A stretch of 64,000 nt of DNA from Acetomicrobium hydrogeniformans ATCC BAA-1850. Its GTDB lineage: Bacteria; Synergistota; Synergistia; Synergistales; Acetomicrobiaceae. Shown here one piece after another: positions 1 to 64,000 of this stretch. The stretch covers positions 1,684,001-1,748,000 of the forward strand of contig NZ_ACJX03000001.1 in NCBI RefSeq assembly GCF_000160455.2, written 5' to 3'. Position 1 is the first letter of the stretch; each line of letters begins with the position of its first letter. A model generated the notes under the pieces. It was not told the origin of the DNA. It made no database searches and saw only the letters and a program-made list of their open reading frames with translations. The position numbers and the translations under genes are program-made.

Positions 1-382
1 GGTTCTTGGGAGCCTGGAGAGGTTCCTCGGTATATTGATAGAGCAGTACGCAGGAGCTTTTCCGTACTGGCTCGCCCCCGTTCAGGTCAAAATATTGCCT
101 GTATCGGATGAACATTTGACATATGCCAAAAACGTGGCCTCTCTTTTGCAAAAACAGGACGTTAGAGTCGAGGTGGATCGCAAGGAGGGGACTTTGGGCA
201 AAAAAATAAGGGATGCCCAGATGCAAAAAACTCCTTATATGATAATCATCGGCAATCGTGAAGTCGAAAATGAGGTGGTTTCAGTTAGGGATCGGAGCAA
301 GGGAGATCTGGGTAGTATGAGCTTGGAAGCTCTGAAAGAACTTTTGAGCAACGAATATTACCCGTTGAAAGACGATTTTTAA
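1..382 (+). CDS. thrS: Threonyl-tRNA synthetase, C-terminal part (partial at window start)
   Basis: The reading frame is open from base 2 to the TAA at 380-382; the start lies outside the window. The first visible residues (GSLERFLGILIEQ) are the end of the class II catalytic core of ThrRS. They are followed by the roughly 100-residue anticodon-binding (HGTP-type) domain, with the conserved AGAFPYWLAPVQV segment and the DRKEGTLGKKIRDAQ segment. The enzyme charges tRNA-Thr in the cytoplasm. Its position immediately upstream of infC-rpmI-rplT is the common bacterial order. A separate promoter and attenuator lie between thrS and infC, so infC need not depend on thrS transcription. Confidence 0.95.
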   Translation, partial: VLGSLERFLGILIEQYAGAFPYWLAPVQVKILPVSDEHLTYAKNVASLLQKQDVRVEVDRKEGTLGKKIRDAQMQKTPYMIIIGNREVENEVVSVRDRSKGDLGSMSLEALKELLSNEYYPLKDDF

Positions 383-391
383 ATAGACTGC

Positions 392-420
392 TTGCTTTCG
401 AACAATTTTCGTGATATATT
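392..420 (+). promoter_or_regulatory. Likely sigma-70-type promoter of the infC operon
   Basis: TTGCTT at 392-397 and TATATT at 415-420 are separated by 17 bp, just after the thrS stop. This predicts an RNA start near 427 and a leader of about 170 nt before infC. Assigned by pattern only. Confidence 0.5.
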
Positions 421-596
421 GCAAAAACGTTTCGTATTGCGATAAGCAGAGGGCCCGCCCTCTCACCTGGTGGCGCGAAAGTTGCCTTTCGGGTTAAGTC
501 TGAAAGTTAGTAGCTAGTGGTGTTTGACTGCTACAGAGACTGTGAGGGACTGGGCGTTGTTTGCCAGTCCCTATTTTATTGTGGAGGTGACCAGTT
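421..596 (+). promoter_or_regulatory. Structured infC leader with intrinsic terminator/attenuator
   Basis: This leader carries an 8-bp perfect hairpin, GGGACTGG (546-553) and CCAGTCCC (564-571), followed by the T-rich tract 572-580. It ends three bases before the infC ribosome-binding site, as in a transcription attenuator. Upstream, CTTTC at 486-490 can pair with GAAAG at 477-481 or with GAAAG at 502-506, and GTAGC (510-514) can pair with GCTAC (530-534), so alternative folds are possible. In Firmicutes the infC-rpmI-rplT operon is controlled by L20 binding a leader that mimics 23S rRNA; a similar role here is inference. No leader peptide is evident. Confidence 0.6.
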
Positions 597-1157
597 ATAG
601 CGAAAGTAAACGAACCAAGGGTAAATGAGGAGATAAGGGTTTCTGAGGTCTTGCTGATCGATGCCGATGGATCCAAGGTAGGGGTAGTTCCCATCCAACA
701 GGCTCTGGAGATGGCCGAGACGAGAGGATTGGACTTGGTGGAAGTTGCTCCTCAGGCGAATCCTCCCGTATGTAGGATCATGGATTACGGCAAATACAGA
801 TATCAACAACAAAAAAGAGACAAAGAGGCTCGCAAAAAACAGAAAGTTCAGACGGTCAAGGAAATAAAAATGCGTCCGAAGATCGATGAGCACGATTATA
901 ATTTCAAAGTTAAGGCCATCAAGGATTTTTTGGGTAGTGGCCATAGGGTAAAGGTGTCCATATTTTTCCGCGGCAGAGAGATGGCCTTCTTGGATAAGGG
1001 CAGAGAGGTGCTCGAAAGGGTGAAGAAGGACTGTGAAGGCTTGGGAAAAGCTGATTCGGACCCGAAGATGGAAGGCCGTTATATGCGCATGATGCTGGCA
1101 CCTATTCAGCAAAAGTCAGAGAGCAAGGCAGCGAAAGATACGCAGTCTCAAAGCTGA
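597..1157 (+). CDS. infC: Translation initiation factor IF-3, probable AUA start
   Basis: IF-3 binds the 30S subunit, discriminates start codons and prevents premature 50S joining. The protein (186 aa from 597) has the typical N-terminal segment NEPRVNEEIR, the N domain to about residue 95, a lysine-rich linker (QQKRDKEARKKQK) and the C domain ending at MRMMLAP. In this frame the only codons between the upstream stop (TGA 588-590) and the conserved N-terminus are CCA, GTT and ATA. The ATA at 597 sits 6 nt after GGAGGTGA (583-590), so it is the best start; the next conventional start (TTG 651) would delete conserved sequence. infC is known for non-standard starts that let IF-3 repress its own synthesis. 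First gene of infC-rpmI-rplT. Confidence 0.93.
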   Translation: MAKVNEPRVNEEIRVSEVLLIDADGSKVGVVPIQQALEMAETRGLDLVEVAPQANPPVCRIMDYGKYRYQQQKRDKEARKKQKVQTVKEIKMRPKIDEHDYNFKVKAIKDFLGSGHRVKVSIFFRGREMAFLDKGREVLERVKKDCEGLGKADSDPKMEGRYMRMMLAPIQQKSESKAAKDTQSQS

Positions 1158-1193
1158 TTTCTACATTCATGAAACCAAAAGGGAGGAATGGCA

Positions 1194-1394
1194 ATGCCAA
1201 AAATCAAAACTCACAGCGGAGCTAAGAAAAGATTTAAAATAACAGCCACCGGAAAAGTGGCCTACAAAAAAGTTAACCGGGGGCACTTGCTTCGAAAGAA
1301 GAATCAAAAACGCATTAGAGCATTAAAACAAAAGGGCTACCTCGATGAGGCATTTGCCAGAAAAATTAAACAGTTAATGCCCTATTCCAATTAA
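1194..1394 (+). CDS. rpmI: 50S ribosomal protein L35
   Basis: A 66-aa, very basic protein with the family signature [14 protein letters not shown] at the N-terminus and the conserved [14 protein letters not shown] region. It is a structural protein of the large subunit. GGGAGG at 1181-1186 lies 7 nt before the ATG at 1194 but only 1 nt before the in-frame ATG at 1188. The later start is preferred, and it also gives the usual MPK N-terminus. It lies 36 nt after infC and is followed by rplT in the standard operon. Confidence 0.95.
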
Positions 1395-1424
1395 TTGCAA
1401 GATTTAAATAAGGAGTGAAAGATA

Positions 1425-1784
1425 ATGCCCAGAGTAAAAGGTGGAACTGCCACTAAAAATAAAAGGGCCAAGCTATTTAAGCTGACCAAAGGATATTACG
1501 GCCGCAGAAAGAATGTATTTAAAAGAGCAAGAGAAGCAATGCTCAGGTCCTTGAGCTATGCTTACAGGGATAGGCGCAACAGAAAACGCGATTTCAGGAA
1601 ACTTTGGATCATGCGAATAAACGCTGGAGCTCACGTGTATGGTATGAACTACAGCACCTTTATAAGCGGGTTGCGCAAATCCGGCATCGAGATCAATCGC
1701 AAAATGCTAGCAGAACTTGCTGTATCGGATATCGAAGCCTTTGGACAGCTGGTTGAAAAAGCAAAGGAGGCGCTGGTCCGATAG
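1425..1784 (+). CDS. rplT: 50S ribosomal protein L20
   Basis: A 119-aa basic protein with the L20 hallmarks [16 protein letters not shown], the GYYGRRKN segment and the C-terminal [12 protein letters not shown] region. L20 is essential for early 50S assembly and in many bacteria represses its own operon through the infC leader. AAGGAGTG at 1410-1417 precedes the ATG by 7 nt. The stop TAG (1782-1784) overlaps a possible ATA start of the next gene (see ktrB). Confidence 0.96.
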
Positions 1785-1825
1785 ATATCAAAACCTATAG
1801 TTCTCTCAAGGTTGAAAAAACTATA

Positions 1826-3100
1826 GTGTTCGGGTTCCTATCGCTCATAGCGGTGGGGACCCTTTTGATATGGCTTTTTAATTTATCCCAAAAGCCCATT
1901 TCTTTGATAAATGCGCTTTTTACCGCAACATCTGCCGTTTGCGTTACGGGCCTGATCGTTGTCGATACCGGTAGCGATTTGACGCTTATGTCCCAAGTTG
2001 TCGTAATGGCCCTTATTCAGCTTGGCGGTCTGGGGATAATGACTGCGATGACTATTGTGCCCTTTTTAATGGGGCAGCGGATTGGGATACGGCAGCGATT
2101 TTATTTTATAAAGGAAAAGGGCCTGGAGTATCCTTCCGGGGCAGTCAAACTGTTGATTCAGATCCTAAAGGTTACGATATTATTTGAAGCCATTGGTTTC
2201 ATCCCTCTTTTCATTAAATTCTCAGAGGAAATGTCTCATAAAGAAGCACTCTTCACAGCTGCATTCCATAGCATCAGCGCCTTTTGCAATGCCGGTTTTT
2301 CATTATTTTCAAATAATTTGGAAAGCTATAGCAACAGCTTTATGATACCTGGAGCTATAATGTTTCTTGTAATATTAGGAGGGTTAGGGTTTCCCTTTTA
2401 CATGGAATGGGTTTCCAAAGCGAAATCCCATAAAAGGTTATCGCCTTACGCTAAACTGGTTTTATCGACCACTTCGATGTTGATAATATTTGGTTTCCTT
2501 TTAATTCTTTTTGTCGAATGGAAGGGGGCGTTTGTAGAGTATAACCTCCCATTAAAGCTGTGGAATGCTCTCTTTATGGCAGTAACTCCAAGGACAGCCG
2601 GTTTTGATACAATTAGTCCGTCTAACTTTTCCAAGGCAGGGTACATTATAGTCGTTCTTCTCATGATTATCGGTGCATCGCCTGCTTCTACAGGAGGGGG
2701 CATTAAGACGACGACGGCTGGAATTTTGTGGTGTACCGTTAAATCAAATTTGAGGGGCAAAAAACCCTTTCTTTTTAATCAGTCTATTTCATCTGATCTG
2801 ATCGTTAACACCACTACTTTGATTACCCTATATTTAACGACTATCTTTGTTAGCGTAGTTCTTCTGTCCCTTTTTGAGCCTTTTTCCTTCGACCAGATCC
2901 TTTTTGAAGTGGTATCGGCTTTGGGAACCGTGGGGTTGTCGTTAGGAATAACGCCACATCTATCGTCTGCGGGAAAATTAGTGTTAGTAATACTGATGTT
3001 TTGGGGACGAGTAGGGCTTATTACCTTCATGTACGGGGTGTTTAAGAAGCGAGAAAAAGAAAACATTAACCTGCCTCGCGCATACATCCCCATCGGTTAA
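1826..3100 (+). CDS. ktrB: K+ transporter membrane subunit, KtrB/TrkH family
   Basis: This is the ion-conducting subunit of a Ktr/Trk potassium uptake system, an integral membrane protein with four MPM (membrane-pore-membrane) repeats. The four selectivity-filter segments with their conserved glycines are visible: VCVTGL, FCNAGFS, PRTAGFD and GTVGLS. It is 424 aa from the GTG at 1826, slightly short for KtrB (about 445). That GTG has only a weak upstream AAGG. The frame stays open upstream to 1757 without ATG, GTG or TTG, but an ATA at 1781 overlaps the rplT stop and follows AAAGGAGG (1763-1770), which would add 15 residues before helix 1. The true start is therefore uncertain. It is paired with ktrA downstream. 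Confidence 0.9.
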   Translation: MFGFLSLIAVGTLLIWLFNLSQKPISLINALFTATSAVCVTGLIVVDTGSDLTLMSQVVVMALIQLGGLGIMTAMTIVPFLMGQRIGIRQRFYFIKEKGLEYPSGAVKLLIQILKVTILFEAIGFIPLFIKFSEEMSHKEALFTAAFHSISAFCNAGFSLFSNNLESYSNSFMIPGAIMFLVILGGLGFPFYMEWVSKAKSHKRLSPYAKLVLSTTSMLIIFGFLLILFVEWKGAFVEYNLPLKLWNALFMAVTPRTAGFDTISPSNFSKAGYIIVVLLMIIGASPASTGGGIKTTTAGILWCTVKSNLRGKKPFLFNQSISSDLIVNTTTLITLYLTTIFVSVVLLSLFEPFSFDQILFEVVSALGTVGLSLGITPHLSSAGKLVLVILMFWGRVGLITFMYGVFKKREKENINLPRAYIPIG

Positions 3101-3117
3101 AGAGGTGTTAAGATATA

Positions 3118-3774
3118 ATGAATGACAAGAATACAGTGATCGTAATTGGTCTGGGAAGGTTTGGACAATCCGTTTGTCGCAGGCTTGTTGCCCTAAAACA
3201 GGAGGTTGTGGCCGTTGATCGAAATATGCACCGCGTCGAGGAAGTTGCCGATATAGTGGATTTGGCTGCGCAGGTCGATGCTACAGACGAGGAAGCTATG
3301 ATTAAAGTCGGAGCAAAAGAGGCCAACGTCGCTATCGTAGCTATAGGAGAGAACATCGAAGCCAGCATATTGGCCACCTCTATATTGAGAGGTCTGGACG
3401 TCAAACATATCATAGCTAGGGCACAAAGCTCACTTCATGCCAGAGTGCTTGCGCAGGTGGGAGCGCACAGGGTCATATTTCCAGAGAGGGATATGGGCAT
3501 CAGGATTGCCGAAAACATTGTTTTCCCCTGGCTTAGCGAATTTGCTGCGTTGCCCGGCAGTTCCTATTTGGTAGGCTCCATTGAAGCGAAGGAAGAGATG
3601 TGGGGGAAAACCTTGGCGGAACTGAACTTCAGACAGAGATATAATTTAACTGTATTGCTACTAGAACGAAAGGGGACAAAATTGATTCCTAGCCCCGATA
3701 CCGTTTTTCAGGAGGGGGACGTCCTTACAGTCATCGGAGAACGTGAAGACATTGATAAGCTCAAGAGCCTTTAA
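3118..3774 (+). CDS. ktrA: K+ transporter regulatory subunit KtrA (RCK domain protein)
   Basis: A cytoplasmic ring-forming regulator that gates KtrB in response to nucleotides. The RCK_N domain begins with a Rossmann motif GLGRFG at residues 11-16 and runs to about residue 130. The RCK_C (TrkA-C) domain covers roughly residues 135-218 (LTVIGEREDIDKL near the end). Length 218 aa is typical. It starts 17 nt after ktrB, with AGAGGTG upstream of the ATG, so the two are almost certainly cotranscribed. Confidence 0.93.
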   Translation: MNDKNTVIVIGLGRFGQSVCRRLVALKQEVVAVDRNMHRVEEVADIVDLAAQVDATDEEAMIKVGAKEANVAIVAIGENIEASILATSILRGLDVKHIIARAQSSLHARVLAQVGAHRVIFPERDMGIRIAENIVFPWLSEFAALPGSSYLVGSIEAKEEMWGKTLAELNFRQRYNLTVLLLERKGTKLIPSPDTVFQEGDVLTVIGEREDIDKLKSL

Positions 3775-3810
3775 TTTAACGACAATATGCCAGTCTGGTA
3801 AGGAGGGGAA

Positions 3811-4854
3811 ATGGTGAATCCGAAAACTAATGGCATCGAAGATGTTAAAAATGCCTTTATAAAAGAGTTGAAACTTGCCAAAAGGTCGGAAAACCTGAAC
3901 GAGCTTAGAATTCGGTATTTAGGAAGAAAGGGAATAGTTACCCAAATGTTGAAGAGTTTGGGAACCCTCCCACCAGAGGATCGACCTGCCATGGGTAAGG
4001 CAATTAATGACTTAAAGTCAACCATTGAAGACATGCTTAAAAGGCGAATGGAAGAGCTTGCTCTTTTTGAGGAACGGGAACAGGAGAGAAAGGATGCCAT
4101 TGACGTCACTCAACCGCCAAAAGGCAGGCCTTGGGGCGGTTTTCATCCTGTCGTTGAAGTCATGCACGAACTCATGGATATATTTGTAGGGCTTGGTTTT
4201 TCCGTAGCGCTAGGACCTGAGGTTGAAGATGATTTTCATAATTTCGAGGCTCTTAATATTCCACCCCATCATCCGGCAAGGGATATGCAGGATACTTTTT
4301 ATCTTCAGGGCAATGAGCTTTTGCTCAGGACCCATACCTCTCCTGTCCAAGTGAGGTCCATGCTGAAGTATGGGGCACCGCTGAGGATAGTCTGTCCGGG
4401 CAAGGTTTACAGAAGAGACAGCGATCCCACTCATTCGCCTATGTTTCATCAATTGGAAGGGCTTTTGATCGATGAAGATGTATCGATATCGGATTTGAAG
4501 GGATGTATGGTCCATTTCATAGATAAGGTTTTTGGAAGACCCTTAAAATCAAGGTTCAGGGCAAGCTATTTTCCCTTTACGGAACCGTCTTTAGAGATGG
4601 ACGTCGAATGTATTGCATGTTCGGGTGAAGATCCTGCCTGCAGGATATGCAAGGGTACAGGCTGGCTTGAAATATGCGGAATGGGAATGGTGCATCCCAA
4701 GGTTCTTCGAGCGGGCGGTATTGACCCCGAAGTTTATAACGGCTTTGCCTGGGGATTGGGAATAGACAGGGTGGCTATGCTGAAGTACAGTTTAAGCGAT
4801 TTAAGAATATTGTTTTCCGGTGATATTGCTTTTCTCGCAGGGGGTGTTAATTAG
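3811..4854 (+). CDS. pheS: Phenylalanyl-tRNA synthetase alpha subunit
   Basis: The catalytic subunit of the heterotetrameric PheRS, which charges tRNA-Phe. The N-terminal coiled coil (residues 1-85) is followed by the class II core. Motif 2 (RVYRRDS-like; here KVYRRDSDPTHSPMFHQLEG), the Cys-containing loop (ECIACSGEDPACRICKGTGWLE) and motif 3 (GLGIDRVAMLKY) are all present. Length 347 aa is normal. AAGGAGGGG directly precedes the ATG. Its TAG stop shares one base with the GTG start of pheT, so translation is coupled. Confidence 0.97.
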   Translation: MVNPKTNGIEDVKNAFIKELKLAKRSENLNELRIRYLGRKGIVTQMLKSLGTLPPEDRPAMGKAINDLKSTIEDMLKRRMEELALFEEREQERKDAIDVTQPPKGRPWGGFHPVVEVMHELMDIFVGLGFSVALGPEVEDDFHNFEALNIPPHHPARDMQDTFYLQGNELLLRTHTSPVQVRSMLKYGAPLRIVCPGKVYRRDSDPTHSPMFHQLEGLLIDEDVSISDLKGCMVHFIDKVFGRPLKSRFRASYFPFTEPSLEMDVECIACSGEDPACRICKGTGWLEICGMGMVHPKVLRAGGIDPEVYNGFAWGLGIDRVAMLKYSLSDLRILFSGDIAFLAGGVN

Positions 4855-7247
4855 TGCTTGTATCATGGAATTGGTTGACAGAACTCGTTGATCTTCAGAT
4901 AAATGTCAATGATTTCGCCGAAAAATTGACAATGGCCGGTGCAGAAGTGGAGAACTTGTCCTATACAGCACAAAAGCTCGACGGCATCATTATTGCCAAG
5001 GTGTTGGAAATGGCCCCCCATCGTGAGAGAAAAAACTTACAGGTGGTCACGTTGGTTTGGGGAGATGAAAGGGCAATCTGCGTAACGGGAGCCCAAAACG
5101 TAAAAGAAGGGGACATCGTGCCCTACGCTCCTCCGGGCGCCACTATAGCCGACGGTTCCGTTCTCGGAATAGAGGAATTTGATGGAGTGAAAAGTTTCGG
5201 CATGATGCTTTCTGCCGATGAAATTGGACTTCCTTTGTTGTCGCAAGAAGAGGGCATTTTAATCCTTCCCCAAGATGCGCCCTTAGGTGGAGATGCTGCT
5301 TCCTGGCTCGGGATAAAGGACGTTGTTTTAGATGTGTCCGTAACGCCGAACAGAGGCGACTTACTGAGCATGGTCGGTATGGCTAGGGAAGCTCATGCTT
5401 TGTTTACTGGCTCCCGCCTAAAAGAATTAAATTTTCCTTCCACTACAGAGTCTTCTGATTGGCCGGTAAGTTTCGAGGGGGTTACTTTAGAAGATTCGGG
5501 ATGTCCCTTATATTGTTTGGGCTTTGCCGAAGAGCTTGAGATAGCACCTTCTCCTATTAAGTGCCGCGTTAGGCTGGCATTATGCGGGGTTCGTCCAATC
5601 AGTAACGTGGTCGACGTAACCAATTACGTGATGTTGTTGTTGGGGCAACCGTTGCACGCCTTTGACTTGGACAAACTTCCGGCGCCGGAGATAACCGTGA
5701 GGTCATCACGCAATGGCGAAAAGATCACCACATTAGACGGTAGGGAGCACATATTATCTTCGGACGATCTTTTGATAACAAGCGGAGGGCTGCCTATCGG
5801 ATTGGCGGGAGTGATGGGAGGCGCCAACAGCGAAATAGACGAAAATACGAGGCGAATACTGATAGAATCGGCACATTTCCTGCCGGCTCGAATAAGCACA
5901 ACGGCAAGACGCCTTGGCATAAACAGCGAAGCAGCTTATCGTTATGCAAGAGGAGTGGACAAAGCTAAAGCGCCGTTGGCCTTGTCCTGTGCATTGGATC
6001 TGATGAAGAAGTGGAAGTGCGGCAAAGTTTATACATCCGTTATCCGGGAGGGAGATGCCGCTCCTGTAGAGAAATTCGTGCCTCTAACGGCAAAAAAATT
6101 AAAAACATATACAGGTACCGGGAACTTGTCGGAGGCTTCCAGTATACTTATGCCCCTTGGGTTTGAGGTTGAGTCCTGTTCAGAGGAAAAAGCCATCTAC
6201 AAAGTTCCTGGCTATAGAATGGACGTGGAAATAGAGGAAGACCTGATAGAAGAAGTGGCCAGGATTAAGGGTTACGACGAGCTGCCGGCTCGCCTTCCGG
6301 GCAGGATTCACGATTCGGCGACCATAGGGCTTGAATCCCGAACCGAGAGAAAGATCAGAGAAACATTAATGGCAAGGGGTTATATTGAAATACTGAACTA
6401 TAGCTTTATCTCGCCTAAATTCATTGCGGATTTGTCCATACCCGCTTTAGACAGTCGGGCCAATCCCTTTGCCCTGGCGAATCCTTTGAGTATGGATCAA
6501 TCCCTTTTAAGGACCTTCCTGCTGCCCGGAATGGTAAATGTAATATGCGATAATTTGAGAAAGGGTTGGCGCTTCCCCGTCAGGATTTTTGAGATTGGAA
6601 ATGTCTTTCTCAGAGAGGGTGCGAATCTGATAGAAGAAAAACACATAGCAGGTGCAATATTCTTGGGCAAGGACGACAGGTCCCCCTATAAAGAAGCAGT
6701 TAGGGATGATTTTTTCACTATGAAAGGTGATATACTCGCCTTAGCAGATGCTTTTAGGCTTAAATTTGACGTTCTTCCCGGTAGCGAGCCCTTTGGACAT
6801 GCCGGTCAGACGGCCGATGTTATATCCGACGGACGTAAGATAGGTTTTATGGCTAAGATCAAACCATCTATTGAACGCCGCCTTGAATTACCCGCATCGC
6901 TTTATGTTTTCGAGGTTACCTTCAAACCCTTTTTGATGGCTAAACCTCCCAGGTTTGGAGAAGTCCACAGATTTCCTTCCGTCTATAGGGACATATCTTT
7001 GATAGTTCCTGAGGACGTTACGGTCAAAGAAATCGGTGAGCTCATTGGCGATCTTTCTTCGGATTTGGTGACCTCGATCCGATTGTTTGATATATATAAG
7101 GGCAAAAACATTCCCGAAGGACATCGCAGTCTTTCTTTTACTCTGGAATATCGCCACCCCGACAAAACGTTGAGCGATGAGGAGGTTGACGAACTTCACA
7201 CCAGACTTAGGTCCCAAATTGAGTCCAGGGGACTAAAACTGAGATAA
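4854..7247 (+). CDS. pheT: Phenylalanyl-tRNA synthetase beta subunit
   Basis: The non-catalytic tRNA-binding and editing subunit of PheRS, 797 aa. Domains in order: N-terminal LVSWNWL start and EMAP-type tRNA-binding domain (about 40-150), B3/B4 editing domain (about 210-400), B5 (about 405-475), core-like domain, and a C-terminal ferredoxin-fold anticodon-binding domain (about 705-797, from RFPSVYRDISLIV on). It starts with GTG at 4854, overlapping the last base of the pheS stop, with a purine-rich AGGGGGTG upstream. No truncation is seen. Confidence 0.97.
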   Translation: MLVSWNWLTELVDLQINVNDFAEKLTMAGAEVENLSYTAQKLDGIIIAKVLEMAPHRERKNLQVVTLVWGDERAICVTGAQNVKEGDIVPYAPPGATIADGSVLGIEEFDGVKSFGMMLSADEIGLPLLSQEEGILILPQDAPLGGDAASWLGIKDVVLDVSVTPNRGDLLSMVGMAREAHALFTGSRLKELNFPSTTESSDWPVSFEGVTLEDSGCPLYCLGFAEELEIAPSPIKCRVRLALCGVRPISNVVDVTNYVMLLLGQPLHAFDLDKLPAPEITVRSSRNGEKITTLDGREHILSSDDLLITSGGLPIGLAGVMGGANSEIDENTRRILIESAHFLPARISTTARRLGINSEAAYRYARGVDKAKAPLALSCALDLMKKWKCGKVYTSVIREGDAAPVEKFVPLTAKKLKTYTGTGNLSEASSILMPLGFEVESCSEEKAIYKVPGYRMDVEIEEDLIEEVARIKGYDELPARLPGRIHDSATIGLESRTERKIRETLMARGYIEILNYSFISPKFIADLSIPALDSRANPFALANPLSMDQSLLRTFLLPGMVNVICDNLRKGWRFPVRIFEIGNVFLREGANLIEEKHIAGAIFLGKDDRSPYKEAVRDDFFTMKGDILALADAFRLKFDVLPGSEPFGHAGQTADVISDGRKIGFMAKIKPSIERRLELPASLYVFEVTFKPFLMAKPPRFGEVHRFPSVYRDISLIVPEDVTVKEIGELIGDLSSDLVTSIRLFDIYKGKNIPEGHRSLSFTLEYRHPDKTLSDEEVDELHTRLRSQIESRGLKLR

Positions 7248-7263
7248 GGATGGTGAGAGCAGC

Positions 7264-7578
7264 ATGCAGGCTTTAGAGAAGATCGAACAGATGATCGATA
7301 CCTTGTGCGAGAAGTTCTCGGCAACCAGAGAAGAAAACGAAAGGCTCTCTAAGCAGGTCGAGACCATAAAGGAACAATTGCAGGAGAAGGATTTGGAAAT
7401 AATACGACTGAAAAAAGAGCACCAGCGTCAAATAGAGACGATGGAGAGAGAGCTGATGAGGTTTAAGAAAGAAAGGTCGGAATACGAGGAAAAGTTATCA
7501 AGGTTACATCAGAAATTGTCTGTTTCGCTTGGGATGCCCCATGAAAACAAAAGTAATAATACAGAAAAGCAGGTTTGA
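7264..7578 (+). CDS. Small coiled-coil protein upstream of ZapA (ZapB-like)
   Basis: A 104-aa, highly charged protein that is almost entirely heptad-repeat coiled coil (residues 1-85), with a short polar tail. There are no membrane segments or catalytic motifs. It follows pheT by 16 nt and overlaps zapA by 4 nt (tail TTGA), which suggests it works with ZapA in Z-ring assembly, as the unrelated coiled-coil ZapB does in enterobacteria. The sequence is too low in complexity for a firm family call. Function is inferred from shape and position only. Confidence 0.75.
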   Translation: MQALEKIEQMIDTLCEKFSATREENERLSKQVETIKEQLQEKDLEIIRLKKEHQRQIETMERELMRFKKERSEYEEKLSRLHQKLSVSLGMPHENKSNNTEKQV

Positions 7579-7829
7579 TAAAAGTGGGAATGGATGAAGA
7601 TAAAAGGACCGTTGAATTAAACCTGGGGGGAAGGCATTATAACATAAAGACCAGCCTGGATGACGAGACGACCAGGAGGGTTGTTGAAATACTTCAGGAG
7701 GCCTTTTCGCAGACTTCTAATCGCTTAGGCCAGGAGGAGCGGTTCTTGTTGACATCGTTGCATTTGGCCTATAATATGGTCTTTCTCGAAAGGCGACTGC
7801 AGGATGCTTTGAAGGATACGGAAGGATAA
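7575..7829 (+). CDS. zapA: Cell division protein ZapA
   Basis: A small (84 aa) FtsZ-ring stabiliser of the ZapA family. The N-terminal beta element (VELNLGGRHYNIKT) and the following long amphipathic helix are characteristic. The start is ambiguous: TTG at 7575 overlaps the previous stop (TTGA), while GTG 7584 and ATG 7590 are also in frame. ATG 7590 would still keep the conserved domain, which begins around TVELNL. It lies in the common order pheT-zapA-cvpA-mutS2. Confidence 0.85.
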   Translation: MIKVGMDEDKRTVELNLGGRHYNIKTSLDDETTRRVVEILQEAFSQTSNRLGQEERFLLTSLHLAYNMVFLERRLQDALKDTEG

Positions 7830-7841
7830 GTGGTGAGTTAA

Positions 7842-8390
7842 ATGACCCTCAATGTTTCAGTAATTGCTGATTTTTTGGCTCTTCTGATGATGATCTTTTT
7901 TATGTTTAAAGGCTTTGCCCGTGGATTCGTAAACGAACTTTCTGGTCTACTGGGTACTCTAGCCGGCTTTGTCCTGCTTTGGAAGTATTCCCCTGATCTT
8001 GCAGGTTTCTTAAAATTTAAGCTCGGAATAAACGATGTAATTGCCTATGTGATTGCGATAGTGGCAATTTTTTTGGTTGCCAATTTAGTGGTATCCTTGT
8101 TAGGCAGGCTGGTCAGAAAAGTCGTTTACTTTGGGCATCTTTCGTTGGTAGATAAGGTTATTGGGGCTTTTTGCGGTTTTGCGAAAGCTTCGGTAATACT
8201 AATTCTAATCTATCTAGCCTTTGAAATGGCATCTGGCTATTTGGGAAATTCTGAAATGTCTTGGATGTATCAAAGCAAGGCCATGACATTTGCGGGCGAT
8301 CTGTGGAGCTATGTTAGTTCCTGGCTTTTCAATAAAGGAATAATAAATCATATTTCCCTTCCAAATCTTATAGCAAAGGTACGTGTGTAA
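7842..8390 (+). CDS. cvpA: CvpA family membrane protein
   Basis: A 182-aa inner-membrane protein with four predicted membrane helices and the CvpA features near the N-terminus (RGFVNELSGLLGTLAGFVL). Relatives are linked to colicin V secretion and envelope stress; the precise activity is unknown. It starts with ATG 12 nt after zapA, with AAGTGGTGAG upstream. Its TAA shares a base with the ATG of mutS2. Confidence 0.88.
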   Translation: MTLNVSVIADFLALLMMIFFMFKGFARGFVNELSGLLGTLAGFVLLWKYSPDLAGFLKFKLGINDVIAYVIAIVAIFLVANLVVSLLGRLVRKVVYFGHLSLVDKVIGAFCGFAKASVILILIYLAFEMASGYLGNSEMSWMYQSKAMTFAGDLWSYVSSWLFNKGIINHISLPNLIAKVRV

Positions 8391-10756
8391 TGATATCCGG
8401 CAATCAAACTGTACAGCTCCTTGAAATCCATAAGATATTAAAATTTTACGATAAATATGTTCGTACCGAACTTGGAAAAAATTATCTGAAAAGTGTCCAG
8501 CCCTCTCAAAATATAAATGGACTCAACGATAGACAAAATTTGTTCAGAGAATTTGAGCGATATATTGACACAAAGGGCGATTTCCCATGGGATGATCGTT
8601 TAATTTCCCTTGATGGCATTTTGGAAGAGGGAAAATCAAAGGGGATTCTTTTTGGCGAAGAGCTTTTGCCCTTTAAGTTTTTGATCAGCCTTGTCGTGAA
8701 GATCAAAAATTTGAGCCCTAGTTTTTTGAGAGAGGGCTACGATAGATTGGCCGAAAAAGCCGGCGAACTTGGCGACTTCAGCGATGAAGAACAGGCGCTG
8801 TCTGTTTTGGACGAAGATGGAAGGTTATATGACAGCGCCTCAGCGAAACTTGCCGAGATAAGAAGGGAGCTAGAGTCAGCCAAAAGACAGGCCAGAGCGA
8901 TAGGTCAAAATATAATATCTGATCCGTCCCTCTCCTCTAAACTTCAAGACCAGGTAATTGCTTTGCGTAATGGCCGATATGTTTTGTTGGTCAGAAAAGA
9001 AAGCGCGTCTTCCTTCCCGGGTGTATTTGTAGACTATTCAAGCTCAGGTAATTCCCTTTACATGGAACCTCACTCATTAGTCGCCGTGAATAACAGGATT
9101 GCCATGCTATTAGAAGACGAGAGGCGTGAAGAGCGTCGAATATGTCAAAAACTTACGAGCATGCTCATTTCAAGAGAAAAAGCCATAACAAGGGCTCAAG
9201 ATCTGGTTGGACAATTCGATATGATGTGGGGTATATATTATTTTCTTCAAAAAAACGACTGGACCTTTCCTGAAATAGAAGATAAAAGCGGTTTTTATCT
9301 CATCAATGCACGGCATCCACTATTAGGTGTCAAGGCAGTCCCTATTGATGTGCATTGTGGGAGGAATTTTAAAGCCCTGGTCATAACGGGGCCCAACACG
9401 GGCGGGAAAACCGTTGCGTTGAAGACGGTGGGACTCTGCATATATCTTGCTTGGTGCGGGCTTCCCATTCCTGTAAAAGGAGGCTCTCGAGTCGGTCAAT
9501 TTTCTCGCGTTGAAGCCGATATAGGCGATGAGCAAAGCATCGAACAAAATCTATCGACCTTTAGCGGTCATATAAAGCGCATAATTGAAATGCTCGATCA
9601 GGCTGACGACACCTCTCTTTTTCTGATAGACGAACTTGGAGCGGGGACAGATCCGGAAGAGGGGGCAGCCCTTGGAATAGCAATACTTGAAACTTTTTTG
9701 AAACGCGGATCTTCTCTGTTGGCTACGACCCATCATAACTCTATAAAAAGGTATGCCCTAACAACGCCAAATGTCGAAACGGCCAGCGTAGATTTTGACC
9801 CGGAAACCCTTATGCCCAAATATAAATTGCTCCTCGGAATCCCGGGGCAAAGTAACGCTCTCTTGATAGCAAGAAGATTGGGCATGCCCGAAGACGTTCT
9901 TGAGATAGCCAAAAGAGAGCTAAAGACCAGCGATACCTCGCTGGAAAAGCTCGTATCTAATTTAAGGGCAAAGCTGTCAGATCTGGAGGAAAAGGCTAGA
10001 GAACTTGCCAGAGAAAGGGCCGAAGTCCAGGCTGTCAAAAGAGAGCTCGATAGAAAATTAGCCGCCTTAGAAGAGAAGCGGGAGGGTATTATAGCTGAGG
10101 CGGAACAAAAGGCTAAGCGGCTGATAAAAGAAGCTCAGGAATCAGCTAAGTTGCTTCTTAAAGAAATAAGCAAGACAGCAAGTTCGAAAGAAGCACACAG
10201 GACTTTCTCAAGTTTAAAAAAACGAACCGATGATATATTGAGAGCAATCGAAGAGCGGGAAGCTGCTCGTATCGAAGAAAAGTCTTCGATATCTGAGGGT
10301 AAGGTACCAAAAACGGGGGATAAAGTTAAAGTCCTTGGGACGAATGCCACTGGAATTATAGAAAAGGTGGATAATGATAAAGCCACAATTCAAGCAGGGC
10401 CTATCCGTTTGGATGTTCCTCTTAAGAGGTTAAAGGTGCTGGAGGAGGGGGAAGAAAGGAAGGATAAACCTTCCATAAAGATCAGCGTCGAAAGGCCGCA
10501 AAATGTCTCCAGCTCAATAATGATAAGAGGAATGACTGTCGATGAGGCTATGCCGATGGTGGAGGCCTATTTGGATAAAGCTTTCAGAGCGGGATACAGG
10601 GAAGTCACAATTATACATGGGCGGGGGGAAGGAATATTGCGCCGCGAAGTCCACGACTTATGCAGAAGGCTGCCCTATGTCGAGGAATATCGCCTCGGAG
10701 GCCCGGGTGAAGGCGGATATGGTGTTACTATTGTGAGGTTTAAGGGGATAAATTGA
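8390..10756 (+). CDS. mutS2: Endonuclease MutS2 (MutSB) with Smr domain
   Basis: A 788-aa MutS homologue without a mismatch-recognition domain. Proteins of this family suppress homologous recombination or rescue stalled, collided ribosomes. Core and clamp regions (1-310) lead into the ATPase with Walker A GPNTGGKT, signature STFSGH and Walker B LFLIDELGAG. Next comes a long coiled coil (about 510-625) and a C-terminal Smr nuclease domain with the HGRGEG motif. The segment normally written LDLRG is IMIRG here, so the first Smr motif is partly degenerate. It overlaps cvpA by one base (TAATG) and ends the pheST-mutS2 run. Confidence 0.96.
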   Translation: MISGNQTVQLLEIHKILKFYDKYVRTELGKNYLKSVQPSQNINGLNDRQNLFREFERYIDTKGDFPWDDRLISLDGILEEGKSKGILFGEELLPFKFLISLVVKIKNLSPSFLREGYDRLAEKAGELGDFSDEEQALSVLDEDGRLYDSASAKLAEIRRELESAKRQARAIGQNIISDPSLSSKLQDQVIALRNGRYVLLVRKESASSFPGVFVDYSSSGNSLYMEPHSLVAVNNRIAMLLEDERREERRICQKLTSMLISREKAITRAQDLVGQFDMMWGIYYFLQKNDWTFPEIEDKSGFYLINARHPLLGVKAVPIDVHCGRNFKALVITGPNTGGKTVALKTVGLCIYLAWCGLPIPVKGGSRVGQFSRVEADIGDEQSIEQNLSTFSGHIKRIIEMLDQADDTSLFLIDELGAGTDPEEGAALGIAILETFLKRGSSLLATTHHNSIKRYALTTPNVETASVDFDPETLMPKYKLLLGIPGQSNALLIARRLGMPEDVLEIAKRELKTSDTSLEKLVSNLRAKLSDLEEKARELARERAEVQAVKRELDRKLAALEEKREGIIAEAEQKAKRLIKEAQESAKLLLKEISKTASSKEAHRTFSSLKKRTDDILRAIEEREAARIEEKSSISEGKVPKTGDKVKVLGTNATGIIEKVDNDKATIQAGPIRLDVPLKRLKVLEEGEERKDKPSIKISVERPQNVSSSIMIRGMTVDEAMPMVEAYLDKAFRAGYREVTIIHGRGEGILRREVHDLCRRLPYVEEYRLGGPGEGGYGVTIVRFKGIN

Positions 10757-10792
10757 GATGATTCCTTAAGCTTAAGATCCCAAGGCAAGTAC

Positions 10793-10821
10793 TTGCGCAA
10801 TCGTGCTTAATTGGTTATATT
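10793..10821 (+). promoter_or_regulatory. Likely promoter for tRNA-Arg/tRNA-His
   Basis: TTGCGC (793-798 of this kilobase block) and TATATT (816-821) are spaced by 17 bp, about 20 bp before the tRNA-Arg gene. Pattern-based call. Confidence 0.5.
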
Positions 10822-10840
10822 ATATGGGCAAACGGAACAG

Positions 10841-10916
10841 GTGCCCGTAGCTCAGTGGATAGAGCGTTGGACTCCGGATCCAAAGGTCGGGAGTTCGAGT
10901 CTCCCCGGGCACGCCA
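10841..10916 (+). tRNA. tRNA-Arg (anticodon CCG)
   Basis: A full cloverleaf of 76 nt with encoded CCA. The acceptor GTGCCCG pairs with CGGGCAC, with discriminator G. The anticodon loop CTCCGGA contains CCG, and the T-loop TTCGAGT is normal. It reads CGG codons. It is followed 32 nt later by tRNA-His, probably in one transcript. Confidence 0.96.
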
Positions 10917-10948
10917 AGAAACGAAAAATATGAATACCGCAAAGAGAT

Positions 10949-11026
10949 GGTGAGCGTAGCTCAATAGGTCAGAGCACTGGACTGTGGCTCCAGGGGTTGG
11001 GGGTTCAAGTCCCCTCGCTCACCCCA
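10949..11026 (+). tRNA. tRNA-His (anticodon GTG)
   Basis: The anticodon loop CTGTGGC carries GTG. The gene encodes the extra G at position -1 (10949) facing C73 (11023), the identity element of tRNA-His. The acceptor GTGAGCG/CGCTCAC and a terminal CCA (11024-11026) are encoded. The 3' side opens onto mobile-element debris. Confidence 0.96.
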
Positions 11027-11141
11027 TTTTTATGCAAATCCAGTAACAGCAAGGCTTTTCAAGCTTTCCCCCTTTTGTGCTTTTTCAAACAATTTCCTCC
11101 CAAAATGTACGAGTCCAGTGTCCATGAAAAGGGGGATTGAA

Positions 11142-11291
11142 ATGGGAAAAGTCTTGAGGTTTTGTAAACTTAATAGCTGGGAAGATTACTTTGAAGAATT
11201 TCTGCTCCAAAAGGAGTTGGAGGGCCTAAGGCCTCGAACGCTCAATGACTATAGGTATTACATCCCACGTTTCTTTGATGGAAAAGAATGA
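11142..11291 (+). pseudogene. Remnant of a tyrosine integrase (N-terminal SAM-like domain only)
   Basis: A 49-codon frame starting with ATG after GGGGGATT encodes a segment resembling the N-terminal core-binding domain of phage-type integrases (LEGLRPRTLNDYRYYIPRFF: helix, then R-T-L-x-D-Y motif). It stops at TGA 11289-11291, before any catalytic domain. No RHRY catalytic residues are found downstream. Its place 115 bp after tRNA-His fits a decayed integrative element, as tRNA genes are common insertion sites. It cannot be active as seen. Confidence 0.6.
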
Positions 11292-11333
11292 TTGTAGAAG
11301 AAAGCGGGAAAAGGGGAGCGGGGTCCTTTTATA

Positions 11334-11379
11334 CCATTGCACATTAATCGCACTTATTGTACAACCATTGCACATTAAT
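11334..11379 (+). repeat. Two direct copies of a 15-bp sequence, 31 bp apart
   Basis: CCATTGCACATTAAT occurs at 11334-11348 and again at 11365-11379; both copies are preceded by A. The interval contains a related CGCACTTATTGTACA stretch. The repeats lie inside the degraded region after tRNA-His. They may be the ends of a lost element or part of a former regulatory or attachment site. No function can be assigned. Confidence 0.6.
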
Positions 11380-11407
11380 TGCCCAAATGATAAGGACTGC
11401 ATCTTGA

Positions 11408-11497
11408 ATGAAAAACAGGAAACTTTGTTCAAAAAAAAGAAACGAGATAGCGGAGAAATTGATCGAGCTTGCTTATCACATGTATGGAGAAAAATAA
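11408..11497 (+). pseudogene. Short C-terminal-like coding fragment before the DUF45 remnant
   Basis: A 29-codon frame ends with KKRNEIAEKLIELAYHMYGEK and a TAA two bases before the ATG of the next remnant. The charged helical composition and tight spacing look like the end of an upstream partner gene that has been lost. An A8 run at 11431-11438 could mark a frameshift. In other genomes the downstream family (YgjP/DUF45) often follows type I restriction genes such as hsdR. Whether this is an hsdR tail cannot be decided from so short a piece. Confidence 0.3.
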
Positions 11498-11498
11498 A

Positions 11499-11645
11499 AT
11501 GAAGCCCATGGACGTACAGATCGAGATAATAATCAGAACGAAAAGAAAGACGATAGCTTTGCAAGTGACGGACGATGCTAAATTGATCGTAAGGGCGCCC
11601 TTTAGTCTTGATGATGAGAGGATCAAGGAGATAGTCTCAAAATGA
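11499..11645 (+). pseudogene. N-terminal remnant of a YgjP/DUF45-type metal-dependent hydrolase
   Basis: A 48-codon frame from ATG 11499 to TGA 11643-11645. The segment RTKRKTIALQVTDDAKLIVRAP resembles the conserved N-terminus of the M48-like YgjP/DUF45 family, followed by the expected helix (DERIKEIVSK). The intact family has over 200 residues with an HExxH zinc motif, which is absent here, so this is a truncated gene. Together with the integrase remnant it marks this region as decayed accessory DNA. Confidence 0.5.
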
Positions 11646-11683
11646 AGTAATAAATAACATTAACCCTCTTTTATTTTGCATAG

Positions 11684-11707
11684 CAAAACCAATGGTTTGT
11701 ATTGGTT
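11684..11707 (-). terminator. Probable terminator of azlCD
   Basis: Read on the minus strand, AACCAAT (11707-11701), a 7-nt loop and ATTGGTT (11693-11687) form a hairpin followed by a short T-run. It lies 20 bp beyond the azlD stop. Confidence 0.5.
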
Positions 11708-11726
11708 GATTATGATATCACGATTT

Positions 11727-12038
11727 TTAAAATGTGTTAAAGATAAACACAAAGACGATTCCCGTCAGTATTGTCAAAAGGGTATTTTTGGTAAGCAGTG
11801 CGGTAAATATGGCGGCAATGCCTGCCAATAGCCTGACATTTTCGAGGGAAATAAAAACCTTTCCCGATTGCACAAATAATTCGGGAACAATAAGAGCCGA
11901 CAGAACGGCTGGAGGCACAAAGCGCAAAAACTCTTTTACCCAAGAAGGTATTTCCCAAAGGCCAAAAAGAAATATGAAGAATGCTCGCGTAAGATAGGTG
12001 AAAATTCCTCCCAGAAGCAAGACCAACCATACATTCAT
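11727..12038 (-). CDS. azlD: Branched-chain amino acid export subunit, AzlD family
   Basis: A 103-aa hydrophobic protein with about four membrane helices and the AzlD pattern (LTRAFFIFLFG near residue 20, then FVPPAVLSALIVPELF). AzlD is the small partner of AzlC; homologues (AzlCD, BrnFE) export branched-chain amino acids. Its ATG overlaps the azlC stop by 4 nt (ATGA), so the pair is coupled. Export of leucine-type amino acids would suit an amino-acid fermenter, which the VOR-type oxidoreductase at 55030-57668 also suggests. Confidence 0.9.
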   Translation of the reverse strand: MNVWLVLLLGGIFTYLTRAFFIFLFGLWEIPSWVKEFLRFVPPAVLSALIVPELFVQSGKVFISLENVRLLAGIAAIFTALLTKNTLLTILTGIVFVFIFNTF

Positions 12039-12721
12039 GGCCTGCGCCTCCTCATGTCTATAATAAAGCCTGTGGTCATACCGGCTAAGGCAGCGGCAAT
12101 CAATCCTAATTTATAGGGGAATCCGTAAAAAAAGATCGAACATATTCCGGCCGTCAATGCAACAGCTATGGCGGGAAAGTTATTCAAAGAGGGAACAAGG
12201 ATGGCTATGAAGGTCAGGGGTAGAAAGAAATCCAGCGGCCAATTTGATGGGAGCATCTTTCCCAAGTAAATCCCGGCTGCTGTGCTCATCTGCCATGTTA
12301 ACCACAGAATCAGACCCGCACCTAAAAAGTAAAGATGGCCGTATCTGTCGTCAGGTCTTTTTTGATAGTGATTTATAGTTACGGCATAAGCTTCATCCGT
12401 CAGCAGATAGGAGAGCGTCGCCTTCCATCCCAGGGGAAGTTCTTTTAGGTAGGGTGCCACCGAGGCGCTGTATAGCAGGTGTCGCAAGTTCACCATGACC
12501 ACGGTTAATACGATTATCGACCAAGGGGTGGATTCGGCAAATAACTTGCTTGCCACAAATTGCGAAGAACCGCCAAATATGATGTAGGACATTGACTGAG
12601 CCTGAAACCTGGTTAAGCCGGCCTCTAATGCCATAATACCGTATATAACCCCGAAGGGCATGACGGCAAGGAGGAGTGGCGTTTCGTCACGCACTCCTTT
12701 AAAGAATGTTTGTAATTTCAA
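12035..12721 (-). CDS. azlC: Branched-chain amino acid export permease, AzlC family
   Basis: A 228-aa integral membrane protein. The N-terminal part holds the AzlC signature region (PLLLAVMPFGVIYG and the SMSYIIFGGSSQFVA segment), followed by about six further helices. It starts with TTG at 12721-12719, preceded on the minus strand by a strong GGGGGAT. It is the first gene of azlCD, transcribed away from the peroxiredoxin gene. The minus-strand sequence just upstream has a TGCTAAAAT (extended -10-like) element near 12757-12765 as a weak promoter candidate. Confidence 0.92.
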   Translation of the reverse strand: MKLQTFFKGVRDETPLLLAVMPFGVIYGIMALEAGLTRFQAQSMSYIIFGGSSQFVASKLFAESTPWSIIVLTVVMVNLRHLLYSASVAPYLKELPLGWKATLSYLLTDEAYAVTINHYQKRPDDRYGHLYFLGAGLILWLTWQMSTAAGIYLGKMLPSNWPLDFFLPLTFIAILVPSLNNFPAIAVALTAGICSIFFYGFPYKLGLIAAALAGMTTGFIIDMRRRRP

Positions 12722-13072
12722 TTATAGTATCCCCCATTTCGGCCTAATTTTAGCATTGTAAATAAAATATCAGGATTCGTATTAGGGTTTAAACCGTTTT
12801 GATCCCCGATTATAGCTCTGGAAATTTGGTTAAGCAATATTTAGTTCTTTAAAAAATTCATGGGAATTTTGGGACACGACATAATGGCAATTTGGAGCAA
12901 AAGCCGTAAATACCGCTTGTACACGCTAAAATCTGTTTGAGATGAGATTTCTGATGTAATCAAATGATCGCTTAATGTTGTCTGCGTAGAGAGCAATCTA
13001 ATGGTTTAAAATATGTCAGTAAAGGTAGATGATGGGTTATTTGAATATAGCTACAAGTATAAAGTATGCAAC
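12722..13072. other. AT-rich intergenic stretch without recognisable gene
   Basis: About 350 bp between the divergent azlC and peroxiredoxin genes. No frame of meaningful length or family likeness, no tRNA and no strong hairpin were found. It must hold the azlCD promoter (minus strand) near its left end. Confidence 0.6.
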
Positions 13073-13101
13073 TTGCTTCTTATTTAAAATCGTTTTAGAA
13101 T
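13073..13101 (+). promoter_or_regulatory. Likely promoter of the selenoprotein peroxiredoxin gene
   Basis: TTGCTT (13073-13078) and TAGAAT (13096-13101) with 17-bp spacing, about 50 bp before the GTG start. No PerR- or OxyR-type operator was recognised. Confidence 0.5.
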
Positions 13102-13151
13102 ATATTTAACTTAAAAACAGAGATTGATAACAAAATGGGAGGGATGAAACA

Positions 13152-13805
13152 GTGGAAGCAAAGATAGGATGTCCGGTCCCGGAATTTAAAGCAATGGCTT
13201 TTGATAGGGGCAATATCAGGGAAGTATCGCATGCCGAGGCCAGGGGAAAGTGGTTAGTGTTATTCTTCTACCCCGGCGATTTTACTTTCGTGTGAACAAC
13301 CGAAATCTCGGCGGTTGCCGAGAGGTACGATGAATTTGAGGCCTTAGGGGCTTTAGTATACGGTATAAGCGTAGATTCGCCTTGGGTTCATAAAGTATGG
13401 GTTGAGCAGGAAATTTCTAAAGCAGTTCCCAGGGGAGTGCCCTTCCCAATGTTATTTGACGCAGGCGGCAGGATCGGAGAAAAATTTGGGGTCTATAGCG
13501 AGGCTGACGGCATCGACATCCGAGGAACATTCATAATTGATCCCGATGGCATACTTCAATGTATAGACATACTTCCGGCTCCATGCGGAAGAAGTGTGGA
13601 TGAAATTATTCGTCGCATTCAGGCTCTTCAGCACATAAGGGCTACATCAGCTAAAGAGGTTACGCCATCTGATTGGAGGCCGGGATGTTCTACCTTGAAG
13701 CCAAGCCCGGATATGGTTGGTAAAGTATGGCAATTCGTTGAAGAACAAAAGGGATCCCCAGGTGGCTCCAAGACCCAGCAACCTACGCCTCCCGGAGGAT
13801 GCTGA
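13152..13805 (+). CDS. prxU: Selenocysteine-containing peroxiredoxin (PrxU type), TGA read as Sec at residue 48
   Basis: A 217-aa AhpC/Prx-family peroxidase that reduces hydrogen peroxide and organic hydroperoxides in the cytoplasm. The frame runs from GTG 13152 (GGGAGGG 8 nt upstream) to TGA 13803-13805 and is interrupted only by TGA 13293-13295. This falls exactly at the peroxidatic cysteine in the motif GDFTFV-U-TTE. All other Prx features are intact on both sides: Thr45 of the TxxC motif, the conserved Arg124 (DIRGTFIIDP), GRSVDEIIRRIQALQ and PSDWRPG. A SECIS-like hairpin follows the TGA, and a tRNA-Sec gene is present at 62664. The usual resolving Cys position (VCP) is Thr171; Cys179 and the C-terminal Cys217 are possible substitutes. 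An ordinary annotation would truncate or split this gene. Confidence 0.9.
13293..13326 (+). promoter_or_regulatory. UGA (Sec) codon and bacterial SECIS-like hairpin
   Basis: The TGA at 13293-13295 is followed by CTCGGC (13307-13312), loop GGTT (13313-13316) and GCCGAG (13317-13322); T306/A323 may add a seventh pair. The loop begins with G G and starts 17 nt after the TGA. This fits the known bacterial rule for SelB-binding SECIS elements (small apical loop with a G in the first two positions, 16-37 nt from UGA). Confidence 0.8.
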
Positions 13806-13859
13806 GGGATATAGGCTATTCCTCCGTGCGAGGGACTAAATAAACTATTTTAAAAAACA

Positions 13860-13895
13860 GGGGAGAGGGCAACTTTAGAATTGTCTCTCCCCTTT
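13860..13895 (+). terminator. Terminator after the peroxiredoxin gene
   Basis: GGGGAGAGGGCAA (from 13860) pairs with TTGTCTCTCCCC (13881-13892) with one bulge and is followed by a short TTT. A stable hairpin with a weak T-tract. Confidence 0.6.
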
Positions 13896-14077
13896 AAAGA
13901 TTGCCAGGTAACCGGATGTAAAATTAAGGGGAGTCCTTAAATATTCGAATGTTGCAGAGTTAGTAAGATTGGCCGGGGTTAAAATGCAATATATTATTTT
14001 ACTCTTTCAAAGAGAGCTGCTGGCGTCCTTATCTCAGGAACTTTTTTAGTACTCTTTGAAATAGAGCCGAAAACCTG

Positions 14078-14106
14078 TTGACTATTTGGCCAAGCTGTGA
14101 TAACTT
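14078..14106 (+). promoter_or_regulatory. Likely promoter for tRNA-Arg/tRNA-Lys
   Basis: TTGACT (14078-14083), a 17-bp spacer and TAACTT (14101-14106), about 30 bp before tRNA-Arg. The -35 is good, the -10 moderate. Confidence 0.45.
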
Positions 14107-14135
14107 TCCTATTGCCGCTTGGTTATAAAGCGTAA

Positions 14136-14211
14136 GCGCCCGTAGCTCAGTGGACAGAGCGGCGGACTTCGGATCCGTTGGTCGCGGGTTCAAATCCTGC
14201 CGGGCGCGCCA
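14136..14211 (+). tRNA. tRNA-Arg (anticodon TCG)
   Basis: A 76-nt cloverleaf with encoded CCA. Acceptor GCGCCCG/CGGGCGC, discriminator G, anticodon loop CTTCGGA with TCG, T-loop TTCAAAT. A second arginine tRNA of this window, reading CGA-type codons. Confidence 0.95.
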
Positions 14212-14230
14212 TGGAAAAGACTATATATGT

Positions 14231-14306
14231 GGGCCGTTAGCTCAACTGGCAGAGCACGGGACTCTTAATCCTGGGGTTACAGGTTCGATTCCTGTACGGC
14301 CCACCA
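14231..14306 (+). tRNA. tRNA-Lys (anticodon CTT)
   Basis: Acceptor GGGCCGT/ACGGCCC, discriminator A, CCA encoded. The anticodon loop CTCTTAA contains CTT, the AAG-reading lysine tRNA. It lies 19 nt after tRNA-Arg. Confidence 0.95.
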
Positions 14307-14349
14307 TTATATTTAAGTTTGCCGACTATTTGGCCCATTATAAAAAATA

Positions 14350-14403
14350 AAAAGACATTGCTTGCAAGATGTAAATGCTATGTGCGAGCAATGTCTTTTG
14401 TTT
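14350..14403 (+). terminator. Terminator after tRNA-Lys
   Basis: AAAAGACATTGCT (14350-14362) and its exact complement AGCAATGTCTTTT (14387-14399) form a 13-bp stem ending in T-rich sequence. The A-rich 5' side makes it potentially bidirectional. Confidence 0.8.
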
Positions 14404-14436
14404 GTGTCTTTTGAGACAGTTAAAGTCAAATCGGCA

Positions 14437-14466
14437 TTGACTTTCAAATTAAGGGCATGGTAATAT
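14437..14466 (+). promoter_or_regulatory. Likely promoter for tRNA-Leu
   Basis: TTGACT (14437-14442), 18-bp spacer, TAATAT (14461-14466), about 105 bp before tRNA-Leu. Both hexamers are close to consensus. Confidence 0.55.
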
Positions 14467-14570
14467 ACGCTAGCGACGAGGATCGCGCGAAGATGTGTCG
14501 TGGCAGTTTGGATGTTTGGTGGGTTTTTAAAATTTAAGTTTGCAACCCGCCTTAAATGTTTGTTTAAGGG

Positions 14571-14654
14571 GCGAGAGTGGTGGAACGGTAGACACGCGGG
14601 ACTTAGGATCCCGTGGCTTCGGCCGTGTGGGTTCAAATCCCACCTCTCGCACCA
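14571..14654 (+). tRNA. tRNA-Leu (anticodon TAG)
   Basis: An 84-nt class II tRNA with a long variable arm (GTGGCTTCGGCCGTG). Acceptor GCGAGAG/CTCTCGC, discriminator A, CCA encoded. The anticodon loop CTTAGGA contains TAG. Followed by a terminator and then tig. Confidence 0.95.
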
Positions 14655-14671
14655 GAAGAACATAAGTGCGA

Positions 14672-14702
14672 CCTCGGTGTATATTTAGCACCGAGGCTTT
14701 TT
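14672..14702 (+). terminator. Terminator between tRNA-Leu and tig
   Basis: CCTCGGTG (14672-14679) and CACCGAGG (14689-14696) form an 8-bp perfect stem followed by CTTTTT. Confidence 0.85.
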
Positions 14703-14729
14703 CATGTCGAAGAAAGGGGTTTGGTGGCA

Positions 14730-16238
14730 ATGAGGTCTGAGCTTATATCTCAGGAGAAAAATATCGTTAAAATAAAAGCGGAAATTGAGGCAGAGAGGTT
14801 TGAGAAAGCAGTTCAGTATGTGGTCAAAGAGATCAGTCACAAGGCCAATATAAAGGGTTTTAGAAAGGGAAGGGTTCCGCGTAATGTCATCGAACTCTAT
14901 TTTGGCAGGGAAAGATTATATAGAGAGGCATTAGAAAATCTTATTCCTGAAGTTATAGAGCAAATTCGGGATGAATACGAGCTCGAATTGGTGGCTGAGC
15001 CTAAGATAAAATCAATTGGCGAATTAAAAGAAGGCGAACCGCTCGTTTTAGAGATAGAATACGAAGTTATGCCTGAGATCGAATTGCCCGATTTGAACCA
15101 AATCGAAGTGCCAAAGTTAAAGGCAACGGTGACTGATGAAATGGTCGATGAAGTCATCAATGATTTACGGGAGCGAAATGCCGAATACGTCGAAGTCAAC
15201 GAAGATAGGCCAATTGATGAAGGAGATACTGTTGTAGTTAACGCCATTGCCGAAGTTGAACGGGAAGATAACGATGATGCTGAGAAATTCGACTTCGAAG
15301 GCAAAGAGATGGAAGATATGATAGACCTTTCGGTTCCTTATTTGGACGAAAACGTAAAGAAAGATCTAATTGGCCAGAATGTTGGCAACACCGTTACGAC
15401 TACAGTCACTCATCCGGAAGATGGCAGCAATTTATCTGGAAAGCGTATTAAGTATTCGATGGAAATAAAGGGCATAAAGAAAAAAGTCCTTCCGGAGCTG
15501 GACGAGGAGTTTTTAAAAAAAGTAGGGGCGGAAGGCAAAGGTTTAGAAGAGTTTAGGGCAGAAATTAAAGAACAGTTGATAAAAAATCTGGAAAACAGGT
15601 CTAAAAATGAGGCAATCAATCTAGCATTACAGCAAATTGTAAATCAGGCGAAGATCGAAGTTCCCGAAAGCATGGTTGAGAGAGAATTTCACAGCCTGCT
15701 CCACGAAGAAGAAGAGAAAATAAAGCAGGCTGGTGAGATGACGTTTGAAGAATATGTAAAACAATCCGGAATGGATCTTGATGAATATAAAAACAGGTTA
15801 CGCGAAAAGGCTTACAAAAGAGTTATGAATTCATTAGTGTTGGAGGAGCTTACTAAACGTTTTGAGATCAAAGTAAACCCAGAAGATATCAAAGCATATG
15901 TAGAAAGGATGGCAGGTGCATATAACATAAGTGCCGAGAAGCTGTCTTCATTCATAGCCTCCGACCAGGACAGATTGTATAGATTGAGCTATGATATTAT
16001 GGCTGAGAAGACATTGGGCAAAATCTTAGACCATGTAAAGGTTAAAGAGCTCGAGAGAGAGGAATACGAAGAAGCTCTGAAGGTTATTATGAATAATCAG
16101 GGCAAGGTCGAGGCAGTTCAGGAGGAAATGCAAGAAAAAGTTGAAGAGGAGCCTGAAAAAGCGTTACAAGACGATGGTAACGATGTAAGAGGAGGTCATG
16201 AAGATGTTGGTACCGATAGTAATAGAACAGACGGGTAG
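14730..16238 (+). CDS. tig: Trigger factor (ribosome-associated chaperone/PPIase)
   Basis: Binds L23 at the ribosomal exit tunnel and shields nascent chains. The N-terminal ribosome-binding domain has the signature GFRKGRVP at residues 43-50. The FKBP-type PPIase domain covers about 160-250, and the helical C-terminal domain follows. At 502 aa it is longer than usual (about 430), owing to an acidic Glu/Asp-rich tail after residue 460. ATG 14730 with AAAGGGG upstream gives the right N-terminus; the frame is open further upstream but that runs into tRNA-Leu. Its last 35 bp overlap clpP in another frame, linking chaperone and protease synthesis. Confidence 0.96.
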
Positions 16239-16782
16239 AGGGGAAAGAGCCTACGATATATATAGCAGGCTGTTAAAGGACAGGATAATATTTTTAGGAG
16301 ATGTGATAGAAGAGCATCTCGCAAATCTGGTAGTAGCTCAAATGTTATTCCTCGAAAGCGAGGACCCAGATAAGGATATAAACCTTTATATAAACAGTCC
16401 CGGTGGTTCCGTGACCGCCGGGTTGGGAATATACGACACCATGCAATACATTAAATGCCCCGTGTCGACCATATGTGTTGGTCAGGCTGCGAGCATGGCG
16501 GCAGTGCTTTTGGCTGCAGGTGCGAAGGGGAAGAGGATAGCTCTTCCAAATTCTAGGGTTATGCTTCATCAGCCCTTGGGAGGAGTACAAGGTCAGGCTA
16601 CGGATATCGAAATTCATGCCAAGGAGATCAAGAAGATAAGGGACAGGCTAAATGAGATAATAGCCTATCATACGAATCAGGATATCGAAAAGGTTGCCAA
16701 GGATACCGATCGTGATTTCTTTATGTCCGCAGAGGAAGCTCTGGCCTACGGAATAGTTGACAAAGTCATAGAAAAAAGATAG
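16204..16782 (+). CDS. clpP: ATP-dependent Clp protease proteolytic subunit
   Basis: A 192-aa serine protease subunit that forms the tetradecameric ClpP barrel. The catalytic triad is visible: Ser97 in GQAASMAA, His122 in MLHQPLGG and Asp171 in DTDRDFF. ATG 16204 is preferred over the in-frame ATG 16198, because GGAGGT (16191-16196) is 7 nt before the former and 1 nt before the latter. The ribosome-binding site and first 35 bp lie inside the end of tig. clpX follows after a hairpin. Confidence 0.97.
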
Positions 16783-16799
16783 TTTATCGGTGTAATCTT

Positions 16800-16851
16800 G
16801 CTTATAAACATGCGAGGGAGCAAAGCTGAGCTCTCTCGTTTGTTTATAAGG
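16800..16851 (+). terminator. Hairpin/terminator between clpP and clpX
   Basis: CGAGGGAGC (16813-16821) pairs with GCTCTCTCG (16830-16838), with one G-T pair, and is followed by TTTGTTTA. Outer bases CTTATAAAC and TTTATAAG extend the stem. It may reduce read-through into clpX, which then needs its own promoter in the AT-rich 16850-16890 stretch. Confidence 0.7.
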
Positions 16852-16913
16852 ACCTTATAATTTGGTAAGATGCAATAATATTTTATAAGAGCCCAAGGAG
16901 GAAATAAGAGGAA

Positions 16914-18197
16914 ATGTCGAAAAGCAACGAAAAGGATCCTAGAAAGAAGGGCTTGCGCTGTTCCTTCTGTGGCAAGGATCAGGAAGATGTCAAGAAGATT
17001 ATAACGGGGCCGGGAGTCTGTATTTGCAACGAATGCATACACCTATGTAATATTATATTGAACGAAGAGAGAGGAATCCTGCACAGCATAGATTGTAAAA
17101 ACAGGGATATGACTCAGAATTTTGTGTTGCCCAAACCAAGTGAAATAAAATCATATCTGGACCAATATGTCGTCGGGCAGGAGTACGCCAAGAAGGTTCT
17201 TTCTGTGGCTGTCCACAATCACTATAAGCGTATTTTTAAGGGCAAAAAGGGCAAAGACGACGTTGAAGTTCAAAAAAGTAACATCCTTCTTTTAGGCCCC
17301 ACTGGCTGCGGTAAGACTCTGTTGGCACAAACTTTGGCTCAAATGCTGAATGTGCCCTTTGCTATTGCTGATGCTACTACTTTGACAGAGGCGGGCTATG
17401 TTGGTGAGGACGTGGAAAACATATTAGTGAGGTTGTTGCAAAGCTGCGATTACGATGTAGCGCTGGCTGAAAGAGGGATTGTCTACATAGACGAGATAGA
17501 TAAAATTGCCCGCAAGAGCTATTCTCCATCGATAACTAGAGACGTCTCAGGAGAGGGCGTGCAGCAAGGCCTTCTTCGCCTTTTGGAAGGAACGGTATCG
17601 AATGTTCCTCCAAAGGGTGGCAGAAAGCATCCCTACCAAGATTTCATTCAAGTCGATACATCCAACATCCTATTCATTTGTGGCGGTGCCTTTGATGGAA
17701 TCGAAAACATAATAGCCAAGAGGATCAACAAAAGAGTTATAGGTTTCGGTGGAGATATTATAGGCAAGAAAGTGGAAGCATCTTGGAAAATTTTGAAGGA
17801 AGTCCAGCCCGAAGATCTGATGATGTATGGGTTTATTCCTGAATTCATAGGGAGAATTCCCGTAATCGTCCCTCTCGAGGGCCTGCACGAAGAATCTTTG
17901 GTGCATATCCTGTTGGAACCCAAAAATTCCCTGGTAAAGCAATATCAAGAGCTTTTCAGCTATGAAGGCGTGGAGTTGGAGTTTACCGAAGCCGCTCTAA
18001 AAGCGATTGCCCATCAAGCTCAAGAGAGAAAAACGGGAGCTAGGGGATTAAGGTCAATAATGGAAAACCTCATGCTTGATATTATGTATGAATTACCCAA
18101 TATTGCAGGCGAAGTAGCTAAGGTCAAGATCACAGGCGAGTGCGTTTTAGAAGGAGCATCTCCTATTTACATATCAAGGGATGAGGAAGTGGCTTAG
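16914..18197 (+). CDS. clpX: ATP-dependent Clp protease ATP-binding subunit ClpX
   Basis: The AAA+ unfoldase that feeds substrates to ClpP, 427 aa. The N-terminal zinc-binding domain has Cys16, Cys19, Cys38 and Cys41. Walker A GPTGCGKT is at 128-135 and Walker B is at VYIDEIDKI. Sensor and IGF-type ClpP-contact regions follow (the loop near residue 275 reads [10 protein letters not shown] is present). AAGGAGG and AGAGG lie upstream of the ATG. It is placed directly after tig-clpP, the usual bacterial order. Confidence 0.97.
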
Positions 18198-18253
18198 AGA
18201 AATTCGTGCGATGATACATCGTAAACTCGAACCTATAGGGGGAGACTAAATAA

Positions 18254-20941
18254 ATGCCTGTCGACGACAAACTTGTTTCGAAGGAATACGAACCCGAAGA
18301 ACTGGAGCGAAAATGGTATGACTGGTGGCAGGATCGGGGTTTATTCCATGCTGAAGTCGACGAAACCAAAGAACCCTTCAGCATAGTGATACCACCGCCC
18401 AATGTTACAGGCTCGCTTCACATGGGACATGCATTGAACAATACCCTACAAGACATTGTATGTCGCTACAAGCGAATGAAGGGGTTTAACGTGATGTGGA
18501 TACCGGGGACGGACCACGCCGGCATTGCCACGCAAAATGTTGTGGAGAGAGAATTGGCCAAAAAGGGTATAGATAGAAAGGATATGACCAGAGAGGCCTT
18601 TCTGGAGAAGGTATGGGAATGGAAGTCCGAATATGGCGGCAGAATCATCTCGCAATTAAAAAGACTTGGTGCCTCTTGCGACTGGGATAGAGAGCGCTTC
18701 ACAATGGATGAAGGTTTATCTAAAGCTGTCAGGGCTGTATTCGTCCGTTTGTATAAAGAAGGGCTTATATATAAGGGCAAATATATCATAAATTGGTGCC
18801 CTCGCTGTCACACGGCACTTTCGGATCTGGAGGTAGAACATACAACTGAAAAGGGGAAGCTCTATTACGTAGCCTACCCCTTTGTGGAAAAAGATGGATT
18901 TCTGGTCGTTGCTACTACACGTCCGGAGACAATTTTAGGGGATGTCGCCATAGCAGTTCATCCTGATGATTCAAATAACGCAAAGTACATTGGAAAAAAG
19001 GTTAGAGTTCCCATAGCAGACAGAATTGTGCCCGTAATAAAGGACCAGATGGTCGATCCATCCTTTGGAACCGGAATGGTTAAGATAACGCCTGCCCACG
19101 ACCCCAACGACTTTTTGGTAGGGCAGCGGCATGATTTGGAACCAATCCAGGTAATAAATGCCGATGGTTTCATGAATGAAAATGCCGGTCGTTATAAAGG
19201 AATGAACAGATTTGATGCCAGAGAAGCAATCGTAAGAGACATAGAGGCTGCAGGTTTGTTGATAAAGATCGAGGAATACGAGCATGCCGTCGGTCATTGT
19301 TATAGATGCAATACAATTTTAGAGCCCTATCTTTCGGAACAGTGGTTCGTCCGCACCGAGCCTTTGGCAAAAAGGGCCATTGAGGTCGTAAAAGAGGGCA
19401 AAATTCGTTGGATACCTGAGCGCTGGGTGAACACTTATTATCAGTGGATGGAGAATATACGCGACTGGTGTATCTCGAGACAGCTATGGTGGGGGCATAG
19501 AATACCGGCTTGGACCTGTCTGGACTGCAATCACATAACAGTGTCGGAAATTGATCCGGTGGAGTGCGAAAATTGTGGCTCAAGAGCCATTGTGCAGGAC
19601 GAAGATGTTTTAGATACATGGTTTTCGAGCGCTCTTTGGCCTTTTTCCACTATGGGGTGGCCTGAACAAACTCCAGAGCTCACATATTTTTATCCGACTT
19701 CATTGCTGGTTACCGGCTTTGACATAATATTTTTCTGGGTGGCAAGAATGATAATGATGGGCCTTAAATTTATGGATGACGTGCCCTTCAAAGACGTTTA
19801 TATTCACGCTTTGGTCCGTGATGAAAAGGGTCAAAAAATGAGCAAATCCAAAGGCAACGTCATAGATCCTGTAGACATAATAAATCAATATGGGGCTGAT
19901 TCCTTGAGATTTACCTTATCATCGTTGACAGTACAAGGCCGTGATATATTTTTGAGCACCCAGAAGATCGAATCCTGCAGGCATTTCATGAATAAGATTT
20001 GGAATGCTGCCCGTTTTGCTTTGATGAATTTGGGCGATTTTGATGAAAGTCGGACCATGGAATTCGACGATTCTTTGAGGCTTCACGATAGATGGATCGT
20101 CATGCGCGTTAATCAAGTGACCAAAGAAGTTACAGACTTGATAGAAGGATATTTTTTCGGCGAAGCAAGCAAAATGCTTTATGACTTCGTGTGGGGAGAG
20201 CTCTGTGACTGGTACATAGAGATGTCGAAACCGGCTTTAAGGGGAGACGAGGGGAGCAAAAGAAAGATCGCTTCGCAAAAGGTGCTTTATTATGTTTTCA
20301 AAAAGGTTCTCCTTCTTCTCCACCCCTTTATTCCCTTTATAACCGAAGAGTTGTGGCATTCCTTCGGTTTCAGCCAAATGTCAATCGAAGAAGAGCCTTG
20401 GCCCGGTACGGAGGAGATGTTCGATGATACGACAAAGAAGTCGTTAGAAAAGAATATTTTTGTCCTTCAGGAAACCATACGTTCGATAAGAAACCTGAGG
20501 GCCGAGGCTAACCTCACGCCCCAGATCACGGTTCCTCACTTAACGATCAATCCAACGGATCGATCTGTTCTTGAAGTGTTAGCTGAAAATGAAGATATAA
20601 TTAGGTTGATGCCCAAGGTAGGAGAGGTAAGTTTTGAGTCGAGGAGGCCTGGTGGCTCACTGGTTTCTGTATTGCCCTGGTGTAATGTCTATCTGATCGT
20701 AGGCGATATTATTGACATTTCTTCGGAAATAGAGAGACTACGAAAAGAAAAAGAAGGATTACTTTTGGAGGAACAGAAAAGCCTTTCGAAGCTTTCTAAC
20801 AAGTCCTTCCTGCAGAAGGCGCCGCAGGAAGTTGTCGAAAAGGAGCAAAATAGGTTAAAGAAGGCCAGGGAACGCATGAAGAGGATCGACGATAATATTG
20901 CATCTCTTGAGCGCAGCTCGGAGGAAGCAGATGGTCGATAA
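18254..20941 (+). CDS. valS: Valyl-tRNA synthetase
   Basis: A class I synthetase of 895 aa. The HIGH motif appears as HMGH at residues 56-59 and KMSKS is present as KMSKSKGN. The CP1 editing domain, anticodon-binding domain and a C-terminal coiled-coil arm (about 820-890, typical of ValRS) are all recognisable. A zinc-ribbon-like CxxC pair occurs in the CP region (CLDC, CENC). GGGGGAGA precedes the ATG. Its end overlaps the start of folC by 11 bp. No T-box leader was found upstream. Confidence 0.97.
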   Translation: MPVDDKLVSKEYEPEELERKWYDWWQDRGLFHAEVDETKEPFSIVIPPPNVTGSLHMGHALNNTLQDIVCRYKRMKGFNVMWIPGTDHAGIATQNVVERELAKKGIDRKDMTREAFLEKVWEWKSEYGGRIISQLKRLGASCDWDRERFTMDEGLSKAVRAVFVRLYKEGLIYKGKYIINWCPRCHTALSDLEVEHTTEKGKLYYVAYPFVEKDGFLVVATTRPETILGDVAIAVHPDDSNNAKYIGKKVRVPIADRIVPVIKDQMVDPSFGTGMVKITPAHDPNDFLVGQRHDLEPIQVINADGFMNENAGRYKGMNRFDAREAIVRDIEAAGLLIKIEEYEHAVGHCYRCNTILEPYLSEQWFVRTEPLAKRAIEVVKEGKIRWIPERWVNTYYQWMENIRDWCISRQLWWGHRIPAWTCLDCNHITVSEIDPVECENCGSRAIVQDEDVLDTWFSSALWPFSTMGWPEQTPELTYFYPTSLLVTGFDIIFFWVARMIMMGLKFMDDVPFKDVYIHALVRDEKGQKMSKSKGNVIDPVDIINQYGADSLRFTLSSLTVQGRDIFLSTQKIESCRHFMNKIWNAARFALMNLGDFDESRTMEFDDSLRLHDRWIVMRVNQVTKEVTDLIEGYFFGEASKMLYDFVWGELCDWYIEMSKPALRGDEGSKRKIASQKVLYYVFKKVLLLLHPFIPFITEELWHSFGFSQMSIEEEPWPGTEEMFDDTTKKSLEKNIFVLQETIRSIRNLRAEANLTPQITVPHLTINPTDRSVLEVLAENEDIIRLMPKVGEVSFESRRPGGSLVSVLPWCNVYLIVGDIIDISSEIERLRKEKEGLLLEEQKSLSKLSNKSFLQKAPQEVVEKEQNRLKKARERMKRIDDNIASLERSSEEADGR

Positions 20942-22265
20942 AGAAAATGCCGAAGCCTTTGACCTTTTGGAACAAGACATTTTAAATAGTGCTAGCCCGG
21001 GCATTCGCCCGGGCTTATCTCGGATGGCTAAGTGCCTCAGTTTGCTGGGTAATCCTCAAAGGGATTTCAAGGCCATTCATATAGTCGGTACTAACGGCAA
21101 AGGCTCTACTGCATCGACTATTGCGAGTATCTTGTCTTCATCGGGTCTTAAAACTGCGCTATATACTAGCCCTCACCTGTTGCACATGGGCGAGCGTCTT
21201 AAAATTGAAGGCAAGATTGTAAGTTCGCAAAGGTGGATGGAAACATGGCAAAAGGTAAAATTGGTGCTAAGGGAAAATTTCATCGCCGAGACGCCTCCGA
21301 CTGCTTTTGAGCTTATGACGGCCGTGGCTTTCTTAATTTTATCCGAAGAAAAGGTCGATGTAGCCGTTGTAGAAGCAGGAATGGGTGGAAGGCTCGATGC
21401 CACGAATCTTCTGGGAGAAGTTATACTTTCAGTGATTACCTCTATTTCGCTGGATCATACGAATTTTTTAGGAGACACTATTTCCCAAATAGCGAAGGAG
21501 AAGTTTTCCGTAATCAGGCCCGGGAAAAGGGCAATCTATGTGGGTGGGGACTTTGGTCTGGAAAAACTGTTTATTGATAGCTGCGCAAAGATGATTTCCG
21601 AGGGACACATTTTCTCAAGAGAATGTTTAGTCAAACCCGCACATTTTTCTTTGGATGGCGTTATTTATGACTTTTGGACATCCAAGGGATACTTTTTCGA
21701 TTCCCTTGAAACGAAGCTTACAGCTGCTTATCAAATCGGCAATACTGCATTAGCTGTCTTTGTGGCTCTTCTTTTAAAAGATATCTTTCCAGGAATATCC
21801 GATGAAACGATCAGATCGGGATTGCTCTCTGTTTCATGGCCCGGCCGCTTTGAAATTATAAGGTTAAAAAATGGAAAGGTATTAATACTGGATGGTGCGC
21901 ACAACCCGGAGGGAATGGCAGTCTTTGCTCAATCCCTTAAACAAGTTTTGCGTCCTCATGAAAATATTACCTTTGTGACGGCAATGATGAAGGACAAAGA
22001 TATCCGAGAAACATTAAAGAAACTATGCAATCTGCCCATCGAAAAGATTGTATGCACACAAGTGCCTCAACTGGACAGAAGCGAATCTTCACATGCTTTG
22101 GCGGATATAGCAAGGAATATCTTTACCAAAGCCTTTATAGGGGACGAACCCGAATTAAATACGGCTCTGTGCGAAGCAGTTAATAGCCATTCCAGTTATA
22201 TCGCGATTTGCGGCAGTCTCTACCTTATAGGGGCGATAAAAAAGATTTTGAAATCTGATCTTTAA
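20931..22265 (+). CDS. folC: Bifunctional folylpolyglutamate synthase/dihydrofolate synthase
   Basis: Adds glutamate to dihydropteroate and to folates. The N-terminal Mur-ligase-type ATPase domain has the P-loop GTNGKGS at residues 53-59, then the GGRLDATN segment; the C-terminal domain contains LILDGAHNPEG. At 444 aa the length is typical. ATG 20931 lies 6 nt after GGAGG (20920-20924) inside the end of valS and is preferred over an upstream in-frame start at 20898. The valS-folC order is common in Gram-positive-like genomes. Confidence 0.95.
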   Translation: MVDKENAEAFDLLEQDILNSASPGIRPGLSRMAKCLSLLGNPQRDFKAIHIVGTNGKGSTASTIASILSSSGLKTALYTSPHLLHMGERLKIEGKIVSSQRWMETWQKVKLVLRENFIAETPPTAFELMTAVAFLILSEEKVDVAVVEAGMGGRLDATNLLGEVILSVITSISLDHTNFLGDTISQIAKEKFSVIRPGKRAIYVGGDFGLEKLFIDSCAKMISEGHIFSRECLVKPAHFSLDGVIYDFWTSKGYFFDSLETKLTAAYQIGNTALAVFVALLLKDIFPGISDETIRSGLLSVSWPGRFEIIRLKNGKVLILDGAHNPEGMAVFAQSLKQVLRPHENITFVTAMMKDKDIRETLKKLCNLPIEKIVCTQVPQLDRSESSHALADIARNIFTKAFIGDEPELNTALCEAVNSHSSYIAICGSLYLIGAIKKILKSDL

Positions 22266-22352
22266 GGAATGCCAAAATAGTTCATATCAAGTGATAATAA
22301 TTAAGAGGAATTTTAAATATTAAGTGTATATGCGATTTAAGAGGTGAAGATC

Positions 22353-23333
22353 ATGAATGCGTTGCGGGTAGGCGTCATTGGGGTGGGACATCTGGGATAT
22401 CACCACGCCAGAATATATTCGGAGTTGCTGGAAACCAGACTTGCCGGGGTTATGGACATAGACGATCAGAGAGCTGTCTCCGTTGGCGAGATGTTGCAAG
22501 TGCCTTATTTCAGTGATTTAGATGAATTTTTGGAAAAAGCTCGCCCAGATGCTTTGAGCATTGTTGTGCCTACGGTTGCTCATTACGAAGTGGCCAAAAA
22601 GGTAATGGAAAGAGGCATTCACGTGCTCATAGAAAAACCTGTTACGAAGACAGTCGATGAGGCAGAGGAGTTGCTCAAATTGGCAGCTCAAAAAAACCTC
22701 GTTTTACAAGTAGGGCATATTGAGCGCTTTAACAGCGCAGTTCAGTACGTCAGGGGAATTTGCAAACCTCCTCTTTATATTCAAACTAGAAGGCTGGGTC
22801 CCTTTTCTTCCAGGGTTGCGGATGTCGGCGTTGTCTTAGATTTGATGATCCATGACATTGATATAATTTTATCGTTGGTTGGTAGTGAGATAAGCGAAAT
22901 TTCGGCCTATGGAAGGTCCGTCTTTACAGAACATGAAGACATAGCCTCGGCTCACCTTACGTTTAAGAATGGGGCAATATCTCATATACTGGTCAGCAGG
23001 GCTTCCGAAAAGAGGCTTAGGACGTTGGAGATTATGGAAAGAGAGCGTTACATAACCTTAAACTACGAAACTCAAGATGTTTCCATTCATAGATGCATTA
23101 GGAATAATGGCATGGGATTAATGGAGGTAATTGAGCATCCCGTCTTTCCAAAACACGAGCCTCTGAAGATGGAATTGCAACATTTCATATCTTGCGTCAA
23201 GGAAGGAAGACAGCCGATGGTCGGTATTGCTGACGGCAAGAGAGCTTTAGAGATAGCGGTTGAGGTTTTAAGGCAGATAAACAAAAATAAATCGGCCGAT
23301 TCCGATGAGAACCTTGAAGGTCTTTTAAATTAA
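22353..23333 (+). CDS. Gfo/Idh/MocA family NAD(P)-dependent oxidoreductase
   Basis: A 326-aa sugar or nucleotide-sugar dehydrogenase of the Gfo/Idh/MocA family. The Rossmann motif GVIGVGHLGYHHARIY is at the N-terminus, the conserved EKP (LIEKPVTKT) follows, and GHIERFN and the DLMIHDIDIIL segment match the catalytic domain. Related proteins act in nucleotide-sugar metabolism for lipid A or surface glycans, but the substrate cannot be told from sequence. ATG 22353 is chosen over GTG 22344, which overlaps the AAGAGG ribosome-binding site. It stands alone, followed by a strong terminator. Confidence 0.85.
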   Translation: MNALRVGVIGVGHLGYHHARIYSELLETRLAGVMDIDDQRAVSVGEMLQVPYFSDLDEFLEKARPDALSIVVPTVAHYEVAKKVMERGIHVLIEKPVTKTVDEAEELLKLAAQKNLVLQVGHIERFNSAVQYVRGICKPPLYIQTRRLGPFSSRVADVGVVLDLMIHDIDIILSLVGSEISEISAYGRSVFTEHEDIASAHLTFKNGAISHILVSRASEKRLRTLEIMERERYITLNYETQDVSIHRCIRNNGMGLMEVIEHPVFPKHEPLKMELQHFISCVKEGRQPMVGIADGKRALEIAVEVLRQINKNKSADSDENLEGLLN

Positions 23334-23434
23334 AGCAGGCTGATATGGTTGTTGTATTCATGTAATATATTGTTATATGTCATGAAGTACCCCCAAACAT
23401 GGTCGAAATTTTAATTTATAATTAAGATTATTGT

Positions 23435-23466
23435 AAAATAGAGGGAGAAAAGCTCCCTCTATTTTT
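23435..23466 (+). terminator. Terminator after the Gfo/Idh/MocA gene
   Basis: ATAGAGGGAG (23438-23447) and CTCCCTCTAT (23453-23462) form a 10-bp perfect stem, extended by A-T pairs, followed by TTTT. Confidence 0.85.
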
Positions 23467-23482
23467 ATGGGGTGATGTGATA

Positions 23483-23668
23483 ATGATAGAAAAAGCGAGA
23501 AAACATCGCGATAACCTTGCACGCCAGATTATAATTTTCTTGATTGTCATCATCGCTGCTCTTTCCTTTGTCATTATTGCCTGTACTTATTCAAGGCCCG
23601 ACAGAATTTTCATGGAAAATGCTATTATAAAGCTGATTTATGAGAAGCATTCAAAGGGACAACCTTAA
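23483..23668 (+). CDS. Small single-span membrane protein, unknown function
   Basis: A 61-aa protein with a basic N-terminus (EKARKHRDNLARQ), one hydrophobic helix of about 22 residues (IIIFLIVIIAALSFVIIAC) and a short polar tail. ATG 23483 follows GGGGTGAT by 6 nt; GTG 23477 is an alternative. No family was recognised. It lies directly upstream of another small membrane protein and a secreted repeat protein, and the three may form an operon. Confidence 0.6.
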   Translation: MIEKARKHRDNLARQIIIFLIVIIAALSFVIIACTYSRPDRIFMENAIIKLIYEKHSKGQP

Positions 23669-23685
23669 AACTTTAAAAAGCAGAG

Positions 23686-23928
23686 GTGCAAATTTATATC
23701 ATGTTTGGCTCTATTCCGGATGTGAACGTTCAAGCCCTATTAGCGTTGGCTCTTTTTATGGTCTCCTTGATGATAGCAAGGATTATAAACAATATAACTT
23801 CAAAGAAATGGCCCGGCGGTACTTTATGGGTTTTTTACTTACGTGTCCTTCTGGGGTTCACTTTGGCCGCATCGGCGATCATGGGTTTTTACGCCTTTGC
23901 CGGAATATCTATAATAAATACGAGATAA
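23686..23928 (+). CDS. Small two-span membrane protein, unknown function
   Basis: About 80 aa with two hydrophobic helices (residues about 15-32 and 48-72) separated by a basic loop (NNITSKKW). The start is uncertain: GTG 23686 or the in-frame ATG 23701, since AGAGGTG covers the GTG itself and lies 12 nt before the ATG. No family was recognised. The gene is 39 nt before the secreted protein gene, suggesting shared function at the membrane. Confidence 0.55.
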   Translation: MQIYIMFGSIPDVNVQALLALALFMVSLMIARIINNITSKKWPGGTLWVFYLRVLLGFTLAASAIMGFYAFAGISIINTR

Positions 23929-23967
23929 TGCTCTTCATCATGATTTTCCCCAAAAGGAGTTGTTGTC

Positions 23968-25794
23968 ATGCGCATTTTCCTAACTGTGACAATTTTTTTT
24001 GTTCTTTTCTTTGGCCTCTTTTCGCCTGTTGAAGGGAGTGAGCTCTATTTATTGCCGGAGGTCAATAAAATAGAGGCAGAAAAGCATATGATAGCTGCCA
24101 GGCGATATTTTTTAAGCGGAGATTACTTTAGATGTATCGATGAATTAAAGGCGGCGCAGTCGGAAAACATCTACCTGGTTAATGTTTATCTCCTCCGATC
24201 TCTTTGTGAAAGGCGCTTAGGAATGTGGGATCGCTCTTTAGAATCCATCCGTTATTATTTGGAAGTAGAAAATGGCGATGGACGTGCTAAATTAATCAAG
24301 GAGCAAATCGTGAAAGAAAATGAATATGTTAAGAACTTACTTTACGGTGGCGTTGACTCCTCTTTAATGAAAGTTTTCAAACAACCTCTATCCATGTTTT
24401 TCGATCTTCCCTTGGGAGCGAACGTCAAAGCTTCGACAGTGGGAAAGGTTAGCTATTTTGAGGGAATGTTGTGGATTTGCGATATCGATGGCAACAAAAT
24501 TACGTTAATCGAGGAGGGTCAAAAACCGCATTCCTTTAAAATAAACAAACCCGTAGCCGTGGTGCCCTTTGGGCTTCAAAGAATATTAGTAGCCACTAGG
24601 GACGGACAACTTTTCTGGGGTGATCTAAAGAAAGGTGAAAAAGGCGATATAGAAGTTAATTTCGAAAAGATAATCAGTCTTTCGGCGATACTTTCGGATG
24701 CTGTCTCCTTGGGTGAAAAGATAGCCGTGGTAAGCGATGTATTGGAGGGGAGGTTGATATGGATAGATCTTGAAGAGGGCAAAGAAATTTCCGATTGGCG
24801 TCCCTCTGAGGGGATTCGGTTTGAACCGCTTGCTCTGTCTTACAGCGGGTATTTAATGGCGATCGCGGACAGAGCCTCCGATTCGCTGATTGCTCTGGAT
24901 CCATGGTCTAAAAAAATTATGTTTCAAGAAAAGGCGCAATACCTGAGAGATGTGGAATGGTTTACGCCTACAGAAGTGATCGGGTTGAGCGAAGATGGGT
25001 CGGTATATATTGGAAACGTGATAAAACGTAATTTTGCTAAGCAAATAGAAGTTAAAATCACGAATGGTTGGTGCCTCACAAGAAGGGACGAAGAACTGGT
25101 TGTCCTCGATACCACTCTAAGAAACATTTATTCGATACGGATAACACCGGAATTGACTGACCTTATGGCTTTTGCAAATATAATCAATAAAAGCAAAGGC
25201 GTCGCAGACTTAAGCGTCATTCGCTTTAAAGCAGGTTTAAATGTGCCCGTTTTAGATGAATACGGAGAAGATCCACCGTTTTTAGCGGCCGCATTTGGGG
25301 AAATGATTCTTCCGACCAAGTGGGAAAAGACAACTCACGTTAAAATGGGGAGCGTAGTCAATGTTACTGAGCTAGAGGATTACGAAAAATTTATGAGGGG
25401 GATTTATCATACAAATGATGCCTGGCCTTTAAGGCTCGTCATCGAGCAAAACCCCATCGTTTCTGGAATAAGTGATGATTTTGTGTTAATGTTGGCTGGG
25501 TTTTGTTTGAGGGAAGGGATTGCGGTGGATTTACTTATGAAAGATGGCCCTTTGCCGCTGAGTTTGATAATGCTTTCCCATGTATCGGGAGGCAAAATTT
25601 ATTTTTATCCCTTTCAAGGGGAGAAATCGATAGAACAAATTGGCCTTCAGGGAGAGCTGGTTATAATGTTGCCTGAAAGAAATTCATTGTTCAAAGAGAT
25701 GACCTTTGAGCCGCTATTGGCAGTCTTTGGTAATTTAGGAGGCATTCCCTTCAGGGATTGGACCCCAATAGACTTTTATCGGATTATTAACTAA
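23968..25794 (+). CDS. Secreted TPR and beta-propeller-like protein, unknown function
   Basis: A 608-aa protein with a clear signal peptide (about residues 1-23, ending in VEG). Residues 35-105 look like two TPR-type helical repeats (AARRYFLSGDYFRCIDELKAAQS). Residues about 130-400 show repeated short strands with Asp/Gly turns (DIDGNKI, DGQLFWGD, EGRLIWIDLEEGK, ASDSLIALDPWSK, EDGSVYIGNV), as in NHL/YVTN-type propellers. The C-terminal 200 residues are not recognised. AAAAGGAG precedes the ATG. It is probably periplasmic or cell-surface. The domain calls are by eye. Confidence 0.75.
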   Translation: MRIFLTVTIFFVLFFGLFSPVEGSELYLLPEVNKIEAEKHMIAARRYFLSGDYFRCIDELKAAQSENIYLVNVYLLRSLCERRLGMWDRSLESIRYYLEVENGDGRAKLIKEQIVKENEYVKNLLYGGVDSSLMKVFKQPLSMFFDLPLGANVKASTVGKVSYFEGMLWICDIDGNKITLIEEGQKPHSFKINKPVAVVPFGLQRILVATRDGQLFWGDLKKGEKGDIEVNFEKIISLSAILSDAVSLGEKIAVVSDVLEGRLIWIDLEEGKEISDWRPSEGIRFEPLALSYSGYLMAIADRASDSLIALDPWSKKIMFQEKAQYLRDVEWFTPTEVIGLSEDGSVYIGNVIKRNFAKQIEVKITNGWCLTRRDEELVVLDTTLRNIYSIRITPELTDLMAFANIINKSKGVADLSVIRFKAGLNVPVLDEYGEDPPFLAAAFGEMILPTKWEKTTHVKMGSVVNVTELEDYEKFMRGIYHTNDAWPLRLVIEQNPIVSGISDDFVLMLAGFCLREGIAVDLLMKDGPLPLSLIMLSHVSGGKIYFYPFQGEKSIEQIGLQGELVIMLPERNSLFKEMTFEPLLAVFGNLGGIPFRDWTPIDFYRIIN

Positions 25795-25831
25795 AAATAA
25801 ATTGTCAATAAGATTGATTGGAGGTTTATCA

Positions 25832-26776
25832 ATGGATCATCTTGTCGAGAAGGCTTTAGAGGGAGATCATAGAGCTATTGCGCGACTGATCTCACTTGTT
25901 GAAAACGAATCGCCCTTTGCAAGCCAGATCATGGCTAATTTATATGCCCATACGGGGAAAGCTCATATAATTGGAGTGACGGGAAGCCCGGGCGCAGGCA
26001 AGAGCACCTTGCTGGACAAGTTGATAGATAACCTAAAAAGAATGGAGAAAAAGATCGGTGTTATAGCAGTGGATCCTACGAGTCCCTTTAGCGGCGGTGC
26101 AATATTGGGCGATAGGCTAAGGATGCAAAGTCATGCCCTTGAGCCCGATGTCTTTATCCGTAGCATGGGCACAAGGGGATCATTAGGGGGTCTGAGCAGG
26201 GCAGCCTATGAAGCTGCCATGATACTGGATGCCTGTGGCAAGGACGTCATCTTTATCGAGACCGTGGGAGTAGGACAATCTGAGGTTGATATAGTAAAGA
26301 TAGCGGATACGGTTTGCCTGCTCCTCGTTCCGGGCATGGGCGACGATGTTCAGGTTATGAAGGCGGGTATAATGGAAATTGCGGATATATTTGTGATCAA
26401 TAAGGCAGATCGCGACGGCGCCGACAGGCTGGAAGCCGAAGTTAACATAATGCTTGACCTTTATGGCAGTAAAGCATGGAGACCGCCAATTGTAAAGACC
26501 GTGGCGGAAAGGGGAGAAGGTATAGATGCTCTCTGTAAAGCTTTAGCGGACCATAAAAAATATTTATCCGAGAGCGAAGAAGGCAAAAAGAGATTTATAT
26601 CGAGAATAAAGATGGAAGTTGAAGAAATTTTAAGAAGAGAAATCGCGAAAGTAGTTGAAGAGAAATGGAAAGAAAATTGTGATGACAATCTGATCCGATC
26701 TCTTGCCTCTCGTAGTATCGATCCATATACAGTAGCGGGAAAGATTTTAGGCGAAATATTCTCAAGGGGGTTATAA
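25832..26776 (+). CDS. meaB: MeaB/ArgK family GTPase (methylmalonyl-CoA mutase chaperone)
   Basis: A G3E P-loop GTPase that protects and loads cobalamin into B12-dependent acyl-CoA mutases. Walker A is GSPGAGKST near residue 54, the switch segments [19 protein letters not shown] and MGTRGSLGG are conserved, and the base-recognition motif is NKAD. Length 314 aa is normal. ATG 25832 lies 6 nt after GGAGGT; an in-frame start at 25802 is less likely. No mutase gene is in the window, so the partner must be elsewhere. It is followed 1 nt later by the rpiB-upp fusion. Confidence 0.92.
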
Positions 26777-26777
26777 C

Positions 26778-27875
26778 GTGAAAATAGTCCTCGGAGCCGA
26801 TCATGCGGGATGCGCTTTGAAGAACGCAGCTAAGGAATATCTTTTAAAAAGGGATATAGATGTTATCGATTTGGGTGTCGGTTCAGACGATGAGCCTGTA
26901 GATTATTCTGATATCGGGATAAAGGCAGCCGAAATGGTTGCTGCCAGCAAGTGCGATCGTGGAATATTGTCCTGTGGAACCGGCATAGGCATGTCAATAG
27001 CTGCAAATAAAGTACGGGGAGCATATGCTGCTCTTTGTACCGACAGCTTTATGGCTAAGATGAGTCGCCTCCATAATAATGCTAATATCCTCGTCCTTGG
27101 AGGAAGGGTTGTAAGCGTCGAGCGGGCAATGGAAATAGTAGAAGTGTGGCTTGATACACCCTTTGAAGGCGGTCGGCATTTTAGGCGCATTGAAAAAATA
27201 AGGGCCTATGAAAACAAGGATATCGAGGGAAAGGGTAGCCATTCGAAGGGGCGACTGGTGATAATGGATCATCCGCTGATACAGCATAAATTAGGAATTA
27301 TCAGGAATACCTCGACAAGCGTTAAAGAGTTCAGGGAGTTAGTAGAAGAAATAGCCGGTTTAATGGTTTATGAAATAACAAGAGATCTTCCTGTCGAGGA
27401 GATAGAGGTCGAAACACCTCTGGCGAAGACACGTGCCAAGACAATTTCCGGTAAAAAAATGGCAGTTGTACCCGTTTTAAGGGCAGGGCTTGGGATGGTT
27501 CAAGGCATTCTTAAGCTGATACCCAACGCAAAAGTAGGCCATATCGGGGTATATAGAGATCCTACGACACTTCAACCTGTTGAATATTATTGCAAGTTGC
27601 CCGGTGATATAGAAGAGAGGGACATTCTCATCGTCGATCCTATGCTGGCCACGGGGGGTTCTTCTGTTTTGGCGATCGATTTAGTAAAAAGAAGGGGAGG
27701 TAAAAAAGTTTCATTGGTATGTCTGATAGGTGCACCCGAAGGTCTGCAGAAAGTGAAGGAAGCTCATCCGGATGTCGACATCTACATGGCTGCGTTGGAT
27801 GATCACTTGGACGAACACGGCTATATAGTGCCCGGATTGGGCGATGCCGGCGATCGTTTATTCGGAACAAAATAA
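26778..27875 (+). CDS. Fusion of ribose-5-phosphate isomerase B and uracil phosphoribosyltransferase
   Basis: One uninterrupted 365-aa frame encodes two complete enzymes. Residues 1-145 are RpiB ([10 protein letters not shown], catalytic Cys66 in [24 protein letters not shown]), which interconverts ribulose-5-P and ribose-5-P. Residues 163-365 are uracil phosphoribosyltransferase ([29 protein letters not shown] loop [10 protein letters not shown] at 286-295, ending [11 protein letters not shown]), which makes UMP from uracil and PRPP. The join, about residues 146-162, is a short Lys/Gly/Ser linker. In many clostridia rpiB and upp are separate neighbours, so fusion of adjacent genes is a simple origin. 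AAGGGG at 27246-27251, 6 nt before an in-frame GTG (27258), could allow separate Upp synthesis. Start GTG 26778. Confidence 0.93.
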
Positions 27876-27889
27876 CTGATAATTGCATT

Positions 27890-28777
27890 ATGAGCAGTGA
27901 AATGGTCCTTTGTGCTTTTTTGTCCTTTATGTGGGGATGGGGAATAACAAAGATCTCCATTCCCCTCTCTTTTAGGTATCGTATTTTGGATATGCCCGAA
28001 TCCAGAAAGCTCCACAACGAAGTTACGCCACGCGGTGGGGGCATCGTCTTGTGGAGCGGTTTGCTTCTGTTCCTTTTGTTGGCGAGGGATCATTTTGAAT
28101 TCGATCCTTCGTTTTTTGCGTGGTGTGCGAGCGCGACATTTTTAGTCGGATATTTGGACGATATGAGAAGCCTATCTCCAAAAGTTAGGCTTTTAGTCCA
28201 TATTGCTGCTTCAATAGTAGCTTTAATTCCTCTGTACAAAAGTGGCAATTTTCCCCTATGGGGTTGGCTTACCGCATCTTTGTGGATTGCCGCCATGATA
28301 AGTGCATATAATATGATCGACGGCATGAATGGTTTGGTTTTGGTCATATTCGCGGCAAGTTCATGTATGTTTATGGTCGTCTTCCACAATATCTTTTGGG
28401 CCTTTGGCTTTGGCATCGCTATCGGGATCCTCCCCTGGAATTTCCCCGAGGCAAGGACTTTTTTAGGGGATGGGGGCAGTACGCTTCTTGGTTTTTTTCA
28501 TGCCTCTATTTTATTGTATTCGATCTTTTCGTATACACCTTTGACACAATCCTTTATACCTCTTTGCTTATTTTTGGCCTTTGCCGGGGGCATTCCCTTT
28601 ATTGACATGTGCTTTGCTATACTGCGAAGAACTGTGAAAGGTGTCTCTCCCTTTTACCCCGATAAGGGACATATACATCATCGTCTCCTTCGGAGAGGGT
28701 TCACGCCTCCTTTTGTGTTGGTCTTAATGGTGTCTTTCCATTTAGCAATGCTGTTTATAAGCATAAGGTTTTTTTAA
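27890..28777 (+). CDS. wecA: Undecaprenyl-phosphate sugar-1-phosphate transferase, WecA/TagO/MraY family
   Basis: A 295-aa polytopic membrane enzyme that transfers a GlcNAc-1-P-type group from a UDP-sugar to undecaprenyl phosphate, the first step of surface-polysaccharide assembly. Family motifs are present in order: RKLHNEVTPRGGG, GYLDDM, the catalytic NMIDGMNG, FLGDGGS and HIHHRL. The WecA/TagO type is favoured over MraY by the HIHHRL loop and by wecB next door. An ATG at 27902 is an alternative start; the ribosome-binding site is weak for both. Confidence 0.88.
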   Translation: MSSEMVLCAFLSFMWGWGITKISIPLSFRYRILDMPESRKLHNEVTPRGGGIVLWSGLLLFLLLARDHFEFDPSFFAWCASATFLVGYLDDMRSLSPKVRLLVHIAASIVALIPLYKSGNFPLWGWLTASLWIAAMISAYNMIDGMNGLVLVIFAASSCMFMVVFHNIFWAFGFGIAIGILPWNFPEARTFLGDGGSTLLGFFHASILLYSIFSYTPLTQSFIPLCLFLAFAGGIPFIDMCFAILRRTVKGVSPFYPDKGHIHHRLLRRGFTPPFVLVLMVSFHLAMLFISIRFF

Positions 28778-28825
28778 ACCCGATTTTTTTAGTCGGAGTA
28801 TCTCTTGTGCATGGAGGTTGTCGCA

Positions 28826-29944
28826 ATGTCTTCAATTTGCTGTATAATAGGCACTCGACCGGAAGCCATAAAGATGGCTCCTGTTATAATGAAATTGAAA
28901 GAGCGTGATATGCCCTATTATGTTCTGGCAACAGGACAGCATACAGACCTTTTAACTCAAGCATTAAAGGTGTTCAATATTGTGCCAAATTGTAATTTAT
29001 CCATCATGAAGGAAAAACAAAGCCTGGATTACATCACGTCATCTGTGCTGACGAAGGTGGGGGAGGTCCTAGATGATATAAGACCGGAAGTCGTTTTGGT
29101 GCACGGAGATACTACGACAACTTTTGCATCGGCCCTAGCGGCTTTTTACAGAAAAGTTAAAATAGGCCACGTCGAAGCGGGACTCAGAAGTGGCAATATG
29201 TATTTGCCGTTCCCTGAGGAAGCCAATAGGGTAATGACCGATAAGCTATCTACATTTTGGTTTGCCCCAACGAAATTGGCAAGGGAGAACCTCATCAACG
29301 ATGGCTGCGATCCATCGAGAATATGGGTTACAGGGAATACAGTGGTGGATGCTCTTATGGCTGTAAAAAAGGCCGCAAGGCCCCCAAAGTTTTCATTGGA
29401 CAAATTGCCGACCGGTGCTCCGATGTTACTTGCCACCGTTCACAGAAGAGAATCATGGGGTGAACCTCTCGAAGCTATTTGTAAAGCTTTAACGAAGATA
29501 TTAGATGATTTGCCGGAACTTTATGTTGTCGTACCAATGCATAAAAATCCCTTGGTTCGTGAAATATGGCAAAAATATTTGGGATGCCACTCGAGAGTGA
29601 TTTTATGCGATGCAATGGAATACGATGATTTCGTGTGGACAATGGATAGAAGCTCTTTGATATTGACTGATAGCGGTGGCATCCAAGAGGAAGCGACGAC
29701 CCTTAAAAAGCCCGTAATAATTCTTAGGGATGTTACGGAAAGGCCTGAAGCGGTGAGCTCGGGGACTGCGGTGTTGGCCGGCAGGGAACCGTCCAAAATT
29801 ATCGAGCTATCGCTTAAAATATTGCGGGATGATAAGTTCAAAGCAAGCATTCTTGCAAAAGCGGGCTTTCCTTTCGGAGAGGGAAGAGCAGCCGAAATCA
29901 TAGTTGATGTCTTGAGTAATTACATAAAAACTGGTAAGTATTGA
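28826..29944 (+). CDS. wecB: UDP-N-acetylglucosamine 2-epimerase (non-hydrolysing)
   Basis: Interconverts UDP-GlcNAc and UDP-ManNAc for surface glycans. The protein (372 aa from ATG 28826) shows GTRPEAIKMAPVI, VHGDTTTTFASALA, HVEAGLRSG, PFPEEANR, TVHRRES and DSGGIQEEA, all diagnostic of the family. ATG 28826 is 7 nt after GGAGGT; an in-frame TTG at 28805 overlaps that site and is rejected. It lies between wecA and murA, forming an envelope-polysaccharide group. Confidence 0.95.
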   Translation: MSSICCIIGTRPEAIKMAPVIMKLKERDMPYYVLATGQHTDLLTQALKVFNIVPNCNLSIMKEKQSLDYITSSVLTKVGEVLDDIRPEVVLVHGDTTTTFASALAAFYRKVKIGHVEAGLRSGNMYLPFPEEANRVMTDKLSTFWFAPTKLARENLINDGCDPSRIWVTGNTVVDALMAVKKAARPPKFSLDKLPTGAPMLLATVHRRESWGEPLEAICKALTKILDDLPELYVVVPMHKNPLVREIWQKYLGCHSRVILCDAMEYDDFVWTMDRSSLILTDSGGIQEEATTLKKPVIILRDVTERPEAVSSGTAVLAGREPSKIIELSLKILRDDKFKASILAKAGFPFGEGRAAEIIVDVLSNYIKTGKY

Positions 29945-29962
29945 TTTAGGGAGTGAGAGAAA

Positions 29963-31258
29963 GTGAAGACTAATCAAGAATCCGGTTTTTTGAAGATAAA
30001 AGGGGGAACCCCTCTTAAAGGGAAGGTAAAGGTCCAGGGTTCAAAAAATGCGGCCCTGCCGGTCATGGCTGCCGCGCTTTTGTTGGATAATGGTGAAGTG
30101 CATCTTCGAAATGTGCCCAAATTGCTAGACGTGCAAACGATGAGCGATTTGCTCGTCAGTTTAGGAGCAGTTGTCAAACGCGACGATCATACGATGACGA
30201 TAGAAATTGAAGGCGAACCAGCTTGGGAAACACCGTCATCTCTTGTCAGAAAGATGAGAGCTTCCTCTTTGGTCTTGGGCCCTCTACTTGCTCGATGCGG
30301 AAGAGTGATTTTGCCCCTTCCGGGCGGGTGCGCTATAGGCAGCAGACCCATGGACCTGCACTTTAAGGGTCTTTCTAAGATGGGTGCGCAAATAGAGCTT
30401 GATAAAGGAGCAGTAATTGCTAGGGCCGATAAATTGGTTGGAGCGAGGATTTATCTCGATTTTCCTTCCGTCGGTGCCACGGAAAATCTTCTCATGGCGG
30501 CTGTTTTGGCAAAAGGGGAGACGCTGATCGAAAACGCCGCAAGGGAGCCCGAAATTGACAACCTTGTCAGAGCTTTAAAGTCCATGGGTGCTGCCATAGA
30601 AGGAGAGGGTACCGGGATATTGCGCGTCAGAGGGCAAAAGGAATTGAACCCCGCAACCATCGATATTATACCTGATCGTATTGAAGCGGCAACATACCTT
30701 TTGGCTGGTGCAATTACCCGAGGAGATATCACTGTAAAAGGTGTGGTTGCCGAACATCTCAATGCTCTCCTGGCTAAGCTTGATGAAGCCGGAATAGAAG
30801 TGATAAATAAAGAAAACGAATTGCGAGTCAACTCTCCAGCCCGTCCAAGAGGTCTTACGGTTAAGACCATGCCCTATCCGGGCTTTTCCACGGATCTGCA
30901 ACCGCAGATGATGGCCTTGCTTTCACTGGCAGAGGGTACGAGTGTAATTTATGAAACTATTTTTGAATCACGCTTTCTCCACGCCAGCGAACTGCAAAAG
31001 ATGGGTGCCCAAATTGAACTCCAAGGTAATACCGCTATTATACACGGGCAATCTTCGTTAATCGGCGCTGAGGTATATGCAACAGACTTGCGTGGAGGAG
31101 CGGCTTTAGTTCTCGCAGGGTTGGCGGCCGAGGGTGAAACCGTTGTTTACGATGTTCATCATCTCGACAGGGGTTATGAGAATATGGCCGAAAAATTGAT
31201 CCTTCTCGGCGCAGAGGTCTGTGAGGGAAAGGATAATATTAAAGCGAGAAAACAATAA
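29963..31258 (+). CDS. murA: UDP-N-acetylglucosamine 1-carboxyvinyltransferase
   Basis: The first committed enzyme of peptidoglycan synthesis, which adds enolpyruvate from PEP to UDP-GlcNAc. The 431-aa protein has the paired beta-alpha repeats of the EPT family, the conserved Lys28-Asn29 (GSKNAALPV) and the active-site Cys123 in GGCAIGSRP, so it should be fosfomycin-sensitive in principle. It starts with GTG 29963 after GGGAGTGAG, 18 nt downstream of wecB. Confidence 0.96.
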   Translation: MKTNQESGFLKIKGGTPLKGKVKVQGSKNAALPVMAAALLLDNGEVHLRNVPKLLDVQTMSDLLVSLGAVVKRDDHTMTIEIEGEPAWETPSSLVRKMRASSLVLGPLLARCGRVILPLPGGCAIGSRPMDLHFKGLSKMGAQIELDKGAVIARADKLVGARIYLDFPSVGATENLLMAAVLAKGETLIENAAREPEIDNLVRALKSMGAAIEGEGTGILRVRGQKELNPATIDIIPDRIEAATYLLAGAITRGDITVKGVVAEHLNALLAKLDEAGIEVINKENELRVNSPARPRGLTVKTMPYPGFSTDLQPQMMALLSLAEGTSVIYETIFESRFLHASELQKMGAQIELQGNTAIIHGQSSLIGAEVYATDLRGGAALVLAGLAAEGETVVYDVHHLDRGYENMAEKLILLGAEVCEGKDNIKARKQ

Positions 31259-31284
31259 AAAGCAAAACGGTAGGAGATGTTATC

Positions 31285-32400
31285 ATGTGGTTAGAAAATT
31301 TCATTCGTAGGTCAATTGCCGACGTTGAACCCTATAAACCAGGAAAGTCGATAGAGGAATTAAAGCGTGAATTGGGTTTAACTCGCGTAGTGAGACTTTG
31401 TTCTAACGAGAACCCGTGGCCTCTTCCGGATAGCGTTCTAAGTGCAATCGACGAAGCTTCTAAAATGCTAAACAGATATCCAGACGCTGAGGCTTATTCC
31501 CTTAGAAAGGCAATTGCCAGAAAATTAGGCGTTTCCGTGCAGGAAGTAATTGTCGGCGCTGGCACCGAAGGCGTTACCTTCGCGCTTTTTCAAGCACTGC
31601 TTGAGGAAGATGACGAAATTGTAATCTCCAAACCTACATACCCCCTTTACAAGTTAGCTGCATCGGCATGTGGAGCTAATTGTGTCGAAGTTCCCGTAGA
31701 CCACGATATGAGAATTAGCGTCACCGATATCATGGAAGCCTGTACGGAGAAAACAAAATTGTTGGTATTATGCGATCCCAATAACCCTACAGGCCTTTTC
31801 TTACCGCGGAATGATATGCTGGTTCTTTCTTCATTCCTTAATAGACGGAACATTTTGCTGGTAGTGGACGAAGCATATGCTGAATTCGTCACAGACCCCG
31901 AATATCTTTCTGGCATAGAGCTTTTTCATGAAATTGGAAATGTCGTGATACTGAGGACCTTTTCCAAGATTTTCGGTTTGGCCGGGTTGAGAGTCGGATA
32001 TGGTATCGTCCCCAAACCCATCACGAATGCCTACGCTAAGGTAAGGCGCGTTTTCGACGTCAACTCTATAGCTCAAGCTGCTGCCATTGCAGCCTTAAAA
32101 GAAGACAATTACGTTGAGAAGATCCGGGAGTTGACTTTGCTTGAAAAGGAAAAAGTTACACGTGCCCTTGTAAATATGGGCATGGAGGTTAGAGAAACGG
32201 TTACAAACTTTATTCTGATAAAAGTCAATGACGAGCAAAAGATGTTTAATGAACTGTTGAAAGAGGGCATAATTGTTCGTCCGGCCAGTGATTTGGGTCT
32301 GCAGGGGTATTTACGCGTGTCTATCGGGTTGCCCGAGGAAAACGAACAATTTATAAGCACGTTAAGAAAGTTGATGAGAAGACTTGGCGACAGAGTTTAA
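31285..32400 (+). CDS. hisC: Histidinol-phosphate/aromatic aminotransferase, HisC family
   Basis: A PLP-dependent class I/II aminotransferase of 371 aa. The N-terminal LCSNENPWP segment, DPNNPTG, DEAYAEF and the Schiff-base lysine motif TFSKIFGLAGLRVGYG are all present. HisC-type enzymes transaminate histidinol phosphate and often phenylpyruvate or similar acids; no other histidine genes are nearby, so the physiological substrate is open. AGGAGATG precedes the ATG. The end overlaps the next frame by 17 bp. Confidence 0.85.
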   Translation: MWLENFIRRSIADVEPYKPGKSIEELKRELGLTRVVRLCSNENPWPLPDSVLSAIDEASKMLNRYPDAEAYSLRKAIARKLGVSVQEVIVGAGTEGVTFALFQALLEEDDEIVISKPTYPLYKLAASACGANCVEVPVDHDMRISVTDIMEACTEKTKLLVLCDPNNPTGLFLPRNDMLVLSSFLNRRNILLVVDEAYAEFVTDPEYLSGIELFHEIGNVVILRTFSKIFGLAGLRVGYGIVPKPITNAYAKVRRVFDVNSIAQAAAIAALKEDNYVEKIRELTLLEKEKVTRALVNMGMEVRETVTNFILIKVNDEQKMFNELLKEGIIVRPASDLGLQGYLRVSIGLPEENEQFISTLRKLMRRLGDRV

Positions 32401-33220
32401 AGTACTTGCCTTTATAGGTCCCGCAGGGACTGGCAAAAGTCAGAGAGCGCACTTTATAGCGAGACAATTCGGGGCAGAGTACATAATTGACGACGGGCTT
32501 TTAATAAAAAATGGGAAAATATTGTGCGGTAAAAGTGCCAAGACCGAACAAAATCAGGTCAGAGCGATTAGAAGGGCTTTGTTCGAGTTTCCCGATCATA
32601 GGGATCAGGTCGTAAGGGTCCTGGAAAAATCTGCACCCGGCACCATATTGATTGTCGCTACATCGCCTGGCATGGCTTTAAAAATTAGCAAACAACTTTC
32701 GTTGCCCAATCCAGAGCGTTATATCTACATCGAGGAAATCGCTACAAGGGAGGAAATTGAACAGGCCTTAAGGGAACGTCGTGTAAAACGACAACATGTT
32801 ATTCCAGTAACGTATGTCCAGGTGAGAAGAAATTTTGCGGGCAAGGTGGTGGGTCGACTTAAGACCTTTTGGTCCTCTCATATGCGAGGATCGGATGACG
32901 CGGAGAAAACGATAGTCAGACCTCCTTTTAGTTACTATGGAGAAGTCGAGGTAGGGCCTTTAGCTATAGAACAAATTGTTAGACGAGTGGCCTCTCTTGG
33001 AGCGCAGGTGTATGAAGTTAAAGAGGTAAGAGTAAAGTCTGACAACGATGGAAAGGTATCCCTAAACGTCTCTTTAGTTGTGTCTATTGGCAAATACAAA
33101 TTCATTGAAGTCGGCCGAAAGGTGCAGCGTAGAATTTTTTCGGTTTTGCCATTTTTGACTGGATTGGATTTGGGTGAAATTGACATTTTGATCGAAGGAT
33201 GGAGGAAAAGCGATGTCTGA
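32384..33220 (+). CDS. P-loop protein with C-terminal Asp23/Gls24-like domain
   Basis: A 278-aa protein with two parts. Residues 1-150 resemble a nucleotide kinase/AAA-type P-loop domain, with Walker A GPAGTGKS at about 11-18 and an ERYIYIEEIATREEIEQALRER region. Residues about 185-278 (GEVEVGPLAIEQIVRRVASLGAQVYEVKEVRV) look like the Asp23/Gls24 fold found also at 39716. The start is a TTG at 32384 within the end of hisC, without a strong ribosome-binding site, so coupling is likely. It overlaps udg by 8 bp. The function is not known to me; the combination suggests an envelope-linked regulator. Confidence 0.7.
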   Translation: MATEFKVLAFIGPAGTGKSQRAHFIARQFGAEYIIDDGLLIKNGKILCGKSAKTEQNQVRAIRRALFEFPDHRDQVVRVLEKSAPGTILIVATSPGMALKISKQLSLPNPERYIYIEEIATREEIEQALRERRVKRQHVIPVTYVQVRRNFAGKVVGRLKTFWSSHMRGSDDAEKTIVRPPFSYYGEVEVGPLAIEQIVRRVASLGAQVYEVKEVRVKSDNDGKVSLNVSLVVSIGKYKFIEVGRKVQRRIFSVLPFLTGLDLGEIDILIEGWRKSDV

Positions 33221-33851
33221 AACTCTCTATCTTTTATCTGGGAAGGAGATCGACAAAAAAGTAGACGAAACTTGGAAAATTCTTGAAGAAAAAGTCAAGG
33301 AATGTAGAAAATGTCCTCTCTCGGAAAACAGGACTCAAAGCGTATTCGGGGAGGGATCGAAAAAAACCGAACTGATGTTCGTCGGAGAAGGGCCTGGAGC
33401 TGACGAAGATTTACAGGGCTTGCCTTTCGTTGGAAAGGCCGGACAGTTGTTGAATCAGATCTTCGCTGCAGCAGGCATCGATAGGAGTGAAGTTTATATC
33501 ACAAACGTCGTCAAGTGCAGGCCTCCCCAAAACAGAGTTCCCACAGTTGAGGAGTGTTCGGCATGTAACGATTATCTTTTTGCTCAAATTTCCTTAGTAC
33601 AGCCGAAAATTTTGGTTACTTTAGGGAATACGCCAACTAAGTGGTTGCTTAAGACTACGCACGAAGGGATTACACAGCTTAGGGGAAAGTGTTTCGATTG
33701 GTATGGGATTAAACTTATGCCAATGTTTCATCCCAGCTACCTGCTCAGAAATCAATCGCGCAAGGTCGGCAGTCCTAGGCATTTGATGTGGCAAGATATC
33801 CAGGAGGTAAAGGCTCGGTGGGACGAGATAAGGCAAGCGGCGAAGCAATAA
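33213..33851 (+). CDS. udg: Uracil-DNA glycosylase, family 4 (Fe-S)
   Basis: Removes uracil from DNA as the first step of base-excision repair. The 212-aa protein has the family 4 iron-sulfur cysteines (Cys31, Cys34, Cys102, Cys118), the active-site motif GEGPGADED, KCRPPQNRVPT and the HPSYLLR motif near the C-terminus. The N-terminal 25 residues precede the domain. The ATG at 33213 lies in the preceding gene, with GGAGG upstream. Its TAA shares a base with the uppS ATG. Confidence 0.93.
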   Translation: MSETLYLLSGKEIDKKVDETWKILEEKVKECRKCPLSENRTQSVFGEGSKKTELMFVGEGPGADEDLQGLPFVGKAGQLLNQIFAAAGIDRSEVYITNVVKCRPPQNRVPTVEECSACNDYLFAQISLVQPKILVTLGNTPTKWLLKTTHEGITQLRGKCFDWYGIKLMPMFHPSYLLRNQSRKVGSPRHLMWQDIQEVKARWDEIRQAAKQ

Positions 33852-34546
33852 TGCCTTCCCATGTTGCCATAATTATGGATGGCAACGGGCGGTGGGCGAG
33901 ACAGCGGCATTTACCCAGGATAATGGGGCACTACGCAGGAGTAAAGGCCGTGGAGAAGACTGTAATGGCTGCCCTTGAAATGGGTATACGGTATCTGTCC
34001 CTTTTCGCTTTTTCTACTGAAAATTGGAGACGTCCCAAGGGAGAGGTTTTAGGCCTATTTGGGCTTTTCAGATATTACATTAAATGCAAGGTCAAAAAGC
34101 TTGTGGAAGAAAACATTCGCCTTCGCTTTTCCGGACGCATAGATAAACTTCCGGAGGATCTGAGGGATTTGGCCCTTTGGGCCGAGAAAGAAACGGAGGC
34201 AGGAGATAAACTGGATCTCATCCTGTGCTTAAATTACGGCGGAAGGCAGGAAATCATAGATGCCGTAAATAAAATTTTGGCTGCCAAAACAGACTGCGAC
34301 GATGTCTTGGAGATCGATGAGGATTGTTTTAGAGGCCATCTCTACCTTCCCGATGTTCCCGATCCTGATTTAATAATCAGGACTAGCGGAGAGAAGAGGT
34401 TGAGCAATTTCTGGCTTTGGCAGTCTTCTTATAGCGAACTTTATTTTACCGATTGCCTTTGGCCTGAATTCGATGAGGGCAAATTGCGTGAAGCTGTCGA
34501 AGAATATCAGAGGAGAGAGAGACGTTACGGAGGAATCAGATCATAA
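33851..34546 (+). CDS. uppS: Undecaprenyl diphosphate synthase
   Basis: A cis-prenyltransferase that makes C55 lipid carrier diphosphate for wall and glycan synthesis. MPSHVAIIMDGNGRWA with the catalytic Asp10, FSTENWRRP, NYGGRQEI and the RTSGEKRLSNFWLWQSSYSE segment are characteristic. 231 aa from ATG 33851, which overlaps the udg stop (TAATG). The longer in-frame start at 33788 would add 21 unrelated residues and is rejected. First of uppS-cdsA-dxr-rseP-ispG. Confidence 0.96.
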   Translation: MPSHVAIIMDGNGRWARQRHLPRIMGHYAGVKAVEKTVMAALEMGIRYLSLFAFSTENWRRPKGEVLGLFGLFRYYIKCKVKKLVEENIRLRFSGRIDKLPEDLRDLALWAEKETEAGDKLDLILCLNYGGRQEIIDAVNKILAAKTDCDDVLEIDEDCFRGHLYLPDVPDPDLIIRTSGEKRLSNFWLWQSSYSELYFTDCLWPEFDEGKLREAVEEYQRRERRYGGIRS

Positions 34547-35350
34547 ATGGGAGAACTAAAAATTCGCGCAATTAGCGGCATCGTAATAGTTGCTTGCATA
34601 CTTGGGGGAATCCATATCGGTGGGATTTTTTGGCTTCTGATAGCCTCAGCGATCGCCTTGGTTTCTTTATGGGAATATTACGGACTTTTCTCCAGTTTCT
34701 CTCATATATCCAAGGGCATAGGCTTGATCGCAGGAGCGATAGCGATATATTTGGCCTATAAAGGGTGTTCCTTTACGGCCCTTACATTATTGCTCATTTT
34801 ACAATCGTACGTCGTGTTGGCTATCGAATTAATCAGGAAAATCACCATAAATAAAAGCTATGCACTCTTAAACGTAGGGGGAGTGTTAAGCGGCCTCATG
34901 TTGGTTGTCCTTCCATGGTCTTTCCTGGTCCTACTTAGACAGAGGCCTATAGGTATACAATTATTGTTTTCTCTTTTTTTATGCACCTGGAGCTGCGATG
35001 TGTTTGCTTACTTAATTGGCAGCAAATTAGGAAGAACACCTTTTGCTCCTTACATAAGCCCTAAAAAGACACTGGAGGGGTTCATAGGAGGTCTTTCGGG
35101 AAGCATTTTATGTGCTGCTATCATTTCATATTATTATAAAATACCCCCTGTGCCGTGGATTTTGTTGGGGGCAATGGTTGGCGTTGCGGGTCAAGTAGGG
35201 GATCTTTTCGAATCCCTTTTCAAGAGAGAGGCGGGTGCTAAAGACAGCGGCTCTCTCATACCTGGACATGGAGGTTTCTTGGATAGGTTTGACAGCATTT
35301 TGATTAACTCAACATTGATCTTTCTGGCCTTTGAGGTGATATTAAATTGA
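34547..35350 (+). CDS. cdsA: Phosphatidate cytidylyltransferase
   Basis: A 267-aa multi-span membrane enzyme that forms CDP-diacylglycerol from phosphatidate and CTP. The C-terminal CDS signature (SKLGRTPFAPYISPKKTLEG, then DSGSLIPGHGGFLDRFDSI) is complete, preceded by about seven membrane helices. The ATG directly follows the uppS stop. Its TGA overlaps the TTG start of dxr by 4 bases, indicating one operon. Confidence 0.94.
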   Translation: MGELKIRAISGIVIVACILGGIHIGGIFWLLIASAIALVSLWEYYGLFSSFSHISKGIGLIAGAIAIYLAYKGCSFTALTLLLILQSYVVLAIELIRKITINKSYALLNVGGVLSGLMLVVLPWSFLVLLRQRPIGIQLLFSLFLCTWSCDVFAYLIGSKLGRTPFAPYISPKKTLEGFIGGLSGSILCAAIISYYYKIPPVPWILLGAMVGVAGQVGDLFESLFKREAGAKDSGSLIPGHGGFLDRFDSILINSTLIFLAFEVILN

Positions 35351-36516
35351 GCCAAAAAAGATTAGCTGTCATTGGTGCTACGGGATCCATTGGAAGGGCT
35401 ACATTAGATGTTTGCAGACGGTTTCCGGAAGAGTTTGACGTCAGAGCCTTGGCAGTGAGGTCTAATATCGAGGAGCTTAAAAAACTTGTCGATGAATTTA
35501 AGCCTAAATACGTAGTGATCTACGACGATGTCGCTGCATCGAATTTCGCTTTATATGACGAAAGCGTAAAGGTTTTAGTTGGACATGAAGGACTGATGCA
35601 GCTTATAGATGAAGGGATGGATCACATTGTTTTTGCTTCTTCCGGAACGGAAGCCATAGCTGCTTTATCGGCATCTTTAGATCGAAAGATAGAAGTATCA
35701 TTGGCCAATAAAGAAAGCTTGATAGTCGCCGGTCCCTGGATAATGGAAAAAGCATCCCTTGCAGATCCCCTGCGTCCCATAGACAGCGAACATAATGCAG
35801 TATGGCAGTGCTTGCTTGGAGAAGACTTGAATGAGATCGAGGAGATTATACTGACGGCCTCCGGAGGTCCCTTTCTGCACTCTTCCTATGAAGAAATGAA
35901 GCTGGCCACACCCTCAAGGGCATTAAAACACCCTACTTGGAGCATGGGCTCTAAGATTACCGTAGATAGTGCCACGTTACTTAATAAAGGATTTGAGGTA
36001 ATAGAGGCAAGTTATCTTTTTGCCCTGCCAATCGAAAAGATAAATGCAGTAGTTCAGCCCGACTCCCTTGCGCACGGCTGTGTGAGGTTTAGCGACGGGA
36101 GTGTGAAGATGTTTTTAAGTGAGCCCGATATGAGGATTCCAATATCCTTTGCCCTTTCATACCCAAAACGTTTAAAGATAGGGCATCTATTCCATAGATT
36201 GGCCATCACTGAGAAATGGAAATTGGATTTTTTACGACTGGATGAAAATAAATTTCCATGTTACTCCCTGGCAAGGAGGGCATTGCAGATGGGGAATGCC
36301 TATCCGCCCATAATTGTTGGCGCCGATGAAGTTGCCGTAGAAGCCTTTGTAAAAGGAAAAATTTCTATAGTTGATATTTTCCCTCTGTTGGAAAAAGTTC
36401 TTTTGTCTTATAATGGACCGTCAAATTTAAACGGCTTGGAAGAAGCGATTTCTCTTGTTGAATTTGGTCGACGCATAGCTAGAGAACTATGTCGCCTTTT
36501 TAGCGAAAGGAGATAA
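35347..36516 (+). CDS. dxr: 1-deoxy-D-xylulose 5-phosphate reductoisomerase
   Basis: The second enzyme of the MEP isoprenoid pathway, NADPH-dependent. The N-terminal GATGSIGRATLDV, the LANKESLIVAG segment, the metal-binding DSEHNAV and HPTWSMGSKITVDSATL are all conserved. Length 389 aa is typical. It starts with TTG overlapping the cdsA stop (TTGA). With ispG and ispH (50362) the window shows three MEP-pathway genes. Confidence 0.96.
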   Translation: MSQKRLAVIGATGSIGRATLDVCRRFPEEFDVRALAVRSNIEELKKLVDEFKPKYVVIYDDVAASNFALYDESVKVLVGHEGLMQLIDEGMDHIVFASSGTEAIAALSASLDRKIEVSLANKESLIVAGPWIMEKASLADPLRPIDSEHNAVWQCLLGEDLNEIEEIILTASGGPFLHSSYEEMKLATPSRALKHPTWSMGSKITVDSATLLNKGFEVIEASYLFALPIEKINAVVQPDSLAHGCVRFSDGSVKMFLSEPDMRIPISFALSYPKRLKIGHLFHRLAITEKWKLDFLRLDENKFPCYSLARRALQMGNAYPPIIVGADEVAVEAFVKGKISIVDIFPLLEKVLLSYNGPSNLNGLEEAISLVEFGRRIARELCRLFSERR

Positions 36517-36523
36517 AAAATTA

Positions 36524-37561
36524 ATGTTTGCCCTTGTTTCTTTCATAATAGTAATAGGTGTGTGTGTAGTTTCCCATGAATTTGGACACTTTATTTCGGC
36601 TAGGTTGCTAGGAGTTCAGGTCCATGAATTTGCCTTTGGCATGGGCCCTGCGATATATAGAAAAAGAAAAGGGGAAACACTCTGGTCTATAAGGGTATTT
36701 CCCATAGGCGGTTTTGTGCGGTTAGCTGGGATGGGAGAGGCTGTGGAGGGCGAAGTTGAAGATCCCGAAAGGAGCTTTAGCGCCAAAAGCCCCGCACGAA
36801 GGTGGCTTATTTTGGCGGCCGGATCCATAATCAACATTTTACTCGCAATTGTTATTGCCACCCTCTTCCTCTGGGGCCATGGAGTGCTAGACATGGAACA
36901 CGCCAGAATCGGCGAGCTCATGCCCGGTTATCCTGCCGAGTCGATAGGGCTTCTACCGGGAGATACGATTGCGTCTATAAACGACAAAAAAGTTACAACT
37001 TGGTTGGAAATGGCCACAACTTTAAAGAGCAACGCAGACAATCCGGTAACGATCGAAGTGGAGCGTCCGGAAGTGGGACGGCTCGTCTTTCGAAATGTAT
37101 TGTTAAAACCCGATCCTGTCACCGGAGCTTATATATTGGGGATAAAACCTGGGCAGATAAAATACGAAGGGCTCTCCGCCATTCAATACTCGCTAAAATA
37201 TTTATGGGAGATGACGAAAAACATTTTCAGCGCCCTTGTAAATTGGGTATTTGGCGGGCAGAAGATAGATGTTACCGGGCCAGTTGGGATAGCGGAAATG
37301 GCGGGCGAGGCAGCAAAAAGCGGAGTATGGACATTTTTATTTTTCCTGGGAATAATCAACTTAAACTTGGGTTTATTCAACCTAATTCCCTTTCCGGCTC
37401 TTGATGGTGGTAGGTTGCTTTTCGTAACCATCGAAATGATCTTTCGTAAGAAAGTTCCCGAATACATCGAACAAAAAGTACACTTTATAGGAATGATGGT
37501 GCTTCTCGCCTTAATAGCATTAATTACATGGCAAGATATAACTAGGATATTTAACAGGTGA
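36524..37561 (+). CDS. rseP: Site-2 membrane metalloprotease RseP
   Basis: A 345-aa intramembrane zinc protease that cleaves anti-sigma factors or leftover signal peptides. HEFGH at residues 18-22 is the zinc motif. A single PDZ domain (about 125-205: PAESIGLLPGDTIASIND) follows, and the second metal site NLIPFPALDGGR lies in the third helix. AAAGGAG is upstream of the ATG. The stop overlaps the possible GTG start of ispG (GTGA). Confidence 0.95.
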   Translation: MFALVSFIIVIGVCVVSHEFGHFISARLLGVQVHEFAFGMGPAIYRKRKGETLWSIRVFPIGGFVRLAGMGEAVEGEVEDPERSFSAKSPARRWLILAAGSIINILLAIVIATLFLWGHGVLDMEHARIGELMPGYPAESIGLLPGDTIASINDKKVTTWLEMATTLKSNADNPVTIEVERPEVGRLVFRNVLLKPDPVTGAYILGIKPGQIKYEGLSAIQYSLKYLWEMTKNIFSALVNWVFGGQKIDVTGPVGIAEMAGEAAKSGVWTFLFFLGIINLNLGLFNLIPFPALDGGRLLFVTIEMIFRKKVPEYIEQKVHFIGMMVLLALIALITWQDITRIFNR

Positions 37562-38619
37562 TCCAGATGTCAACACTACGGAAGAGGGTTGCTATAGGAA
37601 ACCTAATCATAGGGAGCGGTTTCCCCGTCCGAGTGGAGAGTATGCTCAAAACTCCGATTACCGATGTAGAAGCATGTAGGAAGGAGATAGATTCGCTGGC
37701 TGAGGAGGGATGTGAACTTCTTCGCGTGGCTTTCCCTAATATTAATTGCCTTCCATACCTTAGGGATATTTTGCAATTCTCGAAAGTGCCGATAATGGCT
37801 GATATTCATTTCGATTTCAAGCTAGCTCTTGCAGCGCTTGAGACCGGTTGTATGGCTATTAGGATTAACCCTGGAAATATGCCGAAGGAGGGCCTCGTTG
37901 ATATAGTCAACTTGGCAAGGGAGAGAAAAGCCGTTATAAGGATAGGATCGAACAGCGGTTCGTTAAGCAATGTCCAAATAAGGCAGTCTTACGGAAATAA
38001 GGCTAAAGCTCTTTTTTTGGCCGTTAAGGAGCAACTTCAAATGCTTGAGGACATGGGATTTGAAGATATCATTCTTTCTTGTAAATCGACATCCATAACC
38101 GAAACGGTCAACGCAAATTTATTGCTTTCCAAGCATTTTCCCAAATACCCCCTTCATATCGGGATCACGGAAGCTGGGGTAATGCCCGATGGGTTGGTCA
38201 AATCGGCAGCAGGTATGGCATTGCTTCTGACGCAAGGCCTTGGGGACACGATGAGGATAAGTTTGTCCGCTCCGGCCGTAGAGGAGGTAAAGGCCGGTTA
38301 CGCCTTACTTAGGTCGCTGGGATTGAGAAAAAAGGGAGTAGAGATCATTTCGTGTCCTACGTGCGGAAGAAAGCATTTAGATGTAGCTAAAATTGTGGAA
38401 GACATAAGCCCCTTATTAAAAGGGCTTCCGGATGGTTTGATCGTTGCCGTTATGGGATGCGAGGTAAACGGACCGCGGGAAGCCAAGGAGGCCGACGTGG
38501 GAATAGCAGGAACTCCTAACGGAATTGTGATATTTAAAAAAGGAAAGGTGGTTGAGCAAATAGATAGGGATGATTTTAGCATAGAGAAGGTAAGTGCAAT
38601 CATCAGAGAGTTGTTATAG
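37558..38619 (+). CDS. ispG: 4-hydroxy-3-methylbut-2-en-1-yl diphosphate synthase (ferredoxin/flavodoxin)
   Basis: An iron-sulfur enzyme of the MEP pathway that converts MEcPP to HMBPP. The N-terminal TIM-barrel half includes VRVESM and MADIHFDFKLAL. The C-terminal cluster-binding half has CPTCGR and MGCEVNGPREAKEADVGIAG, where GPR replaces the commoner GPG. Two starts are possible: GTG 37558 overlapping the rseP stop, or ATG 37567, 5 nt after AGGTGA; the proteins differ by three residues. It ends the operon, as a promoter for efp follows. Confidence 0.95.
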   Translation: MIQMSTLRKRVAIGNLIIGSGFPVRVESMLKTPITDVEACRKEIDSLAEEGCELLRVAFPNINCLPYLRDILQFSKVPIMADIHFDFKLALAALETGCMAIRINPGNMPKEGLVDIVNLARERKAVIRIGSNSGSLSNVQIRQSYGNKAKALFLAVKEQLQMLEDMGFEDIILSCKSTSITETVNANLLLSKHFPKYPLHIGITEAGVMPDGLVKSAAGMALLLTQGLGDTMRISLSAPAVEEVKAGYALLRSLGLRKKGVEIISCPTCGRKHLDVAKIVEDISPLLKGLPDGLIVAVMGCEVNGPREAKEADVGIAGTPNGIVIFKKGKVVEQIDRDDFSIEKVSAIIRELL

Positions 38620-38630
38620 ATTATTATATC

Positions 38631-38658
38631 TTGACAATGCGTAAAACACATATAAGAT
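38631..38658 (+). promoter_or_regulatory. Likely promoter of efp
   Basis: A perfect TTGACA (38631-38636) and TAAGAT (38653-38658) with a 16-bp spacer, about 45 bp before the efp start. Confidence 0.5.
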
Positions 38659-38700
38659 AAAATTAATAAAACTCTAAACCGAACATTAGGAGGATAGCGT

Positions 38701-39282
38701 ATGGCACAAATTGTAGACACCAATAGCTTTAGACAGGGAATGATGATAAAGTGGGAAGACAGCATTTGGGAAATTGTAGACTATCAGCATCATAAAATGG
38801 GCCGAGGAGGGGCAATCGTCAGGACGAAGCTTAAAAACATATATTCCGGAACGATAATAGAAACCTCTTTTAGAGCTGGAGAAAGGTTTGAAAGGGTTGT
38901 CTTTGACGAAAGGGAGGCCCAATACATATATAAAGAAGGAGACAACTACGTCTTCATGGATTTGGAAAATTACGATCAGATATATATTCCTGCCACACTG
39001 CTTGGTGACAAGGCGATGTATTTGAGCGATAATTTAGAGGTTACGTTGAGGCTTTATGAAGGCAATGTAGTTGGAGTGGATCTTCCGAATACTGTCGCCT
39101 TAAAAGTTGTCGATACTCCTCCGGGCTATAAGGGCGATACCGTTTCAGGGGGAGGAAAGCCGGCGACTCTGGAGACTGGCCTGACTGTTACCGTTCCAAT
39201 GTTTGTGGAGGTTGGAGATGTCTTGCTTATAGATACCCGTACCGGCGAATATTTGGAACGCGATAAGAGCAAGGGGGTATAG
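38701..39282 (+). CDS. efp: Elongation factor P, arginine-tip type
   Basis: Relieves ribosome stalling at polyproline. The 193-aa protein has the three EF-P domains and the C-terminal signature region TVSGGGKPATLETGL. The conserved loop that carries the modified residue reads KMGRGGA, with Arg35 where E. coli has the lysylated Lys34 (PGKG). Arg-tipped EF-P is rhamnosylated by EarP in some proteobacteria; no earP is visible here. AGGAGGA precedes the ATG. It heads the group of two small genes, Asp23, and nusB. Confidence 0.96.
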   Translation: MAQIVDTNSFRQGMMIKWEDSIWEIVDYQHHKMGRGGAIVRTKLKNIYSGTIIETSFRAGERFERVVFDEREAQYIYKEGDNYVFMDLENYDQIYIPATLLGDKAMYLSDNLEVTLRLYEGNVVGVDLPNTVALKVVDTPPGYKGDTVSGGGKPATLETGLTVTVPMFVEVGDVLLIDTRTGEYLERDKSKGV

Positions 39283-39284
39283 CC

Positions 39285-39701
39285 TTGAATTTAGAAGAAA
39301 AGGCTCGAAGGATGCAAATGTTGTTATCGGAAATCTCCGTGCCGGATACATGCAAAGACATAAAAGAAGCCTGGATAGAGCTCCTTGATGCTCTTTTGAA
39401 TGAAATAGAATCTTTACACGTAAAAATTAAAAATCAAGATGATAAGATCGAAAAACTTACATCCCTTTGTTCCGAGTTCGATATGGATTTGAATAATTTA
39501 GAGGAAGCAGTTGATGCCTTGTATGAATACTTTGAAGAAGATGCAGATGTGGAAGACGTGGAGCCTGATTATTATGAATCGATGAGCTGTCCCGGATGCG
39601 AGCAGGTGTTTATGTTTAATCCAATGCTTCTTGATGAAGACGAATTCCTAATATGTCCCAATTGTGGTCTTTCAATCAACCCTGATGAGTTAAATAAATA
39701 A
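39285..39701 (+). CDS. Small zinc-ribbon protein after EF-P, unknown function
   Basis: A 138-aa protein. Residues 1-85 are helical/coiled coil, followed by an acidic stretch (EYFEEDADVEDVEPDYYE) and a C-terminal zinc ribbon with CPGC and CPNC pairs. It resembles the conserved clostridial proteins found near efp and Asp23, with no known activity. TTG at 39285 begins 2 nt after efp, so it is in the same operon. A structural metal site is clear; the role is not. Confidence 0.75.
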   Translation: MNLEEKARRMQMLLSEISVPDTCKDIKEAWIELLDALLNEIESLHVKIKNQDDKIEKLTSLCSEFDMDLNNLEEAVDALYEYFEEDADVEDVEPDYYESMSCPGCEQVFMFNPMLLDEDEFLICPNCGLSINPDELNK

Positions 39702-39715
39702 GGAGGGATATAGTT

Positions 39716-40228
39716 ATGGACGAAGAAAGAGAGAAAAATTTAAGTGATTTACAGGAAAGCACCGATAAAGACTCATACGATGGCAAAATTCAGAATGTCA
39801 ATGAGTATGGCACTGAAGAAGAAACGGCTCAGGAAGAGCCGGTTTTAGAGGAAGCGCAACCCCAGGGCGAAGTAGTTATTGCGGAAGAGGTAATATCACA
39901 AATGGCTATTGAGGCTCTAAAAAGCGTCCCCGGCGTTTTGCCCGCCAGTTCTGGATTGGTGGCTAATCTACGCTTGGGGCGAAGACCAACTAGCGGAGTT
40001 AAGATAACCATCGAAGAAGGCACTCCAAACGAGGTAGTGGTTGATACGTATATATCAGTTAAGTATGGATTAAGAATCCCTGATATTGCTTGGGACGTGC
40101 AAGAGGCCATAAAAAACCAGATCGAAAATTATACCGGTTATATAGTTAAAGCAGTGAATGTTCATGTGCAGGGAATCCATTTTGCGGAAAATAAGCTACA
40201 GGATCAATATGCGGATAATATCCAATAG
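39716..40228 (+). CDS. Asp23/Gls24 family envelope stress protein
   Basis: A 170-aa protein with an acidic, disordered N-terminal 50 residues and the Asp23 domain (about 50-160: GEVVIAEEVISQMAIEALKSVPGV ... YGLRIPDIAWDVQEAIKNQIEN). Family members associate with the membrane and respond to cell-wall stress. AGGAGGGA is upstream of the ATG. It is followed by a membrane protein that may anchor it, and by nusB, the usual clostridial order efp-asp23-nusB. Confidence 0.9.
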   Translation: MDEEREKNLSDLQESTDKDSYDGKIQNVNEYGTEEETAQEEPVLEEAQPQGEVVIAEEVISQMAIEALKSVPGVLPASSGLVANLRLGRRPTSGVKITIEEGTPNEVVVDTYISVKYGLRIPDIAWDVQEAIKNQIENYTGYIVKAVNVHVQGIHFAENKLQDQYADNIQ

Positions 40229-40297
40229 CAGCAACTTTGATATAAGATACCTGGATTTGCAGATTAAATTAAATATTTAAAAGGAGCCATATAAGAT

Positions 40298-40774
40298 ATG
40301 GAATATCTTTGGCGTAGGGGCAAATTGGGGGAACTCTGGCTATCGAAGGAGGCTATTACTTCCTTGGCAAATACTGTAATGCCGCCGGAATATAAAGCCA
40401 GAGAGGCTACGTTGCAAGGAGATGACAATGTTGCTAATGTCATCGTAGTCGCCCCGCATTCTGGAGATCTCGCAGTTAAGAAGGAGTTGCAGGATAAACT
40501 TGTTAGCCTTTTTGCCCCTCTAGGCTTGAAGGTAAAGATTTCTTGGACATCCAAAGAAGAAAGCTTCGATGCCCCTGCATTGATGAATAAGCTCAGAAAA
40601 TATCCAATTTTTTGGGGCTCTGTGGTTGCAATCATAGCGGGTATATCGCAACTAGGTTTAAAAGGCCTTGGCCTTTGTATTTTATTCGGTTTCATAGGAT
40701 GGGCAATTGCCGGTTTAGTACTAAGCGGTAAATTGAGCGATCTCCTTTCATCTCTCATTGACAAAAGACACTAA
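40298..40774 (+). CDS. Membrane protein between Asp23 and NusB, unknown function
   Basis: A 158-aa protein. Residues 1-105 are soluble, and two hydrophobic helices follow (about 105-122 and 124-142), separated by only a few residues, with a short basic tail. In Gram-positive bacteria Asp23 is tethered by the membrane protein AmaP; a similar role is possible by position, but no clear sequence match is seen. AAAGGAG precedes the ATG at a spacing of about 13 nt. Confidence 0.65.
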   Translation: MEYLWRRGKLGELWLSKEAITSLANTVMPPEYKAREATLQGDDNVANVIVVAPHSGDLAVKKELQDKLVSLFAPLGLKVKISWTSKEESFDAPALMNKLRKYPIFWGSVVAIIAGISQLGLKGLGLCILFGFIGWAIAGLVLSGKLSDLLSSLIDKRH

Positions 40775-40792
40775 GACGGGAGGCAAGATAGC

Positions 40793-41254
40793 TTGTCTTT
40801 GCTTCAACAGCAACGTCGAAGAGCGAGAGAAATAGCTTTACAATTGTTGTATGCACTAGATATCAGAAATGACCAAACGCCTGACGAAGCCATGGCACTC
40901 TTTCCTTTCGATGGAGAATCGGAAGAGGTCATGAATTATGCAATTTGGCTTGTCAAGGAGATATGGGGAAAGAGGGTTGAAATTGATAATTTAATACGGA
41001 TGCATATAACCGGATGGCGACCTGAACGAATGGTTACCGTCGATCTTGAGGCTATAAGATTGGCATTGTTCGAGGGCGTCTATAGCAAGGTCGTTCCCAT
41101 ACCCGTAGCCATTTCGGAAGCTATAGAATTGGCTAAACGCTTCGGGACTGAGAATTCGGGACGTTTTGTTAACGGCGTATTGGGCAAGATTGTTAGATCC
41201 ATTGCCGAAGTCGAAGGAGATGGCAAAGATGTCGAGGGAAATGCCTCTGCTTAA
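40793..41254 (+). CDS. nusB: Transcription antitermination factor NusB
   Basis: A 153-aa helical RNA-binding protein that, with NusE, promotes rRNA antitermination. The N-terminal RRAREIALQLLYALD arginine-rich helix, the conserved WRPERM and the C-terminal SGRFVNGVLGKI are diagnostic. It starts with TTG 40793, 8 nt after GGGAGG. Its last 26 bp overlap xseA. Confidence 0.95.
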   Translation: MSLLQQQRRRAREIALQLLYALDIRNDQTPDEAMALFPFDGESEEVMNYAIWLVKEIWGKRVEIDNLIRMHITGWRPERMVTVDLEAIRLALFEGVYSKVVPIPVAISEAIELAKRFGTENSGRFVNGVLGKIVRSIAEVEGDGKDVEGNASA

Positions 41255-42473
41255 CAATTTGCCAAAGACATCTAATGTAATATCTGTAGATGAACTTACG
41301 TTTTATTTAAAGGATCTGATCGAAAAGGATCCGATTCTCCGGAACGTTGCCGTTAAAGGAGAAATAATCGAAATAAAAAGACATAATAGCGGCCACGTAT
41401 ATTTTTCGATCGGGAGCAAACAATCCAGATTATCTTGCGTGATGTTTAAAAGCAATGCTAACTACATTCCCCTTTGGCCTCAGGCAGGTGATGAGGTGAT
41501 AGTGCAGGGATACATTGGTCTTTATCCTCCTCAAGGTGCATACCAGTTATATGCTCGAAATATCCTTCCCTTGGGAAAGGGAGCTCAAACAAGGGCAAAG
41601 GAAGAATTAAAAAAAAGGCTTGAGAAGGAAGGCTTGTTTGATCCTCGAGTCAAAAGAAAGTTGCCTCCTTATCCGAATAAGGTTGGAGTTGTGACTTCGC
41701 AAACTGGTGCTGCCGTAAAAGATGTCATTAAGGTCGCAAAAAAACGTTTTCCACAGTGCCGAATATACGTATTTCCTACGTTGGTACAGGGCATAGAAGC
41801 CCCACAGGATATCGTTAGGGCAATGCAATTAGCTGCAACGAAGGAGCTGGACATCCTGCTTTTGGTCAGAGGAGGGGGAAGCCGGGACGATCTGACGCCT
41901 TTCGATGACGAGAGAGTAGTGCGAAGCATTAGGGCCTGCCCTTTTCCGGTCGTCACAGGGGTAGGTCATGAAATCGACTGGACGTTGTCCGATTTAGCTG
42001 CCGATATGCGCGCTCCTACGCCTTCGGCGGCCGCAGAAAACGTCTTTCCCGATCGCATAGAGCTTTATAAACAAATAAGGCACATGAAGGCCAGGCTGTT
42101 ATCTCTTGTTTTACATAAATGCCAACAGGTATCTAATTTGTGCGAAAGACAGTTGGCTAGATTACAAAACATACTTAAAAACCTCTATCTTCATCCCGCC
42201 GGTATTGAGATTGCGCGGCTTACCCAAAACCTTTCAATGAACATGAACAAGATTATATCCTCTTTGAAAGAGCGACTGACTCATTCAGCGGCTTCTCTGG
42301 ATGCCCTGTCGCCTTTAAAATGTCTTTCTAGAGGATGGATAACTTGCCTTTCCAAAGATGGCGAAACGGTTGTCTCCTTATCCCAGGTTGCAGTTGGAGA
42401 TGAAGTTTCCCTCTGCATGATAGACGGAAGGGCCAATGCTGAGATAACATCCATCCATTTTAAAGAAGAATAA
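41229..42473 (+). CDS. xseA: Exodeoxyribonuclease VII large subunit
   Basis: The catalytic subunit of ExoVII, which degrades single-stranded DNA. The N-terminal OB fold (about 15-110: GEIIEIKRHNSGHVYFSI) is followed by the nuclease domain, with VGVVTSQTGAAVKDV, the LVRGGGSRDDL motif and VGHEIDWTLSDLAADMRAPTPSAAAE. A coiled coil and a C-terminal strand region complete it (414 aa). ATG 41229 lies 9 nt after AAGGAG inside nusB. The small subunit gene xseB, often next to it, is not present here. Confidence 0.95.
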   Translation: MSREMPLLNNLPKTSNVISVDELTFYLKDLIEKDPILRNVAVKGEIIEIKRHNSGHVYFSIGSKQSRLSCVMFKSNANYIPLWPQAGDEVIVQGYIGLYPPQGAYQLYARNILPLGKGAQTRAKEELKKRLEKEGLFDPRVKRKLPPYPNKVGVVTSQTGAAVKDVIKVAKKRFPQCRIYVFPTLVQGIEAPQDIVRAMQLAATKELDILLLVRGGGSRDDLTPFDDERVVRSIRACPFPVVTGVGHEIDWTLSDLAADMRAPTPSAAAENVFPDRIELYKQIRHMKARLLSLVLHKCQQVSNLCERQLARLQNILKNLYLHPAGIEIARLTQNLSMNMNKIISSLKERLTHSAASLDALSPLKCLSRGWITCLSKDGETVVSLSQVAVGDEVSLCMIDGRANAEITSIHFKEE

Positions 42474-42500
42474 CAATTAAAAAACAAGGAGTGACTTCAA

Positions 42501-43613
42501 TTGTCCACGCCCGAGCCAATAAAGTGGAAGAACGGCTCATTATATCTATTGGATCAAAGAAAAATACCGTTTGAAATATCTTACGTTAAATGCGTAAACT
42601 ACATAGATGTTGCCGAAGCCATTGAAGACATGATAGTTAGAGGGGCACCGGCAATAGGGATAGCGGCAGGTTATGGAGTGGTTTTGGCTGCCGAAGGGGG
42701 AATTTGCGGGGTTCAAAGTGCCATTGAGCGCCTTTCAAAGACCAGACCCACTGCGGTGAATCTTTTTTGGGCTCTTAAGAAAATGGAAGAGGCAACGGCA
42801 AGTTTTTTAAAGGCGACAGATTGCAAATACTCGAGCAGCGAATCGGTCGAAGCAAAGCTAAAAGATTATTTGCTTGAAACAGCTAACAAAATTCACCAAG
42901 AAGAAATACAGATAGAGAACTTAATCGCCTTTTACGGTCAAAGACTTTTGCCTGAACGTTGTAATGTTCTAACACATTGTAATGCAGGATCCCTTGCCAC
43001 GGGCGCTGTGGGCACAGCTCTTGGAATCATAAAAATGGGCAAGGCTATGGGAAAGGATGTAAGGGTTTACTGCGACGAAACAAGGCCTTTGCTCCAAGGA
43101 GCCAGGTTATCGGCTTGGGAACTATGGATGGAAGGTCTGGATGTAACGGTGATATGCGACAACATGGCGGCCTTTTTGATGAAGAAGGGCGGAGTGGATC
43201 TTGTAATAGTGGGTGCTGACAGAATAGCATCAAATGGCGATACGGCAAATAAGATAGGTACTTATAATCTGGCTCTTTTATGTCGTCATCACGGGATTCC
43301 TTTTTATGTGGCGGCTCCAAGAAGCACCATAGATATGGACTTGGTCGATGGGGAAGCCATACCGATAGAAGAAAGAAGACCCGAAGAAGTGCGCTCCTTT
43401 GGCGGTGCAAAAATCTTCCTCGATGATATTTCCGTATGGAATCCTGCCTTCGACATTACTCCGAACGACATGGTTTCTGGCATAATAACAGAAGTTGGTA
43501 TACTAGAGAAACCTTATAAAAGATCGATACTTGAAGCGGCTTCCAAGTCTTTGTGTTTGGAAGAAATAAAGAAGTCCGAAGAGTCAATTGGAAAATGGAG
43601 AAAGGGACGTTAA
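42501..43613 (+). CDS. mtnA: S-methyl-5-thioribose-1-phosphate isomerase
   Basis: An aldose-ketose isomerase of methionine salvage or 5'-deoxypurine-derived sugar salvage, related to eIF2B. The 370-aa protein shows RGAPAIGIAAGYG, the catalytic Cys in HCNAGSLATGAVGTALG and the catalytic Asp in GADRIASNGDTANKIGTY. It starts with TTG after AAGGAGTG. It is grouped with ahcY and mtaD; no other mtn genes are nearby, so the fate of its product is open. Confidence 0.93.
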   Translation: MSTPEPIKWKNGSLYLLDQRKIPFEISYVKCVNYIDVAEAIEDMIVRGAPAIGIAAGYGVVLAAEGGICGVQSAIERLSKTRPTAVNLFWALKKMEEATASFLKATDCKYSSSESVEAKLKDYLLETANKIHQEEIQIENLIAFYGQRLLPERCNVLTHCNAGSLATGAVGTALGIIKMGKAMGKDVRVYCDETRPLLQGARLSAWELWMEGLDVTVICDNMAAFLMKKGGVDLVIVGADRIASNGDTANKIGTYNLALLCRHHGIPFYVAAPRSTIDMDLVDGEAIPIEERRPEEVRSFGGAKIFLDDISVWNPAFDITPNDMVSGIITEVGILEKPYKRSILEAASKSLCLEEIKKSEESIGKWRKGR

Positions 43614-43654
43614 AATTTGCAACGAGATAACAAATCTGGGAGGCGGATAACATT

Positions 43655-44899
43655 ATGGAGGAATATCGAATAGCAAATCCAGCTTTAGCAGATCAAGGCA
43701 AAATAAAGATTGCATGGGCATGGAGTTTTATGCCTGTTTTAAAGCTTCTTCAAGAGAAATTTAAACCAGAACGCTCCTTAAACGGTGTCAAGATAGCTGC
43801 CTGCCTACATCTTGAGGCGAAGACGGCTTGTCTTCTGAGGGCTCTTAAGGCTTTGGGTGCCGAAGTAATGGCTGCCGGGAGTAACCCCCTGTCAACACAG
43901 GACGATATTTGCGCAGCGCTGGTCGCTAACGGGATAAGGGTTTACAGCTGGCACGGAATGACAATGGACGAATATTACGGTAACCTGCATGCCCTGCTTG
44001 CCTGGTCTCCACAAATATTGATAGATGATGGAGGAGATTTGGTGACGCTTATTCACAAGGAGAGATCAGATCTCCTGCCTTATATAAAGGGCGGTTGCGA
44101 GGAGACAACTACGGGAATTAAGAGGCTGAAGGCGATGTCAAATGAGGGGATTCTGGCTTTTCCCATGCTAGCGGTCAATGATGCATTGAGCAAACATCTC
44201 TTCGATAACCGATACGGAACAGGCCAATCCGTATGGGATGCTATATGCAGGCTGACCAATATGTTGATTGCTGGAAAGGAAGTCGTCGTATGCGGGTACG
44301 GATGGTGCGGCAGGGGGGTAGCCTCCAGGGCGTCGGGGCTTGGAGCGCAAGTGACGATTGTCGAATCGGATCCCCATAGAGCTTTAGAGGCTTATATGGA
44401 TGGTTTCAACGTAACCGACATGGCTACTGCAGCCCGGACAGGGGACATATTCGTAACTACCACGGGAAACATTAATGTGATCAGAAAAGAACATTTTGCC
44501 CTTATGAAAAATGGAGCGATTTTGGCCAATGCAGGTCACTTTGACGTCGAGATATCTTGTATTGATTTAAGTGAAATAGCGGCTAAAAAGTCAGTAACGC
44601 GCCCCGGTGTAACGACATACACGACCCATGATGGGAGATCTCTGCATCTGTTGGTAGAGGGAAGGCTGGTAAACCTTGCCGGTGGAGATGGCCATCCCAT
44701 CGAAATCATGGATCTATCCTTTGCACTTCAGCTGTTATCGGTTCTTTATATTCATGAGAACGATCTCGAACCGGGACTTTACCCGGTTCCTTACGAGATA
44801 GACAGGGCAGTGGCTTCCTATAAGCTAGAAGCTTTAGGTATTAAACTGGAAGGGATGACTCCCGAACAAGAACAATATCTTGGAAGGTGGGAAGAATGA
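43655..44899 (+). CDS. ahcY: S-adenosylhomocysteinase family enzyme (possibly S-inosylhomocysteine hydrolase)
   Basis: An NAD-dependent hydrolase of 414 aa that cleaves S-adenosyl- or S-inosylhomocysteine to homocysteine and the nucleoside. NAD binding is shown by GYGWCGRGVA, and the active-site segments SNPLSTQDD, DDGGD, EETTTGIKR and GDGHP are present. It is the short Thermotoga/archaeal type. The base-pocket segment reads CLHLEAKTA, with Glu54 and Lys56 at the positions of Thr and Glu in typical adenosine-specific enzymes. Lys is better suited to the keto group of hypoxanthine. The next gene is an SAH/MTA deaminase. Its stop overlaps the mtaD ATG (ATGA). Confidence 0.92.
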   Translation: MEEYRIANPALADQGKIKIAWAWSFMPVLKLLQEKFKPERSLNGVKIAACLHLEAKTACLLRALKALGAEVMAAGSNPLSTQDDICAALVANGIRVYSWHGMTMDEYYGNLHALLAWSPQILIDDGGDLVTLIHKERSDLLPYIKGGCEETTTGIKRLKAMSNEGILAFPMLAVNDALSKHLFDNRYGTGQSVWDAICRLTNMLIAGKEVVVCGYGWCGRGVASRASGLGAQVTIVESDPHRALEAYMDGFNVTDMATAARTGDIFVTTTGNINVIRKEHFALMKNGAILANAGHFDVEISCIDLSEIAAKKSVTRPGVTTYTTHDGRSLHLLVEGRLVNLAGGDGHPIEIMDLSFALQLLSVLYIHENDLEPGLYPVPYEIDRAVASYKLEALGIKLEGMTPEQEQYLGRWEE

Positions 44900-46230
44900 A
44901 GGCTTACAACCCAGATGTCGCAAGTACCTTAGAAGCTGACATAGTTTTCAGGGATGCTGTAGTACTGGATGGAGAGCGCGAGAGGGCGGAAATATGTGAT
45001 GTTGCAGTGTCCAAAGGTCGTATTTCATCGATATTGCCGAAGGGCCACGGGACGAAGATAAGGGCCAAAGAAGAATGTTTGTGTGAAAGTAAAAAGGCAC
45101 TGTTGCCGGGATTCGTGAACGCCCATACCCACGTGGCTATGACGCTGTTGCGTGGCCTTGGCGAAGAGGCTCCCTTGAAAGATTGGTTAGAAAAACACAT
45201 ATGGCCTGTTGAGGGAAAGCTCAAGTCCGATCACATACGAATAGGCACCCAACTGGGAATTATAGAAATGATAAGTGCCGGAGTTACTTGCTTTGGCGAC
45301 ATGTATTTTCACATGGACGAAGTAGCAAATGTGGCCCTGGAAATAGGTGTGAGGTGTGGACTTTGCCAGGGTTTAATCGGCAAAGATCCTCTCTTTTCGT
45401 TAAAGCTTAAGGAGGGTATTAAGCTTTACGATAATTGGCATGGCAAAGACGAAATGATAACCGTTCAGCTTGGTCCCCACGCACCTTATACCGTTTCGCC
45501 CAAGAAGTTGGCAAGGATAGCGGAAATTGCCAGAGGATTGCATGCAGGGATACATACTCATTGGCTTGAGACGGAGTGGGAAAAAAATTATATTATAAAC
45601 GAATTAAAACAAGATCCGATCGGTCTTTTATATGAGACGGGACTTGCCGATATCGCATCCTTAGTTTTGGCTCATGGAGTATGGTTCCCCGAAGACAGGC
45701 TATCTGAGATAGCGAAGGATAACATAACCATTGTCCATAATCCAAACAGCAATATGAAACTTGGAAGCGGATTTGCCCCCCTATCCCAGATGATCCAAAA
45801 AAAGGTAAATGTGGCATTGGGAAGTGACGGTGCTGCCAGCAACAACAGATTGGATCCTTGGCTTGAGATGCGGACGGCATCTCTTATCCAGAAGGGGTTG
45901 CACAAAGACCCTACATTAGTAAAGTCAAAAGAGGCAATCCAAATTGCTACTGTTAACGGCTACAAGGCTTTGGGCTTTCCGAAGGCGGGTTTGATAAGGG
46001 AAGATTGGAAGGCAGATCTTATTTTAGTCGATCTCGACAAACCCCATTACGTTGGTTGGGATTTAAAAAACCTTGCCGGTTTTATTGTTTTTGCGGGAAC
46101 CTCAACGGATGTGTGGGGAACAGTTGTGAACGGCAAATGGGTGTATAGGAATGGCGAATATACGACTGTAGACTACGAAAGGGTCATCCATGATTCTAAA
46201 GTGGCCAGAAAGGATTTGTTGAACAATTAG
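44896..46230 (+). CDS. mtaD: 5-methylthioadenosine/S-adenosylhomocysteine deaminase
   Basis: A zinc amidohydrolase (444 aa) of the TrzN/SsnA-like family that deaminates MTA, SAH and adenosine. Metal and substrate residues are visible: HTH at residues 77-79, the HWLETEWEK region, AHGVWF and the GSDGAASNN motif with the catalytic Asp. ATG 44896 overlaps the ahcY stop; GTG 44887 is an in-frame alternative but covers the ribosome-binding site AAGGTGGG. Tight coupling to ahcY suggests sequential use of SAH through S-inosylhomocysteine. Confidence 0.92.
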   Translation: MKAYNPDVASTLEADIVFRDAVVLDGERERAEICDVAVSKGRISSILPKGHGTKIRAKEECLCESKKALLPGFVNAHTHVAMTLLRGLGEEAPLKDWLEKHIWPVEGKLKSDHIRIGTQLGIIEMISAGVTCFGDMYFHMDEVANVALEIGVRCGLCQGLIGKDPLFSLKLKEGIKLYDNWHGKDEMITVQLGPHAPYTVSPKKLARIAEIARGLHAGIHTHWLETEWEKNYIINELKQDPIGLLYETGLADIASLVLAHGVWFPEDRLSEIAKDNITIVHNPNSNMKLGSGFAPLSQMIQKKVNVALGSDGAASNNRLDPWLEMRTASLIQKGLHKDPTLVKSKEAIQIATVNGYKALGFPKAGLIREDWKADLILVDLDKPHYVGWDLKNLAGFIVFAGTSTDVWGTVVNGKWVYRNGEYTTVDYERVIHDSKVARKDLLNN

Positions 46231-46295
46231 CAGCCAATGAATTATAATTCAAGATCAAGTCTTGTGCTTGTAAAGAAGGGAGGCTTCATTTTATT

Positions 46296-48938
46296 GTGAT
46301 AAAGCGAAGCGGAAAGGAATTACGAGAGCTATTTCTATCATATTTCGAGCAAAAAGAACATAAAAGGTTTCCAAGCTTCAGTCTTATTCCGGATGATCCA
46401 ACCTTGCTGTTTACCATAGCGGGCATGGTTCCCTTTAAGCCCTATTTTTTGGGGTTGAAGAAACCTGAGGTTCTGAGGGCCACTACATCGCAGAAATGTT
46501 TAAGGACCAACGACATAGAAAATGTAGGAAGGACCTCGAGGCATCATACGTTTTTCGAGATGTTGGGAAATTTCAGCTTTGGGGACTACTTTAAGGAACG
46601 AGCTATTCCATGGGCGTGGGAATTTTTAACGAAAGTAATTGGTCTCGATCCGGAGAGAATGTATGCGACGATTTATTTGGACGACGACGAAGCCTTCGAA
46701 ATTTGGAATAAAGTTGTTGGCCTCCCTGAGAGTAAAATTGTACGCATGGGTGAGAAGGACAATTTTTGGGCTGCCGGCCCGATAGGTCCTTGCGGCCCCT
46801 GCTCGGAGCTGATATACGACCAAGGCCCGGCTTTTTCTTGTGGAAAGCCCGATTGTTTTGTAGGATGCGATTGTGATAGATATCTTGAAGTGTGGAATTT
46901 GGTGTTTATGCAATATAACAGGGACGAAGAAGGCAACCTTACACCTTTGCCAAAGAAAAACATTGATACGGGAATGGGATTGGAGCGTCTGGCATCTATT
47001 GTTCAGGGGGCCAGATCTGATTTCGAGACCGATCTGTTCTTGCCTTTGATTGAAAAGGTATCGCGCTTGTCAGGCGTCGAATATGCCGCAGATAAACGCT
47101 TTGATACGGCCATGCGGGTTATTGCCGATCATTTAAGGGCATTGGCATTCATGATAGCCGATGGCGTACTTCCCTCTAATGAGGGTAGAGGGTATGTCCT
47201 TAGAAGGTTGCTCAGAAGGGCGTCGCGTTATGGAAGAGTGCTCGGCCTCGATAGGCCTTTTTTGATTGAGCTGATGCCCGAATTGCTCGAGATCATGGCC
47301 GATCACTATAAAGAATTAGTGGAATATAGATCCACCATAGAATCTGTTATTAATCTGGAGGAGAAAAGGTTTAGCAGGACCTTGGATCAGGGGAGCGCTT
47401 TGCTTGAAGAGGAGATATCAAGGGTAATAAGATCCGGTAGCTCGGTACTATCGGGAGAAACGGCTTTTACTTTATACGACACATATGGTTTTCCCCTTGA
47501 ATTGACCGAAGAGATATGTCAAGAGCAGGGCATTGAAGTCGATAGAGAAGAATTTGAGAGATGTATGGAGCGTCAGAGGGAAATGGCAAGAACTGCGAGC
47601 AAACAGCTTGCATCGATGGCGAAGAAAGAAGTTCATTCTACCCTTTTGGCTAAATTTGGTCCGACGAAATTCGTAGGATATGAGAGTGATGAAGCTGAAT
47701 CGAAAGTTTTGGCCATATTAAAGGATTCTCGGGAGGTAGAGGAAGCTCATGAAGGGGAAGAGGTAGAAATCCTGTTGGCTGAAACTCCTTTTTATGCCGA
47801 AAAGGGCGGACAGGTGGGAGATAAAGGATGGATAGAAACGTCCACGGGTAAATTGGAGGTGCTTGATACATATTACTATCACGATGTGCTTATAGCTCAT
47901 CGTGTCAGGGTTAAGTCGGGATATGTTTCAGCCGATGATGAAGCGAAAGCCAAGGTTGACCTTTCCCGAAGAAATGCCATTAGACGCCACCATACCTCTA
48001 CCCATATTATTCACGAAGCCTTAACGCGTGTCTTGGGCCCCCACATTCGTCAAGCAGGCTCTTACGTTTCTCCCAATTACTTGCGGTTCGATTTTACCCA
48101 TTTTGATGCAATATCTCGCGACGACATAGTAAAAATAGAACAAATTGCTAATGAGGTCATACAGGCCAACATCAAGTTGAACATCTTCGAGACATCAATG
48201 GAAGAAGCTAAGAAAATAGGTGCAAAGGCATTTTTCGATGAAAAATACGGGGATAGAGTGCGCGTCATTCAGATACCAGGTTATTGTGCCGAACTTTGTG
48301 GCGGATTGCACGTTAATGCTACCGGCGACATTGGCTTGACAAAAATAGTCAAAGAAGAAAGCATAGGATCGGGTTTGAGACGAATTACAGCCCTGGCAGG
48401 GATGGCAGCCGTAAGTCATTATCAAGAGTTGTTTGATCTTGTAGAAGATTTGACCTTAATTTCCGGCGTCGAAGCAGGATCTTTAAAGGAAAAGTTTACC
48501 GATGTGTTTCAGGAAATTAAAAATTTAAAAACAGAATTGCAAAGGTCTAATTTGAAACTTGCTTTGTCGCAATGCGATAAAATACTGTCTCAGCGCCAAA
48601 TAGTGAATGGTTTTACCCTGTTGACAGGCAAATTCGAGGATTTGGATGCCGATATATTGCGCCAAGTTGGAGACCATCTCAAAAAAGGTCTCAAAAAGGT
48701 ATTACTGGTTTTAGGCAGCTCTTTTGAAGGGAAGGTAGTTCTTGTCGCCATGGCAGACGAGGATGCTGTAAGAGATGGTATACATGCCGGTAAATTTATC
48801 AATAGGGTTGCGAAAATAGTTGACGGTGGAGGAGGAGGGAGACCTAATGTCGCCCAGGCCGGAGGAAAGAAGGTCGAAAAACTGGAAGATGCCCTAAATG
48901 CCGTACCTAGGATTTTAACCGAATTATTGGGGGTATAA
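46296..48938 (+). CDS. alaS: Alanyl-tRNA synthetase
   Basis: A class II synthetase of 880 aa. The catalytic domain (FLSYFEQKEHKRFPS, TIAGMVPFKPYFLG, GRTSRHHTFFEMLGNFSFGDYFK) is followed by the tRNA-recognition part. The editing domain has HHTSTH and a zinc motif CAELCGGLH, and a C-terminal DHHA1 domain ends with GGGGGRPNVAQAGG. The start GTG 46296 is 11 nt after AAGGGAGG, with no better candidate. No T-box leader was found upstream. ruvX follows at once, as in many bacteria. Confidence 0.97.
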   Translation: MIKRSGKELRELFLSYFEQKEHKRFPSFSLIPDDPTLLFTIAGMVPFKPYFLGLKKPEVLRATTSQKCLRTNDIENVGRTSRHHTFFEMLGNFSFGDYFKERAIPWAWEFLTKVIGLDPERMYATIYLDDDEAFEIWNKVVGLPESKIVRMGEKDNFWAAGPIGPCGPCSELIYDQGPAFSCGKPDCFVGCDCDRYLEVWNLVFMQYNRDEEGNLTPLPKKNIDTGMGLERLASIVQGARSDFETDLFLPLIEKVSRLSGVEYAADKRFDTAMRVIADHLRALAFMIADGVLPSNEGRGYVLRRLLRRASRYGRVLGLDRPFLIELMPELLEIMADHYKELVEYRSTIESVINLEEKRFSRTLDQGSALLEEEISRVIRSGSSVLSGETAFTLYDTYGFPLELTEEICQEQGIEVDREEFERCMERQREMARTASKQLASMAKKEVHSTLLAKFGPTKFVGYESDEAESKVLAILKDSREVEEAHEGEEVEILLAETPFYAEKGGQVGDKGWIETSTGKLEVLDTYYYHDVLIAHRVRVKSGYVSADDEAKAKVDLSRRNAIRRHHTSTHIIHEALTRVLGPHIRQAGSYVSPNYLRFDFTHFDAISRDDIVKIEQIANEVIQANIKLNIFETSMEEAKKIGAKAFFDEKYGDRVRVIQIPGYCAELCGGLHVNATGDIGLTKIVKEESIGSGLRRITALAGMAAVSHYQELFDLVEDLTLISGVEAGSLKEKFTDVFQEIKNLKTELQRSNLKLALSQCDKILSQRQIVNGFTLLTGKFEDLDADILRQVGDHLKKGLKKVLLVLGSSFEGKVVLVAMADEDAVRDGIHAGKFINRVAKIVDGGGGGRPNVAQAGGKKVEKLEDALNAVPRILTELLGV

Positions 48939-48943
48939 GTCGA

Positions 48944-49378
48944 TTGGAGCACATTTTGGCTTTAGATATAGGGAGCGTGCGTATAGGAATTGCAATCAGC
49001 GACCCCCTTGGCATATTTGCCCAAGGGGTTGGCTTTTTGAATGCCCAGGGCAGCTGGCTTGAAGATTTAACCTTACTTATAAGAAAACATAATGTGAAAA
49101 AGGTGGTTATAGGGCTTCCCATTCGCACAAACGGAAAAAAAGACAGGGAAGCTGATGCAATCAGTGATTTGACTGATAAATTGAAGGAAAAATTTCCAGA
49201 TATCACCTTTATTTTGTGGGATGAGCGGTTTACCACAACTTTAGCGCAGAATTATTTGCGCGATAGCGGGATGTCGGGCAAGAAAAAAAGAAACAGAGTG
49301 GACATGATAGCTGCAACGGTGCTGCTTCAAAGTTATTTGGATTATAGTAATTTAACGAAGGACATCCCAAGTCGATGA
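48944..49378 (+). CDS. ruvX: Putative pre-16S rRNA nuclease/Holliday junction resolvase (YqgF/RuvX)
   Basis: A 144-aa RNase H-fold protein. LALDIGSVRIGIAISDP carries the first catalytic Asp, GLPIRTNGKKD the loop motif, and WDERFTT the second acidic site; the C-terminal RVDMIAATVLLQ has the third. It starts with TTG after GGGGGT, 5 nt from alaS. It is in the usual alaS-ruvX order. The stop overlaps an ATG that is a candidate start of miaA. Confidence 0.93.
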   Translation: MEHILALDIGSVRIGIAISDPLGIFAQGVGFLNAQGSWLEDLTLLIRKHNVKKVVIGLPIRTNGKKDREADAISDLTDKLKEKFPDITFILWDERFTTTLAQNYLRDSGMSGKKKRNRVDMIAATVLLQSYLDYSNLTKDIPSR

Positions 49379-49395
49379 AACATCAGGAGGGAAAA

Positions 49396-50355
49396 ATGCA
49401 CCTTAATAACAGAGGCAGAATTAAGCTGGTCGCCATCATAGGTCCTACCGCTGTGGGAAAAACGGCCATTTCCCTAAAGCTAGCGCCTGCTATCTCGGGC
49501 GAGATCATTTCCGTCGATTCTAGGCAGGTATATAGATATATGGACATTGGTACCGATAAGGTATCAAGAGAGGACAGGTTGCGCACAGTACATCATATTA
49601 TAGACGTTGCCGACCCCGATGAGACTTTTACGGCAGCCCGTTTTGTCGAAGAGGCAGCCGGGGCTATCGATAGAATTATCGCAAGAAAAAAGATACCGTT
49701 ACTTGTTGGAGGAACGCCTTTTTACTACAGCGCTTTACTTGGAGAAATGTTAACGGTTTCCATCGAAAGTGATCCTGAGATCAGGAAAAAGTTGCTTCAA
49801 GAGGCGGAAATTAAGGGAAAAAAGCACATGTACAATAAATTGGCGACAGTTGACCCCGATCTGGCTTTGAAAGTGCACACCAACGACTTGGTGAGAATTA
49901 TTCGAGGTCTTGAAATATTTCATACGACAGGCAAGCCTGCCTCTTGGTGGCATAAACATGGAAAGAAAATAAAAAAACCTTACGATGTCCTCTATCTTGG
50001 TATAATTAGGCCCAGAGAACTGGCTTACAAAAATATAGAGTTAAGGGCGGAAAAGCAATTTCAAAGTGGACTAATCGAGGAGGTAAAATGGCTGTTGGGA
50101 AATAGATTTGACGAACGCTTCCATTCTATGCAGGGATTCGGATATAGGGAGGTTATTAAGTATATACGGGGAGTCTATAGCTTGGAAGAAGCACTATCGT
50201 ACTACATAAAAGCCACGAAAGCCTTTTATAGAAGACAGATGACTTGGTTTAGGAAATTTAAACCCGCTTTATGGTATGATCTAAAAGAAGAGAACGAAGA
50301 AAAGGTTCTCGAAGATTTGAAAGGGAGAATCAAAAGACATTTGGGAGTTGTGTGA
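49396..50355 (+). CDS. miaA: tRNA dimethylallyltransferase
   Basis: Isopentenylates A37 of tRNAs that read codons starting with U, using DMAPP from the MEP pathway. The P-loop is GPTAVGKT at residues 16-23, followed by ISVDSRQVYRYMDIGTDKV and GGTPFYYSALL, all diagnostic. ATG 49396 after AGGAGGG gives 319 aa, the usual size. ATG 49375 (overlapping the ruvX stop as ATGA) is an alternative that adds seven residues. ispH, another isoprenoid gene, follows. Confidence 0.94.
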   Translation: MHLNNRGRIKLVAIIGPTAVGKTAISLKLAPAISGEIISVDSRQVYRYMDIGTDKVSREDRLRTVHHIIDVADPDETFTAARFVEEAAGAIDRIIARKKIPLLVGGTPFYYSALLGEMLTVSIESDPEIRKKLLQEAEIKGKKHMYNKLATVDPDLALKVHTNDLVRIIRGLEIFHTTGKPASWWHKHGKKIKKPYDVLYLGIIRPRELAYKNIELRAEKQFQSGLIEEVKWLLGNRFDERFHSMQGFGYREVIKYIRGVYSLEEALSYYIKATKAFYRRQMTWFRKFKPALWYDLKEENEEKVLEDLKGRIKRHLGVV

Positions 50356-50361
50356 ATTTGA

Positions 50362-51195
50362 ATGAAATTGATAATAGGTAAACCATTGGGCTTCTGTTTT
50401 GGAGTGAAGAGGGCGATAGACGAGCTCGAAAAAGCGTTGAAGAAGTACGGAAGCATCTATGCCCTGGGCAGCCCAATTCATAACGAGGAAGAAGTTAAAA
50501 GGTTGAAATCCTTGGGCCTTAGATTGGTGGAGAGCGTAGAAGAATTGCCCTCTCAGTCGATAGTTTTCATAAGAGCTCATGGCACCACTCCAGAAGTTCT
50601 TAAGCAGGCAAAATATAAAGGATGCACAATTATAGATGGTACATGCCCGTCGGTAAAAAATGCCCAAGAGAAGGCACGCCTTCTGTCCGAAGAGGGCTAC
50701 GAAGTTGTAATCGTTGGAGATCCAAACCATCCTGAAGTTCAAAGCATCAAAGGTTGTGTATCTGCTTATGCTAGTGTGATAAATTCATCTAAGGATGTTG
50801 CAACTTTTCCCAATAAAGATAAAATAGGCGTGGTTTCTCAAACTACCCAAGAAGAAGGGGCGTTACTCTCTGTAGTTAGCGCCCTAGTGCCCAAGGCTAG
50901 GGAATTGCGTGTTTACAATACTATTTGCAAGGCTACCTTGCATAGACAGGAAGCTGTAAGAAAATTGGCAGCCGATACGGAGGGAGTTATCGTTATTGGC
51001 GGGCATAACAGCACTAATACGGCGAAGCTTGTAGAAGTTGCCAAGAGGGAGGGATGCGACGTTCTTTGGATAGCTAACCCCCAGGAGATAGACGAATCTT
51101 GGCTTTATGGCAAGCATATAATTGGAATAGCTGCTGGAGCTTCTACTCCAGATTGGCTAATAAAAGAAGTAATTAGTTTATTATCACGTAGGTAG
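50362..51195 (+). CDS. ispH: 4-hydroxy-3-methylbut-2-enyl diphosphate reductase
   Basis: The last MEP-pathway enzyme, an iron-sulfur reductase making IPP and DMAPP. The three cluster cysteines are seen in GFCFGVKRAID (Cys12), DGTCPSVKNAQ and YNTICKATLHRQE. The HGTTP and GHNSTNT segments bind substrate. Length 277 aa. In clostridia IspH is often fused to an S1 protein; here the S1 gene follows as a separate frame 13 nt downstream. Confidence 0.96.
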   Translation: MKLIIGKPLGFCFGVKRAIDELEKALKKYGSIYALGSPIHNEEEVKRLKSLGLRLVESVEELPSQSIVFIRAHGTTPEVLKQAKYKGCTIIDGTCPSVKNAQEKARLLSEEGYEVVIVGDPNHPEVQSIKGCVSAYASVINSSKDVATFPNKDKIGVVSQTTQEEGALLSVVSALVPKARELRVYNTICKATLHRQEAVRKLAADTEGVIVIGGHNSTNTAKLVEVAKREGCDVLWIANPQEIDESWLYGKHIIGIAAGASTPDWLIKEVISLLSRR

Positions 51196-51208
51196 TCAAG
51201 GAGGATGG

Positions 51209-52750
51209 TTGGTAATGGTTGAGGAAGAAAGGCGAGAAGGGCAAGAACATATCGAATCGGAAATGGCAGGCTCTTCCGCGCAAGAATCACAAGAAACGAT
51301 GGAAGATCTCATTACGCAGCACGGACCTGAGAACATCCACAGGGGCAAGGTTGTCGAAGGTGTCATAATTGACAAAAGCGGCGACGGATGGCTGGTCGAC
51401 ATAGGCTTTAAATGCGAGGGTTTTTTGCCTAAGCGTGAATGGACTCATAGCATATTGGTGGATGATAACGCTGAGCCAAATATTGGCGATGAAGTGCGTG
51501 CAGAGGTCACCAAGGTAGTACAAGGAGAGGAATCTCAAGTTCTCTTAAGCAGGTGGCGTTTGCTTTTTGATGAAAGATGGGAAGCGCTGGAAAACGCATT
51601 GAAGCAGAGGGAAACAATTGCTGTAATGGGACTGCGGAAGGTAAAAGGAGGGCTCATAGTAAATGCCTATGGCCTAGAAGGTTTCGTGCCCATATCCCAT
51701 CTGGCTGAAGAGGGCAAGTTGGTAAATCCATCCAAATTTGTAAACCAGGAAATTGAGGTAAAATTATTGGAGAAGGATCGTAGGAAGAGAAGACTGATCT
51801 TTTCCAGGAGATTGCTTCTCGAAGAGGAATTGGCCCGAAAGAAAAAAGAATTCTTTGAAAACCTCGAAGAAGGAGATGTTCTGGAAGGTGTTGTGACGAG
51901 CATCACCTCCTTTGGAGCATTTGTCGATTTGGGCCCCGTAGAGGGTTTGGTACACATAAGTGAACTTTCCTGGAGCAAAAACGTAAAACCGCGCGATGTC
52001 GTCAAAAAGGGCAACAAGGTGAAGGTAAAAGTTTTGCATATCGATCCCGAACAGGAAAAAATTTCTTTGAGCATCAAACAAACTGAACCGGATCCCTGGG
52101 AAGTAATAGGCGAAGGCCTAAAACCAGGCGACAAGATCCACGGCCGAATAACAAATACCGTAGATTTCGGTGCCTTTGTAGAGATTAAACCTGGAGTCGA
52201 AGGTTTGATTCACATTAGCGATATTTCTTGGGGGCATATAGATCATCCCAGGGAAGTTTTGAAAAAGGGACAGGACATAGAAGTACAGGTACTGGATATC
52301 GATTTAGATCAAAAAAGAATCAGCCTAGGTTATAAGCAGCTTCATGACCCTTGGAGCACGATCATGGAGCGCTATCAGCAGGGACAGGATGTCACTGTTA
52401 GGGTTGTAAAAATTGTCGATTTCGGTGCCTTTGTCGAGATAGAAAGTGGAATAGAAGGGCTTATACACATATCTCAGATATCGAGACGCCATATAGATGA
52501 CGTTTCAAAGGTCCTAAAAAAAGGTGACGAGGTAAAAGCCAGGATATTGGAGATAGATCCAAATGAGAAGCGGATTAGATTAAGCATTAAGGCGCTGGAG
52601 GAAGAAGAAAAAGAACAGGTACAGCGGGAGGAAAAAGCCGAGGGGAAGAGCAGGGTAACGGAAAACAAGAACAATAACGTACAACAAACCGAAGAAGATG
52701 GCGCAATCGTTACTATAGGGGATGTTCTGAGGGATCAATTTAAAGTTTAG
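51209..52750 (+). CDS. rpsA: Ribosomal protein S1-like RNA-binding protein with five S1 repeats
   Basis: A 513-aa protein with an acidic N-terminus (1-40) and five S1 motifs. These begin near residues 45 (GKVVEGVIIDKSGDGWLVDIG), 130 (degenerate), 220 (GVVTSITSFGAFVDLGPVEGLVHISELSW), 305 and 390; each of the last three ends with the GLIHIS or GLVHIS pattern. The C-terminal 60 residues are charged. It helps mRNA binding to the ribosome. The start is TTG 51209 or ATG 51215, after AAGGAGG (51198-51204). It lies next to ispH, matching the clostridial IspH-S1 fusion. Confidence 0.92.
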   Translation: MVMVEEERREGQEHIESEMAGSSAQESQETMEDLITQHGPENIHRGKVVEGVIIDKSGDGWLVDIGFKCEGFLPKREWTHSILVDDNAEPNIGDEVRAEVTKVVQGEESQVLLSRWRLLFDERWEALENALKQRETIAVMGLRKVKGGLIVNAYGLEGFVPISHLAEEGKLVNPSKFVNQEIEVKLLEKDRRKRRLIFSRRLLLEEELARKKKEFFENLEEGDVLEGVVTSITSFGAFVDLGPVEGLVHISELSWSKNVKPRDVVKKGNKVKVKVLHIDPEQEKISLSIKQTEPDPWEVIGEGLKPGDKIHGRITNTVDFGAFVEIKPGVEGLIHISDISWGHIDHPREVLKKGQDIEVQVLDIDLDQKRISLGYKQLHDPWSTIMERYQQGQDVTVRVVKIVDFGAFVEIESGIEGLIHISQISRRHIDDVSKVLKKGDEVKARILEIDPNEKRIRLSIKALEEEEKEQVQREEKAEGKSRVTENKNNNVQQTEEDGAIVTIGDVLRDQFKV

Positions 52751-52773
52751 CTCTTCGATTCTCAATGTGTGCA

Positions 52774-52797
52774 TGATATAATTGTGTATGCTATAAT
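52774..52797 (+). promoter_or_regulatory. Two tandem extended -10 promoter elements before def
   Basis: TG-A-TATAAT (52774-52782) and TG-C-TATAAT (52789-52797) are two perfect -10 hexamers with the extended TGn motif, 15 bp apart. No good -35 is seen for either, which is acceptable for extended -10 promoters. Transcripts from here would soon meet the hairpin at 52825. Confidence 0.55.
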
Positions 52798-52824
52798 AAA
52801 GGAAATCAAGTTGGCACTAACGGT

Positions 52825-52860
52825 AACAAAGAGGCGCGTTTTTTTAGCGCCTCTTTGTTC
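52825..52860 (+). terminator. Strong hairpin, terminator-like, between rpsA and def
   Basis: AACAAAGAGGCGC (52825-52837) and GCGCCTCTTTGTT (52847-52859) form a 13-bp perfect stem; the loop holds seven T. The lower stem is A/T-rich, so GAGGCGC/GCGCCTC plus TTTGTT acts as a normal intrinsic terminator. It ends the ispH-rpsA transcription unit or attenuates def. Confidence 0.75.
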
Positions 52861-52880
52861 GGGAAAGGGGCAATCTAACG

Positions 52881-53378
52881 GTGGCTATTTTGGAAGTAAT
52901 AAAGTATCCAAACCCGATATTGCGTTCCAAAAATAAAATCGTCACAGCCTTTAATGACGATTTAAAAAAATTGATAGAAGATATGTATGAAACTATGTAT
53001 GCAAATGACGGATTGGGTTTAGCTGCCCCTCAAGTCGGGATCAATTTAATGGTTGCTGTGGTGGATTATGAAGGTAAGAAATACACTCTCGTCAATCCCG
53101 CTATTTTAGAAAAGAGGGGAGAACAAACAGGGCGAGAGGGATGCCTCAGCTTCCCAGAGGTCTTCGAAGATATCGAAAGGCCGGAAATAGTCAAAATCGA
53201 AGCCTTCGATGAAAATGGCGAAAAATATGCGATCGAAGCTTCTGGCTTGTTGGCTCGAGCCTTTTGCCACGAGATTGATCATTTGCACGGAAGGCTCATA
53301 ATCGATATGGTGTCGCCCGTAAAGAGAAATATGATACAAAAAAAATTCAAAAAACTAAAAAAGGGTGTAACACATTGA
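52881..53378 (+). CDS. def: Peptide deformylase
   Basis: Removes the formyl group from nascent proteins. The three metal-site motifs are complete: GLGLAAPQVG, EGCLSFP (Cys ligand) and HEIDHLHG (two His and Glu). 165 aa with a basic tail. GTG 52881 follows AAAGGGG. Its stop overlaps the TTG start of fmt (TTGA), so deformylase and formyltransferase are made together. Confidence 0.97.
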   Translation: MAILEVIKYPNPILRSKNKIVTAFNDDLKKLIEDMYETMYANDGLGLAAPQVGINLMVAVVDYEGKKYTLVNPAILEKRGEQTGREGCLSFPEVFEDIERPEIVKIEAFDENGEKYAIEASGLLARAFCHEIDHLHGRLIIDMVSPVKRNMIQKKFKKLKKGVTH

Positions 53379-54313
53379 AGATGTGGTATATGGGATCAGG
53401 ATCTTGGGGAGCGCAGTGCTTAAGGGAATTAGCGAGGTTATCATACAACCCTGAGTTGGTTATAACGAGTGGGCCAAGGCCTTCAGGCAGAGGCTTGAGA
53501 CGAAAACCGAATGATGTTGAAGAGATGGCATATTGGTTGGATATAGAGGTAAGGCGAAGCGAGAATATCAATGACGACGTGATTATTAAGGAAAAATTGA
53601 TGTTAAATTCTCCCGAGTTAATAGTTGTAATTGATTTTGGACAGAAGATCAAAGAACCCTTTCTGTCTACACCTAAGTTTGGCTGTATAAATTTACACCC
53701 TTCCCTTTTGCCCAAATACCGGGGAGCTGCTCCAATTCAAAGAGCGATAATGGATGGACAACAAATCACAGGGGTCACGGTATTTAGGCTAACTGAATCA
53801 TTGGATGCCGGTCCTATTTTAGCTCAAGATAAAGTATACATTGATTTAGACGATACTGCCGGAACTTTAGGCGAAAAACTTCGTTGCAGAGGTATAGAAC
53901 TTCTTATAAATACATTAGACGCCCTTCCAAAAGGAATTTACGAATTTAGAGAACAGGACGAATCGGAAGCGACATACGCCCCAAAAATAACTAACGAAGA
54001 GGCCCTTTTCGATTTTAACGAAGAGGCTTTGAAGATCCATAATAAGGTCAGAGCGCTTAATCCGGAACCGGGAGCATATACGCTTATAAACGACAAAAGG
54101 CTTAAGGTTTGGAGAACGAAACTGATCAACAACGATGAAGTATTTGCTCCTGTCGGAACAATATTTAAGATTGTTGACGGTTTTCCCGTAGTGGCATGTG
54201 GAAAGGGTGCTGTTTTGCTCCTTGAAGTGCAACGAGAGGGTAAAAAGGTCGTTAATGGACGCTCCTTTTTAAATGGTTTGCGATTGCGTGAGGGGGATGT
54301 TTTGACTTGTTAA
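53375..54313 (+). CDS. fmt: Methionyl-tRNA formyltransferase
   Basis: Formylates initiator Met-tRNA with 10-formyltetrahydrofolate. The 312-aa protein shows LHPSLLPKYRGAAPIQRAI with the catalytic Asn/His region (NLHPS), the SLDAGPIL segment containing the catalytic Asp, and a C-terminal OB-like domain. The N-terminal motif MGSGSWGAQCLREL is slightly atypical (usually F-MGTP-FA). It starts with TTG overlapping def and overlaps the next gene by 7 bp. Confidence 0.95.
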   Translation: MKMWYMGSGSWGAQCLRELARLSYNPELVITSGPRPSGRGLRRKPNDVEEMAYWLDIEVRRSENINDDVIIKEKLMLNSPELIVVIDFGQKIKEPFLSTPKFGCINLHPSLLPKYRGAAPIQRAIMDGQQITGVTVFRLTESLDAGPILAQDKVYIDLDDTAGTLGEKLRCRGIELLINTLDALPKGIYEFREQDESEATYAPKITNEEALFDFNEEALKIHNKVRALNPEPGAYTLINDKRLKVWRTKLINNDEVFAPVGTIFKIVDGFPVVACGKGAVLLLEVQREGKKVVNGRSFLNGLRLREGDVLTC

Positions 54314-55029
54314 TTTGGGATAATATCAGGCATGAAGCTTTAAAGAAATATAGATGGGGTAAAATAATTGCTGTAACCGGGAGGTTAGGCTCGGGAAAGA
54401 CTGAGTTTTTGCTAAATCTGGCCAGCGCATTCAAAGCAAAAGGGGAAGAAATTACCATAGTTGATGTCGATATCACAAACCCTTACTTTTGCCTAAGAGA
54501 TATAGCCTCGACTTTACAGAAAGAGGGTTATAAAGTCATCACTCCGCCGGGAGAAACGAAATGGAGCGATTTACCCCTTGTTAGTGCCGAAGTTCATAAT
54601 GCCATTATGGACAACGGAAGGGTTTTGTTGGATATAGGTGGTGATGAAAAGGGCGCTCTAGCCCTTACACAACTTCTTCCCGAGATAGAACAACAGGACC
54701 ACACGGTTTTGTATGTCGTCAATCCCTTTAGACCTATGAGTTCTACCGAAGAGGAAATAGAAAAGTTAAAACAGAACATCGAAAATGTTTCCGGTTTATC
54801 GATTGACGGCGTTATTTGTAATCCCCATTTGGGAAACGATACAGCAGTTGAAAATGTAGTTTCGGGGTATGAGGTGGTAAGAAATTATTCCATGAGGGAC
54901 CAAATACCTCTGTATTATCTTAGCACCACGACCTCGAATTATGACGAAGTTGCAGAAAGGGTTAGAGATGCGGTTATTTGGCCTTTAACCCGAAAAATTC
55001 TAATGCCTTGGGAAAGGAGTGAGGTTTAA
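54307..55029 (+). CDS. P-loop ATPase (CobQ/ParA-like) next to a ketoacid oxidoreductase
   Basis: A 240-aa nucleotide-binding protein with Walker A TGRLGSGKTEF near residues 24-34, DVDITNPYFCLRDIA in the place of the ParA/MinD switch, and a DIGGDEKGA segment. It is not a typical partition protein, as no partner is nearby. It starts with TTG inside the end of fmt and its stop directly adjoins the ferredoxin subunit of the VOR operon. A role in cofactor insertion or regulation of the oxidoreductase is possible, but this is inference from position. I do not recognise a named family. Confidence 0.75.
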   Translation: MLIWDNIRHEALKKYRWGKIIAVTGRLGSGKTEFLLNLASAFKAKGEEITIVDVDITNPYFCLRDIASTLQKEGYKVITPPGETKWSDLPLVSAEVHNAIMDNGRVLLDIGGDEKGALALTQLLPEIEQQDHTVLYVVNPFRPMSSTEEEIEKLKQNIENVSGLSIDGVICNPHLGNDTAVENVVSGYEVVRNYSMRDQIPLYYLSTTTSNYDEVAERVRDAVIWPLTRKILMPWERSEV

Positions 55030-55245
55030 ATGCCTAAAGGGCGAGTTGAGGTTTTGGAGGAAAAGTGCAAGAGCTGTGGTCTTTGTGTCGAAGCCTGTCC
55101 CAACAAGGTGCTCAAAATTTCCGATCGCATTAACAGTAAGGGCTACAGACCCGCGGAGCAGTTCAAAGAAGGATGCGTTGCATGCAAAATGTGTGCTATG
55201 ATGTGCCCTGATGTAGCAATCGAGGTATACCGCGTAGAATCTTAA
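55030..55245 (+). CDS. vorD: 2-ketoacid:ferredoxin oxidoreductase, delta (ferredoxin) subunit
   Basis: A 71-aa ferredoxin with two 4Fe-4S motifs: [12 protein letters not shown] and [12 protein letters not shown]. It passes electrons from the thiamine enzyme to ferredoxin. The ATG directly follows the preceding stop, with AAGGAGTGAG upstream. First of the four-gene set vorDBAC, in which the subunits are separate rather than fused. Confidence 0.9.
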
Positions 55246-55264
55246 AAAAGTGGGGGTGTGATCA

Positions 55265-56326
55265 GTGTCCAATCGAGTTTTAATGAAAGGCAACGAGGCT
55301 TTTGCCGAAGCCGCCGTGCAGGCGGGATGTAAATATTTCTTCGGATATCCGATAACGCCGCAGAACGAAATACCGGAATATATGTCGAAGAGACTGCCTG
55401 AAGTTGGTGGGGTATACCTTCAAGCGGAGAGCGAAGTTGCCGGAATTAATATGATCTTTGGGGCAGCCGGAACCGGTTTTAGGACCTTAATCTCTTCTTC
55501 GAGCCCCGGCATTTCTTTGATGAGCGAAGGGATAAGTTACATTGCAGCTGCAGAGTTACCCTGTGTCATCATAAATGTGATGAGAGGGGGGCCGGGTTTA
55601 GGCGGTATCTTGCCAGCTCAATCGGATTACTTTCAGGCGACCAAGGGCGGTGGCCATGGCGATTACAGATTATTGACCCTTGCTCCTGGAACTTTACAGG
55701 AAGCCACGGAATTTATAATGATGGCCTTCGATTTAGCAGAATATTACCGCAATCCGGTCATGATCTTGGCCGACGGGTTCATGGGGCAGATGATGGAGGC
55801 AATAGAATTCAAAAAGGTAAAACTGAATTACGATATTCCCGATCCGAAGGAATGGGCAATAGGATATATGGCCGAAAGAGGCAAGAGAGCTTTAATAAAG
55901 AGCTTATCCTTAGACCCCGAGATGCTTGAGAAACACAATCAAAAACTTCAAGAAAAATATCGCAGGATGGAAGAGAAAGAAGTTCGATACGAGTCCGTTG
56001 GCGTAGAAGATGCTGATGTAGTAATTGCTGCATACGGGACCACTGCAAGAATTGCCAAGTCCTCGATAAAGAAATTGAGGGATCAGGGCATGAAAGTTGG
56101 TTTAATAAGACCGCAAAGCCTGTATCCCTTCCCTTATAAACCATTTAACGATCTTCCCGACGGAGTCAAACATGTTTTGGTCGTCGAGATGAGCTGTGGC
56201 CAAATGATAGAGGACGTGAAGCTGGGTGTGCAGGGCAAAGTTCCGGTAAGCTTTTACGGAAGGTGCGGCGGAATGGCACCATCGGTCGAAGAGATCGAAG
56301 AAGCCGCTAAAAAACTGCTAGGTTAA
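55265..56326 (+). CDS. vorB: 2-ketoacid (ketoisovalerate-type):ferredoxin oxidoreductase, alpha subunit
   Basis: A 353-aa pyrimidine-binding subunit of the oxygen-sensitive oxidoreductase that converts a 2-ketoacid and CoA to acyl-CoA, CO2 and reduced ferredoxin. Family features include FGYPITPQNEIPE, the ESEVAGINMIFGAAGTG segment, GPGLGGILPAQSDYFQ and the C-terminal transketolase-like domain with VEMSCGQMIEDVK. It looks most like the VorB/KorA type that acts on branched-chain ketoacids or 2-oxoglutarate; substrate choice is by family resemblance. Start GTG 55265 after GGGGGTG. Confidence 0.9.
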   Translation: MSNRVLMKGNEAFAEAAVQAGCKYFFGYPITPQNEIPEYMSKRLPEVGGVYLQAESEVAGINMIFGAAGTGFRTLISSSSPGISLMSEGISYIAAAELPCVIINVMRGGPGLGGILPAQSDYFQATKGGGHGDYRLLTLAPGTLQEATEFIMMAFDLAEYYRNPVMILADGFMGQMMEAIEFKKVKLNYDIPDPKEWAIGYMAERGKRALIKSLSLDPEMLEKHNQKLQEKYRRMEEKEVRYESVGVEDADVVIAAYGTTARIAKSSIKKLRDQGMKVGLIRPQSLYPFPYKPFNDLPDGVKHVLVVEMSCGQMIEDVKLGVQGKVPVSFYGRCGGMAPSVEEIEEAAKKLLG

Positions 56327-56343
56327 TATAGGGGGGGACAGAG

Positions 56344-57087
56344 ATGGCTGAAGTGAAGATATTTGAGCGCCCTAAATCAATGACCGATGTTTCAACACAC
56401 TACTGTCCGGGATGCACTCATGGCATCGTTCATCGCTTAGTGGCCGAGGTTATAGATGAGCTTGGAATCCAGGAGAAGACAGTTGGCGTAGCACCGGTTG
56501 GCTGTGCCGTGTTGCTGTATAATTACATCAATACAGATATGTATGAGGCAGCCCATGGAAGAGCTCCTGCAGTTGCAACAGGCTGCAAGAGGGTAAGGCC
56601 GGATCTGACGGTTTTTACCTATCAAGGAGACGGGGACCTTGCTTCCATTGGTGCGGCTGAGATAGTACATGCTGCCAATAGAGGTGAAAATATAACTGTC
56701 ATCTTTATCAATAATGCAATATATGGCATGACTGGCGGACAAATGGCCCCAACGACACTTCTTAAGCAAAGAACTACCACTTGTCCCTTCGGAAGGGATC
56801 CAAAGGCAAATGGTTATCCCATAAGAGTAGCAGAGATGCTCGCAACATTGGAGGCTCCAGGCTATATAGCTCGCGTTACCGTGGCGAGGCCAAAGTACGT
56901 GATAAAGACAAAGGAAGCCATTAAAAAGGCCTTCCAAACCCAGATCGACGGTAAGGGTTTTTCTCTAGTGGAAGTCCTTTCCACATGTCCGACCAACTGG
57001 GGTATGCGTCCCACAGAAGCTTTGAAATGGCTAGAAGAGAATATGATCCCTTACTATCCCTTGGGCGAGTTCAAGCTCCCCAATTAA
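56344..57087 (+). CDS. vorA: 2-ketoacid:ferredoxin oxidoreductase, beta (TPP-binding) subunit
   Basis: A 247-aa thiamine diphosphate-binding subunit. It has the N-terminal CPGC ([13 protein letters not shown]), the TPP/Mg motif GDGDLASIG followed by [16 protein letters not shown], and the conserved [15 protein letters not shown]. Together with the alpha subunit it forms the catalytic site. GGGGGGA precedes the ATG 18 nt after vorB. Confidence 0.92.
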
Positions 57088-57101
57088 GGTAGGTGAATCA
57101 G

Positions 57102-57668
57102 ATGAGCTTTTATAGAGAAATGATTGCAGCAGGTTTTGGTGGCCAAGGGGTAATGCTTCTAGGTCAAATAGTTGCTCATGCGGCCTTAAACGAGGGCAAT
57201 AATGTGATGTGGATTCCCTCCTATGGACCGGAAATGCGCGGTGGTACGGCTAATTGCAGTGTCATAGTAAGCGATGGCGAGGTAGCTTCTCCACTGGTGT
57301 CCTCTCCTGATGTCCTGGTCATCATGAATCAGCCTTCCCTTGCGAAGTTCGTGGGAAAACTGAGAAAGGGAGGTACACTGATTTACAACGAAGATCTCGT
57401 CACTTATGATAATCCTCGGGATGATGTAAATATAGTGAAAGTGAAGGCGAACAGCATCGCTATGGAATTGGGCAACGAGAAGGTAGCAAACATCGTGGTT
57501 CTGGGAGCTTTGGCAGAAACTGTCGATATAGCTTCAGCGGATGCCCTTAAAGAAGCTGTAAAAGAAATATTGGGTGCGAAAAAGGCCCATCTTCTTGAGA
57601 TCAACATGAAAGCCTTTGAAAAGGGGCAGGAAGTTGGTAAGCAGTACGTAGCTCAGGCCAATTCTTAA
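57102..57668 (+). CDS. vorC: 2-ketoacid:ferredoxin oxidoreductase, gamma subunit
   Basis: A 188-aa subunit with the conserved GFGGQGVMLLGQIVAHAA, PSYGPEMRGGTANCSVIVS and a GALAETV segment. ATG 57102 follows AGGTGA by 5 nt; an in-frame GTG at 57093 is part of that ribosome-binding site. It completes the vorDBAC operon. A Nudix hydrolase gene begins 2 nt later. Confidence 0.9.
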   Translation: MSFYREMIAAGFGGQGVMLLGQIVAHAALNEGNNVMWIPSYGPEMRGGTANCSVIVSDGEVASPLVSSPDVLVIMNQPSLAKFVGKLRKGGTLIYNEDLVTYDNPRDDVNIVKVKANSIAMELGNEKVANIVVLGALAETVDIASADALKEAVKEILGAKKAHLLEINMKAFEKGQEVGKQYVAQANS

Positions 57669-57670
57669 TC

Positions 57671-58210
57671 ATGGATAAAAACGAGCAATGTATATCTTCT
57701 AGGGAAGTTTACAGTGGAAAGATAGTAAAATTAAACGTCGATGAAGTAAGGTTGTCCAATGGCCACGTAACCAGAAGAGAAGTGGTCAAACATGCTCCGG
57801 CGGTGGCAATTCTGGCTGTTAATGACAAAGGCGAAATTGTGTTAGTTCGCCAATTCAGATATGCGACAGGAAAAGAGTTGCTGGAAGTACCTGCCGGGAT
57901 AATGGAAGAAGGAGAATCGCCAGCGGAGACGGCAAAGCGCGAACTTAGGGAAGAGATTGGATACGATGCGAGAAATATAGAACACATCGCTAGTTTTTAC
58001 TCTTCTCCCGGTTTTGCGAACGAGATAATCCATCTTTTCTATGCAACGGAAATATTTCCTTCTAAGTTAGATGGCGATGAAGATGAAATAATAGAAAAGG
58101 TGATAGTTGCTCCTAAAGAGTGCCGACGCCTTATCGAAGACAAAAAAATTGAGGACGCAAAAACTTTTGCAGCGCTAATGTGGTATTTGAATCGTCGCAG
58201 GGATCAATGA
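57671..58210 (+). CDS. nudF: Nudix hydrolase, ADP-ribose pyrophosphatase type
   Basis: A 179-aa Mg-dependent hydrolase of nucleoside diphosphate compounds. The Nudix box GIMEEGESPAETAKRELREE-x-GY is complete (around residues 77-97). The preceding RQFRYATGKELLEVPAG and the following FYSSPGFANE are typical of ADP-ribose pyrophosphatases. It starts 2 nt after vorC, so it is cotranscribed. A strong terminator follows. Confidence 0.9.
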   Translation: MDKNEQCISSREVYSGKIVKLNVDEVRLSNGHVTRREVVKHAPAVAILAVNDKGEIVLVRQFRYATGKELLEVPAGIMEEGESPAETAKRELREEIGYDARNIEHIASFYSSPGFANEIIHLFYATEIFPSKLDGDEDEIIEKVIVAPKECRRLIEDKKIEDAKTFAALMWYLNRRRDQ

Positions 58211-58264
58211 TCATTTGCGATCCGTTATCCCGGAGAAAATAGCTTTTAGGCTCAATTTAAATGT

Positions 58265-58309
58265 AAAATAAACCTACGCCCCTATTTTCAAAGGGCGTAG
58301 GTTTATTTT
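58265..58309 (+). terminator. Long perfect bidirectional terminator before xerD
   Basis: AAAATAAACCTACGCCC (58265-58281) and its exact complement (58293-58309) give a 17-bp stem with an 11-nt loop and flanking A/T runs. It ends the vor-nudF unit only a few bases before the xerD ribosome-binding site. Confidence 0.9.
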
Positions 58310-58326
58310 AAAGGGAGATGATAGAG

Positions 58327-59217
58327 GTGCCTGAAGAAAGTCATAAGCTGGTTCGCGACTTTGCAGGCTACCTTCGCCTGGAAAGGGGTTATAGCGAAAA
58401 CACCATAGAGGCTTACATGACCGATATAGCCAAATGGATCAAGTTTTGCAGCAATCAAAATCTGGATCCAATCCCTCCCAGACACGAATATATGTCACGT
58501 TTTTTAAAGGCGATGGCATCGGAAGGAAAATCCAAAGCTTCCCTACAACGATATGCTGCGGCTATACGATCTTGGAATCGCTATCTGACCATAGAAGGGT
58601 GGGTTGACGGCGAACAGTGGTTGCCATCATTGCCCTCTAAGGAGCAAAAGTTGCCTCGAATTTTGAGCGAAGGCGAAATAGAGCGCCTGATTTCTTCCTG
58701 CAGAGACGGGTCTGTTCTTGGGGGGCGAGATGAAACTTTGTTTGAATTGGCTTACGGTTGTGGATTAAGAGCCTCAGAGGTTTGTTCTCTAGCCCTTGAA
58801 GATATAGACTGGCGTGCCGGAACCCTTAGAGTGATAGGAAAAGGCGATAAGGAGAGGGTAGTTCCTTTACTTGGTTCCGTGAAAGAAAAGTTGAGACATT
58901 ATGTCGATGCCATACGGCCACTTCTTAACAGGAGAGAAGAACGCTGGTTATTTTTGACAAGGACCGGAAGAAAACTGCATAGAGAGGACCTGTGGAGGAT
59001 TATTCGGCGAAGAGGAAAGGCAGCAGGAATACCGTCCGTAAGGCTTCATCCACACGTGTTGCGTCATTCGCTGGCTACTCATATGCTGAGGCGGGGATTA
59101 GATCTAAGAACACTACAGGAACTTTTAGGCCATGCTTCAATATCAACAACAGAACGATATACCCATCTTGATTTGGAGCTACGCGACATATACGATAAAT
59201 GCCATCCCAGAGCTTAA
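58327..59217 (+). CDS. xerD: Site-specific tyrosine recombinase XerD/XerC type
   Basis: A 296-aa recombinase that resolves chromosome dimers at dif. The N-terminal SAM-like domain (LRLERGYSENTIEAY) is followed by the catalytic domain with Arg in GLRASEVCSL, Lys in GKGDKER, HVLRHSLATHML, and LLGHASISTTERYTH with the final His and Tyr. The complete RHRY set predicts activity. GTG 58327 lies 9 nt after GGGAG; the ATG at 58318 touches that site. Followed 3 nt later by deoB, as in many Gram-positive genomes. No dif site was sought. Confidence 0.92.
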   Translation: MPEESHKLVRDFAGYLRLERGYSENTIEAYMTDIAKWIKFCSNQNLDPIPPRHEYMSRFLKAMASEGKSKASLQRYAAAIRSWNRYLTIEGWVDGEQWLPSLPSKEQKLPRILSEGEIERLISSCRDGSVLGGRDETLFELAYGCGLRASEVCSLALEDIDWRAGTLRVIGKGDKERVVPLLGSVKEKLRHYVDAIRPLLNRREERWLFLTRTGRKLHREDLWRIIRRRGKAAGIPSVRLHPHVLRHSLATHMLRRGLDLRTLQELLGHASISTTERYTHLDLELRDIYDKCHPRA

Positions 59218-59238
59218 CCCATGATTGGAGGTTTTCCA

Positions 59239-60429
59239 TTGAGGACTTTTATAATAATTCTAGACGGGTACGGCATAGGTGAGTCTCCTGACGCGAATTA
59301 TTACGGTGATGAAGGCAGCAATACAGCCTATCATGTGGCTTTAGCTATGGGAGGCATTAATTTGGTTAACCTCGGTAAATTGGGATTGCCCTTAATTGTC
59401 GATTTGCCAGGAACGGCCGTCATGTGGCCTCCTTTGGCAGCTGTCGGAAGGCTGCGCGAGCTTTCGGCAGGCAAAGATACGACGACGGGGCATTGGGAAC
59501 TGTCAGGAATTATTTTAACCAAACCCTTTCCAACTTTCCCAAGAGGTTTTCCAAACGAAATAATAGAAAGCTTTAAAAAAGCAATCGGACGAGACATCTT
59601 GGGCAATTATCCCGCGTCGGGAACGATGATAATAGAAGATCTCGGCCCGGAACATCTGAAGACCGGTTACCCCATAGTCTATACGTCTGCGGACAGCGTC
59701 TTTCAGATTGCTGCACATGAAGATGTAGTACCCGTTGAAACCTTATACGAATGGTGTAGGATAGCGCGCAATTTACTGCAGGGTCCAAATGGCGTGGCTC
59801 GCGTTATAGCTAGGCCCTTTGCAGGAACTCCCGGGAAGTTTTACAGAACACCGCGTAGAAGGGATTTTTCGCTCCCCCCGCCTAAGGACACGCTTCTTGA
59901 CAAGCTGTCGATGAGCGGTTATGACGTTATAACTTTAGGCAAGCTCGACGACATTTTTGCCAATCGCGGCATCACGAAGCCAATACACTGCTCTAATAAC
60001 GATGAATGTATGGAATGCCTCAAGGAGTACCAAGATAGAGACTTTAACGGGTTGCTATTTTGCAATTTAATTGACTTCGACATGAAATACGGTCATCGCA
60101 ATGATCCTCCTGGTTATGCTAAAGCTTTGCTCAAGTTCGACGATTGGCTCGTGACATTTATAGAGGGCATGCGACCGACTGACTTATTGATTATCTCTGC
60201 CGATCATGGTAATGATCCTCTCACGAAAAGCACTGACCACAGTAGAGAATATGTTCCATTGCTATTCTATGGGGACATGGTTCGTCCAGGAAACTTCGGG
60301 ACCTTCAACGGATTTTGTTGTCTTGGAAAGACTTTGGCGGATATTTATGGAGTTGATGGTAGGGAATTGGATGGCATATCTTTGGCTCCTGAGGTCTTAA
60401 AGCGCTCGATATTACATAATGAGGAGTGA
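59239..60429 (+). CDS. deoB: Phosphopentomutase
   Basis: Interconverts ribose-1-P/deoxyribose-1-P and the 5-phosphates in nucleoside salvage. The 396-aa alkaline-phosphatase-superfamily enzyme shows DGYGIGESPDA, the phospho-acceptor Thr region GKDTTTGHWE, ADHGNDP and STDHSREYVPLL. TTG 59239 lies 6 nt after GGAGGT and starts the conserved FIIILDG strand; the in-frame ATG 59221 precedes that ribosome-binding site and is less likely. Paired with punA. Confidence 0.94.
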   Translation: MRTFIIILDGYGIGESPDANYYGDEGSNTAYHVALAMGGINLVNLGKLGLPLIVDLPGTAVMWPPLAAVGRLRELSAGKDTTTGHWELSGIILTKPFPTFPRGFPNEIIESFKKAIGRDILGNYPASGTMIIEDLGPEHLKTGYPIVYTSADSVFQIAAHEDVVPVETLYEWCRIARNLLQGPNGVARVIARPFAGTPGKFYRTPRRRDFSLPPPKDTLLDKLSMSGYDVITLGKLDDIFANRGITKPIHCSNNDECMECLKEYQDRDFNGLLFCNLIDFDMKYGHRNDPPGYAKALLKFDDWLVTFIEGMRPTDLLIISADHGNDPLTKSTDHSREYVPLLFYGDMVRPGNFGTFNGFCCLGKTLADIYGVDGRELDGISLAPEVLKRSILHNEE

Positions 60430-60435
60430 GCATTC

Positions 60436-61260
60436 TTGACATACAGGGAAAAAATAGTTGAAGCAGTGAATTTTCTGCAGGAAAATATCCCAAAAACTCC
60501 AGAGATGGCTATAGTCTTGGGTTCCGGTCTTGGCGATTTCGTCGAAGAAATCGAAAGTTCGATAGTAATACCCTACAAAGACATTCCATTTTGGCCCGAA
60601 TCCACTGTTCCCGGCCACGCCGGGCAGCTGGTCTGCGGAAATATAGGTAAAAATTACGTCGTAACGATGAATGGGAGGGTGCACTATTACGAAGGCTATT
60701 CCATGGATGAAGTGACTTTTCCTGTACGCGTTTGCGGGATGCTTGGTGTGAAAACTCTAATATTGACCAACGCCTCCGGAGGCATCAATTACGGGCTGTC
60801 TCCGGGCGATCTGGTGTTGACATATGATCACATAAACTTCATGGGCGTCAATCCTTTGAGAAGAAAAGATTTAGATGGTTTTGAGCCGCGGTTTCCGGAT
60901 ATGACCTTTCTTTACGATGAAGAATTAATGAAGCTTTGCGAAAAAATAGCATCCGATAACGGCATATCGTTAAAACGGGGTGTATACATAGCCTTCAGCG
61001 GGCCTTCTTTCGAGACTCCTGCTGAGATCAGAATGGCACGAATAATGGGAGCAGATGTGGTGGGCATGTCTACCGTTCCGGAAGCCATGGTGGCGAGGCA
61101 GATGGGCATGAGAGTATGTGCCATTTCATGCGTTGCGAATTATGCTGCAGGGATGGAGGCCAAACCGTTAACCCATGAAGAAGTGTTGGAAGAAATGAAA
61201 AAAGCATCGAAAAAATTAAAGGTCCTTTTACGTGGTCTTTGCAATTACTGTAGCGGATAG
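60436..61260 (+). CDS. punA: Purine nucleoside phosphorylase
   Basis: Phosphorolyses purine nucleosides to base and ribose-1-P, which DeoB then converts to ribose-5-P. The 274-aa protein shows VLGSGLGDFV, the phosphate-binding GRVHYYEGY, LTNASGGINYGLSPGDL and the C-terminal CVANYAAG. It is the trimeric (inosine/guanosine) type. TTG 60436 follows GAGGAGTGAG. It converges with the - strand ThiF-like gene after only 15 bp. Confidence 0.95.
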   Translation: MTYREKIVEAVNFLQENIPKTPEMAIVLGSGLGDFVEEIESSIVIPYKDIPFWPESTVPGHAGQLVCGNIGKNYVVTMNGRVHYYEGYSMDEVTFPVRVCGMLGVKTLILTNASGGINYGLSPGDLVLTYDHINFMGVNPLRRKDLDGFEPRFPDMTFLYDEELMKLCEKIASDNGISLKRGVYIAFSGPSFETPAEIRMARIMGADVVGMSTVPEAMVARQMGMRVCAISCVANYAAGMEAKPLTHEEVLEEMKKASKKLKVLLRGLCNYCSG

Positions 61261-61275
61261 TCCCGCAAAGAGTAA

Positions 61276-62109
61276 TCATAATTTCAAACGCATCCATTCG
61301 TTGTGCTCGAGGTCGATCCATAACAGATGATCTGTCAATAACCCCTCTTTTTTTAAAAGCAGTTTAATAGCTTCGTTGGCCTGCAAAGTAGCTATTAAGG
61401 CTGGTGTTTGGGGAGGGTTGCCGAGTTTTACCTCTATTCCTTTGTCTGGAGCGTCGTTACCTAAAGCTTCTAAGGGATGCGATTCTCCAGGCATGACCAC
61501 CTTCAGTTGTCCCACAAATCCTCCTATCGCGCCGTGAACGACAGGTATTCCTTTTGCTTTGCAGACCTGGAAAAGAAGGAATCTGGAGCGGTTGTTGTCC
61601 AAAGCGTCTATAGCAAGATCCATTCCATCCACCAACCTTTGGGCCGTACTTTCGTCGAACACGCATGAACAGGCTTCCGCTTCAATCCCGGAGTTTATAT
61701 TTTTAACCCTTTTGGCAGCAATAAGAGCTTTGGGTTTATACATATCATTTTCGGTTGCAATGATTTGCCTATTCAGGTTGTGTGGTTCGAAACGATCGCC
61801 ATCTACCAATCGCAGATATCCAACGCCTGCTCGTGCCAATATTTCTAAGTTCCACCCCCCTAAGCCGCCACAGCCTACTATAAGGATTTTGCTCTTCAAT
61901 AAAATGAGTTGTCCGGATATTCCGTAAGTGCCAATGTTTCTCTCGTAACGTTCGGGAATTAAACCGTTTTCGAGAAGCTCTATTTCTATCAATTTGACGG
62001 GCGTCTTGTTTTCCTCCGATATAATTTTTATAGATTCAAAAGGGATAACGATTTTATCGTTCTTTCTGTAGCTTTCGGCCTTCAGTTTTTCTATAATATC
62101 CGTCATCAT
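61276..62109 (-). CDS. ThiF/MoeB/HesA family E1-like adenylyltransferase
   Basis: A 277-aa protein with an unusual 60-residue N-terminal segment, then RNIGTYGISGQLILLKSKILIVGCGGLGG (nucleotide-binding glycines), DGDRFEPHNLNRQ, KPKALIAAKRVKNIN and ALDNNRSR. This is the adenylating core of proteins that activate ubiquitin-like sulfur carriers. The two CxxC zinc pairs and the rhodanese domain of MoeB/ThiF-type proteins are missing. No thiS or moaD gene is nearby, so the partner is unknown. GGAGGG precedes the ATG. It is divergent from the sigma-like gene. Confidence 0.85.
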   Translation of the reverse strand: MMTDIIEKLKAESYRKNDKIVIPFESIKIISEENKTPVKLIEIELLENGLIPERYERNIGTYGISGQLILLKSKILIVGCGGLGGWNLEILARAGVGYLRLVDGDRFEPHNLNRQIIATENDMYKPKALIAAKRVKNINSGIEAEACSCVFDESTAQRLVDGMDLAIDALDNNRSRFLLFQVCKAKGIPVVHGAIGGFVGQLKVVMPGESHPLEALGNDAPDKGIEVKLGNPPQTPALIATLQANEAIKLLLKKEGLLTDHLLWIDLEHNEWMRLKL

Positions 62110-62156
62110 ATATCAGACCCTCCTATCGGCAATGAAGTGAAAGGAGCATTATTGGG

Positions 62157-62642
62157 TTGAACAAAATATTTCTCAATTATATGCCTCTAGTGTTGAAGAT
62201 GGCTTCTATGCTGTCTAACGGCGACCCGCATTTAAAAGAAGATTTGGTTCAAGAAGGTTATATAGGATTATATCACGCTATTAGAAAATATGATGAAAAT
62301 AGAGGGCATTTTCCGGCATTTGCAAGAACCTGCGTCCGTAATGCCATGATATCCTACTTGAGAAAAAACAAGACGAAGGATTACGTTTCTTTGGACGCTG
62401 CAGCGGAAGTATCGGACGATTTGGACGTGGATGAGAAGTTGAAACAAAAGGAATTTTTGAAGAATTTGTATGATTTGTTGACACCAATGGAGAAAGATGC
62501 TTTAAGAACCCTCCTTATCAGCGGCAACATCGCAGACGCTGCGAATCTTTTGTCATGGCCGTACAAAAAGATGGAGAATGCCATAACAAGGGTCAGGAAG
62601 AAAGCGAGGCTTTTAATGAAACTGGACAAGGAAGGGGAATGA
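62157..62642 (+). CDS. Sigma-70 family RNA polymerase sigma factor
   Basis: A 161-aa small sigma factor. Region 2 is clear (residues 10-75: LVLKMASML, EDLVQEGYIGLYHAIRKYDENRGHFPAFARTCVRNAMISYLRK), with a short linker and a region 4-like helix-turn-helix (about 105-155: LTPMEKDALRTLL, then AANLLSWPYKKMENAITRVRKKAR). It may direct a small regulon or derive from the SigH type; no anti-sigma gene is adjacent. TTG 62157 follows AAAGGAG. The selC gene begins 21 nt downstream. Confidence 0.82.
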   Translation: MNKIFLNYMPLVLKMASMLSNGDPHLKEDLVQEGYIGLYHAIRKYDENRGHFPAFARTCVRNAMISYLRKNKTKDYVSLDAAAEVSDDLDVDEKLKQKEFLKNLYDLLTPMEKDALRTLLISGNIADAANLLSWPYKKMENAITRVRKKARLLMKLDKEGE

Positions 62643-62663
62643 TTATAAGATTTAAAGGATCGA

Positions 62664-62761
62664 GGAGGCGGTTGGTCGCTGGTGCGACCCCCAGACTTCA
62701 AATCTGGTGTGGGTCAGCGAGGGCTGGCCCGGGTGGGTTCGATTCCCACGCGCCTCCGCCA
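62664..62761 (+). tRNA. selC: Selenocysteine tRNA (anticodon TCA)
   Basis: A 98-nt tRNA with all tRNA-Sec hallmarks. The anticodon loop CTTCAAA carries TCA (62698-62700). The D-stem has 6 bp (GGTCGC/GCGACC) closed by a 4-nt loop TGGT. The variable arm is long, with an 8-bp stem GGGTCAGC/GCTGGCCC and one G-T pair. The acceptor GGAGGCG/CGCCTCC has discriminator G and encoded CCA. The eighth acceptor pair would be G671-G750, a mismatch. Its presence shows the organism inserts selenocysteine at UGA, supporting the peroxiredoxin at 13152. selA, selB and selD are not in the window. Confidence 0.95.
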
Positions 62762-62776
62762 AGGAGGATTAACTTA

Positions 62777-63463
62777 TTGCAGACTATTAAAGTAGTCATC
62801 GCAAACAGGCATAGATTATATCGTGAATGCATAAAGCGTATGTTGGAGTTGGAAATGGATATTTCGGTGGTGGGAGAGATATGCCGTACTGAAGAGATGC
62901 GGGATGTTATCAGTTCCCTGCGCCCCGATGTCATTGTGTATGACGATGAGCTTCTAGATAAAGATAGTATTGGGCCCATTCGCGAACTCTCCAAAGAGTT
63001 TACGCCCTTTAGGTGTGTTTTGTTGACTTCCAAAGAGAATAATTATCACGATAGATTGCAGAATCTGAGGAAGTCAGGCATATATGGATGTATACTGAAA
63101 TCTTCCAAGGCAGAGGATCTTTTGTCGGCAATTCGTAACGTGGCCAAGGCCGATCCTTATAATGATCCAAGATTGGAGACATACAAAAAAACTGTCTCGC
63201 TAATCGAGGAAGATACAGCTCAACTTTATCACCTTACTCCACGGGAGAAGGAAGTCCTCTATTGGTTATCCCAGGGCTTTTCTAACCAGAACATCGCTAA
63301 GATAATGTTTTTGTCCGAAAAAACCGTTAAAAACCACGTCAGTCGCATTCTGAAGAAACTCGATTTTCCCGACAGAACGCAGGCCGCCGTTTTTGCGTGG
63401 AAGGCGGGGCTTGCTCAATACAGCCCCGACCAATTTTACGAAATCCTCGGCAAAACGCAGTAA
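62777..63463 (+). CDS. LuxR/NarL-type response regulator with degenerate receiver
   Basis: A 228-aa DNA-binding regulator. The receiver (1-120) keeps a candidate phospho-acceptor (Asp56/Asp57 in VIVYDDELL), Thr84 and Lys108. The acidic pair normally seen after strand 1 (ADDH) is Asn10-Arg11 (ANRHRLYREC), so Mg-dependent phosphorylation is doubtful. The C-terminal LuxR HTH is complete (LTPREKEVLYWLSQGFSNQNIA, SEKTVKNHVSRILKKL). TTG 62777 follows AAGGAGG, whose first A is the last base of the selC CCA. A longer frame upstream runs through selC and is not real. No histidine kinase is adjacent. Confidence 0.88.
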   Translation: MQTIKVVIANRHRLYRECIKRMLELEMDISVVGEICRTEEMRDVISSLRPDVIVYDDELLDKDSIGPIRELSKEFTPFRCVLLTSKENNYHDRLQNLRKSGIYGCILKSSKAEDLLSAIRNVAKADPYNDPRLETYKKTVSLIEEDTAQLYHLTPREKEVLYWLSQGFSNQNIAKIMFLSEKTVKNHVSRILKKLDFPDRTQAAVFAWKAGLAQYSPDQFYEILGKTQ

Positions 63464-63493
63464 TTGTAATATTTGAGGGCGCAAACCTCTCTA

Positions 63494-64000
63494 TCATTGT
63501 TCTTTCTTTTTCCAACGCGTACCTAGAGGAGTATCTTCCAATATTATCCCTTTAGAGGCCAGTTCGTTCCGTATAGCATCTGCCCTTGCGAAATCCCGTT
63601 TTTTTCTCGCCGCCTCCCTTTCTTTTATGAGCCCTTCGATCTCACTGCTCGATAATGTTCCGGCAAACTCTTCTCCTATCGTATTTATTCCAATAACTCC
63701 TAATATGTTCTCAACGGTTTCAAAAAAATCCTTGGACTTGATCAAGGCCTGTTTATCTAATGTCTCATTTTCCTTCAAATAATTATTCAGATCTCTGACG
63801 ACTTCGAAAACCGCTCCCAACGCTCCGGCCGTATTGAAATCATCGTCCAGGGCGTTGCAAAACCTCTTGTAACCATTATTTACGACATCCTCGAGCCACG
63901 TATCGGGAGTATTTTTTTCTTGGCTTCGCTCCATATAAAACAAGAGATCGGAATAACAATTGCGAAGTCGCTGCAAGCTTTTTGTGGCCTGAATTAGAGA
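63494..64000 (-). CDS. cysS: Cysteinyl-tRNA synthetase, C-terminal part (partial at window end)
   Basis: On the minus strand an open frame enters from beyond base 64000 and ends at 63494. The visible 168 residues match the C-terminal helical region of CysRS: SLIQATKSLQRLRNCYSDL, then FCNALDDDFNTAGALGAVFEVVRDLN, the EREAARKKRDFARADAIRNEL helix and the terminal ILEDTPLGTRWKKK. The catalytic domain is outside the window. It converges with the regulator gene; the 30-bp gap shows no clear terminator. Confidence 0.95.
   Translation of the reverse strand, partial: SLIQATKSLQRLRNCYSDLLFYMERSQEKNTPDTWLEDVVNNGYKRFCNALDDDFNTAGALGAVFEVVRDLNNYLKENETLDKQALIKSKDFFETVENILGVIGINTIGEEFAGTLSSSEIEGLIKEREAARKKRDFARADAIRNELASKGIILEDTPLGTRWKKKEQ

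Follow-up and report, generated by a model that had tools for sequence, protein, structure and literature searches.

In peroxiredoxins (Prx), the peroxidatic residue attacks the peroxide, and a selenocysteine (Sec) in that position becomes a selenenic acid. Large thioredoxin reductases carry a C-terminal Cys-Sec redox tail, GCUG. Other selenoproteins with a C-terminal CU, KCU-star and SaoC, have been listed (PMC13188914). A 2016 count gave 91 Prx selenoproteins in 78 organisms (PMC5029168), and the Sec-containing family PrxU was first described in Eubacterium acidaminophilum, according to Soehling et al. 2001 as cited in PMC9312934.

Members of PrxU combine an AhpC-type core with a TxxU motif and a SECIS element directly after the UGA codon, and most of them lack a resolving Cys, whose place is taken by Thr or Ala. 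In most, the N-terminus is also extended by a Cys motif (GCARPTGALVGE, DGCVKPARGP and similar) and a charged or Pro-rich linker, and position −10 relative to Sec is a Cys (LCFYPGDFTFVU). The N-terminal Cys arm is also absent from some members and is thus not strictly defining.

The locus described here lies in a window of 64,000 nucleotides from Acetomicrobium hydrogeniformans ATCC BAA-1850, and by its sequence encodes a PrxU-type peroxiredoxin, a member of this described family. Its Sec at residue 48 is ordinary for PrxU; what is new is a C-terminal tail ending in Cys-UGA, a variant confined to this genus among the Prx examined. Our main reading, to which we assign a probability of about 0.6, is a PrxU with peroxidatic Sec48 and a resolving C-terminal arm that probably ends Cys217-Sec218-Gly-Ile.

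The prxU frame and its peroxidatic UGA

The gene and the elements related to its first UGA are as follows.

13152 to 13814, plus strand: prxU coding frame, 220 aa with stop TAG, if both UGA codons encode Sec
13152 to 13805, plus strand: alternative prxU coding frame, 217 aa, if translation ends at the second UGA
13137 to 13143, plus strand: Shine-Dalgarno-like GGGAGGG, 8 nt upstream of the GTG start, by inspection only
13293 to 13295, plus strand: UGA codon 48, read as the peroxidatic selenocysteine
13306 to 13323, plus strand: SECIS hairpin 1, TCTCGGC-GGTT-GCCGAGA, with its apical loop 17 nt after UGA48
13860 to 13895, plus strand: intrinsic terminator-like element, GGGGAGAG...CTCTCCCC-TTT, by inspection only
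62664 to 62761, plus strand: tRNA-Sec gene (selC), found by ARAGORN and matching Rfam RF01852 at 79.7 bits

Translation of positions 13152–13802 yields an AhpC-type peroxiredoxin frame whose sole interruption is the TGA at 13293–13295. With Sec read as Cys, the product matches the Pfam family AhpC-TSA and scores 281.7 bits against the NCBI PrxU model NF040737, above its cut-off of 270, over profile positions 36–229 of 233. Its AlphaFold model (pLDDT 86.9) has the Prx fold, and the nearest solved structures, by sequence as well as by predicted fold, are typical 2-Cys Prx. Residue 48 stands in the context GDFTFV-U-TTE, so that the TxxU motif is present as TFVU.

A match of at least 50% identity with one TGA inside was found in 34 Synergistota genomes (four members of the genus and 30 others); most of these matches were read residue by residue and the last few from the table only, and nearly all of those read have the TGA at codon 48. 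PrxU genes with TGA at the same position were also found in several other bacterial groups. The portion 3' of UGA48 is under purifying selection, with 19 synonymous versus 4 non-synonymous differences (99/336 sites) between two members of the genus.

Hairpin 1, folded alone, reaches −12.2 kcal/mol. Across 30 distinct sequences, paired cells amount to 95.7% and 31 cells are changed on both sides of the stem, a count that shuffling lowers to 6.7 ± 2.2 and that never exceeds 10 in slid controls, while the loop has GU at positions 2–3 in 30/30 aligned sequences. The same genome contains selA (574 bits) adjoining selB (374 bits), as well as selD (330 bits), which has an in-frame TGA of its own. Because the frame and its motif, the PrxU score, the TGA shared among the 34 genomes, the covarying SECIS, the sel genes, tRNA-Sec and purifying selection all agree, UGA48 is almost certainly decoded as Sec by SelA, SelB, SelD and tRNA-Sec, the frame being translated through it.

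Conventional translation yields the downstream ORF 13437–13805 alone, which would suit a pseudogene or a sequencing error, with the TGA at 13293 as a true stop and that ORF as a remnant. Since the TGA is shared by the Synergistota genomes and the hairpin after it covaries, this interpretation is ruled out for practical purposes; purifying selection on both sides of the TGA and the complete Sec machinery also speak against it. The earlier note had derived a Sec-type peroxiredoxin of a known family from the otherwise intact frame, a hairpin within SECIS range and a tRNA-Sec gene in the window, and on all these points its account holds: homologues keep UGA at the same codon, upstream and downstream halves are conserved as one protein, and selA, selB and selD all occur in the genome.

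When all TGA codons with open frames on either side were scanned, no further credible Sec gene emerged in the window. Outside it, selD (L050, G000 C1:1573181-1574113) is itself a selenoprotein gene, with the context SG-U-AAKLGP and a hairpin, GGTCC-GGC-GGACC, whose loop lies 17 nt after the UGA. Two other members of the genus (G011 and G014) have selA, selB and selD and show no match to the prxU product at E 1e-20; prxU is therefore not universal in the genus. The tRNA-Sec gene is overlapped by the ORF of a LuxR-type response regulator as listed (62555–63463). Domain matches of this regulator start at its residue 78, so its translation probably begins 3' of the tRNA-Sec gene.

The C-terminal tail and the second UGA

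Past the peroxiredoxin core, the frame continues into the following elements.

13731 to 13802, plus strand: C-terminal extension QFVEEQKGSPGGSKTQQPTPPGGC, found only in this genus
13803 to 13805, plus strand: second UGA, immediately 3' of a Cys codon, either a candidate Sec218 or the stop
13812 to 13814, plus strand: TAG, the stop codon if the second UGA encodes Sec, the tail then being ...GGCUGI
13819 to 13835, plus strand: candidate SECIS hairpin 2, TTCCTC-CGTGC-GAGGGA, −6.1 kcal/mol, with its loop 19 nt 3' of the second UGA

The extension is predicted to be disordered from residue 203 (residues 203–220, after the core), and the frame ends, in residues followed by codons, PTPPGGC-TGA-GGG-ATA-TAG. 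The succession Cys-TGA-Gly-Ile-stop (GGC-TGA-GGG-ATA-TAG), together with hairpin 2, is shared by the four prxU-bearing genomes of the genus. The earlier note was right in its Sec48 but took the TGA at 13803 for a plain stop, a point now in question with the next in-frame stop, TAG, at 13812–13814; its PrxU reading was accordingly sound but incomplete, the Cys-TGA tail having been overlooked.

The stretch QQPTPPGGC-TGA-GGI is invariant in the four genomes, and the linker before it varies. However, these genomes share 96–99% protein identity, too close for conservation or covariation to test a second Sec, and the whole 3' region as far as the terminator is conserved, not hairpin 2 alone (5 differences in 90 nt); conservation 3' of the second UGA is therefore unusable as proof. 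The genomes searched yielded no such tail in an independent lineage. Among about 90 Prx tails read, no other ends in Cys-UGA, and this ending was absent from the other Synergistota, including their Cys-type Prx, from some 200 genomes sampled across domains, from 400 genomes of one further phylum, and from viral contigs.

The published bSECIS model requires an energy of at most −7.5 kcal/mol and a loop 16–37 nt after the UGA (PMC13188914). Hairpin 2 agrees with this model in distance and loop, while its energy of −6.1 kcal/mol misses the limit. Its loop has GU at positions 2–3, the same as the loops of SECIS 1. When the RNA is folded from the second UGA onward, another hairpin (−8.4, z about 0) is favoured over hairpin 2; a ribosome standing on the second UGA would be expected to cover or melt this competitor.

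The background was taken from about 460 kb of this genome, made up of 20 sampled stretches and the window. In this sample a hairpin like hairpin 2 follows 1.4% of all TGA triplets and 3 of 302 TGA-ended ORFs of at least 100 codons, one of the three being hairpin 2 itself. As the Cys-TGA end was noticed first and the hairpin tested afterwards, this background of about 1% is the fair measure of how surprising the hairpin is. A scan of the same sample and a few sel and trx loci reported seven sites, among them Sec48, the Sec codon of selD and the UGA at 13803.

Taken together, the UGA at 13803–13805 is probably read as a second Sec, Sec218, served by a SECIS in the 3' UTR. The fuller proposal, a peroxiredoxin with two Sec in which a swinging arm at the C-terminus carries a Cys217-Sec218 pair that resolves the peroxidatic Sec48, the second UGA being taken by annotation for a stop and its SECIS lying beyond the true stop, is a tentative one, with odds slightly short of even. 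A PrxU with one Sec only, in which translation simply stops at the UGA at 13803 and the C-terminal Cys (PPGGC) serves as the resolving thiol, is less probable but still a serious contender. It would account for the weakness of hairpin 2 and its competing fold, it fits the single Sec with which PrxU is entered in the current inventory (PMC13188914), and at other places in the genome, too, Cys precedes a TGA stop (10/302 TGA-ended ORFs). Against it, the combination of Cys-TGA with a suitably spaced SECIS-like hairpin is unique among the TGA-ended ORFs of the sample, and none of five other listed Cys-TGA ORF ends (0/5) has such a hairpin.

With regard to stop codons at large, a Cys codon precedes the stop in 10 of the 302 TGA-ended ORFs versus 4 of 637 ORFs with other stops (at least 100 codons, spurious ORFs included). 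Some Cys-TGA ends in the genome sample might be unrecognised C-terminal Cys-Sec sites.

The candidate resolving arm and the proposed catalytic cycle

Although the window protein shares the general features of PrxU, it differs from most members in how an oxidised Sec48 could be resolved. Its match to NF040737 begins at profile position 36, leaving it without the N-terminal Cys arm (positions 1–35) and its GCxRPTGxxVGE-like motif; it has Phe in place of Cys at −10; and Thr171 (EVTPSDW) replaces the resolving Cys of the VCP motif. Instead, it has the Gly/Pro-rich C-terminal tail ending Cys-UGA. Its cysteines are residues 7, 137, 145, 179 and 217. In a tree of the core, the window protein forms a deep branch of its own outside all other PrxU, a placement made uncertain by the length of the branch, and for this reason the N-terminal arm is not called lost.

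Since this branch has Thr171 for the resolving Cys, and neither an N-terminal Cys arm nor Cys at −10, it is fairly probable that the C-terminal arm takes part in resolution. In the proposed cycle, Sec48 would reduce the peroxide and turn into selenenic acid. The flexible Gly/Pro-rich arm, probably ending in Cys217-Sec218-Gly-Ile with the terminal UGA read as Sec, would then deliver Cys217 to the oxidised Sec48, probably together with Sec218. The thioredoxin system would reduce the resulting selenenylsulfide or disulfide; a thioredoxin reductase gene (387 bits) is present in the genome. A thioredoxin-dependent peroxidase activity of the protein and the reach of the arm to Sec48 are both postulated, and cysteines 7, 137, 145 and 179 could act in place of the arm.

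The extension might also be a linker with no redox role, an external thiol reducing Sec48 directly as in Prx of the 1-Cys type. Direct reduction seems possible because some Synergistota PrxU (L014, L023, L024 and L028) lack both the N-terminal Cys arm and a resolving Cys, and the linker residues of the tail do vary. Nevertheless, the terminal QQPTPPGGC-TGA-GGI is unchanged in 4/4 genomes behind that variable linker, and the predicted structure gives the disordered arm a terminal Cys; we consider a linker without redox role the less probable reading.

Relation to other peroxiredoxins and terminal Cys-Sec tails

The closest structural and sequence matches of the window protein are the typical 2-Cys Prx and AhpC (Prx1–Prx4, Salmonella AhpC), from which it differs in having Thr171 for the resolving Cys of VCP and Sec for the peroxidatic Cys. 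The PrxU family may use redox arms at different ends, mostly N-terminal Cys arms and, here, a C-terminal Cys-(Sec) arm, and the tail variant is relevant to the turnover of Sec peroxiredoxins that have no resolving Cys.

If Sec218 is real, a tail like that of thioredoxin reductase has been joined to a peroxidase. The likeness to the GCUG tail of large thioredoxin reductases, with Cys-Sec at or near the C-terminus, concerns the mode of action only, as the proteins are unrelated. In KCU-star and SaoC, also unrelated, Sec comes after Cys at or close to the C-terminus, as proposed for the prxU tail. A true Sec218 would further imply that a terminal UGA after Cys can hide a second Sec, which is missed by searches that need downstream conservation.

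Another Synergistota Prx lineage (DFTYV-C/U-PTEL) often begins with Cys-Cys, as MDCC, MECC, MSCC or MEGCC (L104, L108, L109, L121, L124 and L126), and in two of its members (L104 and L105) the peroxidatic codon is UGA. The Cys-Cys N-terminus of these proteins may be another terminal dithiol arm.
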